Below are positions 1-64,000 of a stretch of DNA of 64,000 bases, one piece after another. The position numbers and the translations under genes were made by a program. Source of the DNA: an uncultured Clostridia bacterium (GTDB lineage: Bacteria > Bacillota > Clostridia > Oscillospirales > Ruminococcaceae); the NCBI GenBank assembly GCA_947627455.1, contig CANQWC010000002.1, positions 62,001-126,000 of the forward strand, in the 5' to 3' direction. The notes under the pieces are model-generated. The model was not told where the DNA came from and did no database searches. It worked only from the letters and a program-made list of their open reading frames with translations. Positions within the stretch are counted from its first letter, which is position 1. Each line of letters starts with the position of its first letter.

Positions 1-463
1 CCCAGAGCGGGTCGTCATAGTCGATCCACTTGTCGCAGGGCTGAATCATGTCCTTAAGGCAGTTTCTCGGGAAGAATGCGCAGGAGTTGGTGCCGCCGGG
101 CATGACGTCGGGCGCGTCGGAAGAAAGAAGAAGCGCCGCAAGCCTGTCGTTATGCTCTTCATAGGTGGTTTCAACCCATGTCAGAGAGCCGTTGTATTTT
201 TCTTGGAATGTGTAGAAGCCCGTGTTGACGATTTCATCGTCGTTATAGTTCTGGAACGGGTCGCCCCAAGAGAACCACAAGACGTTAGAGTTTGCGCCTG
301 CGGCCTCTTCAACGTCGGGCAGTCTGATTCCCGCCGCCGCGAGAATAGCCGCCGAGTCCTCTGTCGAGAGGGTCAGCTGAATGGGCTGACGCTTCCTGCT
401 TCCGCAGCCGACCAGAGTGACAATTAAAATAAGCGCGAGCGCTATTGCCAAAATTCTTTTCAT
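1..463 (-). CDS. ABC sugar-type solute-binding lipoprotein, partial (C-terminus beyond the left edge)
   Basis: This is the N-terminal 154 residues of a secreted substrate-binding lipoprotein. Translation from the ATG at 463 gives a basic start, a hydrophobic signal and the lipobox LVGCG, followed by KRQPIQLTLSTEDSAAILAA and GIRLPD, the block shared with the two genes to its right. Motifs such as DPFQNYN, VNTGFYTF and IDYDDPLW line up with both paralogues, so this is the third member of a tandem family. It should be membrane-anchored and deliver a ligand, probably an oligosaccharide, to an ABC permease. No permease gene is in the window. It has its own promoter (507-535) and a GGGAGG ribosome site. 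The reading frame runs off the window, so intactness cannot be judged. Confidence 0.85.
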   Translation of the reverse strand, partial: MKRILAIALALILIVTLVGCGSRKRQPIQLTLSTEDSAAILAAAGIRLPDVEEAAGANSNVLWFSWGDPFQNYNDDEIVNTGFYTFQEKYNGSLTWVETTYEEHNDRLAALLLSSDAPDVMPGGTNSCAFFPRNCLKDMIQPCDKWIDYDDPLW

Positions 464-506
464 AAGGTTGCCTCCCTTAAAAAATCAGCATTCACTGTCT
501 TAAGCT

Positions 507-535
507 ATTTTAACATATCATCAGCAGGCTTGCAA
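507..535 (-). promoter_or_regulatory. sigma-A-type promoter of the first solute-binding gene
   Basis: On the minus strand, -35 TTGCAA (530-535) and -10 TAAAAT (507-512) are separated by 17 bp, about 45 bp upstream of the start codon. The rest of the 464-687 gap holds the terminator of the next gene and AT-rich DNA. Confidence 0.65.
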
Positions 536-639
536 GAGTAATTATTGACATTTTTTCAGATACTTTTTTAGTGACACTGTATATTTTGCGGATTTTCAAA
601 GATTAAAATTGATATATTCTCATCACATCGGCCCTCACG

Positions 640-670
640 AAAAAGAACCCCCCTCGAAAAAACGAGGGGG
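640..670 (-). terminator. rho-independent terminator of the second solute-binding gene
   Basis: A C-rich/G-rich hairpin (648-670, loop of A residues) is followed on the minus strand by a T-rich tract. It lies just downstream of the stop codon at 688. Confidence 0.75.
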
Positions 671-687
671 TAAACTTTCGCCTTGAT

Positions 688-2160
688 TTATTCGATTGTC
701 GCTTCAACTGCGGCGTCGTTGCCCGGCCATTCATAGTCGGCGATCATCTTGTTGAGGTCGCCGAGGTAGAAGTCAAGCTGGTCGCTGTACTTCTCCTTGA
801 TCTGGGCCCAAGAGCCTTCGTTTCTTCTGACGATGCCCCAGTCGATGTAGTTGTAGACGTTCTGGAGGTTAGTCGGGAAGTTGCCCGTATAGAACATTCT
901 GATGTTTGCCTGCGCGATCTCGTTGCAGGTGTCATACATATCGAGCATTTCATCGTTCCAGTAAAGCTTTTCCTGAAGCTGTTTGCGGTCGATGTCGACA
1001 ACGGTCGGGTCGATAAGCTTGAAGCGAACGCAGGTCGCGAGCAGAACCGCACCGTCGACGTTCTTTGCGCCGCGGATAATGGAATAACCGTCGGGGCGCG
1101 AGCTCAGGTAGTATACGCCGTCGCCGTCGTCATATCTCGGATAAGGAACGAACATGATCTCGTTCTCGCGGGGGTCGCCGTAGGTTGCCGCGTATTCATC
1201 GGCAGTGGTTCCCCAGAGGTCGTACTCGGCGGGCCAGAAGAGGCACTTGCCGTCACGGACGCCGTGGCCCTCGTCATAGTTGTTGAGCGCCCAGTAGTCG
1301 CCCTTTTCGTTGAAGAAGCAGTCGTTTCTGTAGAGGTCGTAGATGAGGTTTTCGCCCGCTTCAATGATCGGGTCGTCCATGTTCGAGTAGTAGTTGCCCT
1401 CATCGTCTCTCTCAATTATGTAGTGGCCTGTCGACTGCTCGACGATGCCGTTTACTACATAGAAGCCGTCAACACCGAACTGCTGGTTGTCTGAGTCGGT
1501 GAACTCAAGAGCCATGTCATAGAACTTGCTCCAAGTCCAGTCGTCGTTCGCGAAGAGCTCGGCGGGGTCGTCAAAGCCCCACTCGGTGATAACTCTGCGG
1601 TTATAAGGCACAACGTCCTTGAACTTGACCTGAGTGACTATCGAGAAGAGGTGGCCGTCAAGCTCATAGTACATGGCGGCGTCCTTCATGTCTTTCCAGA
1701 GCGGGTCGTTGTCATAGTCGATGAGGTCCTCTATCGGCTGATACATGTTGTTGAGCGCGTTCAGCGGGAAGTTAGCGGTGTTAGAGGCGCCCGCAGGATA
1801 GAGGTCGGGCGAATCGCTTGAAAGAATGAGGTTTGCAAGGTCGTTGTTTCTTTCCTGATAAGTGGTTTCGTGGTATGTTATCGAGCCTCCGTACTTTTGT
1901 GTAAAGGTGAAGTAACCCGTGTTTACCATTTCGCCCTCGTCATAGTTCTGGAAGGGATCGTACCAGCAGAACCATTCAACGACGGAATTCGCGCCCTTTG
2001 CTTCGCTTGCATCGGGAAGCCTGATTCCCGCGGCAGCGAGAATCGCCGCGGCGTCCTCCGTATTAAGTGTGAGCTCGATAGGTTGGCGTTTTCTGCCTCC
2101 GCAGCCGACAAGCGTAACTATCATAATAAGCGCGAACATTAAAGCTATAATTCTTTTCAT
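688..2160 (-). CDS. ABC solute-binding lipoprotein, family 1 (sugar type), paralogue 2
   Basis: A 490-residue secreted lipoprotein. Residues 1-20 form a signal peptide ending in the lipobox LVGCG, so the mature protein should be lipid-anchored outside the membrane. The body resembles extracellular solute-binding proteins of the carbohydrate ABC class (WFCWYDPFQNYDEGE, a two-lobe length of about 490, aromatic-rich central part). It shares long stretches with its neighbours on both sides, including ILAAAGIRLPD near residue 45 and NIRMFYTGNFPTNLQ near residue 430, which shows tandem duplication. It has its own promoter, an AAAGGAGG ribosome site 4-5 bases before the ATG, and its own terminator, so the three paralogues can be expressed separately. 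The ligand is unknown and no permease is adjacent. Confidence 0.85.
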   Translation of the reverse strand: MKRIIALMFALIMIVTLVGCGGRKRQPIELTLNTEDAAAILAAAGIRLPDASEAKGANSVVEWFCWYDPFQNYDEGEMVNTGYFTFTQKYGGSITYHETTYQERNNDLANLILSSDSPDLYPAGASNTANFPLNALNNMYQPIEDLIDYDNDPLWKDMKDAAMYYELDGHLFSIVTQVKFKDVVPYNRRVITEWGFDDPAELFANDDWTWSKFYDMALEFTDSDNQQFGVDGFYVVNGIVEQSTGHYIIERDDEGNYYSNMDDPIIEAGENLIYDLYRNDCFFNEKGDYWALNNYDEGHGVRDGKCLFWPAEYDLWGTTADEYAATYGDPRENEIMFVPYPRYDDGDGVYYLSSRPDGYSIIRGAKNVDGAVLLATCVRFKLIDPTVVDIDRKQLQEKLYWNDEMLDMYDTCNEIAQANIRMFYTGNFPTNLQNVYNYIDWGIVRRNEGSWAQIKEKYSDQLDFYLGDLNKMIADYEWPGNDAAVEATIE

Positions 2161-2220
2161 AATGTCCTCCTTTCATAAGAATAGGGATTGCATATCTCAA
2201 AACATTAAGATATGCATAAT

Positions 2221-2249
2221 ATTATAGCATGAATACAATATTTTTACAA
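2221..2249 (-). promoter_or_regulatory. promoter of the second solute-binding gene
   Basis: Minus-strand -35 TTGTAA (2244-2249), 17-bp spacer, perfect -10 TATAAT (2221-2226), about 60 bp upstream of the ATG at 2160. Confidence 0.75.
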
Positions 2250-2295
2250 TATGAACAATGCACATAATTCAGTTGTTATTTTTGGCAATTTGCAT

Positions 2296-2325
2296 AAAAA
2301 GAGCCCCGCGCAGGGGCCCTTTTTG
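2296..2325. terminator. bidirectional terminator hairpin
   Basis: An A-run, the stem GGGGCC-type hairpin with a short loop, and a T-run (2319-2324). It serves the minus-strand gene ending at 2337. The A-run on the other side makes it symmetrical. Confidence 0.75.
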
Positions 2326-2336
2326 ATATTATTTAA

Positions 2337-3800
2337 TTATTCCTCATAAGGAGAAATGCCCGTCGCGATATAGTTTTCGAGGTCGGTGTTAAGCTGGTCG
2401 ATGTAGAACGAAAGCTGATCGGCGTAGGTCTCCTTAAGCTGGGCCCAAGTGTTTGCGCCGCCCGTCCTGTTGATGCCCCAGTCGAGGTGGTCATAGACGT
2501 CCTGAAGATTCTGAGGCAGGTTGCCCGTGTAGAACATTCTGACGTTTGCGGCCGCAAGCTCCTCGCAGGTGTCGAACATGTTGAGCATCTCGTCGGTCCA
2601 GAGGTATACCTCTTTAAGAAGCCTCTTGTCGATGTCGATGACCGTCGGGTCGACGACCTTGAACCTCATGCACGAGGCCAGAAGCGCAGCGCCCTTCGGG
2701 TTGGGTGCGCCCTTGCAGAGCATGTAGCCCGTCGGCTGAGAGTTGATGTAGTAGTTGCCGTCGCCGTTCTGGTTCCTCGGGAAGGGCACAAACATGCACT
2801 CTTCCTCGGTCATATCGCCCCAGAGGGCCGCGATGTCGGCGACAGGCTGTTCAAACGCCGCCTCAACATTTATCGGGCAGAAGAGGCAGAGGCTCTCGGT
2901 AACGCCTGTTCCCGAAACGCCGCCGCGGCGCGCCCAGTAGTCGGTGCCCTCGTGATAGCAGCACTCATTTTTATAGAGGTCATAGACAAGGTCCATGCCC
3001 GCGCCGATAAACGGGTCGTCGATGTTCGAGTAATACTTGCCGTTTTCGTCCTTCTCGATGATATAGTTGCCGGTCGATTCCTCAGCGAGGCCGATGACAT
3101 AATACCAACCGTCGAGGGCATAGCGGTTTTCATCGGAGTCGGAGAACTCCATACACATGTCATAGAACGCGTCCCATGTCCACTGGTTGTCATAGAAGAG
3201 CTCGGCGGGGTCGTCGAATCCCCACTCGGAGACAACTCGGCGGTTGTATGGTATGATATCCTTAAAGACGATATCATAGACGATCGCGAAGTGTTTATCG
3301 CCAAGGGCAAAATACTCGGCGGCGTCGGCCATTCCCGCCCAGAGCGGGTCGGTGTAGTCGATGTAGTCATCGACGGGCTGATACATGCCCATCAGGCAGT
3401 TCTGAGGGAAGGTCGCTGTGTTTGAAGTCCCCGCGAGGGTCATATCGGGCGAATCGTTAGAAAGAACGAGGTTCGCGAGGGTGTCGTTCATGTTCTCATA
3501 GAGAACCTCGATCCACTCGAATTCTCCGCCGTATCTGTTGCGATAGGTGAAGTAGCCCGTGTTGACCATTTCGCCCTCGTCATAGTTCTGGAACGGGTCG
3601 ATCCATGAGAGCCAAGTAACCTTTCCCGCCTCGCCGACTTCGGTCGGGTCGGGCAGTCTGATTCCCGCCGCCGCGAGAATCGCAGCCGCGTCTTCGGTGT
3701 TAAGCGTGAGCTCGATGGGCTGGCGCTTTTTGCTTCCGCAGCCGACAAGCGCGACTATCATCAGCAGGGCAAGAGCCACCGAGACAAATTTCTTTATCAT
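2337..3800 (-). CDS. ABC solute-binding lipoprotein, family 1 (sugar type), paralogue 3
   Basis: A 487-residue lipoprotein with signal peptide MIKKFVSVALALLMIVALVG and a lipobox cysteine, followed by the same IELTLNTEDAAAILAAAGI block as in paralogues 1 and 2. I placed the start at 3800. An in-frame extension to 3890 exists, but it would run across the promoter, and the ATG at 3800 has GAAAGGA nine bases upstream. The tail carries the family hallmark NVRMFYTGNLPQNLQDVYDH. The role is probably capture of a carbohydrate for an ABC importer encoded elsewhere. It is the first transcribed copy of the tandem array and has its own promoter and terminator. Differences between the copies are concentrated in the ligand-lobe regions, which suggests different ligands, although this was not tested. 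Confidence 0.87.
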   Translation of the reverse strand: MIKKFVSVALALLMIVALVGCGSKKRQPIELTLNTEDAAAILAAAGIRLPDPTEVGEAGKVTWLSWIDPFQNYDEGEMVNTGYFTYRNRYGGEFEWIEVLYENMNDTLANLVLSNDSPDMTLAGTSNTATFPQNCLMGMYQPVDDYIDYTDPLWAGMADAAEYFALGDKHFAIVYDIVFKDIIPYNRRVVSEWGFDDPAELFYDNQWTWDAFYDMCMEFSDSDENRYALDGWYYVIGLAEESTGNYIIEKDENGKYYSNIDDPFIGAGMDLVYDLYKNECCYHEGTDYWARRGGVSGTGVTESLCLFCPINVEAAFEQPVADIAALWGDMTEEECMFVPFPRNQNGDGNYYINSQPTGYMLCKGAPNPKGAALLASCMRFKVVDPTVIDIDKRLLKEVYLWTDEMLNMFDTCEELAAANVRMFYTGNLPQNLQDVYDHLDWGINRTGGANTWAQLKETYADQLSFYIDQLNTDLENYIATGISPYEE

Positions 3801-3828
3801 AACGCAGAATCCTTTCGCAATAAAATTT

Positions 3829-3856
3829 ATTATATTATAGCAGGATTTAAGGTCAA
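3829..3856 (-). promoter_or_regulatory. promoter of the third solute-binding gene
   Basis: Minus-strand -35 TTGACC (3851-3856), 16-bp spacer, -10 TATAAT (3829-3834). A second overlapping TATAAT lies at 3834-3839. It sits within the spurious N-terminal extension, which supports the start at 3800. Confidence 0.65.
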
Positions 3857-4165
3857 TTTCTATTAGCATTTTTGATAAAAGCCAAGCCAAAAATTATCGC
3901 AATCTCACAAATGTTGGCGCGAAAAGAATGAAAGGGGGTTAATGGGAATCGGACTTCGGCAGCGCACCCCTATTATAAGGTATACCCGCGACCTCGCTGC
4001 CGCGAGCTCGGGGTATGCTATTTAAAGCCACCCCTCTCCCGTCGGAGCGTAGCGCAAAAAAAGATAGCAACGCCCCCTCCCCTTGAGGGGATGGGGCTGG
4101 GGGAGAGGTGACTAAAAACAGTACTCGCGTAGCGAGTACCTTTTAGAGGGCTGTGGGGGATTTAT

Positions 4166-4225
4166 CCCCCGCTTATTTACTCTGCCGATATAGCGCAGCT
4201 CCGTGGAGCCCGCCTCAGCGGGCTC
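4166..4225 (+). repeat. 60-bp direct repeat, copy 1
   Basis: Matches 4403-4462 at about 58 of 60 positions, by eye. It starts with CCCCCGCTTATTTACTCTGC and ends with the hairpin GAGCCCGC-CTCA-GCGGGCTC. In both copies it is followed directly by the ATGARCGCGGTTTTTG module. Confidence 0.85.
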
Positions 4226-4402
4226 AAATGAGCGCGGTTTTTGCCCAAGAGGCACGCCGCCGAGCTTGCGAGGCGGCCAAGCACGGAAAGGGTTCGGGGG
4301 AACAAACGACGCCCAATCCTGAGCTCAAAAGGTTTCGTTTGTCAGCGTCGTTCTGCAAAGGCTTGCGCCTTTGCCCGACATTTTTCTTAAACTACAAGGG
4401 TG

Positions 4403-4462
4403 CCCCCGCTTATTTACTCTGCCGATATAGTGCCGCTCCGTGGAGCCCGCCTCAGCGGGCTC
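4403..4462 (+). repeat. 60-bp direct repeat, copy 2
   Basis: Second copy of the 4166-4225 repeat, 237 bp downstream, with two substitutions just before the terminal hairpin. It leads into a full copy of the hairpin module at 4465-4558. Confidence 0.85.
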
Positions 4463-4464
4463 CT

Positions 4465-4558
4465 ATGAACGCGGTTTTTGTCCAAGAGGACGAGCAATCA
4501 ATCGTTTACGATTGCGAAGTCCGATTGGCTACAAAAACCGTCTTTCATTGGACATCGG
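4465..4558 (+). repeat. dispersed hairpin module, copy A
   Basis: Begins ATGAACGCGGTTTTTG. An outer stem CGGTTTTTGT/ACAAAAACCG encloses GGAC/GTCC and the inner hairpin CAATCG-TTTA-CGATTG. Related copies lie at 4559-4632 and 45568-45660, with a divergent one near 4230-4290. Confidence 0.75.
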
Positions 4559-4632
4559 GCTTTGCCCAAGAGCGCGAGCAATCAATCGTTCACGATTGCG
4601 AAGCGCGATTGGCAGCAAAACCATTTCCATTC
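4559..4632 (+). repeat. dispersed hairpin module, copy B
   Basis: Same order of elements as copy A, but the GGAC/GTCC helix is replaced by GCGC/GCGC, a compensatory change. The inner CAATCG/CGATTG hairpin is retained. It ends in GGCAGCAAAACC and ATTTCCATT, like the copy at 45.6 kb. Confidence 0.75.
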
Positions 4633-4748
4633 CCCCACATATTGTATTACATTCCTACACTTACCACTATATTTCGACCTTACTCCGCAAGGCCGCGACG
4701 GTTTTATCTGCCTCTTTTTGTCTATTCCTCCGAATTTTCTTTTTCCTC

Positions 4749-4777
4749 TTGATTATTTTCCTAAAATCTGGTAAAAT
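4749..4777 (+). promoter_or_regulatory. putative vegetative promoter of spo0A
   Basis: -35 TTGATT (4749-4754), 17-bp spacer, -10 TAAAAT (4772-4777), 56 bp before the ATG. I see no clear 0A box (TGTCGAA) or sigma-H sequence nearby. Confidence 0.5.
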
Positions 4778-4833
4778 ATTTGCAGTAAAGGAAAATATTG
4801 TAAATTTCCTTAGAAAGAACGGAGGAATTCAAA

Positions 4834-5613
4834 ATGACAAAGAAAATCAAGGTGCTTATCGGCGATGACACTCGCGAGTTCGGGATAGCGGCGGCCGACG
4901 TTTTAAGGGGGATGGGTTTTTTCTGCATAACGCGCCCCAAGGACGGCAACATTCTTCTCGACGCGATAAAGGACGAGCTCCCCGACGTCGCGATTTTAGA
5001 CCTCTCGATGCCCAATCTTGATGCTATCGAGCTGATGAAAAAACAAAGCCGCATGGCCGTCAAGAGGCCCGTATACATCGTGACATCGCCCTGCGACAAC
5101 GCTTTCGCGCAAAAACAGGCAATGCAGGCGGGCGCGGCGTATTATCTGATAAGGCCGTTTGACCCGAAAATACTCGGCGACAGAATCAACGAGCTTCTGG
5201 GTTATGATTTTTTAGAGAGCTCGGCGCCTGTTCTTCCGACGGGCCGCGAGCTCAGCCTTGAGGTCGTCGTGACCGAGATGATTCACCAGCTCGGCGTGCC
5301 TGCGCACATCAAGGGGTACCATTATCTCCGCAGCGCGATTCTGCACTGTATTGAGGACAGCGAGATGCTCGAGTGCGTGACCAAGCTTTTGTATCCCACC
5401 GTTGCCGATGAGTTCCAGACGACGCCGTCGAGGGTCGAACGCGCGATCCGCCACGCCATCGAGATCGCATGGGACAGGGGCGACATCGAGACGCTGAATT
5501 CCTATTTCGGCTTCACGGTGAACACCGGCAAGGGCAAGCCCACAAACAGTGAATTCATCGCGCTGATCGCCGACCGAATAAAGCTTCGCTACCGCGAGGC
5601 GGTGAAGATTTAG
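4834..5613 (+). CDS. spo0A: Spo0A, master regulator of sporulation
   Basis: A 259-residue response regulator matching Spo0A in length and order. The N-terminal receiver domain (about 1-125) has acidic residues D11/D12, phospho-acceptor D56 (VAILDLSMP) and switch threonine T84. The C-terminal effector domain carries the diagnostic blocks IHQLGVPAHIKGYHYLR, TTPSRVERAIRHAIEIAW and KPTNSEFIALIAD, which form the Spo0A DNA-binding helices. The phosphorylated protein activates and represses early sporulation genes. An oddity is that the invariant receiver lysine before the Pro-Phe of the last strand is an arginine here (R107 in LIRPFDP, codon AGG). The ribosome site GGAGG lies ten bases upstream. 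The gene is monocistronic, with no spoIVB next to it, although spoIVB often precedes spo0A in Bacilli and Clostridia. Confidence 0.96.
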   Translation: MTKKIKVLIGDDTREFGIAAADVLRGMGFFCITRPKDGNILLDAIKDELPDVAILDLSMPNLDAIELMKKQSRMAVKRPVYIVTSPCDNAFAQKQAMQAGAAYYLIRPFDPKILGDRINELLGYDFLESSAPVLPTGRELSLEVVVTEMIHQLGVPAHIKGYHYLRSAILHCIEDSEMLECVTKLLYPTVADEFQTTPSRVERAIRHAIEIAWDRGDIETLNSYFGFTVNTGKGKPTNSEFIALIADRIKLRYREAVKI

Positions 5614-5622
5614 GAGAACAAC

Positions 5623-5650
5623 GCCCCCGTCCCATCTCAGGGGCGGGGGC
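5623..5650 (+). terminator. GC-rich hairpin after spo0A
   Basis: GCCCCCG.CCC / GGGG.CGGGGGC stem with a short loop, starting 9 bp after the stop. There is no strong T-run, so it may be a terminator or an orphan copy of the C-rich/G-rich hairpin that heads the repeat at 45542-45567. Confidence 0.45.
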
Positions 5651-5682
5651 TGCGCCTTTGCTCCGATTTTGCGGCAGAGGTC

Positions 5683-5711
5683 TTGACAATTTTGCGAGAA
5701 GATATTATAAT
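5683..5711 (+). promoter_or_regulatory. consensus promoter of tRNA-Pro
   Basis: Perfect -35 TTGACA (5683-5688), 17-bp spacer and perfect -10 TATAAT (5706-5711), ending 11 bp before the tRNA 5' end. Confidence 0.9.
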
Positions 5712-5722
5712 ATATCGGTCAA

Positions 5723-5798
5723 CGGGGTGTAGCGCAGTTGGTAGCGCGCCTGCTTTGGGAGCAGGATGTCGGGGGTTCAAGTCCCTTCACTCCGACCA
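5723..5798 (+). tRNA. tRNA-Pro (anticodon TGG)
   Basis: A 76-nt cloverleaf. Acceptor CGGGGTG pairs with CACTCCG, including one G-T pair. The D-arm contains AGCGCAGTTGGTAGCGC. Anticodon stem CCTGC/GCAGG encloses the loop TTTGGGA with TGG at 5756-5758. The T-arm contains GTTCAAG. The CCA end is encoded at 5796-5798. It decodes proline CCN codons with UGG. A consensus promoter lies just upstream and a terminator just downstream, so it is a single-gene unit. Confidence 0.97.
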
Positions 5799-5800
5799 AA

Positions 5801-5829
5801 AGAAAAAGCACCCTCGCGGTGCTTTTTCT
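5801..5829. terminator. bidirectional terminator shared by tRNA-Pro and polA
   Basis: A 12-bp stem AGAAAAAGCACC/GGTGCTTTTTCT with a five-base loop and T-runs on both strands, between the convergent tRNA and polA. Confidence 0.9.
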
Positions 5830-5831
5830 TT

Positions 5832-8351
5832 TCACCCTTTCGCCTCGTACCAGCTCTTTCCCGCATTGACCTCGGCGGTGAGCGGCACCGACAGGCTCAC
5901 GGCTTTCTGCATTTCCTCGGAAAGAACCCTCGCGGCGGCCTCGCGGCACTCTTCGGAAGACTCGACAATAAGCTCGTCATGCACCTGCAAGATCAGGTGT
6001 GCGTCGAGCTTTTCCTCTTTAAGGCGGCGATAAACCCTTATCATCGCGATCTTGATGATGTCTGCCGCGGTGCCCTGAATCGGGGCGTTCATCGCGGCGC
6101 GCTTGCCGAAAGCCTGCATAATTCTGTTCGAGGCCCGAAGCTCGGGGATATATCTTCTTCTGCCGAAGAGCGTTGTGACATATCCGTGCTCGGCCGCGAA
6201 ATTCACCGTGTCGGTCATGAATTTGTCAATCATCGGGTATGTCCCGAGGTAGTTCTTGATGTATCTGTCCGCCTCGGCGACGGTGCAGTTGATGTCCTTC
6301 GAGAGGCTGAACGCGCCGATTCCGTAGATGATTCCGAAGTTTACCGCTTTTGCGGCCCGTCTCATGTCTGGGTCGACGAAGTCCTCGGGAAGCCCGAACA
6401 CCTGCGAAGCCGTCCTTGTGTGAATATCCGTTCCCGATAAAAACGCACTGCGCATGTTCTCATCGCCGCTCATCGAGGCAAGAACCCTGAGCTCTATCTG
6501 GCTGTAGTCGGCGTCAAGCAGGGTTTTGCCCTCTGCCGCGATGAAGAATTTTCTCATATTTCTGCCGAGCTCCTTGCGGACGGGGATATTCTGCATATTC
6601 GGGTTTGAAGATGAAATTCTTCCCGTTCTCGTCTCGGTCTGTTTGAATTCCGAGCGCACCCTGCCGTCGGGGCAGACCTCTTCAAGAAGCCCGTAAACAT
6701 AGGTCGACAGCAGCTTCGAGAGCGTGCGATAGTCAAGAACATCTCTTGCGATGGGGTGCTTCGGCACAAGGCTTTCAAGAACATCGGCGTTGGTCGAGAG
6801 CCCGCGGTGGTTCTTCTTTCCGCTCGGAAGCCCCAGCTTTTCAAAGAGTATCTCTCCGAGCTGTTTTGACGAGTTGATGTTGAACTCCTCGCCCGCAAGA
6901 TGGTAAATTCGCTGTTCAAGCTCGTGAATGTCCGCCTTGAGGCCGTCGCCGAACGCCCTGATCCCGTCCGAATCTACCCGAACGCCCAAAACCTCCATCG
7001 AGGCGAGAACCTCGCAGAGCGGTTGCTCGATGTCGTAAAGCAGGCTCGACATTCCGCCCTCTTCGACCTCGGCTTTAAGCTTTTTCGCGAGGGCGGGCAG
7101 CGAAAAGATGTCGCCGTTTTCGGGGTCTTGATTATACGAAACGTTATTTGACCCGCAGAGATTACTTACAGTATAGTCTGTCGCCTGAGAATTTAGCAGA
7201 TACCCCGCCAAATCGCAGATAAACACCAGCCCTTTGAGCTCGGCGCCGTTTTCAAAACAGAGCTTATAGGCGAGCTTCGCCGAAAAGGCGGTCTTCTCGC
7301 CCTCGGCCGAGAGATAGGCAAGCACGGCGGCCTTATCTTCGGTGATGTAAACCGCATCGCCCGAAAAAACCTTTAGGGTCTTGCCGTCGAAGATGAAATA
7401 GCTCACGCCCGAGGGGATATTTTCGGCGTCGAGGGGCTTGACTTCGCGTGGCGCTTCGGGGGCGGGGGTCAGGGCTTCGGAGCGTATCGGCACCCGCCCG
7501 AGGTCAAGCTTTTCGAGCATTTTGTACATGTCAAGATCTGTCAGAAGCGCCGCGGCCGCCGAGGTGTCGGGCTCGCGAAGAAGATATTCCGACTTATCCT
7601 TCGGCACTGGGGCGTTTCTAACGATGGTCGCAAGCCATCGGCTCTGATAGGCAGAATCCTTGCCGTTTTGGAGCTTGGATTTCAGCCCCGCCGAGAGGTT
7701 TGCGCCGTCGAGGTTTTCATAGAGGTTGTCGACCGTGCCGAACTCGGCGATGAGCGATTTTGCGTACTTTTCGCCGATGCCGGGAACGCCCGGGATATTG
7801 TCCGAGGTATCGCCCATCAGCGCCTTTATTTCGATGAGCTGCAGGGGCTCTACGCCGTATTCCTCAAAGAAGCGGTCGCGGTCATAGGCCGATGTTTCGC
7901 GGTTTGTCGCAAGGAGCACCTTTGCGTTGCCCCCGATCAGCTGGAGGGTGTCGCGGTCGCCCGAGAGAATGAACACCTCGTCGTCATCGCCGCGAAAAAC
8001 CTCGGCGACAGAGCCGAGGATATCGTCAGCCTCAAAGCCCTCGCATTCAAGAATATTTACGCCGAGGTCGCGAAGAAGCTCCTTGACCTTCGGAAGCTGA
8101 AGCGCAAGGTCGTCGGGCATTCCCTTTCGGTTCGCCTTGTAAAAATCGCAGGCCTTGTGCCGAAAAGTCGGCGCTTTAAGGTCAAATGCAACCGCGACGC
8201 CGTCGGGGTTGAGCCGATCAAGCTCGCGAAGATAAACGTTCATGAAGCCCGTAACGGCGTTGGTCGGGAACCCCTTTGACGAGGTGAGGACCTTTATTCC
8301 GTAATAGGCGCGGTTCAGAACCGAGTTTCCGTCGATGACTAAAATTCGCAT
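5832..8351 (-). CDS. polA: DNA polymerase I
   Basis: An 839-residue family A polymerase for Okazaki-fragment maturation and repair synthesis. The N-terminal 5'-3' exonuclease/flap domain (about 1-290) shows ILVIDGNSVLNRAYYGI, EGFEADDILG and GDTSDNIPGVPGIGEK. The middle domain occupies the 3'-5' exonuclease position, but its first motif reads FIFDGKTL rather than DxE, so proofreading is probably lost, as in Bacillus and Thermus enzymes. The polymerase domain has motif A DADYSQIELRVL (from about 613), motif B RRAAKAVNFGIIYG and motif C QVHDELIVE (about 789). I chose the ATG at 8351 because MRILVIDGNS is the family start and it follows GAAAGGA. An upstream extension to 8456 lacks support. Confidence 0.96.
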   Translation of the reverse strand: MRILVIDGNSVLNRAYYGIKVLTSSKGFPTNAVTGFMNVYLRELDRLNPDGVAVAFDLKAPTFRHKACDFYKANRKGMPDDLALQLPKVKELLRDLGVNILECEGFEADDILGSVAEVFRGDDDEVFILSGDRDTLQLIGGNAKVLLATNRETSAYDRDRFFEEYGVEPLQLIEIKALMGDTSDNIPGVPGIGEKYAKSLIAEFGTVDNLYENLDGANLSAGLKSKLQNGKDSAYQSRWLATIVRNAPVPKDKSEYLLREPDTSAAAALLTDLDMYKMLEKLDLGRVPIRSEALTPAPEAPREVKPLDAENIPSGVSYFIFDGKTLKVFSGDAVYITEDKAAVLAYLSAEGEKTAFSAKLAYKLCFENGAELKGLVFICDLAGYLLNSQATDYTVSNLCGSNNVSYNQDPENGDIFSLPALAKKLKAEVEEGGMSSLLYDIEQPLCEVLASMEVLGVRVDSDGIRAFGDGLKADIHELEQRIYHLAGEEFNINSSKQLGEILFEKLGLPSGKKNHRGLSTNADVLESLVPKHPIARDVLDYRTLSKLLSTYVYGLLEEVCPDGRVRSEFKQTETRTGRISSSNPNMQNIPVRKELGRNMRKFFIAAEGKTLLDADYSQIELRVLASMSGDENMRSAFLSGTDIHTRTASQVFGLPEDFVDPDMRRAAKAVNFGIIYGIGAFSLSKDINCTVAEADRYIKNYLGTYPMIDKFMTDTVNFAAEHGYVTTLFGRRRYIPELRASNRIMQAFGKRAAMNAPIQGTAADIIKIAMIRVYRRLKEEKLDAHLILQVHDELIVESSEECREAAARVLSEEMQKAVSLSVPLTAEVNAGKSWYEAKG

Positions 8352-8469
8352 GGTCAGATTCCTTTCGGGGTTATTTGAGTACAGTATACCACAAATCCGC
8401 CCGATTTTAAAGCCCTCGCGGCAAAAATCCTTAAATTTTGCAAAAAGACTACACAAACGCGGATTTTTG

Positions 8470-8478
8470 TGTTATAAT
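8470..8478 (+). promoter_or_regulatory. extended -10 promoter of the dusB cluster
   Basis: TGTTATAAT (8470-8478) is a TGn-extended perfect -10. No good -35 lies at the expected distance. It sits 32 bp before the ATG at 8511 and points into the RNA-modification cluster. Confidence 0.6.
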
Positions 8479-8510
8479 GGTATTTGTGAAAATATGTGTG
8501 TGAGGTCGGA

Positions 8511-9488
8511 ATGGATCATATAGAAATCGGAAAGGTTAAAATTGAAAGGCTCTGCGCGCTTTCGCCGATGGCTTCGGTTGCCGATCGGGCTTACCGCGAA
8601 ATTTGCCGAGAATTCGGCGCAAGCTATCTTGTCAGCGAGATGGTCTCGGCAAAGGGGCTTTGCTACTCGGGCGCGGGTTCTCTCGAGCTATGCGAGGTTT
8701 ATGACTCGGAGCGGCCCTATGCGATTCAGCTTTTCGGCGAAGAGCCCGAATTCATGGGGCGGGCGGTAGAGATAGTCAACCGCTTTAAGCCCGATATCAT
8801 CGACATAAACATGGGCTGCCCCGTCGCGAAGGTCGTGAACCAAGGCGGCGGAAGCGCCCTCATGAAAACTCCCGAGCTTGCGGCAGAGCTTGTTCGGGCG
8901 GCGGTCTCGGCGGCCGATTGCCCCGTGACGGTGAAATTCCGCTCGGGCTGGGACAGCGAGCATATCAACGCGGCGGAATTCGGCGTGATGATGGAGCAGG
9001 CGGGGGCCTCGGCAATAGCAATTCACCCGAGGACGCGAAACCAAATGTATTCGGACAGGGCCGATTGGGGCGTTATCCGCGAGGTCAAGAAGGCCGTAAA
9101 TGTGCCCGTCATCGGCAACGGCGACATCACAAGCGGCGAAAGCGCCAAGAGAATGTATGACGAAACGGGCTGCGACCTTGTCTCGCTGGCGAGGGGCTCG
9201 AACGGGCGGCCGTGGGTTTTTAAGGAGATAAAGCATTATCTTGAAACGGGCGAGAGCCTTCCCGAGCCGAGCCTTGAAGAGCGGCTTGAGATAATGCTTC
9301 GGCATGTCGACAGGCTCATCGCCTATAAGGGCGAGGCCCAAGGCGTTCGCGAGGCGCGAAAGAATGTTGCGTGGTATTTAAAAGGTATTCGCGGGGCGGC
9401 GGCCTTTCGCAACGAATCGGCGGGGCTTGTCACCCGAGACGACATACTTCGGCTCTGCGGGGAGGTTTTGAAGAGTGCCTCAGAATGA
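8511..9488 (+). CDS. dusB: tRNA-dihydrouridine synthase (DusB family)
   Basis: A 325-residue flavoprotein that reduces uridine to dihydrouridine in the tRNA D-loop with FMN and NADPH. Visible family marks are the start LSPMASVADRAYREICREFG, the catalytic-cysteine loop DINMGCPVAKVV, the FMN/phosphate strand VPVIGNGDI, and the C-terminal helical tRNA-binding domain ending in CGEVLK. I prefer the ATG at 8511, with GAGG upstream. A GTG at 8496 would add five residues. The downstream methyltransferase overlaps it by 14 bp, so they are translationally coupled. This is the first gene of a cluster of translation-related modification enzymes. Confidence 0.93.
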   Translation: MDHIEIGKVKIERLCALSPMASVADRAYREICREFGASYLVSEMVSAKGLCYSGAGSLELCEVYDSERPYAIQLFGEEPEFMGRAVEIVNRFKPDIIDINMGCPVAKVVNQGGGSALMKTPELAAELVRAAVSAADCPVTVKFRSGWDSEHINAAEFGVMMEQAGASAIAIHPRTRNQMYSDRADWGVIREVKKAVNVPVIGNGDITSGESAKRMYDETGCDLVSLARGSNGRPWVFKEIKHYLETGESLPEPSLEERLEIMLRHVDRLIAYKGEAQGVREARKNVAWYLKGIRGAAAFRNESAGLVTRDDILRLCGEVLKSASE

Positions 9489-10185
9489 TGAAATTTCGGT
9501 CGAGGAGCTCGGCGGCGGCTTTAAGGTCGCGATATCGAAGGAGCACCGCTTCGGTACCGACGCTTTTTTGCTGGCCGATTTTGCCGCGCCGAAGCGAAAG
9601 GACAGGTGTCTTGACCTATGCTCGGGCAACGGGATAGTCGGGCTTCTGATGCTTCGGGACTTTCAGCCCGATGAGGTCTGGGCGGCAGAGATTCAGAAAA
9701 GCGCTCACGAGCTTGCGATGATGTCTAAGGAGCTTTCGGGCGCGGGAAATTTTTTCCCGATAAACGCCGATTTAAGGGCTTGGCGGGGCGAGCGTCAGTT
9801 TGACGTTATAACCTGCAACCCGCCCTATAAGCGGGGCGGCACGGGCGCTGAGTCATCGAGCAGGGCGGAGGCCGTCGCGAGGCATGAGATAGAATGCACG
9901 GTCTATGACGTCTGCGAGGCGGCAAAGAGGAATCTTCGGTTCGGCGGGCGGCTTTGCATTTGCAATCGGCCCGAGAGGCTCGCCGACTGCATCGGGGCGA
10001 TGAGGAAAAACGGCATCGAGCCGAAGAGATTAAGAACGGTTCACAAAAACGCCGATTCGGCGGCTTGGCTGATACTCCTTGAGGGGCGGCTCGGCGGCTC
10101 GGGGTTCATGAAGATAGAAAGGCCGCTTTTGGTCCTTGAAAACGGGGAATACTCAAAAGAGATGAAAAGGATATATCGGCTGTAG
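9475..10185 (+). CDS. tRNA1(Val) (adenine-N6)-methyltransferase family (YabB/YfiC, TrmN6-like)
   Basis: A 236-residue class I SAM-dependent methyltransferase. The SAM loop CLDLCSGNGIVG (about 46-57) and the adenine-N6 catalytic motif NPPY (115-118, CNPPYKRGG) identify the YfiC/YabB family, which modifies A37 of tRNA1(Val) in E. coli. It starts with GTG inside the dusB 3' end. No ATG in this frame fits better. In Bacillus the equivalent yabB lies just upstream of yabC (rsmI). Here one flavoprotein gene and a cloverleaf element lie between the two. The exact tRNA substrate in this organism is inferred. Confidence 0.85.
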   Translation: MPQNDEISVEELGGGFKVAISKEHRFGTDAFLLADFAAPKRKDRCLDLCSGNGIVGLLMLRDFQPDEVWAAEIQKSAHELAMMSKELSGAGNFFPINADLRAWRGERQFDVITCNPPYKRGGTGAESSSRAEAVARHEIECTVYDVCEAAKRNLRFGGRLCICNRPERLADCIGAMRKNGIEPKRLRTVHKNADSAAWLILLEGRLGGSGFMKIERPLLVLENGEYSKEMKRIYRL

Positions 10186-10198
10186 CGGGGAATTAAGG

Positions 10199-10298
10199 CG
10201 AGGCGCCCCGCGGCCGCGGCTTCGCCGCGGCCTGTGCGCTTCGGCGAAGCCGAAGCGCACGCCCGCCCGCTCCGCGGGCGGGCGCGGGGCGCCCCCTC
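10199..10298 (+). repeat. four-armed self-complementary (cloverleaf) element 1
   Basis: The gap between two co-directional genes is filled by a perfectly packed cruciform. The outer stem is 10 bp (10202-10211 with 10284-10293), extended by CGAG/CTCG across a small bulge. Arm 1 has 9 bp (10212-10232, loop TTC), arm 2 has 12 bp (10234-10260, loop GAA), and arm 3 has 10 bp (10261-10283, loop TCC). Only T10233 is unpaired at the junction. It is about 90% G+C. No T-run follows, so it is not a standard terminator. See the related element at 12114-12201. Confidence 0.9.
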
Positions 10299-10321
10299 GG
10301 TATAAGACACGGAGGCAGTTT

Positions 10322-10837
10322 ATGGAATTCAGAAAAATGCGGCGCTCGGCTCAGGAGCTCTCCCGAAGCGAGGCTGAAAAGCTTCTTAAAGCCGCTTCGC
10401 ACGGCGTTTTGGCGGTTTCGGGCGATGGCGGTTATCCCTACGCCGTGCCGATGAGCTTTGCGTTTGATGGCGGAAAAATCTACCTTCATTCGGCGGCAGT
10501 CGGCCATAAAATCGAGGCGATAAGGCGCGAGCCGAAGGTCTCGTTTTGCGTTGTAACGCGCGACAGCGTCATTCCCGAGAAATACACCACCGCCTTCGAG
10601 AGCGTCATCGTCTTCGGCAGGGCGGAGATTTTAGAGGGCGATAATGCCCTTGCCGCGATGGAAGCCCTCGCGAAAAAATATCACCCGAACGGCACTCAAA
10701 AAAGCCGCGACGACGAAATCTCGGGCGCGATGGGAAGGTTCTGCGCGATAGCGATAACTCCCGAACACATCAGCGGAAAAATCGGCAGGGAGCTTTTAAA
10801 AGAGGAGGGAAGCCGATGTCGGGAAAACTCTATATAG
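10322..10837 (+). CDS. pyridoxamine 5'-phosphate oxidase-like FMN flavoprotein (NimA type)
   Basis: A 171-residue split-barrel flavoprotein. The pattern MRRSAQELS, GVLAVSGDGGYPYAVPM, IYLHSAAVGHKIEAI and VSFCVVTRD is typical of the NimA/pyridoxamine-phosphate-oxidase-like group that binds FMN. Members include nitroimidazole reductases and many proteins of unknown substrate, so the substrate here cannot be named. A good GGAGG site lies eight bases before the ATG, immediately after cloverleaf element 1. Its 3' end overlaps rsmI by 22 bp, so the two are coupled in translation. It has no evident functional tie to rRNA methylation and may be a passenger in the operon. Confidence 0.85.
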   Translation: MEFRKMRRSAQELSRSEAEKLLKAASHGVLAVSGDGGYPYAVPMSFAFDGGKIYLHSAAVGHKIEAIRREPKVSFCVVTRDSVIPEKYTTAFESVIVFGRAEILEGDNALAAMEALAKKYHPNGTQKSRDDEISGAMGRFCAIAITPEHISGKIGRELLKEEGSRCRENSI

Positions 10838-11655
10838 TCGGCACGCCGATAGGCAACCTCGGCGATATAACTCTGCGGGCGCTTGAGACGCTCAAGGCGG
10901 TCGATTTCATCGCGGCCGAGGACACACGCGTCACCCAGAAGCTTCTTCTTCATTTCGGGATAAAAAAGCCGCTTGTGAGCTATCACGAGCACAACAGAAA
11001 ATATGTCGGCGGCAGCATCGCCGAGAGAATTTTAAGCGGCGAAACCTGCGCCGTAGTCACCGACGCGGGCATGCCCTGCATATCCGACCCCGGGGAAGAC
11101 CTTGTTCGGCTCTGCGCCGAAAGGGGCATACCCGTTGAAGTTGTCCCCGGGCCGAGCGCGGCGGTCTCTGCGCTTGCGATAAGCGGGCTCGACACCTCAA
11201 AATTCGCGTTCGAGGGCTTTTTGTCGACCGCCCCGAGTTCTCGCCGAGAGGCCCTTGAAAAGGCATCGAAAGAAGAGCGCACGCTGATTTTCTATGAGGC
11301 GCCGCACAAGCTTGTCGCTACGCTCGGCGACCTTTACAGGTGCTTCGGCGAGCGAAAAATCTCGATTTGCCGAGAGATGACCAAGCTTCACGAAGAGGTC
11401 ATTCGCACGACGCTTTCGGCGGCGGTGAACCTCTATGACGACGAAAAAAACAAGCCTCGCGGCGAGTTTGTGCTCATCGTCGAGGGCTTTAAGGCCGAGC
11501 AGGAGCCCGAAATTTCTCTTGAAAGCGCGCTCGAAAGGGCAAAGGGCCTTATCGCGGGCGGAACGAAAGCCACCGAGGCCTGCCGCGAAATCGCGAAGAC
11601 GGCGGGCTTTTCAAAGAGCGAGCTCTATTCCGCGCTTCTGGCGGGAAAGGAATAA
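10816..11655 (+). CDS. rsmI: 16S rRNA (cytidine1402-2'-O)-methyltransferase
   Basis: A 279-residue tetrapyrrole-methylase-fold enzyme that methylates the ribose of C1402 in the ribosomal P site. Family marks are LYIVGTPIGNLGDITLRAL at the start, DFIAAEDTRVTQKLL, SYHEHN, VTDAGMPCISDPG (about 76-88) and VPGPSAAVSALAISGL, then a C-terminal helical region that normally aids RNA binding. The ATG follows GAGGAGGG inside the end of the flavoprotein gene. The stop codon is directly followed by the next ATG at 11656, so it is tightly coupled to rimI. Confidence 0.95.
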   Translation: MSGKLYIVGTPIGNLGDITLRALETLKAVDFIAAEDTRVTQKLLLHFGIKKPLVSYHEHNRKYVGGSIAERILSGETCAVVTDAGMPCISDPGEDLVRLCAERGIPVEVVPGPSAAVSALAISGLDTSKFAFEGFLSTAPSSRREALEKASKEERTLIFYEAPHKLVATLGDLYRCFGERKISICREMTKLHEEVIRTTLSAAVNLYDDEKNKPRGEFVLIVEGFKAEQEPEISLESALERAKGLIAGGTKATEACREIAKTAGFSKSELYSALLAGKE

Positions 11656-12111
11656 ATGGACATAATAAGAAAAATGACCGTCGCCGACGTCGACGGCGTG
11701 TGCGCCATCGAGCGGGAATGTTTCACTTCCGAGGCGTGGCCCCGCGAAGATTTTGAAGCCCTCTGCGGCGATTTCGGCGAGGTTTATACCGCGCTGGTCT
11801 ACCTCTGCGGCGGCGAGGTAAAGGGCTATATCGCGGGGAGCAGCGTTTTGGGCGAGCTTGAAATTTTCTCCGTCGCGGTCGACAAAACATTTCGGCGGCG
11901 GGGCGTCGCAAAAGCCTTAATCGCTGAGCTTGAGCGCCTTGAAGCCCCCGAGACAGCCTATCTTGAAGTTCGCGAATCGAACGCCCCCGCACGGAGCTTA
12001 TACGCGTCGCTCGGGTTTAAAGAATACGGGCGGAGACAGAGCTATTACAGCTCGCCCGAGGAAGACGCGGTGCTCATGAGAAAGGAATACAACGGCTCGG
12101 GCGAGCTGTAA
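11656..12111 (+). CDS. rimI: ribosomal protein alanine N-acetyltransferase (GNAT family)
   Basis: A 151-residue GNAT acetyltransferase. The acetyl-CoA pyrophosphate loop RRRGVAKALI lies at about 80-89 after the strand IFSVAVD, and YLEVRESNAPARSLYASLGF is the RimI-like C-terminal half that precedes the catalytic tyrosine region. RimI acetylates the N-terminal alanine of ribosomal protein S18. Placement just before tsaD is the common Firmicutes arrangement (often tsaE-tsaB-rimI-tsaD), which supports the assignment. tsaE and tsaB are absent here. There is no gap to rsmI upstream, and cloverleaf element 2 follows immediately. Confidence 0.88.
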   Translation: MDIIRKMTVADVDGVCAIERECFTSEAWPREDFEALCGDFGEVYTALVYLCGGEVKGYIAGSSVLGELEIFSVAVDKTFRRRGVAKALIAELERLEAPETAYLEVRESNAPARSLYASLGFKEYGRRQSYYSSPEEDAVLMRKEYNGSGEL

Positions 12112-12113
12112 AC

Positions 12114-12201
12114 GGGGCAAAGCCCGAACCGCTGACGCGGTTCCCGCGCCGCTTCGCGGCGCGGCACGGCGGGCCGCAGGCCCGCCGTGGGGCTTCGCCC
12201 C
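12114..12201 (+). repeat. four-armed self-complementary (cloverleaf) element 2
   Basis: Starts 3 bp after the rimI stop. The outer stem is 12 positions (12114-12125 with 12190-12201, one A-C mismatch). Arm 1 has 7 bp (12126-12143, loop TGAC), arm 2 has 9 bp (12144-12164, loop TTC), and arm 3 has 11 bp (12165-12189, loop GCA). Every base outside the three loops and the single mismatch is paired. The arms share no sequence with element 1 at 10199-10298, yet the geometry is the same. A small CGCC/GGCG hairpin follows at 12203-12212. Confidence 0.92.
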
Positions 12202-12242
12202 TCGCCAAGGCGCCATCTTACCACATTGAAAGAAGTGATCAC

Positions 12243-13274
12243 TTGAAAATTTTAGCGATTGAATCCTCCTGCGACGAGACCGCAGCGTCGGTTGTCGAGG
12301 ACGGCAGAAAGGTCCTTTCGGATATCGTCGCCTCTCAGGTCGAAGAGCACAAGCTCTACGGCGGCGTTGTGCCCGAGATCGCCTCGCGAAGACATATCGA
12401 GAGTATCAGCGGCGTTGTTTCCGAGGCTCTTTCCGAGGCAAACCTCGGCTTTGACGGCATCGACGCCGTCGCCGTGACCTATGCCCCGGGGCTCATCGGC
12501 GCGCTGCTTGTCGGCGTAAGCTATGCCAAGGGCCTCGCGATGATGACCGAGAAACCCCTTGTGCCCGTTCACCACATCGCGGGGCATATCGCCGCGAATT
12601 ACATCACCCACCCCGACCTCGAGCCGCCGTTTTTGTGCCTTGTCGTGAGCGGAGGGCATAGCCACATCGTCGAGGTAAAAAGCTATACCGAATATCGGGT
12701 GATCGGCCGAACCCGCGACGACGCGGCGGGCGAGTGCTTCGACAAGGTCGCAAGGGTGCTCGGCTTCCCCTACCCCGGGGGAAAATACATCGACGAGGCG
12801 GCCAAGCGCGGCAGAAAAACCGCTTACAGCTTCACCCACCCGAAGCTCTCGGGCTGCGAGTACGACTTCTCGTTCTCGGGGCTGAAAACCGCGGTGATAA
12901 ACCTTGTTCACACCGCCTCTCAGCGCGGCGAAACCGTTTCGGCCGATGACCTTGCGGCGTCGTTTCAGAAGACCGTCGCCGATATTCTGGGTGAAAAGCT
13001 CTTCGCGGCGGCAAAGGCCCTCGGCAGCAAAAAGCTTGTTATCGCGGGGGGCGTCTCGGCGAATTCGGGCATTCGCGAGAAGATGAAAAAGGTTGCCGAT
13101 TCCCTCGGGGCGGCGCTCTACATGCCCGAGCTGAAATACTGCGGCGACAATGCCGCGATGATAGGCGCTCAGGCGTATTATGATTTTCTTGCGGGTCGGC
13201 GGGCCGATGAATCGCTCAACGCCGCGGCGACCCTTTCGCTTGAAGACATCTCAACAGAATTCGGGAGGCAGTGA
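12243..13274 (+). CDS. tsaD: tRNA N6-adenosine threonylcarbamoyltransferase
   Basis: A 343-residue ASKHA-fold enzyme that transfers threonylcarbamoyl onto A37 of ANN-decoding tRNAs (t6A) with TsaB and TsaE. It begins ILAIESSCDETAAS, the family signature. The metal ligands H111 and H115 lie in VHHIAGH. The later blocks VVSGGHSHIVEV, DDAAGECFDKVAR, GGVSANSGIR and YCGDNAAMIG are all present, so it looks intact. I start it at the TTG at 12243, because the signature lies only five residues in and no ATG is available. The TTG start and weak ribosome site suggest modest translation. Its stop overlaps the next start as TGATG. TrmO at 52.1-52.8 kb would act on the t6A product. Confidence 0.96.
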   Translation: MKILAIESSCDETAASVVEDGRKVLSDIVASQVEEHKLYGGVVPEIASRRHIESISGVVSEALSEANLGFDGIDAVAVTYAPGLIGALLVGVSYAKGLAMMTEKPLVPVHHIAGHIAANYITHPDLEPPFLCLVVSGGHSHIVEVKSYTEYRVIGRTRDDAAGECFDKVARVLGFPYPGGKYIDEAAKRGRKTAYSFTHPKLSGCEYDFSFSGLKTAVINLVHTASQRGETVSADDLAASFQKTVADILGEKLFAAAKALGSKKLVIAGGVSANSGIREKMKKVADSLGAALYMPELKYCGDNAAMIGAQAYYDFLAGRRADESLNAAATLSLEDISTEFGRQ

Positions 13275-14167
13275 TGAAGAGAATATCAGGAATTTTTGCG
13301 GTGATAATTTCGGCGGCGCTGCTTCTCTGCTCATGCGGAAAGACCATCGACCCGCCGCCGCTCGTCAGCGAGGCCGAAAAGACCGACCTTCCGCCGATCA
13401 AAGAGCCCTACCCCGTCAGCTTTGACGATGAAACCTTCGAGGCGTCGCCGATGCGTGTGGTCTCGCTTTCGCCCGCGCTGACCGAAATCATGGCCGACCT
13501 CGGGCTTTTCGACAGGCTCTGCGCGGTGAGCGATTATTGCGACTACCCCGAAGCCGCCGCTTCACTCACAAAGGCGGGAAGTCCCGCCTCGCCCGACATC
13601 GACGGAATAATCTCCCTCTCGCCCGAGCTTGTGATAACAATGTCCCCGATAGCCTCGACCGACCTTATTCTTTTAAGGCAGGCGGGCGCGCGGGTGCTTG
13701 AAATTTCCCCGCCGCAAAGCTTTGCGGGGCTCTGCGAGATATATATTAAACTGTCGATGCTCTTTTACGGCGCTGTCGATTTTCAGGCCGTCGCCGAGGG
13801 GTCGCTCTCGGGGCTTGATTCCGCGATGAGCGCGGCGTCCGAGCTCGGAATTAGCCGAAGCTTTGTCATCGCCGAGGGCGAATGCGAGGGCGGGCTTCTG
13901 CTCTCAAACGGGGCGGCGTTCTGTTCGTCGGTGCTGTCGGTGTTCGGCTATAATTTAAGGCTCGCGACCGACCCGTTCACCGCGACCGAGGACGAGCTCT
14001 TTGAGCTTGCGCCCGACATCGTATTCTATTCCGACGAAATCGACCGCGACAGAATCAGCGAGGAATTCCCACACTCCGAGCTTGTGCCGATAGACTTTGA
14101 AAGGTTCGAGCGCCCGACGGCGCGAATCGCCGAGGTCGTGAACGGCTGCACCGAAAGGCTCAGATAA
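13274..14167 (+). CDS. BtuF/FhuD-like periplasmic-binding-protein-fold lipoprotein
   Basis: A 297-residue lipoprotein (signal peptide, LLLCSCG lipobox) with the helical-backbone binding-protein fold of vitamin B12, haem and siderophore ABC systems (RVVSLSPALTEIMADLGLFDRLCAVSDYCDYP and SPELVITMSP). The signal DIDGIISLSPELV is typical of this family. No permease or ATPase is adjacent. It overlaps tsaD as TGATG, with GGGAGG upstream, so it is co-translated with a tRNA-modification gene. Ligand unknown: corrinoid, iron-siderophore or haem are options. It could also be a binding-protein-like protein without a transporter. Confidence 0.78.
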   Translation: MKRISGIFAVIISAALLLCSCGKTIDPPPLVSEAEKTDLPPIKEPYPVSFDDETFEASPMRVVSLSPALTEIMADLGLFDRLCAVSDYCDYPEAAASLTKAGSPASPDIDGIISLSPELVITMSPIASTDLILLRQAGARVLEISPPQSFAGLCEIYIKLSMLFYGAVDFQAVAEGSLSGLDSAMSAASELGISRSFVIAEGECEGGLLLSNGAAFCSSVLSVFGYNLRLATDPFTATEDELFELAPDIVFYSDEIDRDRISEEFPHSELVPIDFERFERPTARIAEVVNGCTERLR

Positions 14168-14197
14168 AAATTACCTGCCGAAATTTTTCGTTTGATA

Positions 14198-14226
14198 TTG
14201 ACATTGAGGAAAATAGAGGGTATATT
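14198..14226 (+). promoter_or_regulatory. promoter of the transglutaminase-like lipoprotein genes
   Basis: Perfect -35 TTGACA (14198-14203), 17-bp spacer, -10 TATATT (14221-14226). The rest of the 14168-14344 gap is AT-rich leader with GAAAGGA before the ATG. Confidence 0.7.
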
Positions 14227-14344
14227 TATAATAAGCGGTATATTGAAAAGTTTGGGCTTTTTGCCCGCGATGCAATATTTTTGCCGCGAAAAGCGTTTTA
14301 CTGTTATAAGAATCAAGAAGATTGGTTAATGAAAGGAAACTTAA

Positions 14345-15616
14345 ATGATGAAAAAATTCGCTGCAATTATTCTTTCGCTCTGCCTGATCCTCACGATGCT
14401 GAGCGCCTGCGGGGACGAAATCGACAACAACCCGACCCCACCTGCCGACAACTCCGTGACTGATCAGCAAACTCCCGAGAACCCCGACTCTCAGCCCGAC
14501 GGCAACGGCGGCGACGCATTGAGCGAGCTCGACCTCGGGTTTGTATACGACAACGGCATCGAGTATATCTGGGACCAGCTTGACGACGAGATGAAAACCG
14601 ACGTCGCTCAGGTCATCAACACAATAAAGAATGTCGGCTTCATCTGCGAGCTCAGCTACGGTATCCCCGCCGACGAGTCGAAGGATTTTCTGACCTTCAT
14701 CTCGAACTTGTGCATGGACTACTGCTATCTCGGCTCAAGCTTCACCTTCCGCGACACCGACGACGACGGCCTTAAGGACACACTCTATCTTCAGTATAAC
14801 GAGAATATCGCCTATGAGCAGGACGCCCTCAACATCGTGACAAACCTTAACGCCGTTCTCGATTCGGTCGTCTCAAGTATTCCCGAGGGGCTCAGCGAGT
14901 GGGAGCGCGCAAAATATCTCTATGAATATCTTGTCCTGAGCACCGACTACAGCGACGAGGCGATGTACCCGTTCACGGCTTACGGCGCCCTTGTCGAGCA
15001 CCGCGCCACCTGCCAGGGCTATGCCGAGGCGATGCACCTTCTTCTCCACCGCGCGGGCTTTGAGGTCTGCTATGTCAGGGGCCACGGCGATGACACCGCC
15101 CAGATTCACAAGTGGAACTATGTCAAGCTCTCGGACGGCCAGTGGTATATCCTCGACCCGACTTGGGCCGACCCTGCCGACGTCCCCGAAGAGGACTATA
15201 TCAACTATGACTACTTCCTTATTTCCGACGAGGCGATTCTGCTGAATCACAAAGAGAAGTTTTACAGCAGCTACTACACCACCCCGACCGCAACCTCTAT
15301 GGAGCAGAGCTATCACAAGGTGATGGGCTACTACTGCGAGAGCTATGACGAGGCTTATGCCGCCGCCCAGAAGCAGGTCGAGATCTGCGCCGACGACGGA
15401 AAGAGATATATCTATCTGAGGTTCCCGACCGCCGAGCTCACCGAAGAGGTAAGGCAGGAGCTCTGCCTCAAGAAGGGCGCGGGCCTGATGACGATTCTCA
15501 AAGACGTCAACGCCGAAAAGGGCTCGAACTTCACCGAGACAAGCTGGAAGGTCTATCCCGGCGACAACCAGACCAGCCCCAACACCATTATCATCACCCT
15601 CAAGCGTGACGAATAA
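14345..15616 (+). CDS. transglutaminase-like lipoprotein
   Basis: A 423-residue secreted lipoprotein: signal peptide and lipobox LSAC (C22), an acidic/proline linker to about residue 60, then a transglutaminase-like cysteine-protease fold. The catalytic triad is visible as C223 (RATCQGYAEA), H255 (HKWNYV) and D271 (LDPTWAD). Such surface proteins are usually peptidases or amidases of unknown substrate rather than true cross-linkers. The next gene is a paralogue with the same triad, 32 bp downstream, so they form an operon from the 14198 promoter. Two ATGs occur in tandem. I used the first. Confidence 0.85.
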   Translation: MMKKFAAIILSLCLILTMLSACGDEIDNNPTPPADNSVTDQQTPENPDSQPDGNGGDALSELDLGFVYDNGIEYIWDQLDDEMKTDVAQVINTIKNVGFICELSYGIPADESKDFLTFISNLCMDYCYLGSSFTFRDTDDDGLKDTLYLQYNENIAYEQDALNIVTNLNAVLDSVVSSIPEGLSEWERAKYLYEYLVLSTDYSDEAMYPFTAYGALVEHRATCQGYAEAMHLLLHRAGFEVCYVRGHGDDTAQIHKWNYVKLSDGQWYILDPTWADPADVPEEDYINYDYFLISDEAILLNHKEKFYSSYYTTPTATSMEQSYHKVMGYYCESYDEAYAAAQKQVEICADDGKRYIYLRFPTAELTEEVRQELCLKKGAGLMTILKDVNAEKGSNFTETSWKVYPGDNQTSPNTIIITLKRDE

Positions 15617-15648
15617 TATAAAACCAATTCAAGACGGAGGAATGAAAA

Positions 15649-17319
15649 ATGAACCTTAAAAGATTTGCGGCGCTGATCCTTGCCGCCGTGATGTCGGTGA
15701 CGATGCTCGCTTCCTGCGGGCAGATCGAGGATACCCCCCTCGAGAACCCGAACACGGGCACTGTTGCGCCGATAGTCACCGATGCGCCCGTGACCACCAC
15801 CGAAACGCCGACTCTGCCGCCGATAACCACTGCCGCGCCGCCGACCACCGCCGCGACTACCGAGGCGACGACCGCAGCAACCACCGAGGCAACCACCGCC
15901 GCAACCAAAAAGACCGACAAGAACGACTTCACGGTCGAGGAGATGACCCCGACCACGATGTATGCCACAATGTCGCTCAACGTCAGAAAGGGTCCCTCGA
16001 CCGATTTCGGTAAATTAGGCGCCCTTGCCGAGGGCGATGCAGTCACCGTTGTCGGCCGCGCATCGACGGGCTGGTATAAGATTCAGTTCAAGGATTCCGA
16101 GGGCTATGTCAGCAACGTCTATATGACTGCCGACGCCCCGTCTTCAACCCCCGCAAAGAAGCCGTCGGCCAATAAGGGCGATGACGACGACACCGAGATA
16201 ATCGGCGACGACGACACCGAGGTCATCGAGCCATCGGGCACGGGCACAACCCCGTCGAACCCGTCGTCGGCAGGCACCGTCGGCGGCGACTGGATCGCCG
16301 ACAACTACGCCACAACGATGTATAACGCCCTCACGAGCGACGATTACAGAAGGGCGATGGACCTCATCGGCGAGGCGGTTCAGAACCTTTGGCCGAGGGT
16401 GAACCTTGGCGCTTATCTCGACGAGAGCGAGGTAATGGACTTCGCGGAGTACCTTTCTTACATGCCGAGCACCACCTACTGCTACTTCGACCGCGCATCT
16501 GAGATCAGCGGCACCACGGTTTATCTCAAGTATTATGTCGACAACGCCGCCGACGCCGAGAAGATGGTCTCAAACCTCAAGAGCAGGGGTGACAAGGTCA
16601 TGAGCGCGATAAGCGGCTACTCTGACTATAACAAAATCAGATACATCTATGAATGGGTCGCGAAGAATTCGGTCTATGAGCACTCGAATCACTTCGCCTC
16701 GTCTTACGGCCCGATAGTCGACGGCAACGGAACCTGCGTCGGATACGCAAAGGCCGCGTTCTATCTTCTCTCGAGGGCGGGCTTCGACTGCATCTACTGC
16801 TACGGCGTCGGAATGGAAGAAAAGCACGCTTGGGTCAAGATCAAGTATAACGGCAAGTGGTACAACCTCGACCAAGGCTGGGCCGACGACACCAAATATG
16901 AACAGTCTGACCGCGACTTCGTATGCTATGACTTCATGCTGATGTCCGACAGCTTCACCAAAAATTCAAGAACCTCTGTCAAGGACCTCTCGAAATATCT
17001 CAACGTTCCCGCCGCCAACACCGATGAGAACAACTGGTATTACACCAACGGCTATGTCGCGGGAAGCATCAGCGAGGCAAAGAAGATACTTAAGGCCGAG
17101 GCAAAGGACGTCCTCTCAAGAGACAACGGCGCAAAGCGCATCTATGTGAGGATTCAGTTCACCACGATGGACCTCTTCAATCAGGCTATCGATGAGATCA
17201 CCTCGTCGGTATTCAACAAGGAGATACTTGACGGCGTCTCGACCTCATACAAGTGCGTCGACCGCCATAGAAACTCAAAGAAGAACACAAGGGCCATCTC
17301 CTTCATTCTTGAAAAGTAA
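15649..17319 (+). CDS. SH3-domain transglutaminase-like lipoprotein
   Basis: A 556-residue paralogue of the preceding gene with added domains. It has a signal peptide and lipobox (C23), a threonine-rich linker of tandem TTEATTAA units (about 63-86), a bacterial SH3 domain (about 103-161, SLNVRKGPSTDFGKLG and GYVSNVYM), an acidic DDDDTEIIGDDDTEVIE stretch, then the transglutaminase fold. Its triad is C363 (GTCVGYAKA), H393 (KHAWVKI) and D408 (LDQGWAD). The SH3 domain probably docks the enzyme on peptidoglycan or surface polymers. The repeated linker is encoded by near-identical DNA units and may vary in length between strains. A strong terminator follows. Confidence 0.87.
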   Translation: MNLKRFAALILAAVMSVTMLASCGQIEDTPLENPNTGTVAPIVTDAPVTTTETPTLPPITTAAPPTTAATTEATTAATTEATTAATKKTDKNDFTVEEMTPTTMYATMSLNVRKGPSTDFGKLGALAEGDAVTVVGRASTGWYKIQFKDSEGYVSNVYMTADAPSSTPAKKPSANKGDDDDTEIIGDDDTEVIEPSGTGTTPSNPSSAGTVGGDWIADNYATTMYNALTSDDYRRAMDLIGEAVQNLWPRVNLGAYLDESEVMDFAEYLSYMPSTTYCYFDRASEISGTTVYLKYYVDNAADAEKMVSNLKSRGDKVMSAISGYSDYNKIRYIYEWVAKNSVYEHSNHFASSYGPIVDGNGTCVGYAKAAFYLLSRAGFDCIYCYGVGMEEKHAWVKIKYNGKWYNLDQGWADDTKYEQSDRDFVCYDFMLMSDSFTKNSRTSVKDLSKYLNVPAANTDENNWYYTNGYVAGSISEAKKILKAEAKDVLSRDNGAKRIYVRIQFTTMDLFNQAIDEITSSVFNKEILDGVSTSYKCVDRHRNSKKNTRAISFILEK

Positions 17320-17332
17320 CAGATAAAAATTT

Positions 17333-17357
17333 CCCCCTGCCGAGCAGGGGGATTTTT
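17333..17357. terminator. bidirectional terminator between convergent units
   Basis: 8-bp stem CCCCCTGC/GCAGGGGG with loop CGA, a T-run to the right and an A-run to the left. It ends both the lipoprotein operon and the minus-strand ydbC-like gene. Confidence 0.88.
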
Positions 17358-17380
17358 CTGTCTGAAAAACAGAGGGGCAT

Positions 17381-17644
17381 TTAGATTATTTCGCTTTCGT
17401 CAACGTCGTCGCCGTCGCGGTCGAGGGGTTCCTCGCCGTTGAGGACGCGCCGAAGGTTTTCAAATTCCTCTTCCGAGAGGGTAACGCCCTTACCCATTCT
17501 TGCGTGATCGGGCGACCACTCGCGGATATCATACTTTGCGGGGTAATCGTTCCAGCTCACCTTGTTGAGCTCCTTTGTCCACCCGCGAGAGCTTTCGCCG
17601 AGAACCGCGATATGCTCGGTTATCTCAAATTTGAGCTCCGCCAT
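17381..17644 (-). CDS. PC4/YdbC-like single-stranded DNA-binding protein
   Basis: An 87-residue protein of the YdbC/PC4 coactivator-like family: FEITEHIAVLGESSRGWTKE, KYDIREWSPDHARMGKGVTL and EEEFENLRRVL match the conserved plan of two curved beta-sheets and a helix that bind single-stranded nucleic acid as dimers. I chose the ATG at 17644, eight bases after GGAG. An ATG six bases upstream is too close to the ribosome site. It overlaps the end of the flippase gene by about 20 bp and is cotranscribed with it. The acidic tail (DRDGDDVDESE) is usual for DNA-binding proteins of this kind. Confidence 0.82.
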   Translation of the reverse strand: MAELKFEITEHIAVLGESSRGWTKELNKVSWNDYPAKYDIREWSPDHARMGKGVTLSEEEFENLRRVLNGEEPLDRDGDDVDESEII

Positions 17645-19115
17645 CTTCATCTCTCCTTTCCGTCTGATTCTTTGATATTCTGTTTAAAACGGATATCCTG
17701 TCCGTGATCTTCTTCGGAAGCAGGAGCGCCGCGATTTTAATAAGCTCGCTGAAATTCGCCGCAAGAGCGATCAGGAAAAGCACGCCGAGCGCGATATAGA
17801 CCCAAACGCCCGAGAACTGGTTGATAACGGCCATTCCGCCGAGCAGGGCGGTGTTGAACAAAATCTTCGCGAGGGAAAACCTGAAGCCGATAATTCTGTC
17901 GGTGTCAAAAAGCCTGAAGAAGAACACCGCGAAGTATGCCGCAAAGGTTGCGCCCGCCGCGCCGTAGATGCCGAATTTCGGTATCAGCGCGAAGTTTAAA
18001 ATAATATTGATTATTCCCGCCGCAAGCGATGTCACAAACGAGCGCTTGGTCATCTTTTCGGCGATATAGACCGAGCCGAGAAAGACGTTGAAGCAGGTGA
18101 ATACCGTCGCGAGGGTCAGAATCGGCGAATAGAGCATCGCCTCGTGATAGGCGGGGTTGACCCATATATATGTCAGCGGGCGGTTGATGAGAAGTATCCC
18201 CGCGGCCATGACGTACATGAACGACTGGTTGAAAGAGAAAACGGCTGTATAAAAGCCCTCCCGCCCCTCCGAGCGGTTTTCCTGAATCGCCGACATGTTC
18301 CACGCCTGAGAAAACATCGTGAAAATCGTCGTGATGATCGTCGGTATCTTGTAGGCGACCGTGTTTATTCCGTTCATCGCCTCGCCGTGAAAATAGGTGA
18401 TGATGAACCGATCGGAAATTGAGGTTATGAGCCATAGAAGCGTCGTCGGCACAAGCGGCGCGCAGTAACGGAGCATTTCACGAAGCGCCGAGAGCGAAAA
18501 TTTTCTTGCCGAGACGTGATGCCAAAGCCTCGCCGAAACGAAAAGAAAAACGCTCGAGCAGAGGTCTGAGAGAATTATCGCAAGAAGATAGCCTGTCATT
18601 CCCCACTTGAATTTCAGCAGGAAGAGAATGTTGAAGACAATCATCAGAAATGTCGTTAAAATGCCGTCGAACGCGAAGAGCCGAACCTTTTCAAGCGCCC
18701 GCACATAGGTCGAGTTGAGCTGACGAAGCGCCGAGGTCCAGACGTATATATAAAGTATCGGCGCGAAGCCGTTGAGGTAGTCAAGCCTCGACAAAAGAGG
18801 GAATATCGCGGCCATCACCCCGAGGCCGATCGCCACGGTGACGAGCAGGGTTGTATAGACGGTCTTTTTCTGATCGTCCGTCTTGGCGTCAAGCCCGAAG
18901 CGAAGCGCCGCCTCGGCCGCCGAAAGGGTGAATATCGGCAGGAGGATATTTGCGGTTTGGGCGACAAGGTCGACGGTGCCGTACTGCTCGGGCGAGAGCG
19001 CCGCCGTATAGAGCGGCACGAGTATCAGGACAAGAAGCTTTGAGCCGAACGAGCCTATCGCAAAAATCACGGTGTTTGAAAAAAGCTTTTTATAGCTCTG
19101 CCTGTTGACCGCCAT
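17625..19115 (-). CDS. MOP-superfamily lipid-linked oligosaccharide flippase
   Basis: A 496-residue integral membrane protein of the polysaccharide transporter (Wzx/RfbX/MurJ-like) class. The N-terminus SNTVIFAIGSFGSKLLVLIL and LVPLYTAALSPEQYGTVDL is the canonical first two helices of flippases and is followed by about twelve hydrophobic segments. It probably flips an undecaprenyl-linked sugar across the membrane. I start it at 19115 (MAVNRQSYKKLF). A 51-residue extension upstream would cover the promoter. No glycosyltransferases are adjacent, so the glycan (capsule, spore coat or cell wall) is unknown. Confidence 0.86.
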   Translation of the reverse strand: MAVNRQSYKKLFSNTVIFAIGSFGSKLLVLILVPLYTAALSPEQYGTVDLVAQTANILLPIFTLSAAEAALRFGLDAKTDDQKKTVYTTLLVTVAIGLGVMAAIFPLLSRLDYLNGFAPILYIYVWTSALRQLNSTYVRALEKVRLFAFDGILTTFLMIVFNILFLLKFKWGMTGYLLAIILSDLCSSVFLFVSARLWHHVSARKFSLSALREMLRYCAPLVPTTLLWLITSISDRFIITYFHGEAMNGINTVAYKIPTIITTIFTMFSQAWNMSAIQENRSEGREGFYTAVFSFNQSFMYVMAAGILLINRPLTYIWVNPAYHEAMLYSPILTLATVFTCFNVFLGSVYIAEKMTKRSFVTSLAAGIINIILNFALIPKFGIYGAAGATFAAYFAVFFFRLFDTDRIIGFRFSLAKILFNTALLGGMAVINQFSGVWVYIALGVLFLIALAANFSELIKIAALLLPKKITDRISVLNRISKNQTERRDEDGGAQI

Positions 19116-19145
19116 GCCGCGCCCCCTCTCTGTATTATAAATAGT

Positions 19146-19174
19146 ATTATAACGGTTTAAGAGGAAAAAATCAA
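19146..19174 (-). promoter_or_regulatory. promoter of the flippase-ydbC unit
   Basis: Minus strand -35 TTGATT (19169-19174), 17-bp spacer, perfect -10 TATAAT (19146-19151), about 30 bp before the start at 19115. Confidence 0.75.
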
Positions 19175-19267
19175 GAGGCAGAACCCCGATTCCCGATATC
19201 AACCCCCTGTTGAGCGAAAAATCCCCGTTTGGTTGAGCAAAATCTGCCCGAATCAACAAATGCTCCA

Positions 19268-19296
19268 TTGAAAAATCGCGCCGCTCGGGCTAAAAT
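19268..19296 (+). promoter_or_regulatory. promoter of the XRE regulator unit
   Basis: -35 TTGAAA (19268-19273), 17-bp spacer, -10 TAAAAT (19291-19296), followed by a second TATAAT-like sequence. Divergent from the flippase promoter. Confidence 0.6.
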
Positions 19297-19354
19297 ATAA
19301 TCACGGCAAAGGTCAGGGCCCGATTTTGCCGAAAAATATTAAGGAGATATGAAC

Positions 19355-19858
19355 ATGGACACATTAGGAAAGAGAATTTCGGCACTTCGCCGCGAAAAAG
19401 AACTCACTCAGGACGACATCGCCGAGCGCCTCGGCGTAAGCCCGCAGGCGGTCTCGAAGTGGGAGAACGACCAGACCTGCCCCGATATAACGCTTCTGCC
19501 CGACCTCGCGAAGCTTTTGGGCGTTTCGGTCGATAGGCTCCTCACGGGCGAGAGCGATGAAAAACAGCCCGACGTCCGCCTTCTGCCCCAAGCCGAGAAA
19601 AAGGATATCAGCGACATGATACTCCGAATCGAGGTCGATTCTTCCGACGGCGATAAGGTGCGCATAAACCTGCCGATGGGTATTGTCGAGGCGGGCATTG
19701 AGATGGGCGCGTCGATGTCTAATATCGGCATCAACGGCGAGGCTGCAAAGAACATCGACTTCACTAAAATTCTTGAGGCCGCCAAAAACGGCGCTGTCGG
19801 CAATCTTGTCGATGTCGAAAGCTCTGACGGCGACGTTGTGAGGATATTTGTCGAATGA
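19355..19858 (+). CDS. XRE-family helix-turn-helix regulator with SHOCT/YvlB-like C-terminal domain
   Basis: A 167-residue regulator. Residues about 4-60 form a lambda-repressor-type HTH (ISALRREKELTQDDIAERLG, VSPQAVSKWEND, PDITLLPDLAKLLGVSVDRLL). Residues about 85-167 are a beta-rich domain that opens ILRIEVDSSDGDKVRINLP and closes VDVESSDGDVVRIFVE, resembling the small DUF domains found with YvlB-like envelope-stress proteins. I chose the ATG at 19355, eight bases after AAGGAG. It overlaps the next gene as ATGA. That gene's product resembles this C-terminal domain, so the pair may be a regulator and a stand-alone partner domain. Confidence 0.82.
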   Translation: MDTLGKRISALRREKELTQDDIAERLGVSPQAVSKWENDQTCPDITLLPDLAKLLGVSVDRLLTGESDEKQPDVRLLPQAEKKDISDMILRIEVDSSDGDKVRINLPMGIVEAGIEMGASMSNIGINGEAAKNIDFTKILEAAKNGAVGNLVDVESSDGDVVRIFVE

Positions 19859-20088
19859 AGATATCGATAAAATCTGACGATACAAACCTGTTTATCCCGC
19901 TTCCGACGTCCTTGGCGTGCAGTGGCTTTGTCGCGAAAATCGCGGCGAAGCACACCGACGGCGAGCTTTCCGCCGAGCAGCTCTCGCGAATTTTCAAGGA
20001 GCTGAAAAAATACCGCCGTCGCCACGGCCCTCTCGATTTCATCGAGGTCGACACCGCCGACGGAACAAAAATCCGCATCTCGCTTTGA
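19855..20088 (+). CDS. small protein resembling the C-terminal domain of the preceding XRE regulator
   Basis: A 77-residue protein translationally coupled to the regulator (ATGA). It has the same internal plan as that protein's C-terminal half: an opening strand pair ending in proline (MKISIKSDDTNLFIPLP), a central helix (AEQLSRIFKELKK), and a closing hairpin VDTADGTKIRISL that parallels VESSDGDVVRIFV. It has no signal peptide or membrane segment. I do not recognise a named function. By context it may modulate the regulator, for example by hetero-oligomerisation, which is inference. Confidence 0.7.
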   Translation: MKISIKSDDTNLFIPLPTSLACSGFVAKIAAKHTDGELSAEQLSRIFKELKKYRRRHGPLDFIEVDTADGTKIRISL

Positions 20089-20101
20089 TTTAAACACAAA
20101 A

Positions 20102-20139
20102 CTGCCCCATCTCTTGACAAGATGGGGCAGATTATTTTT
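20102..20139. terminator. bidirectional terminator
   Basis: 11-bp stem CTGCCCCATCT/AGATGGGGCAG with a 7-nt loop and T-rich flank on the plus side. It separates the XRE unit from the convergent CotH-VTC operon. Confidence 0.8.
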
Positions 20140-20155
20140 CTTCCGATCGAAGCCC

Positions 20156-20368
20156 TTACTTCTTCGTCTCCCTTATATGCATAACCCCCAGTGCGAGGAA
20201 TGCAACGGTGGCGGCGGTGCTGATGACTCCCGAGGCCTTTTTGCCCTCGGCGAAGTCGAGGTCGGCGAGGTCGCGCCACAAAAGCCCGCAGATAAGCTCC
20301 GCGATGCCGAGCAAAACCAGCTTAAGCGCCCTGCGGCGTTCAAGCTTTTCGCGTGTCGGTGAAAGCAT
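20156..20368 (-). CDS. small two-helix membrane protein, hypothetical
   Basis: A 70-residue protein at the end of the CotH-VTC-DUF4956 run, 14 bp after the DUF4956 gene, with GGAGGGG before its ATG. It has a basic N-terminus (SPTREKLERRRA) and two hydrophobic segments (about 14-31 and 47-63). I recognise no family. Its position suggests cotranscription with the polyphosphate-polymerase genes. Being so short, it could be a subunit or regulator of the membrane complex. Confidence 0.6.
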   Translation of the reverse strand: MLSPTREKLERRRALKLVLLGIAELICGLLWRDLADLDFAEGKKASGVISTAATVAFLALGVMHIRETKK

Positions 20369-20382
20369 ATTCTCCCCTCCGT

Positions 20383-21042
20383 TCAGTCGGTATATTCAAC
20401 CATCACCGCCGAGTTTACGCCCTCGACGGCCTTGATCCTGTCAAGGATATCGGCGTTTTTCTTCTTGAACCTGATGTCGGCGGTAAGCTCGTTCTCGCCC
20501 TTATACTTCGCCTTTCCGCGAAGCTTATAGTGAGCGCCGCTAAGAACCTCTTCAAGGGCCTTTTCTGCCGAATCGTCATATCTTATCACTACGACGAAGG
20601 TGCGCCTGCCCCTGCCGAAGACGGTGAAGAGGATATAGCAGAGGGCAATTGCGGCGGTAGCGATTATCGCGAAGGGGTAAAGCCCCGCGCCCGAGGTTAT
20701 TCCGACGGCGATGCCCCAGAAGAGGAAGCCGACGTCGAGCGGGTCTTTGACGGCCGAGCGGAACCTCACTATCGAGAGGGCGCCGACCATTCCGAGCGAA
20801 AGAACAAGGTTCGAGCCTATCGTTATGGTGATGAACGCGGTTATAACGGTGGTCATCACGATCAGCACCGCGAAGTTTTCGGAATAGACAGCTCCGCGGT
20901 AGAAGAGCCTGTAAACGAAGTAGATGATGAGTGCGCAGACCGCGGCGCAGAGCAGCGACACAAGTATGTAAGCCACGGTCAGGTGCTCGACAAGGCCGAG
21001 CTGTTCGATTGATTCGCGCAGGACTGAACGGATTGATTGCAT
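20383..21042 (-). CDS. DUF4956-family membrane protein
   Basis: A 219-residue protein with four to five hydrophobic segments in its first two thirds and a soluble C-terminal tail. The conserved loop SLGMVGALSIVRFRSAVKDP followed by FLFWGIAVGITSGAG is the hallmark of DUF4956. The tail (VIRYDDSAEKALEEVL...VEGVNSAVMVEYTD) looks like a small alpha/beta domain. DUF4956 genes are commonly found beside VTC-domain genes, as here (60 bp downstream), which suggests a joint role in polyphosphate metabolism at the membrane. Biochemical function is not established. Confidence 0.88.
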   Translation of the reverse strand: MQSIRSVLRESIEQLGLVEHLTVAYILVSLLCAAVCALIIYFVYRLFYRGAVYSENFAVLIVMTTVITAFITITIGSNLVLSLGMVGALSIVRFRSAVKDPLDVGFLFWGIAVGITSGAGLYPFAIIATAAIALCYILFTVFGRGRRTFVVVIRYDDSAEKALEEVLSGAHYKLRGKAKYKGENELTADIRFKKKNADILDRIKAVEGVNSAVMVEYTD

Positions 21043-21102
21043 AGTGATTTTCCTTTCGGGTTTATTTTTCTTGGCGATGATTTCACCGCCGATTATTTTT
21101 TA

Positions 21103-21810
21103 TCAGGGCTTCGGCTTCAACCGCGAAAGCTCGTCGCGGCAGAGGGTGAATTTTGAGAGCGCAAGCTTTGCGCCTCGGCAGTCTGAAAAAAGCTTTTGAA
21201 GGTGCTTCGGAAGCACCTCGTCGTATTTTATCTCGAATATCACGCTCTCATCGGGGAAGACGGGAACGCTCATAAGCTTCGGGTCGAACATATCCGCGCC
21301 CTCGACCCCCGCGTGGAGCGCCTTGTCAAAGGTCAGGCGAACGTTTGAAACGGGGTAGAGAAACGCCTCGCGGTCATAATCGACCACGACGGAGGGCCTT
21401 AAAAGCCGCCCCGTGCCGAGCGACAGAACCTCATCGGCAAGCGGGTCATGAATATCGCCGAGAGGGGTGAAATCGCCGTTTATGAGGGAATCCGCGACCT
21501 CTTTGCTCACCGAGAGCGAGCGCTTTCTGATTCGGTCTCCCCGCTTTTCCTTACATTCAAGCTTGATGACCGAGTCCGAGAGGTTATAGATTCTCAGGCG
21601 GTATTTTTTTCTGTCCGCGACCCCCGCGAGCTTTTCAAAGTATGACCTCCGCGAGATGTCGTCGAAGTAAAGGCTTCGGATAAAATACTCTCCGCCCTCG
21701 CCCGCGTTGGGGTCGGGCTCGGTGAGGGCTTTAAGCTTTACCCTGAGCGCCGCGCAGTCGGCCTTTGTGAGCAAAAGCTTTATTTCGTGCCTGAATGTCG
21801 GCAAAATCAT
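21103..21810 (-). CDS. VTC-domain polyphosphate polymerase
   Basis: A 235-residue protein with the VTC fold, the catalytic domain of yeast Vtc4, which polymerises the gamma-phosphate of ATP into polyphosphate. The basic tunnel residues are visible in FRHEIKLLL, SLYFDD, KYRLRIYN, LECKEK, VVDYDREAF, RLTFD and FEIKYDE. I start at the ATG 21810 (MILPTFRHEIK), 10 bp after the acyltransferase stop. The extension to 21876 overlaps that gene and adds a non-family tail. The neighbours DUF4956 and CotH are recurrent partners of bacterial VTC proteins. Confidence 0.87.
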   Translation of the reverse strand: MILPTFRHEIKLLLTKADCAALRVKLKALTEPDPNAGEGGEYFIRSLYFDDISRRSYFEKLAGVADRKKYRLRIYNLSDSVIKLECKEKRGDRIRKRSLSVSKEVADSLINGDFTPLGDIHDPLADEVLSLGTGRLLRPSVVVDYDREAFLYPVSNVRLTFDKALHAGVEGADMFDPKLMSVPVFPDESVIFEIKYDEVLPKHLQKLFSDCRGAKLALSKFTLCRDELSRLKPKP

Positions 21811-21820
21811 CACCCCGATC

Positions 21821-23098
21821 TTAATCTGTCTGAGCGGCCGCCGCCCTTTTTTCGGCCTCTTTGCGTTCAAGTTCAAGCTTGTGAAGCTCTTCCGTCGCGA
21901 AGTGAAGCTTTGTGAGGACGTTTCTTGCGGTCAGCGGGAAAACGAAGTATGTGTCGTTTAGGGTGCAGAGGTCGATGGCGTCTCCCCTGCCCTTGAAGTC
22001 GTACTCGATGTGAACCGAGCGCATCGACGCGACCGAGCGGTTGAATTCAAACCTGCCGTCCAAGATGTCGCCCGACATCGTGAAGCCGTTTTCGTCGTGG
22101 GTAAGCTTCACCGTGCCGAGGGTCTCGAACCCGATCTTTCCGTTGACAAGCCTTTCAAGCCGAGCGGTGTCCTCAAAGCGGTATCTTCCCTCGACGACCT
22201 CTTTTCTGACGTTCTCCCTCTCCCAGTTATACCAGTCGGGGACGTGTGTGAAGATGTCGGGACCGTTCTGCCGATGAAGCCGGCAGTATTCATCCATCTC
22301 CCAAAGTGCGCCGCAGTGCGAGCACCATATGCGGGTGTCCTTTGAATCGGTCGAAAATTCCGTCCCGCAGACGGGGCACTGATAGAGTATCTTGTGAATA
22401 TTCTGCGCCCGCTGCTTACAGGTTATCGCGATCTTGTTGTCGCGAACATAGGCGTAGTCGTCATAGACCAGCGCCTCTTCGATTCTTCGCTGAATCTCGT
22501 CGGCAGAAAGCTTCATGACCTCTTCGCGGGTGACTATCTGCATAAGCTTTCCCTCGATGGGCACCTTGCGGTAGGGCTTCTTGTTCCACTGCGGCGAGCG
22601 AATGAAGTTTCCCTTCGCGATGAAAACAGCGACAGGCACCTTTGCCTTTTTCGCAAGCTTTCCGAGCGCGCCGTCTATCTGTTCGTTGATCCCCGCGAGG
22701 GAGAACCTCGCCTCGGGGTATATGGTGCAGCAGATCTTCTGCCTTGTGAGGGCGTTGAGAATGTGCCTCACAACGGTCATATCGGCGGTGAATTTTCTCT
22801 TGTAGATGCCGCCGACGCCCCTCATAAGCCATTCGCGGCCGATGAATTCCTCAATCGAAATCACCCAGCTTGTGCGATAGGGGAAAATCGCCTTTACGAC
22901 CATCGGAAAATCGATGAACGAGGCGTGGTTGCAGAGTATCAGAAACGGGGGCTTAAGGCCCTCGCAGTTCTCCTTCGTGATGGTCACGCCGCCCGATATC
23001 TTCGAGAAAATCGAAGTTCCGCCCCACTCGATGGGCATTAAAACGGGCATCGGCTTTTTGGGCTTGCGCTTTGTGTCAAAGGCCTTTACTTCCGACAT
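21821..23098 (-). CDS. PlsC-like 1-acylglycerol-3-phosphate acyltransferase with C-terminal zinc ribbon
   Basis: A 425-residue cytoplasmic/membrane-associated acyltransferase. The first half has the LPLAT motifs: NHASFIDFP (HX4D catalytic block, near residue 57), GGIYKRKF, and TIYPEARFS, where the usual EGT is EAR. The second half carries a CPVC/CSHC zinc ribbon (about 240-265, VCGTEFSTDSKDTRIWCSHCG), then a beta-rich domain and a charged coiled tail (LELERKEAEKRAAA). This long form with a zinc ribbon is seen in Clostridia, but its lipid substrate is uncertain. The ribosome site AAGGTGAT precedes the ATG. It lies 18 bp after the DegV gene. Confidence 0.82.
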   Translation of the reverse strand: MSEVKAFDTKRKPKKPMPVLMPIEWGGTSIFSKISGGVTITKENCEGLKPPFLILCNHASFIDFPMVVKAIFPYRTSWVISIEEFIGREWLMRGVGGIYKRKFTADMTVVRHILNALTRQKICCTIYPEARFSLAGINEQIDGALGKLAKKAKVPVAVFIAKGNFIRSPQWNKKPYRKVPIEGKLMQIVTREEVMKLSADEIQRRIEEALVYDDYAYVRDNKIAITCKQRAQNIHKILYQCPVCGTEFSTDSKDTRIWCSHCGALWEMDEYCRLHRQNGPDIFTHVPDWYNWERENVRKEVVEGRYRFEDTARLERLVNGKIGFETLGTVKLTHDENGFTMSGDILDGRFEFNRSVASMRSVHIEYDFKGRGDAIDLCTLNDTYFVFPLTARNVLTKLHFATEELHKLELERKEAEKRAAAAQTD

Positions 23099-23116
23099 TC
23101 ATATCACCTTAATTCG

Positions 23117-23974
23117 TTATTTTTTATAGAACATTATCCCGAGGGTCCCCGCGCCGCAGTGGCTTGAAATGGTGCACCCCGCGAGCGTCTCGATTATATT
23201 TTCAAAGCCGTATTCCTCTTTGACTATCCTCTTCACCTCGTCGGTGATCTCCTTTTCAACGCCCGAGTTCACGACAAAAATAAGCGAGCGGTCGATGTCG
23301 TCCCTCCCGCGGAGGCGGCCGCGAACATAGTCGATGACGGTTTTTTCGGGGCTTCCGCGATATTTTCTTCCGACGTCCATCGAGCCGTCGGGCATTAAAA
23401 CTATTTCGGGCCGAAGCTTCAAAAGGTTAGCGCCGAAGGCAAGAACCCCCGAGCACCGCCCGCCCTTCTGAAGATATTCAAGCGTCCTCAGAACAAAGCT
23501 TACGTCAAGCTTCTCGCGGTATTCTTCGAGCTTTTTGACTATCTCCTCAGCCGAAAGCCCCTGCTCGGCAAGCTCGCCCGCCTTTAAAACAAGCATACCC
23601 GAGCCGCTTGAAAGGTTCAGCGAGTCGACGGGGTAGACGTTTTCAAGCTCGCCCGCGGCGATTCTCGCGTTCTGGTGACAGGCCGAAATCGCGCTCGAAA
23701 TGTTGATATGTATGACCGAATAACCCTGCTCGGTATAGGGGCGCCATCTTTCGAGGTATTCAAATTCAGATATCGCCGAGGTCTTCGGCAAAACCCCCGT
23801 GCGCGCAACATAGTCATAAAGCTCGGTGACTTTGAGGTTTACGCCGTCCTTTCTGAGCTCGTCGCCCAGAAGAACCCCGAGGGGAATCACATCGACCGAA
23901 TACCTTCTGTAAAGCTCGCCGTTAAGGTCGCAGGTCGAGTCGCAGGTTATCTTGATTTTTTGCTGAGTAGACAT
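23117..23974 (-). CDS. DegV/FakB-family fatty-acid-binding protein
   Basis: A 285-residue DegV-fold protein. The opening ITCDSTCDLNGELYRRY and DVIPLGVLLG, the serine/threonine ligand site (TSAISEFEYLERW and INISSAISACHQN), VLRTLEYLQKGGRCSG, and the closing SSHCGAGTLGIMFY are the family marks. FakB proteins hold a fatty acid while FakA phosphorylates its carboxylate. A FakA-type gene is in this window at 37.8-39.5 kb. I start at the ATG 23974. The extension to 24013 has no ribosome site. Its position between CotH and the acyltransferase suggests coupling of fatty-acid activation to phospholipid synthesis. Confidence 0.87.
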   Translation of the reverse strand: MSTQQKIKITCDSTCDLNGELYRRYSVDVIPLGVLLGDELRKDGVNLKVTELYDYVARTGVLPKTSAISEFEYLERWRPYTEQGYSVIHINISSAISACHQNARIAAGELENVYPVDSLNLSSGSGMLVLKAGELAEQGLSAEEIVKKLEEYREKLDVSFVLRTLEYLQKGGRCSGVLAFGANLLKLRPEIVLMPDGSMDVGRKYRGSPEKTVIDYVRGRLRGRDDIDRSLIFVVNSGVEKEITDEVKRIVKEEYGFENIIETLAGCTISSHCGAGTLGIMFYKK

Positions 23975-24016
23975 ATAAATCGTTGCTCCTTTAAAATTGC
24001 GGTTTATATCCAAGGC

Positions 24017-26512
24017 TTACCAATTGCCCCATTGAAACGTCGGAAGCTCGGCTTCGAGCAGGCGGGTCTTATAGTTGCAGGAGACCTCGTTATACTCCGA
24101 GCCGTAGGTATCAAGCCGAAGCGCCGTCAGCCTATGGGCGGGCCGAAGCGTCACTTCGGAAATAATTTCGCCGTCGCTGTTTTTGAGAGTGACAGTCTCG
24201 CCCTCTTTAAGGTTGAACCCGAGTTCAACGCAGCCGAGCGCGTCCATCTTTGAATAGTTCTTGCCGATGAGTTTTACCTCGGCGTTCGGGGTAAGGTTCA
24301 TCGAGGGTATCATAAATTCGTTCGAGCCGTCCGAAACGGTCATTCCGACCGTCGCTGCCGAGCGGCTTCCCGTGTTCTTCAGAATGATATAGTCGCCGCC
24401 CGCGCTGCCCTTATAGGCAATCTCATAAAGCTTAATGCCGCTGTTCTTCTCGACCTCAAGCTCGATCTCGATATTGCTGCCGAAGCGCTCCTTGCTGATG
24501 GTGACTTCGCGCTCGGTGATCTCCTCGCCGTTTATTATCCAGCGCACAAACTCCGCGCCGTCCTCAAGCGTACAGCTCAGCGGCACCTCAAGATTATTGA
24601 AATAGAAGCCGTCGAACGCGGGGCCGTCCGAAATTATATTCGCGGTCGAGAGGTTTATGACCGCGCCGTCTGCTGGCTCGCACCTGACATTATAGATGCC
24701 GTCCTTGTCATATGCGCTCGGGAAAACCTTCGACATCTGCGTCCTGATGGCGTAAGGCCGCTTTGTTATCCAGTCTTTAGCGTTGTTGAGCTCGCTCGCT
24801 GCACTCCAGAGGTTCGCCTTGTTGAGGTTTGCCGCCTCAACAAGCTCATGAAGCCTCAGCGTGCAGTATTCATCGAGGTAGGCCGACGCCCTCTCGGCGT
24901 TGAGGTAATACCCCGCAAGGTCGCAGAGAATGGTCACGAATTTATCCCTGATTTCGGGCCGCTTGCAGAGGGAGATCAAAAGGTCCGAGCGCTTGTAGTA
25001 CATATCGCCCTTGTCGTGAACGTCGTCCCGCCAGTCCTCGGGGAACAGTCCGAAGTTATCCTCTTTAAAGAGCTGCTGCATGTGAATCGTCAGAAAGCCG
25101 TTGTTATAAAGCCCGAGGGCGAAGTCGGTGTCATAGAGCATAAAGCGCCATCTTCCGTCGAAGATCGGTTCGCCGCCCTCGACGGGGTTTGCGTACCTGA
25201 AGACCTTATAATTGTTGTTCGGCCAGTCGCCGTTGCCGACGTAAGAGTTGAACGCGTAATAGGTCAAAAAGTTGTCGATGTCCAGAAGCTTCGAGAGCTC
25301 TTCAAAAGTCTCGTCGTCGGTGAGGTCTTTATAGGCATAGTCATACATCTCCCGCCATGCGGCGTTCTTCTCCGCCCAGTCGGGGTCGTCCGCGTCCTCT
25401 ATCATCATATACTCGCAGCCCTTGATTATGTCCCACTCGCCGTCGTCGACGCCGAATTTTTCGCTGACGTTATACTTGTGATCCAGAAGATCCTCCGAGA
25501 AAACCTGCTGAAGCCATGCAAAGCCGTAGTATTCCCCGTTGAGGAAAACCGCGGCGGGGCGCGATTTTTTCACCTCAAGCCCCGTGGCCTCGGCCATTGC
25601 CGAGATCGCGTCGTCGCGGGCATAGAGATAACCCGCGTCGTTGGCGCAAGCGCGAAGCGCAAGCTTTTTATACGAGACTATCTTATTCCCCTGCGAGTCC
25701 GAGGCGTCGGGGAAGAATTCATAGCGGAAGCGGTTGTTCACCTCGTCATATTCGCTTCGGGCGTAGAGTTTTAAATTCTTCTGATCGTTCGCTCTGCTCC
25801 AGCCTCCGAAAATTCTCAGGCCGCAGTCCTGAGAGATGATGCAGTTCCCGTCATACTCAAAAACGTCGACATGAGCGGCCCTCTCGCCCGCACGCCCGCG
25901 CTGATTCCAGTTTGCGGGGTCGGTCGGCTGAATCTCCCTCGTCGGGTTGGTGGCAAGATAGTCGTCCCTCATCTTCCCGAGAATAAAAATTCCGTCGTCA
26001 TAGTTATAAAGGCTGTCGGGGTCGATGGATATCGAGAAAACAAGGCAGTCAAACCTGCCCGAAATATTGTCGCCCGTGATATACGAGCGGGTGACGGGCT
26101 CGCTGAAAGTTCCGTCGGGGCGCTTCACCGCCGCGGTGATGTCATAGACCGAAATTTGATCCGAGGCCGATTTTATAGTTATCGGGTTGCGGTATTTTCT
26201 TCCGTTTGTGCGCGGGTCAGAGCCGTCGCGGGTATAGTAAATTTCGCCCTCTTCGTCGGACGAGAGCCCGAGCTTTTGCGGCGAGTCATAAAACCCCGCC
26301 GCGAGCGAAAACCTCACGGGTTCGTTGTCTGTCGAGCCGACGGGAACAAGCGGGTCGTTCTCTTCGGCGGTCGGGTCGGCGACGGGTTCTGCGGTCGGCG
26401 ACGGGTGGTGCGCGATGTAGTTTTCCGCAAGGGTTATTCCGAACGCCCCCGCGACAAAAATGACCGCAATAACAGCCGATAGAATTATTCTTTTGCGGGC
26501 AGCGGCTTTCAT
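24017..26512 (-). CDS. CotH-family secreted protein kinase with chitobiase-type and lamin-tail-like domains
   Basis: An 831-residue membrane-anchored protein. The N-terminal anchor (about 7-27, RIILSAVIAVIFVAGAFG) is followed by a low-complexity PT/E linker and a CHB_HEX_C-type domain near 65-140 (IYYTRDGSDPRTNGRKYRNP). The CotH kinase domain spans about 160-560, with LALRACANDAG, AVFLNGEYYGFAWLQ, LTYYAFNSYVGNGDWPNNN and RWRFMLYDTDFALGL. The C-terminal part has a beta domain and a lamin-tail-like domain (YIILKNTGS). B. subtilis CotH is an atypical kinase that phosphorylates spore coat proteins. This long exported form is common in Clostridia, and its target is unknown. The start at 26512 follows GGAGGTG by nine bases. 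It is the first gene of the run ending at 20156. Confidence 0.86.
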   Translation of the reverse strand: MKAAARKRIILSAVIAVIFVAGAFGITLAENYIAHHPSPTAEPVADPTAEENDPLVPVGSTDNEPVRFSLAAGFYDSPQKLGLSSDEEGEIYYTRDGSDPRTNGRKYRNPITIKSASDQISVYDITAAVKRPDGTFSEPVTRSYITGDNISGRFDCLVFSISIDPDSLYNYDDGIFILGKMRDDYLATNPTREIQPTDPANWNQRGRAGERAAHVDVFEYDGNCIISQDCGLRIFGGWSRANDQKNLKLYARSEYDEVNNRFRYEFFPDASDSQGNKIVSYKKLALRACANDAGYLYARDDAISAMAEATGLEVKKSRPAAVFLNGEYYGFAWLQQVFSEDLLDHKYNVSEKFGVDDGEWDIIKGCEYMMIEDADDPDWAEKNAAWREMYDYAYKDLTDDETFEELSKLLDIDNFLTYYAFNSYVGNGDWPNNNYKVFRYANPVEGGEPIFDGRWRFMLYDTDFALGLYNNGFLTIHMQQLFKEDNFGLFPEDWRDDVHDKGDMYYKRSDLLISLCKRPEIRDKFVTILCDLAGYYLNAERASAYLDEYCTLRLHELVEAANLNKANLWSAASELNNAKDWITKRPYAIRTQMSKVFPSAYDKDGIYNVRCEPADGAVINLSTANIISDGPAFDGFYFNNLEVPLSCTLEDGAEFVRWIINGEEITEREVTISKERFGSNIEIELEVEKNSGIKLYEIAYKGSAGGDYIILKNTGSRSAATVGMTVSDGSNEFMIPSMNLTPNAEVKLIGKNYSKMDALGCVELGFNLKEGETVTLKNSDGEIISEVTLRPAHRLTALRLDTYGSEYNEVSCNYKTRLLEAELPTFQWGNW

Positions 26513-26550
26513 TAAAGGGCGCACCTCCGAATCAAAAATCAATACAAAAA

Positions 26551-26579
26551 ATTATACCATGTTTTTTCGGGTTTGTAAA
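26551..26579 (-). promoter_or_regulatory. promoter of the CotH-VTC operon
   Basis: Minus strand -35 TTTACA (26574-26579), 17-bp spacer, perfect -10 TATAAT (26551-26556), 39 bp upstream of the start at 26512. Confidence 0.75.
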
Positions 26580-26688
26580 CAGTTTTTAGTGCAAAATCAA
26601 AATTTGTTGAAAAATCATCAATTTTTTGGTATTTTCGGGAGGCGAAATTTTTGGGCATTTGTGATAAAAACTTTCACTAAAATTCCTC

Positions 26689-26717
26689 TTTACAAAACCG
26701 CGAAACAGTGGTATTAT
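26689..26717 (+). promoter_or_regulatory. promoter of pyruvate:ferredoxin oxidoreductase
   Basis: -35 TTTACA (26689-26694), 17-bp spacer, -10 TATTAT (26712-26717), divergent from the CotH promoter and separated from it by AT-rich DNA. Confidence 0.7.
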
Positions 26718-26787
26718 ATAGGGTGCGAAGTTATGCGGATACCATAACGTTTAATTTTCCAAATTTTTTAAGGAGGATGTTTGTTAC

Positions 26788-30333
<3,546 letters not shown>

Positions 30334-30349
30334 GGTTAAACAAAATAAT

Positions 30350-30380
30350 CCCCCTCCGATAAAAAGGAGGGGGAATTTTT
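30350..30380. terminator. bidirectional terminator after PFOR
   Basis: 8-bp stem CCCCCTCC/GGAGGGGG with an A-rich loop and T-run. It also lies just beyond the stop of the convergent lipoprotein gene. Confidence 0.85.
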
Positions 30381-30390
30381 ATGGAAAATA

Positions 30391-31617
30391 TCAGTTATGC
30401 GCCACGGCGAGGACTTCGAGGCTGCACTTGACGTTCGGCTCTTTGGCGGTGAATTCGATTCGGTACTGCCCCGCGTTATACGAGCGATAGAGGTTGCCGA
30501 CGTATGGGCAGCTCCAGCCGTCCTTGAGGTGTTCGTCGAATTCCTTTGTCGCGACGAGCTCGCCGTTGAAGTATACGTTCGCGACCAGCACGCCGTAATC
30601 CTCGGGGTCTTTGGTCGGATAGACCACATAGGCGCACCTGCCCTCGAATTCAAAGACAAGCGGCTCGTTCTTGTCCGAATAGCTCTTTGTCCAGCCGTCG
30701 GAATAGTGGAACCCCGAGCTCTTATTTTTCCATGAGCCCGAATCGGCGGGCTCGGTATCTGAATGCTGAAGCATGTGAACATCGGTATAGAACAGCGTGT
30801 TCATCGGCTCGGCAGGTATAGTCACATCTTCGGCGGGGGCTTCGGCGCGGTCGACCTCATCGTAAAAATAAGAAATAAAGTCGGCGACAACGGCGTTGCC
30901 CTCGGCGTGCGGGTGGGTATAGTCCGAGGAAAACTCGTCCCAGCTCATCGCGCCCTCATCAAGAAGATAGGTTATCCCGTCGGCATAGCTTATCATCGGC
31001 AGGTTATAATATTCGCCGATCTCCTTTTTCCACCCCTGCGATGTCCAGCCCTCGCGCATTCTCGCGAAGAGAAGAATTATCGCGGGCTTGCTTTTATAGT
31101 TGAGCGCGTCGAGAATCATCGACTCGAACGCCGATTTTGTGTCGGCGTCGTCGCCGTCGTTGACGGCAAACTCGATAAAAACGATGTCGGGCTCGTGGTT
31201 GAGCACGTCGTTTTCAAACCTCAGCGCGCCGAGCGTCGAGGGTGTGCCCGAGATGCCCGAGTTGAAATAGTGAACGTTTTCGCCCTTGCCCTTGCCGAAG
31301 GTGTCTTTGAAGTAGTTGAACGAGCGGTTTGCATAGCTTGTTTCAAGGCCCTCGCCCTCGGTTATCGAGCCGCCGATGTAAACAACATTGACGTCCTCGC
31401 CGCTGCGGGCCTTTTTGATCGCGTTCTTGAGGCGATAGGTGTTGCCGAGGGTCGTAAGCGACTTTATCTTCGCGTTGTTCATATACTCTTCCCACGACGA
31501 GGGGTTATTTATCCAATCGAGGCCCGACTTTTCTGCGTCGGCCCCGCAGGCGGTGAGCAGGCCCATCGAGAGGGCGGCGGTCAGCGCGAAAACAAAGGCT
31601 TTTCTGAGATTTGACAT
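30391..31617 (-). CDS. SGNH/GDSL-hydrolase lipoprotein
   Basis: A 408-residue secreted lipoprotein: signal peptide with lipobox LLTACG, then an SGNH hydrolase domain with block I (VVYIGGSITEGEG, catalytic Ser), block III (IEFAVNDGDD, Asn) and block V (YTHPHAEGN, Asp/His). A C-terminal beta-sandwich (about 270-408) looks like a carbohydrate-binding or jelly-roll domain. It is probably an esterase that deacetylates polysaccharide or peptidoglycan outside the cell. I chose the ATG at 31617, seven bases after AAGGAG. A long in-frame extension to 31878 overlaps the upstream ATPase gene and is not protein-like. It lies 100 bp after the ATPase gene. No separate promoter was evident. Confidence 0.83.
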   Translation of the reverse strand: MSNLRKAFVFALTAALSMGLLTACGADAEKSGLDWINNPSSWEEYMNNAKIKSLTTLGNTYRLKNAIKKARSGEDVNVVYIGGSITEGEGLETSYANRSFNYFKDTFGKGKGENVHYFNSGISGTPSTLGALRFENDVLNHEPDIVFIEFAVNDGDDADTKSAFESMILDALNYKSKPAIILLFARMREGWTSQGWKKEIGEYYNLPMISYADGITYLLDEGAMSWDEFSSDYTHPHAEGNAVVADFISYFYDEVDRAEAPAEDVTIPAEPMNTLFYTDVHMLQHSDTEPADSGSWKNKSSGFHYSDGWTKSYSDKNEPLVFEFEGRCAYVVYPTKDPEDYGVLVANVYFNGELVATKEFDEHLKDGWSCPYVGNLYRSYNAGQYRIEFTAKEPNVKCSLEVLAVAHN

Positions 31618-31717
31618 AATCATGCTCCTTTTCGGTTTATGGGTCGGGCGATATTTCCCACATACGCACCGACGGGCGCCCGAAAGCCGAGCGCCCGCCG
31701 AGATTTGTTTTGAATTA

Positions 31718-32860
31718 TCAGTTGATGATGACCTTTTCGGTTTCCTTGTCGAAGATGTGGATTCTGTTGGCGTCGAGCGCGCAGGTGATAACGTCCTGAG
31801 GTCTTGCGGTCGAGCGGTTGGAAACGCGGGCGGTGAGGTTGATGCCCTCGCAGTTGAGGTAGAGATAGGTCTCAGCACCCATCATTTCGGCGACGTTGAC
31901 GGTGGCCTCAATGATACCGGTCTTTGCGGAGGAAATGAACATCTCCTCATCGTGAATGCACTCGGGGCGAACGCCGCAGATGATCTCTTTATTGAGATAA
32001 GGCGCAAGCGCTTCTTCGTTGACCTTGGACTCGGGAACCTCGATATAGAACTTGCGGCCGCGGCGCTCCTTAGTGTCTTCCGAGCCGAACTCGATGTTGT
32101 ACTTGCCGTCGATCTTGACGAGCTTCGAGTCGATGAAGTTCATCTGAGGCGAGCCGATGAAGCCCGCGACGAAGAGGTTGCAAGGATAGCTGTAAAGGGT
32201 CTGAGGGGTATCGACCTGCTGAATGAAGCCGTCCTTCATGACGACGATTCTGTCAGCCATGGTCATGGCCTCGGTCTGGTCGTGGGTGACGTAAATGAAG
32301 GTTGTGCCGAGCTTTTTGTGAAGAAGAGCGATCTCGGTTCTCATCTGAGCACGGAGCTTAGCGTCGAGGTTCGAGAGAGGCTCGTCAAGAAGGAAGACCT
32401 GCGGCTCACGAACAAGGGCACGGCCGAGGGCAACACGCTGTCTCTGTCCGCCCGAGAGAGCCTTCGGCTTTCTGTCGAGAAGGTGAGATATATCGAGGAT
32501 CCTTGCGGCTTCCTCAACCTTTCTTGCGATCTGATCCTTCGGGGTCTTTCTGAGCTTGAGGCCGAAAGCCATATTCTCAAAGACCGTCATGTGAGGATAG
32601 AGGGCGTAGTTCTGGAAAACCATCGCGATATCCCTGTCCTTCGGGGCGATATCGTTTACGAGGCGGTTGCCTATGTAAAGCTCGCCGTCGGTGATTTCTT
32701 CCAGACCCGCAATCATACGCAGGGTGGTCGACTTTCCGCAGCCCGAAGGACCGACAAAGATGATGAATTCCTTGTCTTTAACCTCGAGACAGAAGTCGGA
32801 AACGGCGACGACGCCGCCCGCATATTTTTTGTAGATGTGCTTGAGTGATAAGCTAGCCAT
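31718..32860 (-). CDS. MsmX/UgpC/MalK-type ABC transporter ATPase
   Basis: A 380-residue ATPase of the carbohydrate (CUT1) importer class. Walker [10 protein letters not shown] (37-45), Q-loop, signature [15 protein letters not shown] (from 135), Walker B VFLLDE (D159, E160) and H-loop YVTHDQ are all intact. The C-terminal TOBE/regulatory domain (about 240-380) ends in [16 protein letters not shown]. No permease or binding protein is adjacent. In Gram-positives such lone MsmX-type ATPases energise several sugar importers, so it is a candidate partner for the permeases that work with the solute-binding array at 0-3.8 kb. It has its own promoter and GGGAGG. Confidence 0.92.
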
Positions 32861-32921
32861 ATTATAAAGGCCTCCCTTTTCGCTGATTTTGTTACACTAA
32901 TACAGAATTAGCTACTCTTAT

Positions 32922-32950
32922 ATTATAGCCGCATATTCCGCCCCGCACAA
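32922..32950 (-). promoter_or_regulatory. promoter of the ABC ATPase gene
   Basis: Minus strand perfect -10 TATAAT (32922-32927), 17-bp spacer, weak -35 TTGTGC (32945-32950), 61 bp before the ATG. Confidence 0.55.
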
Positions 32951-33023
32951 GTGTTTTTTTTAACAAAGTTGATTGGCGCACTTTATTAAATTTGACGGAA
33001 AAAAGTTGGAAAGCGACGAATTA

Positions 33024-33734
33024 TCACCGAGTTTCAAGCGCCGAGACTTCCTCGGCGGTAAGCTCGCGGGCCTGTCCCTCAAAAAGATCGGGGTCAAGCT
33101 CAACCCCCGCTATCGAAGTTCTTTTGAGGTATACGACCTCGTTTTCAAAGCTTGAAAACATTCTTTTTATCTGGTGATATTTTCCTTCGCGAAGCGTAAG
33201 CCTGCATTCCCGCTCGCCGAGAATTTCAAGTCGGGCGGGCAGAAGCCTCTCGCCGTCAAGGGTCATTCCCCCTGAGAAAACATCAATAACGCTCGGCGGG
33301 CAGGGGTCGCGAAGCTTTACAAAATATGTCTTTTCAACGTGGCTTTTCGGCGATAAAATCCGATGCGCAAGCTCGCCGTCGTCGGTGATCAGAACAAACC
33401 CGACGGTGTCCTTGTCAAGCCGCCCCGCGGGGAAGAGCCCCTTTCTTCTGAGCCCCTCGGGAAGAAGATTCAGAACCGTCTCGGAGAGGCCGTCGCGAGT
33501 TGAGCAGACGACCCCCGAGGGCTTGTTGAGCATTATGTAGAGGTGCTTTTTATAGCCGACAGGCTTGCCGAAAAGGGTTATCTCGTCGGCCTCGGGCGAT
33601 ATCTTTTTTTCGGGCGAACGCTCGGCGGCGCCGTTGACCGAAACCTCGCCCCTGCGAATAAGCTCGCGGGCGGCGCTTCGCGATATCTCGCTGAGCTGAG
33701 AGGCTATGAACCTGTCAAGTCTTTGGACTTCCAT
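33024..33734 (-). CDS. rsuA: RsuA-family 16S rRNA pseudouridine synthase
   Basis: A 236-residue synthase that makes pseudouridine in rRNA (position 516 of 16S in E. coli). The N-terminal S4 RNA-binding domain (about 1-60, RLDRFIASQLSEISRSAARE) is followed by the catalytic domain with LNKPSGVVCSTRD and the active-site motif PAGRLDKDTVGFVLIT (Asp in GRLDKD). The late block REGKYHQIKRMF is typical of the RsuA/RluB/RluE subfamily. The short N-terminus without added domains and the neighbours do not separate RsuA from RluB, but RsuA is more likely from length. It lies 11 bp after the DUF4830-like gene. Confidence 0.85.
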   Translation of the reverse strand: MEVQRLDRFIASQLSEISRSAARELIRRGEVSVNGAAERSPEKKISPEADEITLFGKPVGYKKHLYIMLNKPSGVVCSTRDGLSETVLNLLPEGLRRKGLFPAGRLDKDTVGFVLITDDGELAHRILSPKSHVEKTYFVKLRDPCPPSVIDVFSGGMTLDGERLLPARLEILGERECRLTLREGKYHQIKRMFSSFENEVVYLKRTSIAGVELDPDLFEGQARELTAEEVSALETR

Positions 33735-33745
33735 TTTTCGCTCCT

Positions 33746-34207
33746 TTATTTCGTCTCCGCCCTTGCGATGCCCTGCATGAAGCCGTCAAGCTCGGTGCAG
33801 CTTATATCCGCGGCGATAAGCTTTCCGTCGCACAAAACAAGGTTCGCGACGATGTTATTCGGCCTGCCGTCATAGTTTAAAACGCTGTAAGAGTAGATCT
33901 CGGCGGGCATGCCCTTATAGTCGGTGAGGTCAAAGCCCTGCTCGCGCTGAAGATCGTTATACTTTGTATAAACGTCGTTCCACTCGGCGGGAATGGTCAC
34001 GCTTCGGCAGTTTATCGCCTGTTCCGATGTCTCCCACCCGAGGCCGTGAAGAAATTCAAGCCGTTCGCTCTCGGTCTCAAGAATAATCGCCGAGGGCTTT
34101 ATAAGGCGGTTTACGGCATAGATCACCGCAAAAATCACCGCCGCGATTATCAGCACCGTCAGCGCCGCGCGAAGAACCGATTTGATCTTTAAAGTCTTGA
34201 TATACAT
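33746..34207 (-). CDS. single-pass membrane protein, DUF4830-like
   Basis: A 153-residue protein with one N-terminal hydrophobic segment (about 12-32) and an extracellular domain. The pattern LEFLHGLGWE, VTIPAEWNDVYTKYNDLQ, QGFDLTDYKG and ISCTELDGFMQGI resembles the small Clostridial family DUF4830, whose function is unknown. The family name is from memory and was not searched. It is followed closely by rsuA, and they may be cotranscribed. The gap to the upstream ABC exporter is 67 bp. Confidence 0.68.
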   Translation of the reverse strand: MYIKTLKIKSVLRAALTVLIIAAVIFAVIYAVNRLIKPSAIILETESERLEFLHGLGWETSEQAINCRSVTIPAEWNDVYTKYNDLQREQGFDLTDYKGMPAEIYSYSVLNYDGRPNNIVANLVLCDGKLIAADISCTELDGFMQGIARAETK

Positions 34208-34274
34208 ATACTTGCCCCTTTTCCGATTTGGTTTTGGTCAAGTATATGCTTGTTTTCGGCGCGGTATTACGGTT

Positions 34275-36002
34275 TTAATGCGCAAACTGAGAATTATAGA
34301 GCTCGGCGTAGAAGCCGTTTTTGCTCATAAGCTCGTCGTGAGTGCCCTGCTCGATTATGTTGCCGTCACGCATCACCAAAATCACGTCGGCGGTCATTAT
34401 CGTTGAAAGTCGGTGCGCGACGATAAAGCTTGTCTTGCCTTTCATGAGCTTTTCAAAGGCACGCTGGACCCGAAGCTCGGTCTTTGTATCTATCGACGAG
34501 GTAGCCTCGTCAAGAATAAGCATCGGCGGCGCCGAGAGCATCACCCTTGTGATGCATAAAAGCTGTTTCTGCCCCGCCGAGAGGTTTCCGCCGTCCTCGC
34601 CGATAACGGTGTCATAGCCGTTCGGCAGGCGCTTTATAAAGCTATGGGCGTGGGTGGCCTTTGCCGCGGCAAGAACTTCGTCGTCGGTGGCGTCGGGCTT
34701 GCCGAAGGTTATGTTGTCGCGAACTGTCCCCGTGCGAAGCCAAGTGTCCTGCAATACCATTCCGTAGCCCCTGCGCAGAGACGAGCGCTTTATTTCGGCG
34801 ATGTTCTCGCCCTCAACGGAAATTCTTCCCGAATCGACGTCGTAAAACCTCATCAGAAGATTTATAAGCGTGGTCTTCCCGCAGCCCGTCGGCCCGACTA
34901 TCGCGACGCGCTGACCCGGGCTGACTTTTAAATTGAAGTTTCTTATGAGCGGTTTGTCCTCGGTATATGAGAATCTGACGTTCTCGGCCTCGACGTTTCC
35001 CGATATTCCGCTGAGCTCGGGCAGGTTTTCATCGCTCGGCTCGGCGGGCTCGTCGATGAGCTCGAAAAGCCTTTTTGCGCAGACAAGCGCGTTCTGAAGC
35101 TCGGCGATGACCCCGCTTATCTCGTTGAACGGCTTGGCGTACTGGGTCGCATATGAGAGTATCGCCGAGAGCATTCCGACGGTCATTCCGCCCGATATTA
35201 CCGTCATCGCGCCGACAAGGCACACCGCGGCATAGACGAGCGCATTCACGAACCTTGTGGTCGGGTTGACGAGCGACGAAATGAATATAGCCTTGCGGGT
35301 GGTGATCTCAAGCTCGCGGTTTATCTTCCTGAACCGCTCACGGCTGCGCTCGCGATAGCCGTAGGCCGCGACAACTTTCGCCCCGCCGACTGTCTCGTCG
35401 ATGAGCGCGGTCTGGCTGCCCCTGATCTCGGACTGGGTCTTGAAGAGGCTATGGGTGTTCTTCGCGACGAACCTCGCGACAAAAATCGAGAGCGGCGTCA
35501 AAAGCGCGGCGACGGCGGCGACCTTCGGGTTTATCCAGAGCATGAAGCCGAGGGTGGTGAAGATGGTCATGACCCCCGTGAAAAACTGGGAAAAGCCCAT
35601 CAGAAGCCCGTCGGCAAACTGGTCGGCGTCAGAGATGACTCGGCTTAAAAGATCGCCGTGTGCGTGGCGGTCGATGTATTTCAGCGGCAGGCGCTCGATG
35701 TTGTCAAAGGCCTGTTTGCGAACAGTTCGGACGGTTTCAAAGGTTATTCTGTTGTTGATGATTCCCATCGCCCACTGAAGCAAAGCCGTTATCGCGGCGA
35801 TGACCCCCGCCCTCAGCAAAAAGCCGAAAATTATCCCGAAGTCGATTCCCTCCTCGGTTATGCGGTCGATGGCGTCGCCGAAGAGAATCGGCACATAGAG
35901 CGAGAGCAGAACGCTTGACGCGGCAAGGATCATCGAGCAAGCGAGAAGCGCCCGACTTCTCCCGAGGACTTTTGCGACCCTCATGAGCGTGCTTTTTTTC
36001 AT
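34275..36002 (-). CDS. ABC exporter half-transporter, catalytically complete subunit
   Basis: A 575-residue type IV ABC exporter: six membrane helices in the first 310 residues, then an ATPase domain with Walker A GPTGCGKTT, signature LSAGQKQLLCITR, Walker B MLILDE and H-loop FIVAHRLSTI. The signature has Ala in place of the first Gly (LSAGQ). With the upstream gene it forms a heterodimer of the BmrC/BmrD or LmrC/LmrD type, probably for drugs or peptides. The start at 36002 overlaps the upstream stop as ATGA. An in-frame extension to 36104 would lie inside that gene and is rejected. This subunit carries the intact catalytic Glu and His. Confidence 0.92.
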   Translation of the reverse strand: MKKSTLMRVAKVLGRSRALLACSMILAASSVLLSLYVPILFGDAIDRITEEGIDFGIIFGFLLRAGVIAAITALLQWAMGIINNRITFETVRTVRKQAFDNIERLPLKYIDRHAHGDLLSRVISDADQFADGLLMGFSQFFTGVMTIFTTLGFMLWINPKVAAVAALLTPLSIFVARFVAKNTHSLFKTQSEIRGSQTALIDETVGGAKVVAAYGYRERSRERFRKINRELEITTRKAIFISSLVNPTTRFVNALVYAAVCLVGAMTVISGGMTVGMLSAILSYATQYAKPFNEISGVIAELQNALVCAKRLFELIDEPAEPSDENLPELSGISGNVEAENVRFSYTEDKPLIRNFNLKVSPGQRVAIVGPTGCGKTTLINLLMRFYDVDSGRISVEGENIAEIKRSSLRRGYGMVLQDTWLRTGTVRDNITFGKPDATDDEVLAAAKATHAHSFIKRLPNGYDTVIGEDGGNLSAGQKQLLCITRVMLSAPPMLILDEATSSIDTKTELRVQRAFEKLMKGKTSFIVAHRLSTIMTADVILVMRDGNIIEQGTHDELMSKNGFYAELYNSQFAH

Positions 36003-37735
36003 GCGCTCGCACCCCCTTCCGAGGCCTTTATCTGCGACTCGTAGATCTCGCGGTATTCGTCGCAGGTCTGCAAAAGCTCGGCGTGAGTGCCGAGGCCCGC
36101 GCATCTGCCGTCCTCAAGAACTATTATCCTGTCGCAGTGCATTACCGTTGAAACGCGCTGAGAGACTATCATAACGGTCGGCGAATATTCGAGCGATGAT
36201 ATCGCGAGGCGAAGCTTTGAATCGGTCGCATAGTCGAGCGCCGACGAGCTGTCGTCAAGAATCAGCACCTTCGGCTTTCTCACAAGCGCCCTCGCGATGC
36301 AAAGGCGCTGAGCCTGCCCGCCCGAGAGGTTCGCCGCGCCCTGCTCGATAACATAGTCGAGGCCGCCTTCTTTTTCCGAGACGAAATCCCAAGCCTGAGC
36401 GGTTTTAAGGGCCTCAACAATATCTTCGTCCGAGGCGTTCTCCGCCCCGAGGCGCATATTTTCGCGGACGGTGCCGCTGAACAGCCGATTTTTCTGAAAC
36501 ACAAACCCGACGCTCCCGCGAAGCGCCTCGGCGTCATAGTCTCTGACGTTCTTTCCGAAAAGCTTCACCTCGCCCGAGGTGCAGTCGTAAAACCTCGGCA
36601 AAAGGCCCACAAGGCTCGATTTTCCGCTGCCCGTCGGCCCGATTATCCCGAGGGTCTCGCCCTTTCTGAGCCTGAAGCTTATGTTTTCGAGGGAATCCGC
36701 CCCCGCACCCGAATATCTCAGGCTACAATCGTTATACTCAACGGCATATTCGCTGTTAATATTACATTCTGTATCTGTCCCGTTCGTCATCGAAGAGTTC
36801 ACGTTGAGAACGTCCGAGATTCTTTTCGCGCAGGCCACGCTCTTTGGTATGCTTATAATAAGGTTCGCAAGCTTTATAAGCTCGACAAGGATCTGAGACA
36901 TCAGGTTATAGAGCGCGACGACCATGCCCTGTTTAAGTGCGCCGCCCTCGACCGAGAGCGCCCCCTGCCAAATCAGGAGAATTATCGCGAGGTTTATCAG
37001 CACAAAGGTGAGGGGGTTCATCGCGGCTGAAATCCTGCCGACGCGCTTTTGCTCGCGGCAGAGTTGATTGTTTTTCTCGGCAAAGGCCGCCATCTCCTCG
37101 TCCTCTTTGCAAAACGCCCTTATAACGCGAACGCCCGAGAGGTTCTCCTTTGTCGCGAGCAGGACCTTTTCAAGCTTTCTCTGAACCTCCGAGTAAAGCG
37201 GAATACAGCGTATCGTGATGCCCATGACGACCACGGTCAGAACGGGAATAGTCGCGGCGAAGATCAGCGCCGATTTAAAGTCAATGGTGAACGCCATTAT
37301 CATCGCGCCGAAAACGATTATCGGCGAGCGCATCATCAGGCGGAGCATCATATTCAGGCCGCTCTGAACGGTGTTCACGTCGCTTGTGAGGCGGGTGATG
37401 AGCGCCGAGGTGCCGAGCCTGTCATACTCGGTGAAGCTCAGGGACTGAATCCTGTCATAAAGCGCCTGCCGAAGGTTTGTGCAAAAGCCGACAGCGCCCT
37501 TTGCGGCGAAATACTGGGCGGCAAGGGTCATCGAGAGGCCCAAGACCCCCAAAAGCACCAGAAGCCCGCACATTTTCATTATATAAGGCCTGTCGCCCGA
37601 GGGTATTCCGTTGTCGATTATCGCGGCGACGACAAACGGCACCAGAAGCTCGAAAACGGCCTCAAGAATTTTAAAGAACGGTGCGCAGAACGAGACCGCG
37701 CCGTATCCGCGAAAATATTTCAGAAGATTTTTCAT
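35999..37735 (-). CDS. ABC exporter half-transporter, degenerate-site subunit
   Basis: A 578-residue partner of the preceding subunit. The membrane domain (six helices) is followed by an ATPase domain with Walker A GPTGSGKSS and a good signature LSGGQAQRLCIARAL. However, Walker B reads VLILDDSSSALD, with Asp where the catalytic Glu should be, and the H-loop His is Gln (VSQRVST). Together with LSAGQ in the partner this is the standard asymmetry of heterodimeric exporters, with one degenerate and one active ATP site. I start at 37735, six bases after GGAG. An ATG six bases earlier is too close. It is first in its operon. The substrate is unknown. Confidence 0.92.
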   Translation of the reverse strand: MKNLLKYFRGYGAVSFCAPFFKILEAVFELLVPFVVAAIIDNGIPSGDRPYIMKMCGLLVLLGVLGLSMTLAAQYFAAKGAVGFCTNLRQALYDRIQSLSFTEYDRLGTSALITRLTSDVNTVQSGLNMMLRLMMRSPIIVFGAMIMAFTIDFKSALIFAATIPVLTVVVMGITIRCIPLYSEVQRKLEKVLLATKENLSGVRVIRAFCKEDEEMAAFAEKNNQLCREQKRVGRISAAMNPLTFVLINLAIILLIWQGALSVEGGALKQGMVVALYNLMSQILVELIKLANLIISIPKSVACAKRISDVLNVNSSMTNGTDTECNINSEYAVEYNDCSLRYSGAGADSLENISFRLRKGETLGIIGPTGSGKSSLVGLLPRFYDCTSGEVKLFGKNVRDYDAEALRGSVGFVFQKNRLFSGTVRENMRLGAENASDEDIVEALKTAQAWDFVSEKEGGLDYVIEQGAANLSGGQAQRLCIARALVRKPKVLILDDSSSALDYATDSKLRLAISSLEYSPTVMIVSQRVSTVMHCDRIIVLEDGRCAGLGTHAELLQTCDEYREIYESQIKASEGGASA

Positions 37736-37798
37736 CGGCATCTCCGTCAGAAATTTTTATTAAAGGGGAGGTCTGCATAAAAAGGCCTCCCCCGAAAG

Positions 37799-39466
37799 TT
37801 ATTCAACGCTGATAATGTAGTAGTAGACGGGCTGGTTGCCCCTGATGACGTTTATATCCATCTTTGCGCCGAATTTTTCTTCAAGCTTTGCTCTGAGCTC
37901 TTCGGCCGACTCATCGTCGATATCTTCGCCGACGATCACGGTGAGGAACTCGCTGTCAAAATCGACCATTCGCTTGACGAGCCGATAAGCCGCCTTGCTG
38001 ATGTCCTTTTCGATGAACGAGAGCTTCCCGTTGTCCAGCGCGAGAATTTCGTTGCGATGTATCTCCTGCCCGTCGAACTCGCTGTCGCGGGCGGCGAAGG
38101 TCACCTGCCCCGTCTTGACGCGCTCAAAGGCCTTTGTCATCTCGCCGCGCATGGTGTTGAAATCCGTCTCGGGGTCGAAAGCCAGAAGCGCCGAAAGCCC
38201 CTGCGGAATCGTCCTTGTCTGAAGCACGCAGACCTTTCTGTCGGCAAGCTTGACCGCCTGCTCGGCAGCCATGATTATGTTCTTGTTGTTCGGAAGAACG
38301 AAAACCGTCTCGGCGGGTGTCGCCTGAATGGCGGCAAGAATGTCCTGAGTCGAGGGGTTCATCGTCTGCCCGCCCTTGACGATGCAGTCGGCGCCCGCGT
38401 CGCGGAACATCGCTTCAATTCCGTCGCCCGCCGCGACCGCCACAAAGCCGTAGGGCTTCTCGGGCGGAACAGAGACATAAGCCTTGTCGGCGCTCGAAAC
38501 AGTCACCTTGTCCGATTTTTTCGCTGCTTCCTGCTGATAGCGCATATTCTCAATCTTCGGCAGGTTCATCGAGCCGAACTCGAGGGCCTTTTCGATGGCC
38601 TTGCCGGGGTTGTTTGTGTGAACGTGAACCTTGATTACCTCGTCGTCCTCGACTACGACCACGCAGTCGCCGATGGTTTCAAGATAAGCCCTGAGCTTTA
38701 ACGAGCTCTCCGCTCCCTCGGCCTTTCTGACGACGAACTCGGTGCAGTATGTAAAGGTTATCTCGCCCTCGAATTTTCCGACCGCCGAGGCGTATGTCTC
38801 GATGGTGACGGGCTCGGCGGGCTTTGCCTCGGGTTCTTTGAACTCGACTATTCCCCTGCCGTGGAAGACCTCGCCCATCGCGCGCATATACATGCAGAAG
38901 CCCTTGCCGCCCGCGTCGACGACGCCAGCCTTTTTAAGCGTCGGAAGAAGCTCGGGCGTGGTTTCGAGGACCCTCTCGGCCTCTTCGCAAACCTGATCCC
39001 AGAATGTCGGAATATCCTCGGCGTCGGCGCAGATCTCCTTCGCCTTTTCGGCCGAAAGCCTCGCAACGGTGAGAATGGTGCCCTCGGTGGGCTTCATTAC
39101 CGCCTTATAGGCCCGCTCAACTCCAAGCTCCATCGCCCTTGCAAGGTCGACCGCGGTGACCTCCTTGAGCTCCTTGAAAGCCTTGTCATAGCCCTTGAAG
39201 AGTATTGAGGTTATAACCCCCGAGTTGCCCCTTGCGCCCCTTAAAAGCGCGCCGCTCATAACCTTTGCGACCTCGGCCGCGGAAACGCCGTCGCCAAGCA
39301 TTTCAAGCTCGCCCTTTGCGCTTCCGAGGGTCATCGACATGTTCGTGCCCGTATCGCCGTCGGGAACGGGGAATACATTAAGGGCGTCGATATCCTTTTT
39401 GTTTGCTGCGATGCAGTTGGCCGCGCTTATGAACGCGTCCCTCAAAATCTTTCCGTCTAAAGTCAT
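37799..39466 (-). CDS. fakA: fatty acid kinase FakA (YloV/DAK2-domain protein)
   Basis: A 555-residue protein of the FakA family. The N-terminal DhaL-type nucleotide domain has NVFPVPDGDTGTNMSMT (metal-binding Asp residues) and GALLRGARGNSGVI. A middle domain and a C-terminal DegV-like domain (FVLPNNKNIIMAAEQAV and QTRTIPQGLSALL) complete the order. FakA phosphorylates fatty acids bound to FakB (DegV) proteins, one of which is at 23.1 kb here. I start at 39466 (MTLDGKILRDAF), eight bases after GAGGGGG. The extension to 39505 lacks a ribosome site and overlaps yloU. yloU-fakA is a conserved Firmicutes pair. Confidence 0.93.
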   Translation of the reverse strand: MTLDGKILRDAFISAANCIAANKKDIDALNVFPVPDGDTGTNMSMTLGSAKGELEMLGDGVSAAEVAKVMSGALLRGARGNSGVITSILFKGYDKAFKELKEVTAVDLARAMELGVERAYKAVMKPTEGTILTVARLSAEKAKEICADAEDIPTFWDQVCEEAERVLETTPELLPTLKKAGVVDAGGKGFCMYMRAMGEVFHGRGIVEFKEPEAKPAEPVTIETYASAVGKFEGEITFTYCTEFVVRKAEGAESSLKLRAYLETIGDCVVVVEDDEVIKVHVHTNNPGKAIEKALEFGSMNLPKIENMRYQQEAAKKSDKVTVSSADKAYVSVPPEKPYGFVAVAAGDGIEAMFRDAGADCIVKGGQTMNPSTQDILAAIQATPAETVFVLPNNKNIIMAAEQAVKLADRKVCVLQTRTIPQGLSALLAFDPETDFNTMRGEMTKAFERVKTGQVTFAARDSEFDGQEIHRNEILALDNGKLSFIEKDISKAAYRLVKRMVDFDSEFLTVIVGEDIDDESAEELRAKLEEKFGAKMDINVIRGNQPVYYYIISVE

Positions 39467-39479
39467 TTTCTGCGCCCCC

Positions 39480-39839
39480 TCAGTTATTTTCCATGCCGTC
39501 AACAAAAACGTTGACCTTTTTGACCGTAAGCCCCGTCTCGCTCTCGACGACGTATTTTACCTTGTTCATGATGCTGTCGGTGATTGCCGCGACGTTTATT
39601 CCGTAAAGAACGGTGATGTGAAGGTCGATCTCGAGGCAATTGTCGCCCTTTTCGGCAGTAACCTTTACGCCGCTGTCTATCGAATTTGACTTGAAAATTG
39701 TCGACCTGACCCCTTGGGCAGCGCCTGTCGGGTTCATTCTTACCACGCCGAAGCAGCTTGTCGCGGCATGACCTATCAGCGCGGAGAGATAGCCCGAGGT
39801 GAGCTCGATGCTCCCGAGATGATTGTCAATTTTTATCAT
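39480..39839 (-). CDS. yloU: Asp23/Gls24-family protein (YloU)
   Basis: A 119-residue Asp23/Gls24 protein: GSIELTSGYLSALIGHAATS and GVVRMNP at the start, DLHITVLYGINVAAI in the middle and VKKVNVFVDGM at the end. In Gram-positives these proteins form membrane-linked assemblies tied to envelope stress, and YloU is nearly always next to YloV (FakA), as here, 13 bp away. The start is the ATG at 39839. A promoter lies at 39901-39929. Confidence 0.92.
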   Translation of the reverse strand: MIKIDNHLGSIELTSGYLSALIGHAATSCFGVVRMNPTGAAQGVRSTIFKSNSIDSGVKVTAEKGDNCLEIDLHITVLYGINVAAITDSIMNKVKYVVESETGLTVKKVNVFVDGMENN

Positions 39840-39900
39840 ATAAGTCCCCCGTTTCCTGTTGTGATGACTCTTCGGCCGACCGTGGGGCCGTATCTATAAG

Positions 39901-39929
39901 ATAATAGCACAATCTTGTTGAAATTTCAA
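39901..39929 (-). promoter_or_regulatory. promoter of yloU-fakA
   Basis: Minus strand -35 TTGAAA (39924-39929), 17-bp spacer, -10 TATTAT (39901-39906), 62 bp before the ATG. Confidence 0.65.
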
Positions 39930-39951
39930 GTGTTGTGAGAAATTTTCTGTC

Positions 39952-41034
39952 TCAATATTCCGACAGGCTCACAAAAACCTCAAAACCCACCCCGTCGAGG
40001 GCGTTTTCGGGGTTCATTGAAAAGCCCTGCGCGTATTTTTTCAGAAGCTTTTTCACCCGAAGAAAATCGCCGCCGCTCTCATACGAGCGCTCATACGCAA
40101 GGCCGCAAAGGTTCAAAAGCTCACGCTCGGCAAGCCCGCCGATGTCGTCGCCTTCGCCCGACGACGGCGATTTAACGCTGTATCTGCCGCATATCGTGAC
40201 CTTTATCTTCGGGGCGGTGCCGTTAAAGCTGCACTCTCGGCGAATTTTCAGGCCGTCGATTTCAAGCGACGCGACGCCGCTGCCCCGAACCGTCAGCGCG
40301 AGCTTTTTTGCGTCGCCCCTTAAAAGCCTCGCCCCGATAGCGATGTTTTCGTCGATCTCCCCGAGCGTGCCGCCCTTAGTCACCAAAAGGCTGTCAAAAA
40401 CCCCGAGCGTTACGTCGCTCACCGACATATCCTCCTCCGATTCCTCCCGCTCAAGGCTTAAAATCGGTATCGGCGCGGCCTCGCCGTCAAACTCAACGGC
40501 GTTTGATATCTCGATTATCCTCGACGAGCACGCCCGCGAGTTCTCAATAGCGGTCTCCACCACTCCCCGAAGAAGAATCGCGGTTGCGCTGCCTTGGTTT
40601 AGCTTTGCGCCGATGGTGTCCTTTGCCGCTCCTCGGCAGTATACCACGTTCACGCCGAGATATATGTCGGCGTTTCTGAAATATTCCAAAAATTCCGAGA
40701 GCGCGTCCTCGCCGACCTGCTCGCTTATGACGACAAGCTCGGTGTCGCCCAAAAAAATCTCCTTGCCGGTCTGAAGCCGCAGGCTCTCCTCGGCCTCATA
40801 AAGGGTCCTGCCCTCGGCAAGAAGAGTCACCACCGTCGATTCGCTCGCGTCGACAGGCCCGCCGCCCGTCGATTCCTCACCGCCCGAGAACACCTGATAC
40901 GAGACCTCATATCCCTTTTTGCTCCTGTCGATGCCGAGCGCGTGAACGACCACCCTCCGCTGAATATTTCCCGCCTCGCAGCCCGAGAGGAGCATCGCGA
41001 GGAAGACAAGAACCCCGCAAAAAAGCCTTTTCAT
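39952..41034 (-). CDS. gerC: spore germination receptor lipoprotein, GerC subunit
   Basis: A 360-residue lipoprotein of the GerAC family (lipobox LLSGC). It has the family plan VHALGIDRSKKGYEVSYQVF, LRLQTGKEIFLGDTELVVISEQV and FRNADIYLGVNVVYCRG, then a C-terminal Ger domain with AQGFSMNPENAL. In the spore inner membrane it forms the germinant receptor with GerA and GerB. I start at 41034, where ATGA overlaps the gerB stop. A longer frame to 41145 would overlap gerB by over 100 bp. It is the last gene of the operon. Confidence 0.92.
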   Translation of the reverse strand: MKRLFCGVLVFLAMLLSGCEAGNIQRRVVVHALGIDRSKKGYEVSYQVFSGGEESTGGGPVDASESTVVTLLAEGRTLYEAEESLRLQTGKEIFLGDTELVVISEQVGEDALSEFLEYFRNADIYLGVNVVYCRGAAKDTIGAKLNQGSATAILLRGVVETAIENSRACSSRIIEISNAVEFDGEAAPIPILSLEREESEEDMSVSDVTLGVFDSLLVTKGGTLGEIDENIAIGARLLRGDAKKLALTVRGSGVASLEIDGLKIRRECSFNGTAPKIKVTICGRYSVKSPSSGEGDDIGGLAERELLNLCGLAYERSYESGGDFLRVKKLLKKYAQGFSMNPENALDGVGFEVFVSLSEY

Positions 41035-42086
41035 TCCTCCGCCCCCTTTGAGATGTATTCCTTGACCTTCATTTTTATACAGGCGCAGAGCGGCGCCAAA
41101 ATCCCGAGCAGAATTATTCCCCCCAGCTTGAAGCCCAAAAGCCACGGCTCGTCAAAGCGCAGGCCGCGCTTATACTCAAACAGGGCGAACACCCCCGCAA
41201 GCGCCGCGGGTATCGCGCAGGAGAGCTTTTTTCGTGAAAACGGCTTTGTGCAGATGAATATATATACCCCGACGGCGAGCGCGCAGTTTATCGCCCAGAC
41301 GAACATATTTATCGCGTCGAAGCGCTGAATAAAATCGCTTTTGGCATAAGCCCCGAGCGCGAGTATCGGGTAGCCGAGCACGTCGATATACCGCCAGAGA
41401 ACAAGCGTCACAAGAAGCAGCAGCGTCTCGATGATGACAAGCTTCAAAACGAGATACCCGCCGACCGCCTTTTTTGCGCCGCTTTTCAGGTTCGCCCCGA
41501 GCACGCAGAACATCGGCAGCCACCAGCTTGACGAAAGGCTCTCGACAAAGTACCGCGAAAAGGTCTCGCCGTCGCCTTGGGCGAGCGGGCGCAGGTTGAG
41601 CCAATCAAAGCTGCCCTCGCTGACCGTCACCATCAGCACCGACATTATCGCAAAAAGCCAGAAAACCGCCGTCCCCGCCCTGCCGAGGCCCTCGATACCG
41701 AGGCTTGCGCAGTAGGCCGCGGCGATCAGAAGAAGAACCGTCGCGGCGGTCGGGCTTACAGTCTTTGAAAACTCCTGCTGCATAAATTCCGCGAATAGCG
41801 CGACCGTTCCGCCCGCGATGACGGTGAAATAAACCGTGTAGAGCAGGCTGAATGCCGCCGAGTTTTTTCCGAACAGCTCGCGGGGGATATCCGCCCCGCC
41901 CTTTTCAAAATATATCACCGCAGGCAGCGCGGCGACGGCTTCAACCGCTGTCGAGCAGAGCAGCCCGAGCATCATCGGCAGGCCCGACTCAAAGCCGTCG
42001 GCCCGAAACATCATTGTGTGCATAACCCTCGCGAGCAGAAGCAGGAGCATAAGCTGGCCCGCGCTGATCTTTTTCTCGGCAGTCAA
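41031..42086 (-). CDS. gerB: spore germination receptor permease-like subunit GerB
   Basis: A 351-residue membrane protein of the APC-fold GerAB family with about ten helices (AGQLMLLLLLARVMHTMMF, FWLFAIMSVLMVTVSEG). GerAB subunits bind the amino-acid or sugar germinant. Overlaps of ATGA on both sides (with gerA and gerC) show tight translational coupling. Which germinant it senses cannot be read from sequence. Confidence 0.92.
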   Translation of the reverse strand: MTAEKKISAGQLMLLLLLARVMHTMMFRADGFESGLPMMLGLLCSTAVEAVAALPAVIYFEKGGADIPRELFGKNSAAFSLLYTVYFTVIAGGTVALFAEFMQQEFSKTVSPTAATVLLLIAAAYCASLGIEGLGRAGTAVFWLFAIMSVLMVTVSEGSFDWLNLRPLAQGDGETFSRYFVESLSSSWWLPMFCVLGANLKSGAKKAVGGYLVLKLVIIETLLLLVTLVLWRYIDVLGYPILALGAYAKSDFIQRFDAINMFVWAINCALAVGVYIFICTKPFSRKKLSCAIPAALAGVFALFEYKRGLRFDEPWLLGFKLGGIILLGILAPLCACIKMKVKEYISKGAEE

Positions 42087-43558
42087 TTTTCGGCCTCCTT
42101 TTTTATTTCTGCGCCGTTGAGGTCCTCGACCGTCTCGCCGACGTTTTCGCGGACCGCGCTGAATTTTGTGAGAATATCGCCGAAAGCCCGCCTTGTGAAC
42201 GGGGTCAGCGGGGCGGTATAGGGCACCGCAAAGCTGTCGGTCGCGCAGGCGTTTACGAGCATCGCGGCCGCCAAAAGGGCTATGCCGAAAAATCCCGTAA
42301 GCCCGCCGAGAATCACGTTGAATATCCTCAGCATAGACATCTGCGGGGTGAGGCTCGGCACGACAAACGCGCTTGTCGCGGTTATGCCGATGATTATAAG
42401 CAGAGGGGCAGAGATGAGCCCGCTTGTCACCGCGGCGTCGCCGATAACAAGCCCGCCGACTATCGACACCGCGCCGCCGATCGAGCGGGGCAGTCTTATT
42501 CCCGCCTCGCGAAGGATTTCAAACATCACTATCACGATGAACATTTCGGCGACGAGCGGGTAGGGCGTGCGCTCCTCAGAGGCAAGAAGATTCAGAAGAA
42601 GCGATCGCGAGAGCACCTCGGGGTGATAAACCGCCGAGGCGACGTAAAGCCCGGGCAGCAGCGAAGATATAAAGAACGCGAAAAACCTTATCCAGCGCTG
42701 ATAGGTCGCGTAATACGGCTTGTCAGCATAGTCGTCGACGGCCTGAAAATTCTCGATAAAAAGCGCGGGGCAGACCGCCGCGAACGGCACGCCGTCGATA
42801 AGAACGCCGATTCTGCCCTCGTTTATTTTCGCGCAGAGCACATCGGGGCGCTCGGTGGTGGATACCCCCGAGAAGAACGACCCGCCGTTTTCGGCAAGAT
42901 AGGGAATTATGTTTCCGCTGGTGAGGATAAGCTCGCTCTTTATTTTTTCGAGGCGCTTTTTCGCCCTCGCGATCAGCCTTTTCGGGGCTTTACCGTCGAT
43001 ATAGACAAGGCAGAGCTCGGTGTTCGAGATCTTCCCCGCCTTTAAAAGCTCAAAGCGCAGCCTCGGGCTTTTGATTCTTCGGCGAATCAGCGCCATCGAG
43101 GTTCTTAAGCTGTCGCTGAGGGCTTCGCGGGTGCCCTTGACGTTCGGCTCGCTGTCGGGCTCGGATACTGCGCGCTTGTCAAAGCCTTGGGCGCTTATCG
43201 CAAGGCCGCTTGTACAGCCGTGAACGAGCACCACCGCAAACCCCGAGCAGAGCTTTTCCTCGGCCTCGGAAAGGAGGCTTATCGGCGTCTGCTCGGTTGA
43301 AAACACCGATTCGTCCAGCAAAAATCTTAGGACGTCGGCGGGTTTGGCGTTCTTTTTTTCAAAGCCCATGAGCGGCTCAAAGAGCATCTTCGCGAGGCTT
43401 GAAGACTTCACCATTCCCTCAAGGGTGAGCACCGCGCACCGAACGCCCGAGACTTCGAGGCGAACGATATTAAGGTCGGCCGAATTGCCGAAAGCCGACT
43501 TTATCCGTGAAATATCGGCCTCAAGGCGGGGAAGGAGCCCGCCGCTTTTTTCAATCAT
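42083..43558 (-). CDS. gerA: spore germination receptor subunit GerA
   Basis: A 491-residue GerAA-family protein: a cytoplasmic N-terminal domain (about 1-240), then membrane helices with the family blocks RISFFAF-type loop (WIRFFAFFISSLLPGLYVA), YHPEVLSRSLL, FEILREAGIRLPRSIGGAVS and GDAAVTSGLISAPLL. GerA proteins form the ion-channel core of germinant receptors. I chose the ATG at 43558 with the ribosome site GGTGAT four bases upstream, which matches the 3' end of 16S rRNA. A GTG nine bases earlier is possible. It is first in gerA-gerB-gerC and divergent from the DUF421 gene across a palindromic spacer. Confidence 0.94.
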   Translation of the reverse strand: MIEKSGGLLPRLEADISRIKSAFGNSADLNIVRLEVSGVRCAVLTLEGMVKSSSLAKMLFEPLMGFEKKNAKPADVLRFLLDESVFSTEQTPISLLSEAEEKLCSGFAVVLVHGCTSGLAISAQGFDKRAVSEPDSEPNVKGTREALSDSLRTSMALIRRRIKSPRLRFELLKAGKISNTELCLVYIDGKAPKRLIARAKKRLEKIKSELILTSGNIIPYLAENGGSFFSGVSTTERPDVLCAKINEGRIGVLIDGVPFAAVCPALFIENFQAVDDYADKPYYATYQRWIRFFAFFISSLLPGLYVASAVYHPEVLSRSLLLNLLASEERTPYPLVAEMFIVIVMFEILREAGIRLPRSIGGAVSIVGGLVIGDAAVTSGLISAPLLIIIGITATSAFVVPSLTPQMSMLRIFNVILGGLTGFFGIALLAAAMLVNACATDSFAVPYTAPLTPFTRRAFGDILTKFSAVRENVGETVEDLNGAEIKKEAEN

Positions 43559-43568
43559 TAAAATCACC

Positions 43569-43604
43569 GAGAATATTTTTCCTCGGTTTCAAAAAAATAT
43601 TCTC
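43569..43604. promoter_or_regulatory. 12-bp perfect inverted repeat in the gerA / DUF421 divergent spacer
   Basis: GAGAATATTTTT (43569-43580) and its complement AAAAATATTCTC (43593-43604) flank a 12-bp centre. It lies 11 bp before the gerA start and 67 bp before the DUF421 start. The AT-rich arms suit an operator, or a hairpin in the gerA leader. No clear sigma-G or sigma-A promoter was recognised in the 112-bp gap. Confidence 0.6.
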
Positions 43605-43670
43605 CGAAGGCGGCCCGCCTGAATTTTTCCAACACTTTCTGCCAAAACTATCGGCAAAGGAAGTGAACAG

Positions 43671-44354
43671 ATGTTAATTGTTTTTATCCGCGGGCTTATC
43701 CTCTATTTTCTCGTGATTTTTTCGGTGAGGCTCATGGGCAAAAGGCAGCTTGGCGACCTTTCGCCCGCCGAGCTCGTCATCACGATCTTGATTTCAAACA
43801 TCGCGACCCTTGCGATGGAGGACATTTCCCTGCCGCTCTTCACGGGGATAATACCGATTCTCACGCTTGTCTGCCTCGACGTAATCGCGTCTTATGTATG
43901 CCTTAAATCGCGAAGAATAAGGCATCTTATAACGGGCAAACCGAAAATCGTTATCTCTGACGGGGTGATAAATCAGGGCGAGCTTCGGGCGCTGAGGTTC
44001 ACCGTCGACGACCTGATGTCGGCTCTCAGGGCGCAGGGGATATTCGACATCTCTCAGGTTCAGTATGCGGTCGTTGAGACGACGGGTGCGGTCAGCGCGA
44101 TCTTAAAGGCCGAGAACCAGCCGATAACGCCGAAGACAGCGGCCACGCCCGAAAAGGCCGCCGACCCGCCCCAAGCGCTCATCAGCGACGGGGATATAAT
44201 CAGATCGGCGGAGGCAAAGCTGAATCTTCGCGAGAGCGACATTCTCAAGGAGCTGAAGAGAAAGCATCTTGAGCTCGCCGATGTGTTCTTGTGCACCGTC
44301 GATTCGGAGGGTAAGCTTTATATTGTTGAAAAGCAGAAAGGAAGTAAAAAATGA
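43671..44354 (+). CDS. DUF421 / YetF-family membrane protein
   Basis: A 227-residue protein: three N-terminal membrane helices (about 1-75), then the soluble DUF421 domain with GKPKIVISDGVINQGELRAL, FTVDDLMSALRAQGIFDISQ and VQYAVVETTGAVSAIL. B. subtilis homologues such as YetF are spore-associated membrane proteins that help spores persist and prevent premature germination. Position divergent to the ger operon fits a spore role, although this is inference. It overlaps the next gene by 4 bp. There is a low-complexity TPKTAATPEKAADPP linker near 150-165. Confidence 0.9.
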   Translation: MLIVFIRGLILYFLVIFSVRLMGKRQLGDLSPAELVITILISNIATLAMEDISLPLFTGIIPILTLVCLDVIASYVCLKSRRIRHLITGKPKIVISDGVINQGELRALRFTVDDLMSALRAQGIFDISQVQYAVVETTGAVSAILKAENQPITPKTAATPEKAADPPQALISDGDIIRSAEAKLNLRESDILKELKRKHLELADVFLCTVDSEGKLYIVEKQKGSKK

Positions 44355-44725
44355 AAAGACTTATCATCAGCCTTGCGATAATCGCGGTCATAATCGCTGT
44401 CGGGGCGGTCGCGCTCTACACCGTCGGTCAGGAAAACGACCGCCTGTACGGGCATATTGAGGCGGTAATTTCGGCCTATGAAAGCGGCGAGGGCGTTGAA
44501 GAAAAAATCGCCGAGCTCAAAAGCTTCTTTGAGAAAAGCTATGTTCGGGCGCTCGGGGCTTTTGTCGATGACAGTTTTCTTGCCGAGCTTTCGGAGAGTA
44601 TCAACAGGCTCGGGCCGATGTACGGCTCGGACTGCGACGAATTTCTGGCCGAGTGCGAATCGGCAAGAACCGAGGCGCAGAGAATTTTCCTTGCGGAGTC
44701 TCCGAGGCTTTACAGAATACTCTGA
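44351..44725 (+). CDS. DUF4363-like single-pass membrane protein
   Basis: A 124-residue protein with one N-terminal transmembrane helix (about 4-26) and a helical external domain (YESGEGVEEKIAELKSFFEK, LAECESARTEAQRIF). The layout matches DUF4363 proteins, which usually follow DUF421 genes in Clostridia. Its ATG overlaps the DUF421 stop (ATGA), so the two are coupled and probably form a complex. Function unknown. Confidence 0.8.
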   Translation: MKRLIISLAIIAVIIAVGAVALYTVGQENDRLYGHIEAVISAYESGEGVEEKIAELKSFFEKSYVRALGAFVDDSFLAELSESINRLGPMYGSDCDEFLAECESARTEAQRIFLAESPRLYRIL

Positions 44726-44760
44726 GCGGCGGCATCGCGACAAAAAGTTTTAAAAAAGTA

Positions 44761-44789
44761 TTGCAAAATGTTAAAACTTGTGGTATAAT
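44761..44789 (+). promoter_or_regulatory. promoter of nrdR
   Basis: -35 TTGCAA (44761-44766), 17-bp spacer, perfect -10 TATAAT (44784-44789), 44 bp before the GTG start. Confidence 0.75.
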
Positions 44790-44833
44790 TCTTTCAGACT
44801 GATTAAATTATTCCGAAAGGATGTGCGCAAGCC

Positions 44834-45277
44834 GTGAAATGCCCCTTCTGCGGATTTGACAAGACAACTGTTATCGATTCCCGCCCGAGCGAGGGGAAAA
44901 AGCGCCGCCGCCGTGAATGCCCCCGGTGCGGCAACCGCTTTACGACCTATGAAGTCGTTGAAAAGCCTATACTCATGGTAATAAAAAAGAACGGTTCGTT
45001 TGAGCCGTTCGACCGCTCGAAGCTTATCGCGGGCATTATGTCTGCGACGAAGAAGCGGGTCATCAGTCCCGAGACCGTCAACGGCATCGTCGACGGAATC
45101 GAGAACAAGCTTGCGAACGAGATGAGGACCGAGGTCACGACCTCGGAGCTCGGCGACGACGTTCTTTCGGCGCTTAAAGATATCGACCTTGTTGCTTATG
45201 TTCGTTTCGCCTCGGTTTATAAGGACTTCAACGACCTCGACAGCTTCATCAGGATTATCCGCGAGCTTGGCCGCTGA
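44834..45277 (+). CDS. nrdR: ribonucleotide reductase repressor NrdR
   Basis: A 147-residue protein of invariant size. The N-terminal zinc ribbon (CPFC at 3-6, CPRC near 31-34) is followed by an ATP-cone domain (VIKKNGSFEPFDRSKLIAGI, LSALKDIDLVAYVRFASVYK, FNDLDSFI). NrdR senses ATP/dATP and represses nrd genes. It starts with GTG at 44834, because the zinc ribbon begins at residue 3. It has its own promoter and terminator. No ribonucleotide reductase is in the window. Confidence 0.97.
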   Translation: MKCPFCGFDKTTVIDSRPSEGKKRRRRECPRCGNRFTTYEVVEKPILMVIKKNGSFEPFDRSKLIAGIMSATKKRVISPETVNGIVDGIENKLANEMRTEVTTSELGDDVLSALKDIDLVAYVRFASVYKDFNDLDSFIRIIRELGR

Positions 45278-45311
45278 TTAACGCAGAAATCTTCACTCTC
45301 ATTTCCATAAA

Positions 45312-45345
45312 AGAAAAAGGCTCGCCTAAAGCGGGCTTTTTTCTT
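45312..45345 (+). terminator. terminator of nrdR
   Basis: Stem GGCTCGC/GCGGGCT-type hairpin (one G-T pair) with A-run before and T-run after, 35 bp past the stop. Confidence 0.8.
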
Positions 45346-45541
45346 TGGGGGAGCGGACGCGCTGAGCCGTTTGTTATAAGGTACTCGCTCCGCTCGTGCT
45401 ATCTTTACCGCTCCGCACATGCGAAAGGCGCGCTCAGCAGCTTTGAAAAAGTATCCCCTGACGCGCTCTTTATATCAAACGTATGTGCGGAGCTATCACC
45501 CCACCCCCACCATACATCGCTATGAAGTAAAACTTATCTCT
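45346..45541. repeat. structured gene-free region with a long-range stem
   Basis: No gene. An 11-bp inverted repeat GCTCCGCACAT (45410-45420) / ATGTGCGGAGC (45483-45493) encloses a second stem (GCGCG and TCAG at 45428-45437 with CTGACGCGC at 45458-45466, one bulge). GTACTCGCTCCGCTC at 45381 resembles the GTACTCGC hairpin arm at 4121. The 45278-45718 gap as a whole is terminator, this element, the repeat module, and the secF terminator. Confidence 0.7.
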
Positions 45542-45660
45542 GCCCCCGCCCCTCAAGGGGCGGGGGCATGAACGCGGTTTTTGCCCAAGAGGACGAGCCG
45601 TCAAAACGCGACGGCGGCGAAGTCCGCTCGGCAGCAAAGCCGATTTCCATTAAAACCGAC
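45542..45660 (+). repeat. dispersed hairpin module, copy C (with its leading GC hairpin)
   Basis: An 11-bp stem GCCCCCGCCCC/GGGGCGGGGGC (45542-45567) is followed by ATGAACGCGGTTTTTGCCCA, GGAC (45591-45594), the inner hairpin CCGTC/GACGG and GTCC. The tail is GGCAGCAAAGCC and ATTTCCATT. It is the same module as at 4465-4632, about 41 kb away. The inner hairpin differs in sequence but is still paired. Confidence 0.8.
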
Positions 45661-45675
45661 TTTCATTCTTATAAC

Positions 45676-45703
45676 AAAAAGAGCGCCCCATCGGAGCGCT
45701 CTT
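45676..45703 (-). terminator. terminator of the secD-secF operon
   Basis: Stem AAGAGCGC/GCGCTCTT with T-run on the minus strand, 16 bp beyond the secF stop. Confidence 0.8.
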
Positions 45704-45718
45704 CGTGTTAAAAACCTA

Positions 45719-46660
45719 TCAATTCTCCGCCTTTGCGTGCTTCTTATCAATAGCGCCCTGCCAAACGGTCCAGAGGGTCGGGGCGATGCAGTTTGAGCTG
45801 TAAACGCCCGCAAGGAGGCCGATGACAAGCGGGAACGCGAACGAAAGAATCGACTCGACGCCCGCGATAAGCGAGACGATGCAGATCGTCGCCATCGCGA
45901 TGACGGTGGTCGCAGTGGTGTGCACCGAGCGGCCGAACGACTGGCTTACGCTCATGTTCACAAGCTCGCCGAGGGTTTTCTCGTCGCCGTAGAGGCGGCG
46001 GTTTTCTCTGATTCTGTCGTAGATGATGATGGTTGCGTTGATCGAGTAGCCGAGTATCGTGAGCAGCACCGCCATGAAGTTTGAGTCGACGTCGAATCTG
46101 CAGACAAGGCAGCAGGCGTAGACGAAGAACATGTCATGAACAAGCGCGACGACCGCGCAGCAGCCCGCGACCCAGCCGCCGATGCGGCGGAATCTGAAGC
46201 CGATGTAGACGATCATGACGATCGCGGAGAAGATGACCGCGACGATGCACTTTCCGAAGAATCCCGAACCCGTTGACGGGTCTACGTCCTGCGAGCTGTA
46301 AAGCTCGAGGCCCGAATCGGCGAACTGCTCCTGAAGTTTGTCAGAGAGCTCGCTCTGAAGATCGGCGGTGAGGCCCTCAGAGGAGGGGAAACTCAGCGCA
46401 ACGGTGGTAGAGCCGTCGGCAAGGCTTTCGCCGAGGGTGGCGTTGCACTGCTGACCCGTGATCTCGCGGGCCGAGGCAGCCACGGCGTTTTCATCGACAG
46501 AGCCCGTATAGGAATAGGTGATGATGGTGCCGCCCTTGAACTCGATGGCGACGTTCATTCCGAAGATGAGCGTGAAAACTATCGAGAGAAGGATCACGGC
46601 GATAGAAACGGTATAGAATATCTTTTTCTTTCCCACAACGTCAAAGGTCTTATTCTTCAT
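45719..46660 (-). CDS. secF: protein translocase subunit SecF
   Basis: A 313-residue RND-type membrane protein that with SecD uses the proton or sodium gradient to finish preprotein export. Six helices flank one external loop (about 35-130). Family marks are FDVVGKKKIFYTVSIAVILL, GMNVAIEFKGGTIITYSY, AVLLTILGYSINATIIIYDR and TTATTVIAMATICIV. I start at 46660, six bases after GGAGGTG. A GTG nine bases earlier lies inside the ribosome site. It overlaps secD by 11 bp, so they are coupled. Confidence 0.95.
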   Translation of the reverse strand: MKNKTFDVVGKKKIFYTVSIAVILLSIVFTLIFGMNVAIEFKGGTIITYSYTGSVDENAVAASAREITGQQCNATLGESLADGSTTVALSFPSSEGLTADLQSELSDKLQEQFADSGLELYSSQDVDPSTGSGFFGKCIVAVIFSAIVMIVYIGFRFRRIGGWVAGCCAVVALVHDMFFVYACCLVCRFDVDSNFMAVLLTILGYSINATIIIYDRIRENRRLYGDEKTLGELVNMSVSQSFGRSVHTTATTVIAMATICIVSLIAGVESILSFAFPLVIGLLAGVYSSNCIAPTLWTVWQGAIDKKHAKAEN

Positions 46661-48062
46661 TTGAAACACCTCCGTACAGCTTGGGGTTCTTCAGCGATTT
46701 GAAGTTGGCAAGCGAAGCAAGCATAAGCCTTGTCGCGCCGACTCCGAATACGAAGTTGAGGATTACGCCGACCAGAAGGGTGTAACCGAAGGAATAGATC
46801 GTGCCCTCGATGGTGGTCGGGAAGAGGAAGTAGAGCGGCTTCATAAGCCATGCGAACGCCGAATCAGGCGGGCCGAAAGCGCCCATCAGTATAACCGCGA
46901 CGAAAACGATGGTGATGTTTCCGTCGAAGATGGCGGCCCAAGCTCTTGAATAGCCCTGCTCAAGGGCGCTGTAAAGCCCCTTGCCTCTTCTGAGCTCTTC
47001 CTTGACGCGCTCGAATGTGACGACGTTCGCGTCAACGCCCATGCCGACCGCAAGGATAATACCCGCGATACCGGGGAGGGTGAGGGTAAAGCTCGGAATA
47101 TTGCCGAAGAAGCCCGTGATGCAGGCGATCGTGCCGATGACCTGACCGAACAGGGCGATCGAGGCGACGATTCCCGGGAGCCTGTAAATGATTATCATGT
47201 AGATGCAGATGAGAACGAACGCGATAATTCCCGCGATGAGCATTGCGTTTCTTGCGCCCGCGCCAAGGGTCGGCGAAATGGTCGAGAAGTTGGAAGTGAC
47301 CATCTTATAGGGCAGGGCGCCCGCGGCAATCTTATCGGCAAGTGCCTTTGCCGAGTCATAATCGAACGCATCGCTTGTGATCTGGGCGTGGCCGTCGGTA
47401 ATAGCGCTCTGAACGTTAGGATAGCTTATGCAGGTGTCGTCCATCCAGATAGAGATGGTGCCGTTTGTCTCGGCAAGGCGTGTCGTTGCCTCGGCGAAAG
47501 CGGCGGTGCCGACCTCGTCGAATTCAAGGGATACGGCGAACTTATACTCGCCGTCCTCCTCCCACCATACCGCCTGAGCGCTGGTGACGTTTTCGCCCTT
47601 GACGATGACGTTTTCGGCGGTTATTCCCGAGGGCATGCCGAATTCATCGGTCTCATATCCCTCGCGGAAGGTAAGCTCGGCGGTCTCGCCAAGCTCGCGG
47701 ACAGCGGCTTCGGGGTCGAAGTTTTCCTCGCCCGCCTGCCACGGGAACCTCACGATGATGTCATAGTTTGAGTAGTCGACATAAAGCTCGTAGTCGGTGA
47801 TACCGAGGTTTACAAGTCTGACCTCGATAGCGGCCTTTGCGGCGTCCATCTGCTCCTCGGTGGCGGTGACCCCCTCGGGCGGTGCGAACGTGACGTCAAC
47901 GCCGCCGCTGATATCAATACCCCAGCGGATATCTTCGACGCCTTTGATATGACTCGTCTTTATATCACCGTAATAGGTGCTTACGCCTGCTATCGTGAGA
48001 TAGGCAAAGACAGCGATCAGCACAACTACGATAAAGAATACGGGTTTTTTAATGCGACGCAC
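46650..48062 (-). CDS. secD: protein translocase subunit SecD
   Basis: A 470-residue partner of SecF. It has an N-terminal helix, a short P1 external domain with IRWGIDISGGVDVTF (the conserved GxDxxGG-like patch), and a C-terminal six-helix domain with TLPGIAGIILAVGMGVDANV and VTFERVKEELRRGK. It starts with GTG at 48062, seven to eight bases after GGAGG. It is shorter than the proteobacterial form, as usual in Firmicutes where secD and secF are sometimes fused. Here they are separate but overlapping. Confidence 0.95.
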   Translation of the reverse strand: MRRIKKPVFFIVVVLIAVFAYLTIAGVSTYYGDIKTSHIKGVEDIRWGIDISGGVDVTFAPPEGVTATEEQMDAAKAAIEVRLVNLGITDYELYVDYSNYDIIVRFPWQAGEENFDPEAAVRELGETAELTFREGYETDEFGMPSGITAENVIVKGENVTSAQAVWWEEDGEYKFAVSLEFDEVGTAAFAEATTRLAETNGTISIWMDDTCISYPNVQSAITDGHAQITSDAFDYDSAKALADKIAAGALPYKMVTSNFSTISPTLGAGARNAMLIAGIIAFVLICIYMIIIYRLPGIVASIALFGQVIGTIACITGFFGNIPSFTLTLPGIAGIILAVGMGVDANVVTFERVKEELRRGKGLYSALEQGYSRAWAAIFDGNITIVFVAVILMGAFGPPDSAFAWLMKPLYFLFPTTIEGTIYSFGYTLLVGVILNFVFGVGATRLMLASLANFKSLKNPKLYGGVSNEE

Positions 48063-48181
48063 TTTGAATCCTCCTTAATAAATCTAATATCAATAAAATT
48101 AAATTGACATTCCCATATATTATAGTCTTGTCCGCAAAAAAAGTCAATAGAAAATCCAAAAAAAGAGAGGATAATATCCGT

Positions 48182-48203
48182 CGCCCCGAAATAAAAAGGG
48201 GCG
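48182..48203 (-). terminator. possible terminator hairpin after the 222-residue lipoprotein gene
   Basis: CGCCCC/GGGGCG stem with an A/T-rich loop, followed on the minus strand after about 15 bp by a T-run. It sits between this gene and secD. Weak, since the T-run is displaced. Confidence 0.4.
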
Positions 48204-48248
48204 GCCCTTTTTCAGAGCTTCCCCTTTTCAAAAATTACCGATCGCCGA

Positions 48249-48917
48249 TCAGAAGCCGTTGACAAGCCTGTCGTATACCACATGGATCCAGCGGTATTCG
48301 CGGGTATAGCTGTAATCCGCGATGGCTTCAAGATACTGCGACACGATGTCCGCGTCGATTCCCGCCTCGGTATATTCGGTCGCGTTGTGCGAGCTCATCC
48401 AGTCGAGGCCGTATTCCTCATCGCCGACGGTGATGACAGGCGCGACGGATTTAATGCCCGCCTCGGCGGTGCCGCCCATGAATGTCAGCTCGGTGAAGTC
48501 CGAAATCTTCTGTTTCATTGTCGCGATGGCGTCGTCGGTCAGCGGCAGCGCAAGGTAAGCGTCCGAGAGCTCGTCGATCGGGTCAAAGGCGATGCCCGCG
48601 GCAAGCCAGTCGTGAACGTTGTGCTCATAAAGCCACTTGAAGTCATAGGTTCTGCCGTCAGATGCAGTCACCGCAAGGCTCTCGTCGAGGGCTTCCTCGG
48701 GGTATTCGCCCGAATCGGTCGGCGCGGGAACATCTTCGGGGTCTGAAAACTCAGAAATTTCGATCGGCGGCTCAACCTTGACCTCTTCGGGCTCGGTCTC
48801 GGCGGGGGCCGCAGTCGCAGGCTCGGGCTCGTTGGGCGTTCTGACGCCGCTGTCGCCGCACGCGCAAAGCGAAAGAGCCATCGCCAGCGCAAGAATTACT
48901 GCTGCAAATTTTCTCAT
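48249..48917 (-). CDS. lipoprotein of unknown function with acidic linker
   Basis: A 222-residue secreted lipoprotein: signal peptide and lipobox LSLCACG, a Glu/Pro-rich linker (about 28-75), then two similar halves. Both contain a (Y/L)-(D/L)-(F/W)-(K/M)WL/SSHN pattern: YDFKWLYEHNVHDWLAAGI and YGLDWMSSHNATEYTEAGI. This suggests an internal duplication. No catalytic motif or family is recognised. It has GAAAGGAG before its ATG and is upstream of secD on the same strand, separated by 186 bp with a hairpin. Confidence 0.65.
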   Translation of the reverse strand: MRKFAAVILALAMALSLCACGDSGVRTPNEPEPATAAPAETEPEEVKVEPPIEISEFSDPEDVPAPTDSGEYPEEALDESLAVTASDGRTYDFKWLYEHNVHDWLAAGIAFDPIDELSDAYLALPLTDDAIATMKQKISDFTELTFMGGTAEAGIKSVAPVITVGDEEYGLDWMSSHNATEYTEAGIDADIVSQYLEAIADYSYTREYRWIHVVYDRLVNGF

Positions 48918-48999
48918 TTCACATTCTCCTTTCGGGATTCCGCTTTAAACGGATAGTATAAGTATAGCGCAATTTCGGGAAAAGTCAATATAGATTTCA

Positions 49000-49093
49000 G
49001 ATTGTCAGAGGTCAGATTGCCAGAAGATAGAGGTTAGAAGATAGAAGTTAGAGGATAGAGAATAGAGGTCTGATTTCTGTTTTCTTGTTTGCG
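49000..49093 (+). repeat. heptamer-repeat tract flanking the 122-bp element
   Basis: Seven contiguous 7-nt units from 49022 to 49070 (AGAAGAT, AGAGGTT, AGAAGAT, AGAAGTT, AGAGGAT, AGAGAAT, AGAGGTC; consensus AGARRWT). A degenerate extension lies to the left (GTCAGAGGTCAGA). On the far side of the element (about 49162-49190) the same heptamers recur in the opposite orientation. Confidence 0.8.
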
Positions 49094-49215
49094 GGAGTGT
49101 CCATTCTGCACGCATTATTAGAAATATTCAGATATGTCGCCGCAGGCGACACCTTGAAATTCTGACATCTGACCTCTAATTTCTGTCTTCTTGATGTGGC
49201 CGTTTCGGCCACATC
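49094..49215 (+). repeat. 122-bp dispersed element, copy 1
   Basis: Matches the reverse complement of 55304-55425 over about 122 bp. Shared parts are GTGCGTGC-like left end, the palindrome GTCGCC-GCA-GGCGAC followed by ACCTTGAAA, pyrimidine-rich heptamers, TTTCTGTYTTCTTGATGTGG, and the end hairpin GATGTGGCCG/CGGCCACATC (49193-49215). It lies between a minus-strand lipoprotein gene and the acyl-CoA ligase promoter. No open frame. Confidence 0.85.
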
Positions 49216-49232
49216 TCGGCCACATCTCATTG

Positions 49233-49261
49233 TTGACAAATTCTCATAAAAGGGTTATAAT
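49233..49261 (+). promoter_or_regulatory. promoter of the acyl-CoA ligase-queH operon
   Basis: Perfect -35 TTGACA (49233-49238), 17-bp spacer, perfect -10 TATAAT (49256-49261), starting 18 bp after the end of the 122-bp element. Confidence 0.88.
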
Positions 49262-49320
49262 TGCTCATGATAGCGGCTCGGCCGCGGTATATGAAAAACA
49301 GTTTTGCGAGGTCTGATAAA

Positions 49321-51054
49321 ATGGCAGATAAGGTTAAAGCTCCGTGGCTTGATAATTACGGAGATGTCCCGAAGACACTTGAATATTACAACGGCACCAT
49401 GTGGGAGATGGTCGAAGACGCCGCAAATTCGCGGCCCGACCATGTCGCCTATGACTTCATGGGCAGGTCTACCACCTACGAAAAATTCAAAGAAAACGTT
49501 CACGCCTGCGCGAGGGCGCTTCGGGCTGCGGGAATAAAGCCCGACGACAGGGTCACTGTCTGCATGCCCAACTGCCCGCAGGCGGTCGTCATGTTCTACG
49601 CGATAAACCTGATGGGCGCGGTCTCGAACATGGTTCACCCGCTTTCAAGCGAGAACGAGATCAAGTTTTACCTCAACGTTTCAAAGAGCGTCTGCGCCCT
49701 CACCCTCGACCAGTTTTACCCGAAGTTTGAGGCGATACGCAACAGCGTGCCGACCCTCAGAACCCTCGTTATCGCCTCGGTAAAAGACGAGCTCAAGCCG
49801 CTTTTAAAGCTCGGCTACGGTCTCACCGAGGGGCGGAAGATCCCCAAGCTTCCGAAAGAGGGCAGATACATCACATGGAAGAAATTCATCGCGGCGGGCA
49901 GGGCCTATAAGGGCGATTACATCTGCCGCAAGGATAAAAACGAGTGCGCGACGATTCTTTACAGCGGCGGCACAACGGGCACTACAAAGGGCATACTTCT
50001 GTCGAACCTTAACCTCAACGCCCTTTCGGCTCAGGTCATTTCAGCGAACCCGATTTATGACAAAGACGATAAAATTCTCTCGGTGATGCCGATTTTCCAC
50101 GGCTTCGGCCTCGGCGTCTCGATACACACTTTCCTCTCGAACTGCGGGCGCTGCGTCTTAGTGCCGAGGTTCACGCCCAAGACCTACGCTCACGACATCT
50201 TAAAAACCCGATGCAACTTCATCGCCGGTGTTCCGACGCTCTATGAGGCGCTCCTCCGCCAGCCCGAAATGAAGGACGCCGACCTCAGCTGTTTAAAGGG
50301 CGTATTTTCGGGCGGCGACACCCTCACCGCCGAGCTTAAGAAGAGGTTTGACAAATTCCTCAGCGACCACGGCGCAAAGGTCACTGTCCGCGAGGGTTAC
50401 GGCACCACCGAGTGCGTGACCGCCTCCTGCCTCACCCCTCTCCACCTTTATAAAGAGGGCTCGATCGGCCAGCCGTTCGCCGATACCTATTATAAAATAG
50501 TAGAGGTCGGCACGAACATCGAAGTCCCCTACGGCACCGAGGGCGAGATATGCATTTCGGGCCCGACGGTAATGCTCGGCTATCTTGACAACCCCGAGGA
50601 GACCGCGAACACCCTGCGCGTCCACGGCGACGGCCGAACATGGCTTCACACGGGCGACCTCGGAATCATGGACAGCGACGGCTTCATCTATTTCAGGCAG
50701 AGGATCAAGAGAATGATAATCACCTCGGGCTACAACGTCTATCCGTCCCAGCTTGAAAATGTTCTTGAGGGCTGCGAGGCGGTCCAGCTCGCCTGCGTCA
50801 TCGGCGTGCCCGACCCATACAAAATGCAGAAGATAAAGGCGTTTGTCGTCCTCAAAGAGGGCTATGCCCCCACCGACGAGACCCGCGAGCTCATCAGGGA
50901 ATACTGCAAGAAGAATATCGCAAGGTATGCCCTGCCCTATGACTATGAATTCCGCGACAGCCTGCCGACGACGCTTGTCGGAAAGGTTGCCTATCGTGTT
51001 CTTGAAGAGGAAGAGGCCGCAAAGCGCGGCGAAAAGGTCGGTGCTGCGGTCTGA
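49321..51054 (+). CDS. AMP-forming acyl-CoA synthetase (long-chain fatty-acid-CoA ligase type)
   Basis: A 577-residue ANL-superfamily enzyme that activates a carboxylic acid through an acyl-adenylate. The P-loop ILYSGGTTGTTKGILLSN (about 217-234), the gate/A4 region GYGTTECV, the adenylate motif TGDLGIMDSDGFIYF, the hinge/lysine region QRIKRMIITSGYNVYPS, and the late GKVAYRVLEEEE are present, so it appears intact. I start at 49321, after GAGG and downstream of the promoter. A 20-residue extension would begin in the promoter. The substrate is probably a fatty or aromatic acid. Coupled by TGATG to queH, with no obvious shared function. Confidence 0.87.
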   Translation: MADKVKAPWLDNYGDVPKTLEYYNGTMWEMVEDAANSRPDHVAYDFMGRSTTYEKFKENVHACARALRAAGIKPDDRVTVCMPNCPQAVVMFYAINLMGAVSNMVHPLSSENEIKFYLNVSKSVCALTLDQFYPKFEAIRNSVPTLRTLVIASVKDELKPLLKLGYGLTEGRKIPKLPKEGRYITWKKFIAAGRAYKGDYICRKDKNECATILYSGGTTGTTKGILLSNLNLNALSAQVISANPIYDKDDKILSVMPIFHGFGLGVSIHTFLSNCGRCVLVPRFTPKTYAHDILKTRCNFIAGVPTLYEALLRQPEMKDADLSCLKGVFSGGDTLTAELKKRFDKFLSDHGAKVTVREGYGTTECVTASCLTPLHLYKEGSIGQPFADTYYKIVEVGTNIEVPYGTEGEICISGPTVMLGYLDNPEETANTLRVHGDGRTWLHTGDLGIMDSDGFIYFRQRIKRMIITSGYNVYPSQLENVLEGCEAVQLACVIGVPDPYKMQKIKAFVVLKEGYAPTDETRELIREYCKKNIARYALPYDYEFRDSLPTTLVGKVAYRVLEEEEAAKRGEKVGAAV

Positions 51055-51593
51055 TGGAAAAAACGCTTCTTCATATCTGCTGCGCCCCCTGTTCGGTGAT
51101 GTGCATTGAAACCCTTCGCACCGAGGGGATAGAGCCCCACGGCTACTGGTACAACCCGAATATCCACCCCGTGACCGAATACCGCGCCCGCCGCGACACG
51201 CTGATTCAGTACGCCAAGGATATAAACATGGAGCTTTCTCTTCGCGATGACTACGGCCTCCGCGAGTTTGTCAGGGCGATATACCCCGACCTCGAGAACC
51301 GCTGCGGCGTATGCTACGAAATGCGCCTTTTTGAGGCCGCGAGGTTCGCAAAAGAAAACGGCTTCACAAGCTTCTTGACCACCCTGCTCATAAGCCCCTA
51401 CCAGAACCACGGGCTTCTTAAAGCCACCGCCGAGCGCGCCGCGGCCGAATTCGGCATAGATTTTTTATACCGCGATTTCCGCCCGTTCTTCCGCGAGGGC
51501 CAAAAAAAGGCCCGCGAACTGGGCCTCTACATGCAAAAATACTGCGGCTGCGTCTTCTCCGAAGAGGAGAGATATATAAGGAAGAAAAAATAA
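51054..51593 (+). CDS. queH: epoxyqueuosine reductase QueH
   Basis: A 179-residue QueH (DUF208) protein that performs the last step of queuosine synthesis on tRNA. It has the cysteine ligands of its iron-sulfur cluster: C9-C10 (LLHICCAPC), C84/C87 (RCGVCYEMR) and C164/C166 (KYCGCVFSEEERY). Also visible is GYWYNPNIHP. It replaces QueG in many anaerobes. No other queuosine genes are nearby. It overlaps the acyl-CoA ligase stop by one base and ends at a terminator. Confidence 0.94.
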   Translation: MEKTLLHICCAPCSVMCIETLRTEGIEPHGYWYNPNIHPVTEYRARRDTLIQYAKDINMELSLRDDYGLREFVRAIYPDLENRCGVCYEMRLFEAARFAKENGFTSFLTTLLISPYQNHGLLKATAERAAAEFGIDFLYRDFRPFFREGQKKARELGLYMQKYCGCVFSEEERYIRKKK

Positions 51594-51627
51594 GGCAGAG
51601 AGCTGACCGCTCCTCTGCCCTTTTATT
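51594..51627. terminator. bidirectional terminator between queH and vanZ-like gene
   Basis: GGCAGAG/CTCTGCC stem with inner GAGC/GCTC pairing and a TTTT tail on the plus side and T-run on the minus side. It overlaps the last codons of the minus-strand VanZ-like gene. Confidence 0.8.
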
Positions 51628-52090
51628 TCCCCGAATTTCTTATACAGCCGATAATTATTGCCACTATATATACTATAAGTATAAGCACCGTCCCGCTTGC
51701 GGTGTCCAAAAGAACGTCGGTTATCTGCGGGCCGCGGTCGGTTGCGAAAAGCTGTATCGTCTCATCAAAAACCGCAGTCGCCAAAAGCGACGACCAGGCG
51801 TTCCAAAGCCCCTGAAAGCCCTTGCCGAGCCCGACCCACAAGAACCCGAACTCGAACCCGATGACCGCGTACTCTACCGCGTGCGCGACCTTCCTGACGT
51901 GCTCCGAAAGGAACACCGTGAGCTCCTCGGGCGCCCTGATGAACTCAAGAACTTTATACATGATCTGTCTCACCCTGTCGCTGATGGCCCCCGAATCCTG
52001 CCCCGAAAGGGCCGAATTTATCCAGATGAAGCCTACGGTCAGAAAAATCAGCGACAGCGAGACCGCAAGGTGAAGTTTTCTGTTTTTCAA
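51623..52090 (-). CDS. VanZ-family membrane protein
   Basis: A 155-residue protein with about four helices. The VanZ plan is visible: FIWINSALSGQDS in the first loop, VRKVAHAVEYAVIGFEFGF in the second, and FDETIQLFATDRGPQITDVLLD before the last helix. VanZ proteins alter cell-surface properties and low-level teicoplanin resistance in enterococci. Most chromosomal homologues have no proven role. Its ATG overlaps the trmO stop (ATGA). Confidence 0.87.
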   Translation of the reverse strand: MKNRKLHLAVSLSLIFLTVGFIWINSALSGQDSGAISDRVRQIMYKVLEFIRAPEELTVFLSEHVRKVAHAVEYAVIGFEFGFLWVGLGKGFQGLWNAWSSLLATAVFDETIQLFATDRGPQITDVLLDTASGTVLILIVYIVAIIIGCIRNSGK

Positions 52091-52770
52091 GCTTTTTCTC
52101 CTCTCTCAAGCTTTGTGAGGCGGATCTTCCCGCCGCTGACGGAAAAACCCAGCGAATAATCCTTATACTCAAAGCAGTAGACCCTCTCGGGGTCGTTCTG
52201 ATATGACGGCCGAGGGTCGGCGCTTAAAATCTCGCGAATTTCGCCGATGTCCTCGGGCGATATTTTTTCAAGAAGCCCCTCGGGAATCTCGACTTCAAGG
52301 GCATAGCCCTTAAGCTCCTCGGCAAAGCCGCCCCTCGCGTCGGGATAGCTGTCGGCGTAGGGTATATACGGCTTGATGTCAAAAATCGGCGTCCCGTTGA
52401 GGATATCCGCCCCCGTGACAAGAAGAACCTCGCCCCTGTCGGGCGTATTTTCAATTCCGATGAGCTTTACGCAGGTAAGGCCTAAATAATTCGGCCGAAA
52501 GGGCGAGCGTGTCGCAAAAACGCCCACTCTCTTATTTCCGCCGAGGCGGGGCGGCCTGACCGTCGGGCTGAACTCCGAGGATTTCGCCTCCGAGAATTCC
52601 CAGATAAGCCAGAGGCGCTCGAACTCTTCGATTCCGCGAATCGCCTCGTGAATGCGGTACTTCGGCTCGAAAACAATCTTCGAGACGGCCGAGCAAAGCC
52701 CGCTCTGCCGCGGGATTCCGAACTTTGAGACAAAGCCGTTTTCGATTTTAGCGATGACCTCAAGCTCCAC
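52087..52770 (-). CDS. trmO: tRNA (N6-threonylcarbamoyladenosine37-N6)-methyltransferase TrmO
   Basis: A 227-residue TrmO/TsaA (YaeB) protein that methylates t6A37 to m6t6A. The family blocks are present: GIPRQSGLC, FEPKYRIHEAIRGIEEFERLW, VRPPRLGGNKRVGVFATRSP and FRPNYLGLTCVKL, then GADILNGTPIFDIKPYIPYAD. The C-terminal extension is standard. It begins at a GTG at 52770 after GGGAGG. Its substrate is the product of TsaD, encoded at 12.2 kb. It is cotranscribed with the VanZ-like gene. Confidence 0.93.
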   Translation of the reverse strand: MELEVIAKIENGFVSKFGIPRQSGLCSAVSKIVFEPKYRIHEAIRGIEEFERLWLIWEFSEAKSSEFSPTVRPPRLGGNKRVGVFATRSPFRPNYLGLTCVKLIGIENTPDRGEVLLVTGADILNGTPIFDIKPYIPYADSYPDARGGFAEELKGYALEVEIPEGLLEKISPEDIGEIREILSADPRPSYQNDPERVYCFEYKDYSLGFSVSGGKIRLTKLERGEKA

Positions 52771-52802
52771 AAAACGCCCTCCCGAAAAATACTCAGAAAA
52801 TC

Positions 52803-52831
52803 ATTATACTATATCTCCGCGAAGAATGCAA
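52803..52831 (-). promoter_or_regulatory. promoter of trmO-vanZ
   Basis: Minus strand -35 TTGCAT (52826-52831), 17-bp spacer, perfect -10 TATAAT (52803-52808), 32 bp before the GTG. Confidence 0.75.
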
Positions 52832-52917
52832 CAAAAATATCGCAAAAGATTTTACCGTTCTCTCAATATTTTAGCCCTCATTTCTTAAGAAACAAGGGCA
52901 TATTTATTAAGAATTTA

Positions 52918-54114
52918 TTAAGCTTCCGCGAGCATTTCCCTTGCGATGTCCGCAAGAATCTTTATTCCCTGCCCGATCTCCTCGTCCGAGGGCATCGAGT
53001 AGTTGAGCCTGAAGCTATGCGATTCCTCCTCGGGGTCGGTCGAGAACGCCGTCCCGGGTACTACAAATACATTTTTCTCGCCCGCGCGCCTCACAAATTC
53101 CGAAAGGCTGAGCTTCTCGGGCAGCGAGCACCAGAGGAATATACCTCCCTCGGGGCGGGTGAAGCCGACCTCTTTCGGCATGAATTCTTCAAGCGCGCCT
53201 ATCATAAGCCCCGCCTTGCGGCGATACATCTCTCTTATCTCCGCGATGTGCGCCTCGAGGTCATAGCGCTCGATATATTTTGCGCAGATCATCTGGAAAA
53301 ACACGTTTGTGTGAACGTCCTCGACCTGTTTTGCGACGACGATTTTCGAGATGAGCTCTTTGTTCGCCGAGAGAAAACCTATTCTCATTCCCGCCGAGAG
53401 CACCTTCGAGAAGCTTCCGCAGTAGATAACTCTTCCCTCGGTGTCCATGCTCTTATAGGTCGGCACGTCCTCCCCCGTGAATCTGAGGTCGCCGTAGGGG
53501 TTATCCTCAAGAATGAGTATCCCGTACTTCTCGGCAAGCTTCAAAACCGCCTTTCTCTTTTCAAGCGATGTCGTGATCCCCGCGGGGTTCTGGAACGTCG
53601 GAATAGTATAGAGGAACTTCACGTTTTTATTGTTCTTGAGGGCGTTTTCAAGCTCTTCAAGGTTAATTCCGTCGCCGTCGAGCGGAACGCCGACCGGCCT
53701 TGCGCCGAGCGAGCGGAAAGCGTTGAGTGCTCCTATAAACGACGGGTTCTCGCAGAGGACGACGTCGCCCTCGTTGCACATAACCTTGCAGGTAAGCTCG
53801 ATTCCCTGCTGCCCGCCCGTCACGATGATGAGGTCGTCGTCGGGGGTCCCGATGCCGTATACCCGCTTAAGCCTTTCGGCGACAAGCTTTCTGAGCGGGG
53901 CATACCCCTCGGTAATGCCGTACTGAAGCGCGGTGACAGCTTCTTTCCCGAATATTTCGTCGGCAAGCCCTCTCATCTCCTCAACGGGGAAGGAATCGGG
54001 GTTAGGGTTCCCCGCCGCAAAAGAAATCGAGCCCGCTGCGCCGAGGCTTTTAAAAATCTCGCGAATCGCGGAGGGCTTTAAATTCCTGAACTTTTCAGAT
54101 ACCGAGTAATCCAT
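52918..54114 (-). CDS. PLP-dependent aminotransferase, class I/II (2-aminoadipate/valine type)
   Basis: A 398-residue fold-type I aminotransferase. PLP-contact motifs are VTGGQQGIEL (phosphate loop), ENPSFIGALNAF, LYTIPTFQNPAGIT, LILEDNPYGDL, and the Schiff-base lysine in YCGSFSKVLSAGMRIGF. The short variant without a GntR domain resembles LysN/AlaT-like enzymes that act on branched-chain, aromatic or aminoadipate substrates, so the exact amino acid is open. I start at 54114, seven bases after AAAGAGG. Confidence 0.87.
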   Translation of the reverse strand: MDYSVSEKFRNLKPSAIREIFKSLGAAGSISFAAGNPNPDSFPVEEMRGLADEIFGKEAVTALQYGITEGYAPLRKLVAERLKRVYGIGTPDDDLIIVTGGQQGIELTCKVMCNEGDVVLCENPSFIGALNAFRSLGARPVGVPLDGDGINLEELENALKNNKNVKFLYTIPTFQNPAGITTSLEKRKAVLKLAEKYGILILEDNPYGDLRFTGEDVPTYKSMDTEGRVIYCGSFSKVLSAGMRIGFLSANKELISKIVVAKQVEDVHTNVFFQMICAKYIERYDLEAHIAEIREMYRRKAGLMIGALEEFMPKEVGFTRPEGGIFLWCSLPEKLSLSEFVRRAGEKNVFVVPGTAFSTDPEEESHSFRLNYSMPSDEEIGQGIKILADIAREMLAEA

Positions 54115-54220
54115 AACAAAACCTCTTTCAAACAAAATTCAGCGCTTGCATATATTATCACTCAAAAGCGCTGCTTTGTCAAGAACATCTTAAGAAATTC
54201 TTAAAACCGCCTAACGGTGA

Positions 54221-54249
54221 TTGACATATGCGTCAAAAAATGTTAAAAT
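54221..54249 (+). promoter_or_regulatory. promoter of the proline-tail membrane protein gene
   Basis: Perfect -35 TTGACA (54221-54226), 17-bp spacer, -10 TAAAAT (54244-54249). It lies over an upstream in-frame ATG (54228), which excludes that start. Confidence 0.8.
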
Positions 54250-54281
54250 ATAGGCATAAAATTTTTAAACGGGGTGATTTA

Positions 54282-55265
54282 ATGCCTTACAACACGATTT
54301 CTCAGCGCTATCACGACGCTCTGAATATTTTAAAGACCAAGCCGCTCGTGATCGGCCTCACTCTTCTGGCCGAGCTTATCGCGGTGATCGTCGTCCTTCT
54401 CGGCTGGACAGTGCCGATAATTTCCCTGCCGATCTGCGCGGGAATAAGCGGCGGCCTCTGCCTGATATATCTTCAGGCCGAGAGAAGAAAGGAATTTTCC
54501 TCTGCCGACATCTTCGCGACCTTCAAAGATTGGGCGACGGCGAAGCGGGTCATCGGCGGAATTCTCTGGATGATGCTCTGGGTGGCGCTCTGGTCGATGA
54601 TTCCGATTGCGGGAATGGTCCTCGGCGTCATCAAGACCTACGAGTACATCTTCACGCCCTATATCCTTGTCGACCGTCCCGACCTGAGCGCGTTCGAGGC
54701 GCTTAAAGAGTCGCAGAAGCTCACAAAGGGCCTCAAGGGAAGAATGTTCCTCTCTGCGTTCCTGCCCGCTCTCGTGGTATTCTTCGCGGTGTTAATTCTT
54801 CTTCTTTTGGCGATGATCCCGATAGTCGGCGTGCTCTTTGCGCCGGTGCTATTTGTGCTTTATGTCGCGATGGTTATTCTCTTCCCGCCGTTCTTTTGGC
54901 TTGTCTACGCGGGCTTCTATGACTGCGCGCTCAACGCCCCGCCTCAGTATGCCTATCCTCCGCAGGGCCAATATCAGCAGTACGGCTATCCGAACCCGCA
55001 GTATTATCAGCAGGTCCCGCCCATGCAGCCCCAATGGCAGCAGCCGCCTGTTCAGCCTGCCCCAACTCCCACTCCAGAGCCGACACCCGCTCCCGCTCCG
55101 ACACCCGCTCCCGCTCCGACTCCCGAGCCTGTTCCAGCTCCTGAGCCCGTTTCCGAGCCCGCGCCCGAGCCGACTCCCGAGCCTGTCCCAGCTCCTGAGC
55201 CCGCTCCCGAGCCTGCTTCTGAGCCTCAGCCCGCCGCCGAGCCCGAGCCTACCGAAGAACAATAA
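54282..55265 (+). CDS. polytopic membrane protein with proline-rich repeat tail
   Basis: A 327-residue protein. Residues 1-215 hold about five hydrophobic helices (GLTLLAELIAVIVVLLGW, FLPALVVFFAVLILLLLAMI) separated by a soluble loop, resembling DUF975-type integral proteins. Residues about 220-327 are a long tail, first Gln/Tyr/Pro (PPQGQYQQYGYP), then tandem PAPTPxPEP units. The tail is probably cytoplasmic or a wall spacer, depending on topology. The ribosome site GGGGTGAT precedes the ATG at 54282. The tail's short repeat units at DNA level are prone to length change. Function is not recognised. Confidence 0.72.
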   Translation: MPYNTISQRYHDALNILKTKPLVIGLTLLAELIAVIVVLLGWTVPIISLPICAGISGGLCLIYLQAERRKEFSSADIFATFKDWATAKRVIGGILWMMLWVALWSMIPIAGMVLGVIKTYEYIFTPYILVDRPDLSAFEALKESQKLTKGLKGRMFLSAFLPALVVFFAVLILLLLAMIPIVGVLFAPVLFVLYVAMVILFPPFFWLVYAGFYDCALNAPPQYAYPPQGQYQQYGYPNPQYYQQVPPMQPQWQQPPVQPAPTPTPEPTPAPAPTPAPAPTPEPVPAPEPVSEPAPEPTPEPVPAPEPAPEPASEPQPAAEPEPTEEQ

Positions 55266-55271
55266 ACCACA

Positions 55272-55302
55272 CCCCCTGCCGACCAAGCAGGGGGCGTTTT
55301 CT
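55272..55302 (+). terminator. terminator
   Basis: 8-bp stem CCCCCTGC/GCAGGGGG with a 7-nt loop and TTTT tail. The dispersed element at 55304 begins right after it. Confidence 0.85.
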
Positions 55303-55303
55303 T

Positions 55304-55425
55304 GATGTGGCCTAAGCGGCCACATCAAGAAAACAGAAGTTAGAAGTCAGAGGTCAGAGTTTCAAGGTGTCGCCTGCGGCGACGGTTTTAAATGCCGAGG
55401 ATAACGCGTGCGGAACGGGCACTCT
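55304..55425 (-). repeat. 122-bp dispersed element, copy 2 (inverted relative to copy 1)
   Basis: Reverse-complement match of 49094-49215. It begins with the hairpin GATGTGGCC-TAAGC-GGCCACATC (55304-55326), then four heptamers (55335-55362), TTTCAAGGTGTCGCC-GCGGCGAC, and CGTGCGGAACGGGCACTC. It lies between a terminator and the 3' end of tatD, so both ends are outside genes. Confidence 0.85.
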
Positions 55426-55435
55426 CATTTTTATG

Positions 55436-56215
55436 TTATCTCAAAAACAGCTCTCTCGCGTTTTGCTCTGTCGCCGCGATAAGCTCCTCGGGCGGAATAT
55501 TTTTCAGCTCTGCCGCCTTAGCCGCGGTCAGCGGGATCAGCCCGCTATGGCAGGTCTCGCCGCGATGCGGTTCGGGCGCCATATATGGGCAGTCGGTCTC
55601 CAAAAGAAGCCGTTCAAGCGGCATTTTTGCGGCTACCTCCTGCGCCTTTTTCGAGTTCTTAAAGGTCAGCGCCCCCGTGAAGCTGATATACATTCCGAGG
55701 GCCAGAACCTCCTTTGCGGTCTCCCACGAGCCCGAAAAGCAGTGCATCACGCCCCTCGGTTTAAGTTTTTTGAGTATCTCCATACATTCGCCCGTCGCGT
55801 CTCGCGAGTGAACGATTATCGGCAGATTCAAACTGTTCGCGAGCTTTATCTGCGCCTCAAAAAGCCCGATCTGCGCCTCGCGGTCGAAGCCCTCATAGTG
55901 ATAGTCAAGGCCGATTTCGCCTATCGCGACAACCTTTTCCGACGATTTCGCGAGCTCTTCAAGCCTCGGCATATCATTCGCCGAAAATTTATCGGCGAAT
56001 TCCGGGTGAAGCCCGACTGCGGTATAAAACCTCTCGAATTTTTCTGATGTCTCAAGCCCGAACGCGCATGACTCAAAATCGGTCGCGGCATGGATAATCG
56101 CCGAGATATCGGCGTCAAAAAGCTCGGCGATGAGCGCCTCGGCGCTTTGCCTGCTGCCGAATCGCGGGTCGTCATAGTGCGAGTGCGTGTCGATGATGTG
56201 CGAAAGTCTGTTCAT
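55436..56215 (-). CDS. tatD: TatD-family metal-dependent DNase/deoxyribonuclease
   Basis: A 259-residue TIM-barrel hydrolase. Metal ligands are visible in IIDTHSHYDD (HxH), IGEIGLDYHYEGF (Glu), VHSRDA (His) and MHCFSGSWE (His), and LETDCPYMAPEPHRG carries the last Asp. TatD enzymes act as 3'-5' exonucleases in DNA repair or RNA turnover. I start at 56215, after AGAGG. The start 18 bases upstream is inside the ribosome site. The 3' end is 10 bp from the dispersed element. Confidence 0.92.
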   Translation of the reverse strand: MNRLSHIIDTHSHYDDPRFGSRQSAEALIAELFDADISAIIHAATDFESCAFGLETSEKFERFYTAVGLHPEFADKFSANDMPRLEELAKSSEKVVAIGEIGLDYHYEGFDREAQIGLFEAQIKLANSLNLPIIVHSRDATGECMEILKKLKPRGVMHCFSGSWETAKEVLALGMYISFTGALTFKNSKKAQEVAAKMPLERLLLETDCPYMAPEPHRGETCHSGLIPLTAAKAAELKNIPPEELIAATEQNARELFLR

Positions 56216-56235
56216 GATAAAACCTCTTTTCACGG

Positions 56236-56263
56236 TTGACTTGTAAAAATTGTATGGTATAAT
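56236..56263 (+). promoter_or_regulatory. promoter of the small lipoprotein gene
   Basis: -35 TTGACT (56236-56241), 16-bp spacer, perfect -10 TATAAT (56258-56263), 26 bp before the ATG at 56290. Confidence 0.75.
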
Positions 56264-56289
56264 AAAAATATCCGAAAGGAAGCGATGTA

Positions 56290-56646
56290 ATGAAAAAAGC
56301 GTTATCGGTATTTATTGTCATTTTTTCGCTCGTTTTCCTGATGTGCGCCTGCTCGCAAAGCGATTTGGCTGAACTGACCTCGGGCGAGGGCGACGGCTAT
56401 GCAACCTTGATATGGGGCGACAAGACCTATCTTCCCTACGGCGCGCTGTCGGCCTACAGCGAGCGCGGCAAGCAGATCGGCATTGTTGACGGCGACAAGG
56501 ACGACAGGGTTTACAAGTTAAAAGGGTATTCCTCCGACGAATGGCTCGTGAATTCATTTTCTCACGACCCCGCCATGCTTTTGAGGGAAGAATCCGTCAC
56601 CGATATACCCGACGGCTGGCAGTCGGAATACGAATGGAACAAGTAA
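56290..56646 (+). CDS. small lipoprotein, hypothetical
   Basis: A 118-residue secreted lipoprotein (signal peptide, lipobox FLMCACS) with a compact domain: GYATLIWGDKTYLPYGALSA, GKQIGIVDGDKDDRVYKLKG, DEWLVNSF. The pattern of a strand, an exposed Tyr-Leu-Pro-Tyr and a closing acidic region suggests a small beta domain. No family is recognised. AAAGGAAG precedes its ATG, and it has its own promoter. Confidence 0.7.
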   Translation: MKKALSVFIVIFSLVFLMCACSQSDLAELTSGEGDGYATLIWGDKTYLPYGALSAYSERGKQIGIVDGDKDDRVYKLKGYSSDEWLVNSFSHDPAMLLREESVTDIPDGWQSEYEWNK

Positions 56647-56732
56647 TGCTGTCGCCGAGTTGTTTTCGCGGCGGCGCGCAAATCTGCGATAAATAGGCTT
56701 TAAGAAATAATCCGCGAAAGGTCGGAAACGAA

Positions 56733-57152
56733 ATGAGCAAAAGAACTTACAACGCCGAGAATATGAACGCCGTGCTTTCGGCGATGGTTCCCTCGGGCGA
56801 AAACATCGCCGCGGCGGTTTATTGCGCTTTTAAAACGGGCGGCGCGTCAGGGCATACCTACGCCAACGGCTATGTCGCGATAACCGACAAAAGGCATATC
56901 GTCGGCATTAAATACGGGGTTTTCTCAAAAGAGCCCTTTTCGTTTGACGGCGCAGACCTCTCGAAGCTGAGGCTTCACGCCGCGATAATGGGCTATTCTG
57001 CCGACCTTATTTTCAAGCCCTCGGGCGGCAAAAAGTCAAGGCTTTGCTTCACCGTCGCAAGAAAGGTCGTCGGAAGCGGCTTCCCCGAGCAGGAGATGAA
57101 CGCCGAGCGGCTTCATGAAGAGCTTGAAGCCCTTGAACATATGACGTTGTAA
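56733..57152 (+). CDS. conserved-type cytoplasmic protein, hypothetical
   Basis: A 139-residue soluble protein with no signal or membrane segment. The middle YANGYVAITDKRHIVGIKYG followed by FSFDGADLSKLRL and ADLIFKPSGGKKSRLCFTVA resembles the strand pattern of a bacterial PH-like domain, which is a weak impression only. GCGAAAGG lies upstream. It is 15 bp before the deacetylase gene and likely cotranscribed. Function unknown. Confidence 0.6.
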   Translation: MSKRTYNAENMNAVLSAMVPSGENIAAAVYCAFKTGGASGHTYANGYVAITDKRHIVGIKYGVFSKEPFSFDGADLSKLRLHAAIMGYSADLIFKPSGGKKSRLCFTVARKVVGSGFPEQEMNAERLHEELEALEHMTL

Positions 57153-57167
57153 AAAGGAGTTGACGAA

Positions 57168-57986
57168 ATGTTAAAAGCGCTTTTCCCAAACGGCCTTAAA
57201 AAGGCCTTCACCCTGAGCTATGACGACGGCTGTTATGATGATATCAGACTTTTGGGGCTGATGTCAAGCCGCGGCATAAAAGGCACCTTCAACATCAGCT
57301 CGGGCATCACCCGCCCCGAGGGTCAGGAGTATATCGGTTCTTGGGAGCGAATGACCCCGTCAGAGCTTGAAAACTATCGCCGCGAGGGTATCGAGGTGGC
57401 CGTTCACGGCGAGACCCACCGCGACTTCACAAAGCTCAGCGAGCCCGAGCTCATCTACGAGATAATGTCCGACAAGTCGGCGATCGAAAAGCGCTTCAAC
57501 ACGGTTATCCGCGGCGCGGCCTACCCCTACGGCAGCTTCAACGATCTCACCGCGCAGACCCTTAAAAGGTGCGGAATAAAATACTGCCGAACCGTCTGGT
57601 CCGACCCCTCGATGGAAATGCCCGCCGACTGGTTAAAGCTTCGGCCGACCGCCCACCACAATGACCCGAATTTAAATTCTCTTGTCGATAAATTCATCGG
57701 CGAGTCGCCCGAAAGCCCGCGAATGCTCTACATCTGGGGGCACACGCCCGAATTTCGCCGCGATGACAGCTGGGGGCTTATCGAGGGTATTCTTGACAAG
57801 CTCGCGGGAAGAAAAGACGTCTGGTTCGCGACGAACATCGACATCTGCGAATACGACCTTGCGGCAAAGGCTCTTGAATATTCCGCCGACGGTAAGTATG
57901 TCTACAACCCGACCGCAAAGGAGATCTGGCTTGAAAACGGAAAGAATATTCTGAGCGTCAAATCGGGCGAGATAATCGAAATCTGA
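57168..57986 (+). CDS. polysaccharide deacetylase (NodB-homology) family
   Basis: A 272-residue carbohydrate esterase family 4-like protein. The NodB motifs are FTLSYDDGCYDD (catalytic Asp, metal Asp), VAVHGETHRDF (HxxxH metal His) and GAAYPYGSFND. It lacks a signal peptide, so it may act inside the cell or on a cytoplasmic substrate, unlike peptidoglycan deacetylases. The ribosome site AAAGGAG precedes the ATG by nine bases, and a terminator follows. Confidence 0.85.
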   Translation: MLKALFPNGLKKAFTLSYDDGCYDDIRLLGLMSSRGIKGTFNISSGITRPEGQEYIGSWERMTPSELENYRREGIEVAVHGETHRDFTKLSEPELIYEIMSDKSAIEKRFNTVIRGAAYPYGSFNDLTAQTLKRCGIKYCRTVWSDPSMEMPADWLKLRPTAHHNDPNLNSLVDKFIGESPESPRMLYIWGHTPEFRRDDSWGLIEGILDKLAGRKDVWFATNIDICEYDLAAKALEYSADGKYVYNPTAKEIWLENGKNILSVKSGEIIEI

Positions 57987-58000
57987 GAAAAAAATAAAAC

Positions 58001-58036
58001 CAGCCTTGGGGTTTATTCCTCAAGGCTGATTTTTTC
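58001..58036 (+). terminator. terminator of the deacetylase gene
   Basis: CAGCCTTG/CAAGGCTG stem followed by TTTTTT. It lies against the 3' end of the convergent tRNA genes. Confidence 0.85.
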
Positions 58037-58038
58037 GG

Positions 58039-58113
58039 TGGTGACCCGTACGAGAATCGAACTCATGTCTCCGCCGTGAAAGGGCGGTGTCTTAGCCGCT
58101 TGACCAACGGGCC
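58039..58113 (-). tRNA. tRNA-Glu (anticodon TTC)
   Basis: A 75-nt minus-strand cloverleaf with acceptor GGCCCGT/ACGGGTC and an encoded CCA. Anticodon stem CCGCC/GGCGG encloses the loop CTTTCAC with TTC in the middle. The T-loop is GTTCGAT-type. It decodes GAA and GAG. It is the second gene of the tRNA operon, 2 bp after tRNA-Met. Confidence 0.97.
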
Positions 58114-58115
58114 GC

Positions 58116-58192
58116 TGGTGGCTGTAACTGGATTTGAACCGGTGACATTCCGGGTATGAACCGGATGCTCTAGCCAACTGAGCTATACAGCC
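58116..58192 (-). tRNA. tRNA-Met, elongator (anticodon CAT)
   Basis: A 77-nt cloverleaf with acceptor GGCTGTA/TACAGCC and encoded CCA. Anticodon stem TCCGG/CCGGA encloses the loop TTCATAC with CAT. The G1-C72 pair and the absence of three G-C pairs at the base of the anticodon stem argue against an initiator tRNA. A lysidine-modified tRNA-Ile2 also has CAT and is a less likely alternative. Confidence 0.93.
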
Positions 58193-58209
58193 ATACGGAC
58201 AGCTTGATT

Positions 58210-58238
58210 ATTATACATGAATAAACTTGATTTGTCAA
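58210..58238 (-). promoter_or_regulatory. consensus promoter of the tRNA-Met-tRNA-Glu operon
   Basis: Minus strand perfect -35 TTGACA (58233-58238), 17-bp spacer, perfect -10 TATAAT (58210-58215). Confidence 0.9.
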
Positions 58239-58253
58239 GCCTTTTTGATAAAT

Positions 58254-59726
58254 TTATTTCGGATTTTCGGTGTAGTAGAGGTCGAAGCCGTTTTTCTCAA
58301 AGAACGCAAGAGCGCGGTCGAGCCTCAGCCCATAGATATAATGCCGAACCTTGCTGTCGGAACTTGTATATATCGCCGCCGAGCAGGCCCCGCTTATTCT
58401 CTGGAACGGCGACTGCCTTATTATCACCTTTGCGATCCTGTCCTTCGGGGCGACGATCGTGTGAAAAGTAAACATCTTTGAATATCTCATCGTGATGTAA
58501 TCGCCGCTCATTCCGATGCCCGTTATAAACATCGAGAGGGTTTTACATAGCGCAAGCCAGACCGCGGGTATCACCGTTATCGCGACGGCGGGGTATGCCA
58601 CAACATACCAATCGGGCAGGAAGTGATATATAAGCACAAAGCCGCAGACGGGAATTATCGCGAAAACAATCGGCCAGAAGAAGAACCCGCCGTAGCTTCT
58701 CGGGTTGGTTTTAAGCTCGACCTTCGGGCGGGGGTATTCGGGGAAAACCTCTTCGACGGCGCCGTTGACCTCTTTTCGGGTGGTGATCGGCAGAACGACG
58801 GTCATTTCGTTTCGCCCTGTCGAGCCGTAGCCCGCGCAGTGAACGTGAAGCGAGCTCACATTAAAAACCTTTGAGGTAAAGCTCTGCTTGATGTCGATAT
58901 AGTTGATTCGTGAGCGCAGCAGAATATGGCGGTTCTTTGTCCAGATACCGCTTTTGACATAAAGGCTGTCGGCACACTTTGTCAGCACAAACCCCCAGTA
59001 GACTATCAGGTTGTTCACGAACGAGAGCGACCATGCCCCGACGAGAACAATAATTATCAGCGAGATTATTGGCGGAACATAGACCGAGGCGATGTTCACG
59101 GCCTCGGTGAGGGTGTCGAACAAAAGCTTTGCCTCGACCTCGCGGTCAAAAATCTCGCCCGTTTCAAGAAGCAGCGCCACGATTATCAGAACACCCGAGA
59201 GCGCCGAGCTGAACAGCACCGAAAAGAGCAGCAGCCTCAGCTTGTTCGGCGAGATCGAATAGTTCAGGCTCTTTTGCCGCGAGCCCTTCACCGCCGAGTA
59301 AAACCTGTCGGCGTCGGCGCGGCGCATTGTTATCGTGACGTCTGCTCGGTCGAAATTTCCCGCGTTTGTCGCGATGTGAACCTTACTTGCGCCCAACAGT
59401 CTGTATAAAAACCCTTGCTTTATACTCAAAGTAGTGATTTGTGAGTAATAAACGGTGTCCTCCGAGTTGACGTAAATTCCTCTTCGGAGGATAATTTTTT
59501 CGCTGTCAAAGGCGAACCGAACGCTCATCCAGCGTATCCACGCGAAGCAGATTATCACGAGCAGAACAAGAAGATCGAGCCATGCGCCCCTGATCCACAC
59601 CCTGAACGCGTCGACGTCGAAGCTCATCGAATAGAGGCTTCTTGCGAGGGGGATAAGAAGCAGCCAGAAGTATCTCGTCGTATATGAAAACAGCCTGACA
59701 AAGTGTTGGCGGCCTGTTCTTTCCAT
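58254..59726 (-). CDS. YdbT-like membrane protein with bacterial PH domains
   Basis: A 490-residue protein with repeated units of two membrane helices plus a bPH2-type beta domain. The segments FAFDSEKIILRRGIYVNSED (about 70-90), YYSQITTLSIKQGFLYRLLG, LYVKSGIWTKNRHILLRSRI and IDIKQSFTSKVFNVSSLHVHC are typical. In Bacillus the pair YdbS and YdbT occurs together, as here. They are implicated in envelope functions and bacteriocin resistance, but the mechanism is unknown. The gene lies 34 bp after its smaller partner. Confidence 0.85.
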   Translation of the reverse strand: MERTGRQHFVRLFSYTTRYFWLLLIPLARSLYSMSFDVDAFRVWIRGAWLDLLVLLVIICFAWIRWMSVRFAFDSEKIILRRGIYVNSEDTVYYSQITTLSIKQGFLYRLLGASKVHIATNAGNFDRADVTITMRRADADRFYSAVKGSRQKSLNYSISPNKLRLLLFSVLFSSALSGVLIIVALLLETGEIFDREVEAKLLFDTLTEAVNIASVYVPPIISLIIIVLVGAWSLSFVNNLIVYWGFVLTKCADSLYVKSGIWTKNRHILLRSRINYIDIKQSFTSKVFNVSSLHVHCAGYGSTGRNEMTVVLPITTRKEVNGAVEEVFPEYPRPKVELKTNPRSYGGFFFWPIVFAIIPVCGFVLIYHFLPDWYVVAYPAVAITVIPAVWLALCKTLSMFITGIGMSGDYITMRYSKMFTFHTIVAPKDRIAKVIIRQSPFQRISGACSAAIYTSSDSKVRHYIYGLRLDRALAFFEKNGFDLYYTENPK

Positions 59727-59760
59727 TGTCCCGCTCCTTTCTTAAAAATTTTTCTGCCCG

Positions 59761-60204
59761 TCACTGCCGCTTTGATATCTCAAGGTGAACCGTCTCGACG
59801 ATCTCATCGGCGTCGACAGAGTTCAAAAACGGCAGAACAATGCTTCCGCCGAGGGCCCGCAGAATCACGAAATTAAACCCCGAAAACCCGCTCAGCGGCA
59901 GGGATACCCTTGTGACGTACTGCACCGCCGACATCTTCATGTGGTCGCGTCTGAGAAAAATCAGCCCGCTATGAACGGTTATCTCATACGGCGAGATATA
60001 GATAACGGTGCGGCGAAAATACATCGGCAGAAGAATCAGCCCGAGCAAAACCGCTGTCACGCAGAATAAAGCGATGACCGAATACATAAGAATTTTAACG
60101 GAGACAAGATACTGTACCGCGAGCAGCGTCACGAGGGCGGCGAGTATAAACAGCGCACCGCTCATGATATAAAGCGCGGCGGGCTTAAGGGTATATTTTC
60201 TCAT
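59761..60204 (-). CDS. YdbS-like bacterial PH-domain membrane protein
   Basis: A 147-residue partner of the YdbT-like protein: two N-terminal helices (about 12-60) and a bPH2 domain (FRRTVIYISPYEITVHSGLI, FLRRDHMKMSAVQYVTRVSL). The pair order (small then large) and spacing match the usual ydbS-ydbT operon. It is divergent from the AGCS symporter, with 41 bp between the two start codons. No clear promoter was picked out in that short gap. Confidence 0.85.
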   Translation of the reverse strand: MRKYTLKPAALYIMSGALFILAALVTLLAVQYLVSVKILMYSVIALFCVTAVLLGLILLPMYFRRTVIYISPYEITVHSGLIFLRRDHMKMSAVQYVTRVSLPLSGFSGFNFVILRALGGSIVLPFLNSVDADEIVETVHLEISKRQ

Positions 60205-60245
60205 TTTTGCTCAACTCCGTTAAATGATTTTCGAGGGGTTTTTCC

Positions 60246-61538
60246 ATGAAATTTCTGACAGCGCTCAGCGACGCCGTCTGGGGTCTGCCGACGGTTTTGC
60301 TGATACTCTTTGCGGGCGCGGCGTTCACGCTGAGGCTCAAAGCGCCCCAACTCACGCGCCTCGGCGGAATATTCAAATCGCTTTCAGGCCGCGGCGGCGA
60401 GGGCATCACGCCATTCCGCGCGGCCGCCACGTCTCTTTCCGCAACGGTCGGAACAGGCTCGGTGATAGGGGTCGCAACGGCGCTTACCCTCGGCGGGTCA
60501 GGCGCGATCTTCTGGCTCTGGGTCTCGGCCTTCTTCGGAATGGCTGTTGCCTACTGCGAGGGCGTGCTCTCGATAAAATACCGAAGAAACGAAAACGGCG
60601 AGCGAAAAGGCGGCCTTTGGTATGCCCTCTCCGACGGCCTCGGCGCGAAGAAAACCGCGAAGGCCTACGCGCTGTTCTGCGTTTTTGCGTCCTTCGGAAT
60701 GGGCTCAGCGGTTCAGACAAATTCGGCGGCGTCGGCGCTCTTTGACGAATTTTCACTGCCGAAGCCGATATGCGGGCTTGTGCTTTCGGCCGTCCTTTCG
60801 CTCTGCCTGATGTCGAAAAAGGGCTTTGCTCCGCGCCTCTGCGAGGTCGCCCTGCCGCTTCTTGCGGGGGTATATGTCGCGGGTGCGCTCGCGATAATAA
60901 TCAAAAACGCCGAGCGCCTTCCCGCGGTTTTTTATGATATATTTTCCTCGGCGTTCGGGTTAAGGCCGATGGTCGGCGGCGCGGCGGGTTATTCTTTAAA
61001 AACCGCGGTCAGCGTCGGTTTTCGCCGAGGTGTTTTTTCAAATGAGGCGGGCCTCGGCACAACGGCCTCGGTCCACGCTTCGTCGAGCGTCGACAGCCCC
61101 GACAGGCAGGGCCTCATGAACATGTTCGAGGTGGTGATCGATACCTTTGTCATCTGCACCCTCACCGCCCTCGCGATACTCGCCTCGGGGGCTTTTCCCT
61201 CGGGGCTTGACGGCACCGAGCTTGTCATCGCGAGCGCAGAAAAAATCTTCGGCAGCGCTTCGGGAAAGCTCGTCGGAATATGCGTCGCGGGGTTTGCGGC
61301 GGCAACGGCGGTCGGCTGGTCTCAGATCGGGCTTTCCGCCGCCGAATATCTCTTCCCGAAGCGTAAAAAGCCCTACGCTGCGGCGTTTGTCGCCTCGGCG
61401 TTTATCGGCACGGTGATGAGCCTCTCGGCGGTCTGGAAGCTCAGCGACATCTTCAACGGGCTGATGGTCATACCCTGCATGAGCGCGCTGATACTTCTCT
61501 TCCCCGAGGTTATCAAAGAGTCAGAATCTTCCCGATGA
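60246..61538 (+). CDS. AGCS-family sodium:alanine/glycine symporter
   Basis: A 430-residue transporter of the alanine or glycine:cation symporter family with about ten helices. Family marks are ATSLSATVGTGSVIGVATAL (substrate/sodium-binding region, about 61-80), GAIFWLWVSAFFGMAVAYCE and FRRGVFSNEAGLGTTASVHA (about 260-280). It imports alanine or glycine with Na+. Alanine is also a classic germinant, but no direct tie to the ger operon is visible. Its last 18 bp overlap the convergent dut gene. Confidence 0.93.
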   Translation: MKFLTALSDAVWGLPTVLLILFAGAAFTLRLKAPQLTRLGGIFKSLSGRGGEGITPFRAAATSLSATVGTGSVIGVATALTLGGSGAIFWLWVSAFFGMAVAYCEGVLSIKYRRNENGERKGGLWYALSDGLGAKKTAKAYALFCVFASFGMGSAVQTNSAASALFDEFSLPKPICGLVLSAVLSLCLMSKKGFAPRLCEVALPLLAGVYVAGALAIIIKNAERLPAVFYDIFSSAFGLRPMVGGAAGYSLKTAVSVGFRRGVFSNEAGLGTTASVHASSSVDSPDRQGLMNMFEVVIDTFVICTLTALAILASGAFPSGLDGTELVIASAEKIFGSASGKLVGICVAGFAAATAVGWSQIGLSAAEYLFPKRKKPYAAAFVASAFIGTVMSLSAVWKLSDIFNGLMVIPCMSALILLFPEVIKESESSR

Positions 61539-61961
61539 GCCGAAGCCCGCGGTCCCGCGCTCGCTTTCGGGCAGCTCCTCGGCGACTTCGGTCTCGGGAT
61601 ATATAACGGGCACCGCTACAAGCTGCGCAAGGCGCTCGTTCGGCATCATGGTATAGGGCTCTTTCCCGTGATTTATAAGCGGCACCGACATTTCTCCGCG
61701 ATAGTCGGCGTCGATGACCCCGACGCTGTTCGGCAGGGTTATGCCGTACTTAAGCCCGAGCCCCGACCTCGGGAACACCAGCAAAACGACGTTTTCATCG
61801 CTCGGGCAGACCGCGAGCCCCGTCGGGAAATTTACAATCTCCCCGGGGTTGATTACGGTCGGCTTGTCGATGCATGCCCTCAAATCGAGCCCCGCGCTCA
61901 GCCTTGTTGCCGATGTCGGTATCACCGCGCCCTCGCGGACTTTTTTAAATGTAAGCTTCAT
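61521..61961 (-). CDS. dut: deoxyuridine 5'-triphosphate nucleotidohydrolase
   Basis: A 146-residue trimeric dUTPase that hydrolyses dUTP to dUMP. The five motifs are in order: SAGLDLRA (motif 1), PRSGLGLKYG (2), GVIDADYRGE (3), RLAQLVAVPV (4) and the C-terminal arm RGTAGFGSSGRF (5). I start at ATG 61961. A TTG two codons upstream is possible. It overlaps the AGCS gene by 18 bp at the 3' end, and the U32 gene upstream ends 2 bp before. Confidence 0.96.
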   Translation of the reverse strand: MKLTFKKVREGAVIPTSATRLSAGLDLRACIDKPTVINPGEIVNFPTGLAVCPSDENVVLLVFPRSGLGLKYGITLPNSVGVIDADYRGEMSVPLINHGKEPYTMMPNERLAQLVAVPVIYPETEVAEELPESERGTAGFGSSGRF

Positions 61962-61963
61962 AT

Positions 61964-64000
61964 TCAATCTACTCCTCTGAAATACAGTCCTCTTGTGAAC
62001 ACCGCGCCCGCCTCTCTGCCCTCGCGATAGGCCTTATAAACCCTCTCGACCTCTTTCGGCGGCTCATCGGTGAAATAGAGCACCCCGAAGTCAAGGTTAA
62101 AGCCGCTGATCCTGTCGGCAAGCCATATCGGGCGCGAGTTCAGAAGCTCATAATACCCCTCTTCGCGATGGCACAACACGGGAAATTCGGTGCCCGTTCT
62201 GTCGGTGAGTTTTTTTGAGCAGCGCTTGCAGCCGATTTCTGCGCTAATCGGGCAGTTTCGGGTTATCATCAGCGGCAGGCGGCCGTAGACAATCGCGCCC
62301 GTCCTGCTCGGGCAGGCTATCATCGAGCATTGCGCGGCCTTAAGCTCGGGCGAAAGGGTCAGATGCTCCAGCCCGAGAGTGAAATATTCCCGCGCCGCAA
62401 GCGAATTTGTGATGTTCAGCCCGGACCAACCGTTCGGCTTGAAGCCGAATTTTTTGGCGAGGGCTATATGACCGAGGTCAGAACATTCTACCATCTCAAA
62501 GCCGAGAGTTTTGGCGAATTTAAGGCGCTCGGCGGTTCTTTTTTCGTCTGCCTCAAACCTCGGCAGTTCGAGCGAGGCATTTTTCGGCGAATACCCCGCG
62601 CCGACATACTCCTCGGCGAGGTAAAGCGGGATTATCACCCGCTCGCCCTGAAGCGGAAGCCCCGCAAGCTGCTCGGTTTTTTCCACCCTGATTTCAAGCT
62701 CGGGGTGCTTTTTTATCAGCAGCATCGGGAAGTCGAACATAAGCCCCTTCCCGTCGAATTTTTTCGGCCGCGAGAGCCTCTCGACCCGCAGAGAATCAAG
62801 CTTTTCGACTGCGCTTCGCCTCATCGCGTTAATCTTCGAGAGCGGAACAAAAAGCCCGCTGCCGATGTCGGCCGAAACATCTCCCGCCTCATAGAGCGTT
62901 CCGCCGAGCTTTTTAAGCTGCTCCGCAATCTCCTCGGCGGTGGTCGATTTATTTACGGCGGCTTCGGCGGGTTCTTCAAAAATCTCAGCCGAAAAAACGC
63001 CGTCGCTCGCCGAAAGCGAGATATTTTCGCCCCGTCTTGCGACGAATTTCAAATCGAGCGCGAACCGCTTCTCGGGCTTTTCATAAAGCTTTCTCAGCCT
63101 CGGCAGGGCTTCGCTCATCGCCTCTACGTCCTCTTTAAGCCTTGCGCCGAACATCTCGCTCCCGAGCCTTTCGGTGAGATATCCGTCCGTAAATCCGCTT
63201 CTTGAAAACGCCGCCCGAAGAGTTTCGGCGTCGTATTCCTCGCCGTCACGCGCCGATTTAAGGGCGTTTGTCGCGGCGGCGACATATTCGGGCCGCTTCA
63301 TTCTCCCCTCGATTTTAAGCGAGCTCACGCCCGCGTCAACAAGCTCGCCGACGTGCCCGCAATATGACATATCCTTAAGCGAGAGGGCGTATTTATCTGC
63401 GGGTTTCCCCTCGGCAGAAAAAGGCAGCCTGCAAGCCCCCGCGCAGAGCCCTCGGTTGGCGCTTCGGCCGCCTATCATCGCGCTGAGATAGCACCTGCCC
63501 GAGACGCACATGCAAAGCGCCCCGTGCGCGAAAACTTCAATTTCAATCCCCCTGCCGCAGAGGTTTTTTATCTCCTTCAGCGAGAGCTCCCTCGCGGCGA
63601 CCGCGCGGCAAAAGCCGAGCGCCCTTGCCTCGTCGACGCCCTCGGCGGTGTGAAGCGCCATCTGGGTCGAGGCGTGAAGCGGCATATCGGGGCAGGCGGT
63701 ACGCGCCATCGACCAAACCGCCATATCCTGAATTATTATCCCGTCGACGCCGATTTTGCAGGCAAGCTCTAAAAGCTCGGCGGCGTCGCGAAGCTCGCTG
63801 TCCCGAATCAGGGTGTTGAGGGCGAGATAAACCAAAACGCCGTGTCGGTGACATTCCGAAACGGCGGCTTTAAGCTCAACGTCTGAGAAATTCACGGCGT
63901 TGTGCCTTGCTGAAAACTTTTTTGCCCCGAGATAAACGGCGTCGGCCCCCGCCCGCAAAGCCGCGTCGAGCGATTCGGGCCCGCCGCAGGGCGACAGTAT
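61964..64000 (-). CDS. U32-family peptidase-like protein (RlhA/TrhP type), partial (N-terminus beyond the right edge)
   Basis: At least 679 residues of a large U32 protein with a DUF3656-type C-terminal half. The open frame continues to the window edge. The visible start ILSPCGGPESLDAALRAGAD and AVYLGAKKFSARH is the family's first strand-helix block, so only a few residues are missing. Cluster-binding cysteines appear in CMCVSGRCYLSAMIGGRSANRG and NCPISAEIGCKRCSKKL. U32 proteins of this kind hydroxylate RNA (RlhA acts on 23S rRNA, TrhP on tRNA uridine-34) rather than act as proteases, so an RNA hydroxylase is likely. The partner assignment between these two is open. Confidence 0.9.
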   Translation of the reverse strand: MLSPCGGPESLDAALRAGADAVYLGAKKFSARHNAVNFSDVELKAAVSECHRHGVLVYLALNTLIRDSELRDAAELLELACKIGVDGIIIQDMAVWSMARTACPDMPLHASTQMALHTAEGVDEARALGFCRAVAARELSLKEIKNLCGRGIEIEVFAHGALCMCVSGRCYLSAMIGGRSANRGLCAGACRLPFSAEGKPADKYALSLKDMSYCGHVGELVDAGVSSLKIEGRMKRPEYVAAATNALKSARDGEEYDAETLRAAFSRSGFTDGYLTERLGSEMFGARLKEDVEAMSEALPRLRKLYEKPEKRFALDLKFVARRGENISLSASDGVFSAEIFEEPAEAAVNKSTTAEEIAEQLKKLGGTLYEAGDVSADIGSGLFVPLSKINAMRRSAVEKLDSLRVERLSRPKKFDGKGLMFDFPMLLIKKHPELEIRVEKTEQLAGLPLQGERVIIPLYLAEEYVGAGYSPKNASLELPRFEADEKRTAERLKFAKTLGFEMVECSDLGHIALAKKFGFKPNGWSGLNITNSLAAREYFTLGLEHLTLSPELKAAQCSMIACPSRTGAIVYGRLPLMITRNCPISAEIGCKRCSKKLTDRTGTEFPVLCHREEGYYELLNSRPIWLADRISGFNLDFGVLYFTDEPPKEVERVYKAYREGREAGAVFTRGLYFRGVD

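Follow-up and report, generated by a model that had tools for sequence, protein, structure and literature searches.

The stretch of DNA analysed here, referred to as the window, comprises 64,000 nucleotides from an uncultured Clostridia bacterium of the family Ruminococcaceae, and includes a co-directional cluster of RNA-modification genes whose products match the Pfam families Dus, MTS, Pyridox_ox_2/PNPOx_N, TP_methylase, GNAT, and TsaD. Two palindromic elements, each composed of an outer stem that closes three arms, lie inside this cluster. Element 1 occupies the 136-nt gap between a trmN6-like gene and a flavoprotein gene; element 2 occupies the 131-nt gap between a rimI-like gene and tsaD. 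The features are as follows:

9475..10185, + strand, flanking gene, trmN6-like methyltransferase (Pfam MTS)
10202..10293, no strand assigned, element 1, entire: outer stem plus three arms (two-strand folding and script)
10202..10211, + strand, element 1 outer stem, 5' strand, partner 10284-10293, 10 bp
10212..10232, + strand, element 1 arm 1, 9 bp, loop TTC (script)
10233, element 1, sole unpaired junction base
10234..10260, + strand, element 1 arm 2, 12 bp, loop GAA (script)
10261..10283, + strand, element 1 arm 3, 10 bp, loop TCC (script)
10284..10293, + strand, element 1 outer stem, 3' strand
10322..10837, + strand, flanking gene, PNPOx-like flavoprotein (Pfam Pyridox_ox_2/PNPOx_N)
11656..12111, + strand, flanking gene, rimI-like GNAT acetyltransferase (Pfam GNAT)
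12114..12201, no strand assigned, element 2, entire: outer stem plus three arms (two-strand folding and script)
12114..12125, + strand, element 2 outer stem, 5' strand, partner 12190-12201, 12 positions with one mismatch
12126..12143, + strand, element 2 arm 1, 7 bp, loop TGAC (script)
12144..12164, + strand, element 2 arm 2, 9 bp, loop TTC (script)
12165..12189, + strand, element 2 arm 3, 11 bp, loop GCA (script)
12190..12201, + strand, element 2 outer stem, 3' strand
12243..13274, + strand, flanking gene, tsaD (Pfam TsaD)

Both script and folding reproduced exactly the coordinates and geometry that the initial annotation had given for the two elements, including the absence of any unpaired junction base in element 2. 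RNA folding with short flanks gave z = -8.3 (+ strand) and -9.5 (- strand) for element 1, and -5.9 and -6.9, respectively, for element 2; folded as DNA without flanks, the elements gave -7.3/-8.6 and -7.1/-8.2. None of the 200 dinucleotide shuffles used as controls folded as well as the real element in any of the RNA or DNA cases. A hairpin scan of the window detected no further cluster of three hairpins, and a covariance-model search of positions 9000-14000 against Rfam 15 returned no matches at E up to 1. Neither element carries a terminator-like site (a hairpin followed by a T-run), which bears out the annotation's remark that no terminator is present, and a terminator reading was discarded on this ground.

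The two window elements are members of a dispersed family and do not belong to the RNA-modification cluster. A script that detects neighbouring hairpins enclosed by an outer stem was run over 464 kb of the source genome (G000) and returned six high-scoring elements, namely the window pair and the following four:

L040:12804-12888, element outside the window (script)
L044:5895-6010, element outside the window (script), the outer-stem strands of which fold on themselves
L051:545-637, element outside the window (script)
L052:12341-12428, element outside the window (script)

Pattern and model searches added three further copies (L331, L343, and L344), bringing those found in the source genome to nine. 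Across 1,651,036 bases from 12 genomes, 23 matches scored at least 28; one realisation of a first-order Markov control of the same bases produced a single match, with two arms and a score of 16. Our covariance model R1 proved insensitive (4 rows in G000 and none in G024), and counts are therefore based on the script and on patterns.

The shape of these elements is strikingly uniform. Outside G027, a genome of the source genus with very many copies that is treated separately throughout, 68 of 70 multi-arm matches had three arms and the remaining two had two. These 68 three-arm elements are 68 distinct sequences, some mutually orthologous, with a mean length of 86 bp (71-112), a mean outer stem of 11.0 bp, mean arm lengths of 8.5, 9.3, and 8.8 bp, and few unpaired junction bases (none in 25, one in 16, and 2-7 in 27). 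In a second genus of the same family (g16; partly orthologous elements from G670, G693, G232, G045, and G701), all 33 elements were three-armed and 31 had no unpaired junction base, with the GC content of their arms spanning 10% to 91%; L357 retained the four-arm shape although two of its arms consist almost wholly of A and T. Script selection favours good pairing; when elements of G670, G693, and G232 were selected by outer stem with no arm filter, 30 of 36 still passed the script, and of the other six, five were judged by eye to be three-armed with small faults and one had lost a stretch. A single three-arm element (L352 of G615) was found in another family of the same order. Arm sequences across copies are unrelated or recombined. 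The annotation's proposal that shape rather than sequence is kept thus extends to the family as a whole, and the comparison with relatives that it had called for revealed four-arm pairing that persists with altered arms.

Other copies lie between purA- and purB-like genes, phoU- and phoB-like genes, and further gene pairs (gene names outside the window were read from translations, with no family search). A motif was observed in the 3' flank near some elements. While the elements do fill gaps of the RNA-modification cluster, as had been described, the implied bond with that cluster does not hold, for the family also adjoins unrelated genes. For the same reason, the proposed link with enzymes whose substrates are tRNA and rRNA, or mimicry of tRNA, was rejected, and Rfam offered no match in positions 9000-14000.

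Distribution of the family is patchy by clade. The purB-like protein divides the 31 genomes of the source genus into a near group of 14 (G000 and G017-G029, G028 being assigned from a fragment) and a far group of 17 (G001-G016 and G030, of which 16 show lower identity and G005, having no purB-like match, was placed by rsmI). Three-arm elements were found in 13 of the 14 near-group genomes; for G018, 100 kb of sequence, two loci, and the model search all came up empty. In the far group, neither 287 kb from four genomes nor the rsmI loci examined in 16 of the 17 contained a three-arm element, and the model matches inspected in G015 and G016 are two-arm structures of 48-52 nt. A further 78 rsmI loci of named records contained no three-arm element and one two-arm match. 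The exact outer-stem pattern of the genus occurs 191 times in G027 (arms were checked for part of these), 13 times in G019, 6 times in G023, and 3 times each in G000 and G024; its reversed control gave 0, and of 395 genomes in the family, 7 of them from the source genus, 390 lack it. The g16 version has a different outer stem, the pattern of which was found in 6 of 60 genomes, one of them (G718) having no cloverleaf by script. An order-wide model search with strict filters recovered 3 of 295 genomes, the source genome among them. Viral carriers were considered and dropped: three viral contigs match the outer-stem pattern, and the script found no cloverleaf in the stretches scanned.

The loops form a narrow class. 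C:G-closed GNA or its complement TNC accounts for 148 of 181 triloops outside G027 and 250 of 259 within it; among other triloop hairpins of an own-genome sample, 36 of 238 are GNA/TNC. Counting both strands, 74 of 99 loops in g16 are of the C(GNA/TNC)G kind, with 20 more being ANA/TNT. A C:G closing pair with a 5' G and a 3' A in the loop is also what characterizes the hairpin promoters of phage N4, where, according to the accessible text of PMC4496689, supercoil-driven extrusion requires the C:G closing pair together with the loop bases.

Loops, arms, and entire elements were found turned around in these genomes, which are drafts in which palindromic arms below the assembler's word length may be turned in error. 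In the commonest arm set of G027 (56 copies), the middle loop reads GAA in 23 copies and TTC in 21 on an identical stem, and the side loops show no orientation switch (0 of 56). At the trmN6-flavoprotein locus, the loop of element 1 arm 1 is TTC in G000 and GAA in the orthologue of G024. One arm at a phoU-phoB-like locus that is 90% identical over 3.57 kb differs as TTC/GAA between G000 and G023, and the arm 3 loop differs as TTT/AAA between G693 and G232 (95.2% identity across 1.67 kb). In L356 and L370 it is the entire element that is inverted, being 100% identical once turned, with flanks 98.2% and 92.6% identical and a second, weaker flank alignment (184 and 166 nt) running in the opposite orientation. 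The arm sets of L006 and L008 are related and arranged in opposite order, next to a similar 3' flank. L354 and L372 differ by the inversion of a 7-bp arm, so the notion that only arms of at least 9 bp invert was abandoned. Arms are also re-used: with arms distinguished by the six pairs nearest the loop, 95 G027 elements draw on 33 arms in 26 combinations, and 17 of the arms occur in more than one combination. The family, its geometry and loop class, the inversions, and the re-use of arms are, in this sense, properties read from the sequences themselves.

Identical 77-nt copies in G027 have flanks that differ right up to the outer stem. Many G027 copies lie within larger repeats, and part of the spread may therefore be that of the repeats. 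Target duplication was not evident: direct repeats of at least 3 nt bracketed 1 of 54 and 0 of 94 elements (2.0 and 3.2 expected from re-pairing). Corresponding places in element-less genomes are mostly short gaps or overlapping genes, and no clean empty site was found between near-identical strains, the best case being one empty purA-purB site that aligns with a filled site at 72% identity, weakly in the middle. A purA-purB element is common to four genomes, which share its middle arm and have flanks that barely align; here and at other sites, elements have been retained with kept stems. Amplification with differing flanks, patchy occurrence among clades, and orthologous retention are likewise read from the sequences.

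No mobilising enzyme emerged from the comparison. The Y1 transposase (PF01797) is absent from G000 and from G693, the latter having 26 matches to a shorter outer-stem pattern, and is therefore unsupported as a partner; it is present in some carriers, where its loci, as read, lack a three-arm element. Reverse transcriptase was likewise rejected, its presence being uncorrelated with the elements. Beside G027 copies, no repeated gene was found other than translated repeats, which two larger protein clusters resemble, and a few host-like proteins; none was transposase-like.

The main rival to a DNA element is one acting at the RNA level within operons, where a stable branched transcript would set mRNA processing, stability, or read-through. 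Gene context bears on this in both directions. According to a crude ORF caller, which put 5 and 8 elements inside ORFs outside and within G027, respectively, co-directional genes flank 26 of the 37 called elements outside G027 (with 4 in divergent and 2 in convergent settings, and 17 more elements at sequence edges), and both window elements are co-directionally flanked as well, whereas convergent placements in G027 equal co-directional ones (17 and 16; 2 divergent and 50 at edges). The retention of kept stems at purA-purB and elsewhere would also suit a transcript. Loops tell against it: where genes are co-directional, the transcribed strand has GNA 34 times and TNC 28 times, indicating no strand preference, and loop orientation switches freely. 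Pairing tells the same way, as the non-Watson-Crick cells of G027 (31 of 3577 pair cells in 105 rows, both orientations of some copies included) include 12 G-T/T-G and 8 A-C/C-A pairs and hence show little wobble preference. With a loop class free of transcribed-strand preference, the biology looks DNA-level, and we regard an RNA-level role as unlikely.

Alternatively, the elements could be passive products of template switching during replication, i.e. palindromes made and kept perfect by mutation, with neither mobility nor function. Loop inversion is a known footprint of this process in the accessible part of PMC8794818, which treats quasipalindromes and describes the same paired changes and loop inversions as are observed here; template switching can account for inversion and compensation. 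In 12 orthologous pairs, hand-picked and passing a pairing filter, 16 of 36 loops had changed, with 4 exact inversions on unchanged stems and 3 orientation switches, which exceeds expectation from a flank divergence of 8.7% (P 0.0055). If these were simply template-switch products, we would expect stem pairs to change at the neutral rate, yet 0 of 335 arm pairs had changed in 11 of the 12 filtered pairs, the twelfth having a shifted register in one arm (outer-stem differences of the 12, reflecting shifted registers, were set aside). Among 14 unfiltered pairs, in which some members recur, stems had changed on one side three times, a long deletion and a 15-nt insertion each occurred once, and reading of the alignments revealed no two-sided stem changes; these appear at greater distance, with two between G000 and G019 at rimI-tsaD and five between G000 and G024 at purA-purB. 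In one comparison, 3 of 13 pairings were set aside (two mismatched tandem neighbours and one L356/L370 duplicate). Scoring of helices is weak proof of orthology, non-orthologous controls averaging 27 identical pairs and orthologues 27-39, and orthology was therefore based on position and exact shared arms.

Template switching, as a mutation process (PMC8794818, accessible part), sets neither the number of arms, the outer stem, nor the copy number, and leaves unexplained the exact three arms, the outer stem shared by the genus, the 191 G027 matches, and the slow stems. A further constraint is therefore needed, either through selection or through a moving process, and a purely passive origin strikes us as quite improbable. 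That stems change less than flanks and that a purA-purB element is shared by four genomes points to a role under selection beyond purely selfish spread. As for an ordinary GC-rich spacer, a terminator, or a tRNA-like RNA tied to the RNA-modification genes, the tRNA/rRNA modification genes adjoining the elements in the window are what recommends it, and it has a negligible chance of being correct against family-wide data that include a nearly empty Markov control, the lack of terminator-like sites and Rfam matches, the same family beside unrelated genes, and a shape that persists with 10% GC arms (L357).

Several known systems resemble the family in part. REP, BIME, and REPIN sequences with their RAYT (PMC3733652, accessible part) are likewise dispersed, non-coding, intergenic bacterial palindromes that are multicopy in some genomes. 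Unlike the 71-112 bp, three-armed elements described here, a REP/REPIN is a single palindrome of 20-40 bp bearing a GTAG or CGTC tag and associated with RAYT, a Y1 transposase that G000 and G693 lack, and the arms of our family have no common sequence, in contrast to REP/BIME/REPIN. Looking no further than 6 nt from the outer stem, we found such a tag or its complement for 2 of 54 and 3 of 94 elements (6 and 2 in nearby background windows). Like a MITE, the family has terminal inverted repeats, its outer stem averaging 11 bp, but the target-site duplication of MITEs is missing. Integron attC sites, which are recognised as folded single-stranded DNA, also keep structure over sequence; they occur in association with an integrase and with gene cassettes.

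Mitochondrial double-hairpin and repetitive hairpin-forming elements spread as hairpins with kept stems and variable loops, and multiple-hairpin forms exist; they are organellar and, unlike our family, have no fixed three-arm four-way junction, and the available portion of that source (PMC2800124) states neither a C(GNA)G rule nor an exchange of arms. The hairpin promoters of the phage N4 virion RNA polymerase share the C:G closing pair and the G...A loop; as far as the text accessible in PMC4496689 goes, they are short single hairpins with conserved stem bases, extruded by supercoiling and serving as promoters, whereas the family has three arms of free sequence. A literature search with most subscription journals and all bioRxiv preprints outside its coverage found no earlier description of such an element.

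The reading that we favour, and hold to be probable, is that of a non-coding family of mobile palindromes that acts as a cruciform or as a folded single strand, and whose shape is what is kept. With a dispersed family and a fixed shape in hand, the dispersed, Holliday-junction-shaped palindromic element envisaged by the initial annotation is the best of the readings it had offered. The kept property would be the four-way junction, with one outer stem, exactly three arms, and mostly C(GNA)G triloops, and the elements (71-112 bp in the source genus) would work as DNA. We infer that, in vivo, supercoiling may extrude an element into a cruciform, or its single strand may fold at the replication fork, and that strand switching over the folded arms may give rise to inverted loops, arms, and entire elements with pairing retained. 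Arms would be swapped between copies, again with pairing retained. Once formed in the cell, the junction would be acted on by junction enzymes or undergo strand switching at forks, and copies, having no gene of their own, would spread as units with the outer stem as their boundary, presumably through transposition with the help of a host or foreign enzyme.

A more specific formulation, which we advance tentatively, is that the family may be inherited and probably mobile DNA defined by its fold, in which any three C(GNA)G hairpins within a genus-specific outer stem suffice, arms serve as interchangeable and invertible modules, and copying or movement proceeds via the folded single strand; its partner could be either a host enzyme acting on four-way junctions or a new transposase.

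Bacterial repeats are usually defined by their sequence, and here copies within the same genome lack a common arm sequence and nevertheless nearly all multi-arm matches form the same four-way cross, with loops of a class known to extrude under supercoiling. Chromosomal cruciform folding in living cells is normally hard to prove; given that orthologues and near-identical copies record the inversion of loops and entire elements, folding within the cell becomes testable by sequence comparison. For junction-binding proteins the elements are a substrate collection supplied by nature, and they also offer a test of palindrome survival and spread.

In G027, a relative of the same genus that is rich in cloverleaf elements (four-way-junction palindromes with an outer stem and three hairpin arms), a flanking repeat containing GTTGGTCGCACAGAGG abuts a cloverleaf end in all 16 of the 16 matches found (for example at loci L231, L234 and L256), and a second repeat (CTTCTGCTCCTATC) lies next to many other cloverleaves. 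Y1_Tnp gave ten matches, some partial, in the same-genus genome G022. IS200-like hairpin ends were found in loci read from G024 and G027, and they bear no sequence relation to the cloverleaves.

Two-arm structures also occur in relatives. The rimI-tsaD gap holds three-arm elements in the source genome and in G019, and at the same site in G024 (L005) an altered, two-arm element in which one arm is 15 bp long. Loci L133, L134 and L142, from the far-group genomes G016 and G015 of this genus, carry palindromes that have two arms and are 48-52 nt long; these are possibly a related form of the cloverleaf, or the likeness may be due to chance.

The source genome itself carries a distinct two-arm palindromic repeat, with copies at L036:14329-14376 and L043:18870-18919 which, unlike the cloverleaves, are alike in sequence. 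Further recurring hairpins, with arms such as CCAAAGGGC and CGCAGCTCT, surround this repeat in several stretches. A hairpin scan of the window additionally identified:

49193-49215, hairpin with arm GATGTGGCCG
55296-55334, hairpin with arm GATGTGGCCG

This arm recurs elsewhere in the source genome, in stretches L035, L037, L040, L051 and L052.

Finally, a pst/pho-like locus (L330, L331; gene names read from translations) is 90% identical between G023 and the source genome, whereas their RsmI proteins are 71% identical; this difference in sequence identity suggests that the pst/pho-like segment was recently exchanged.
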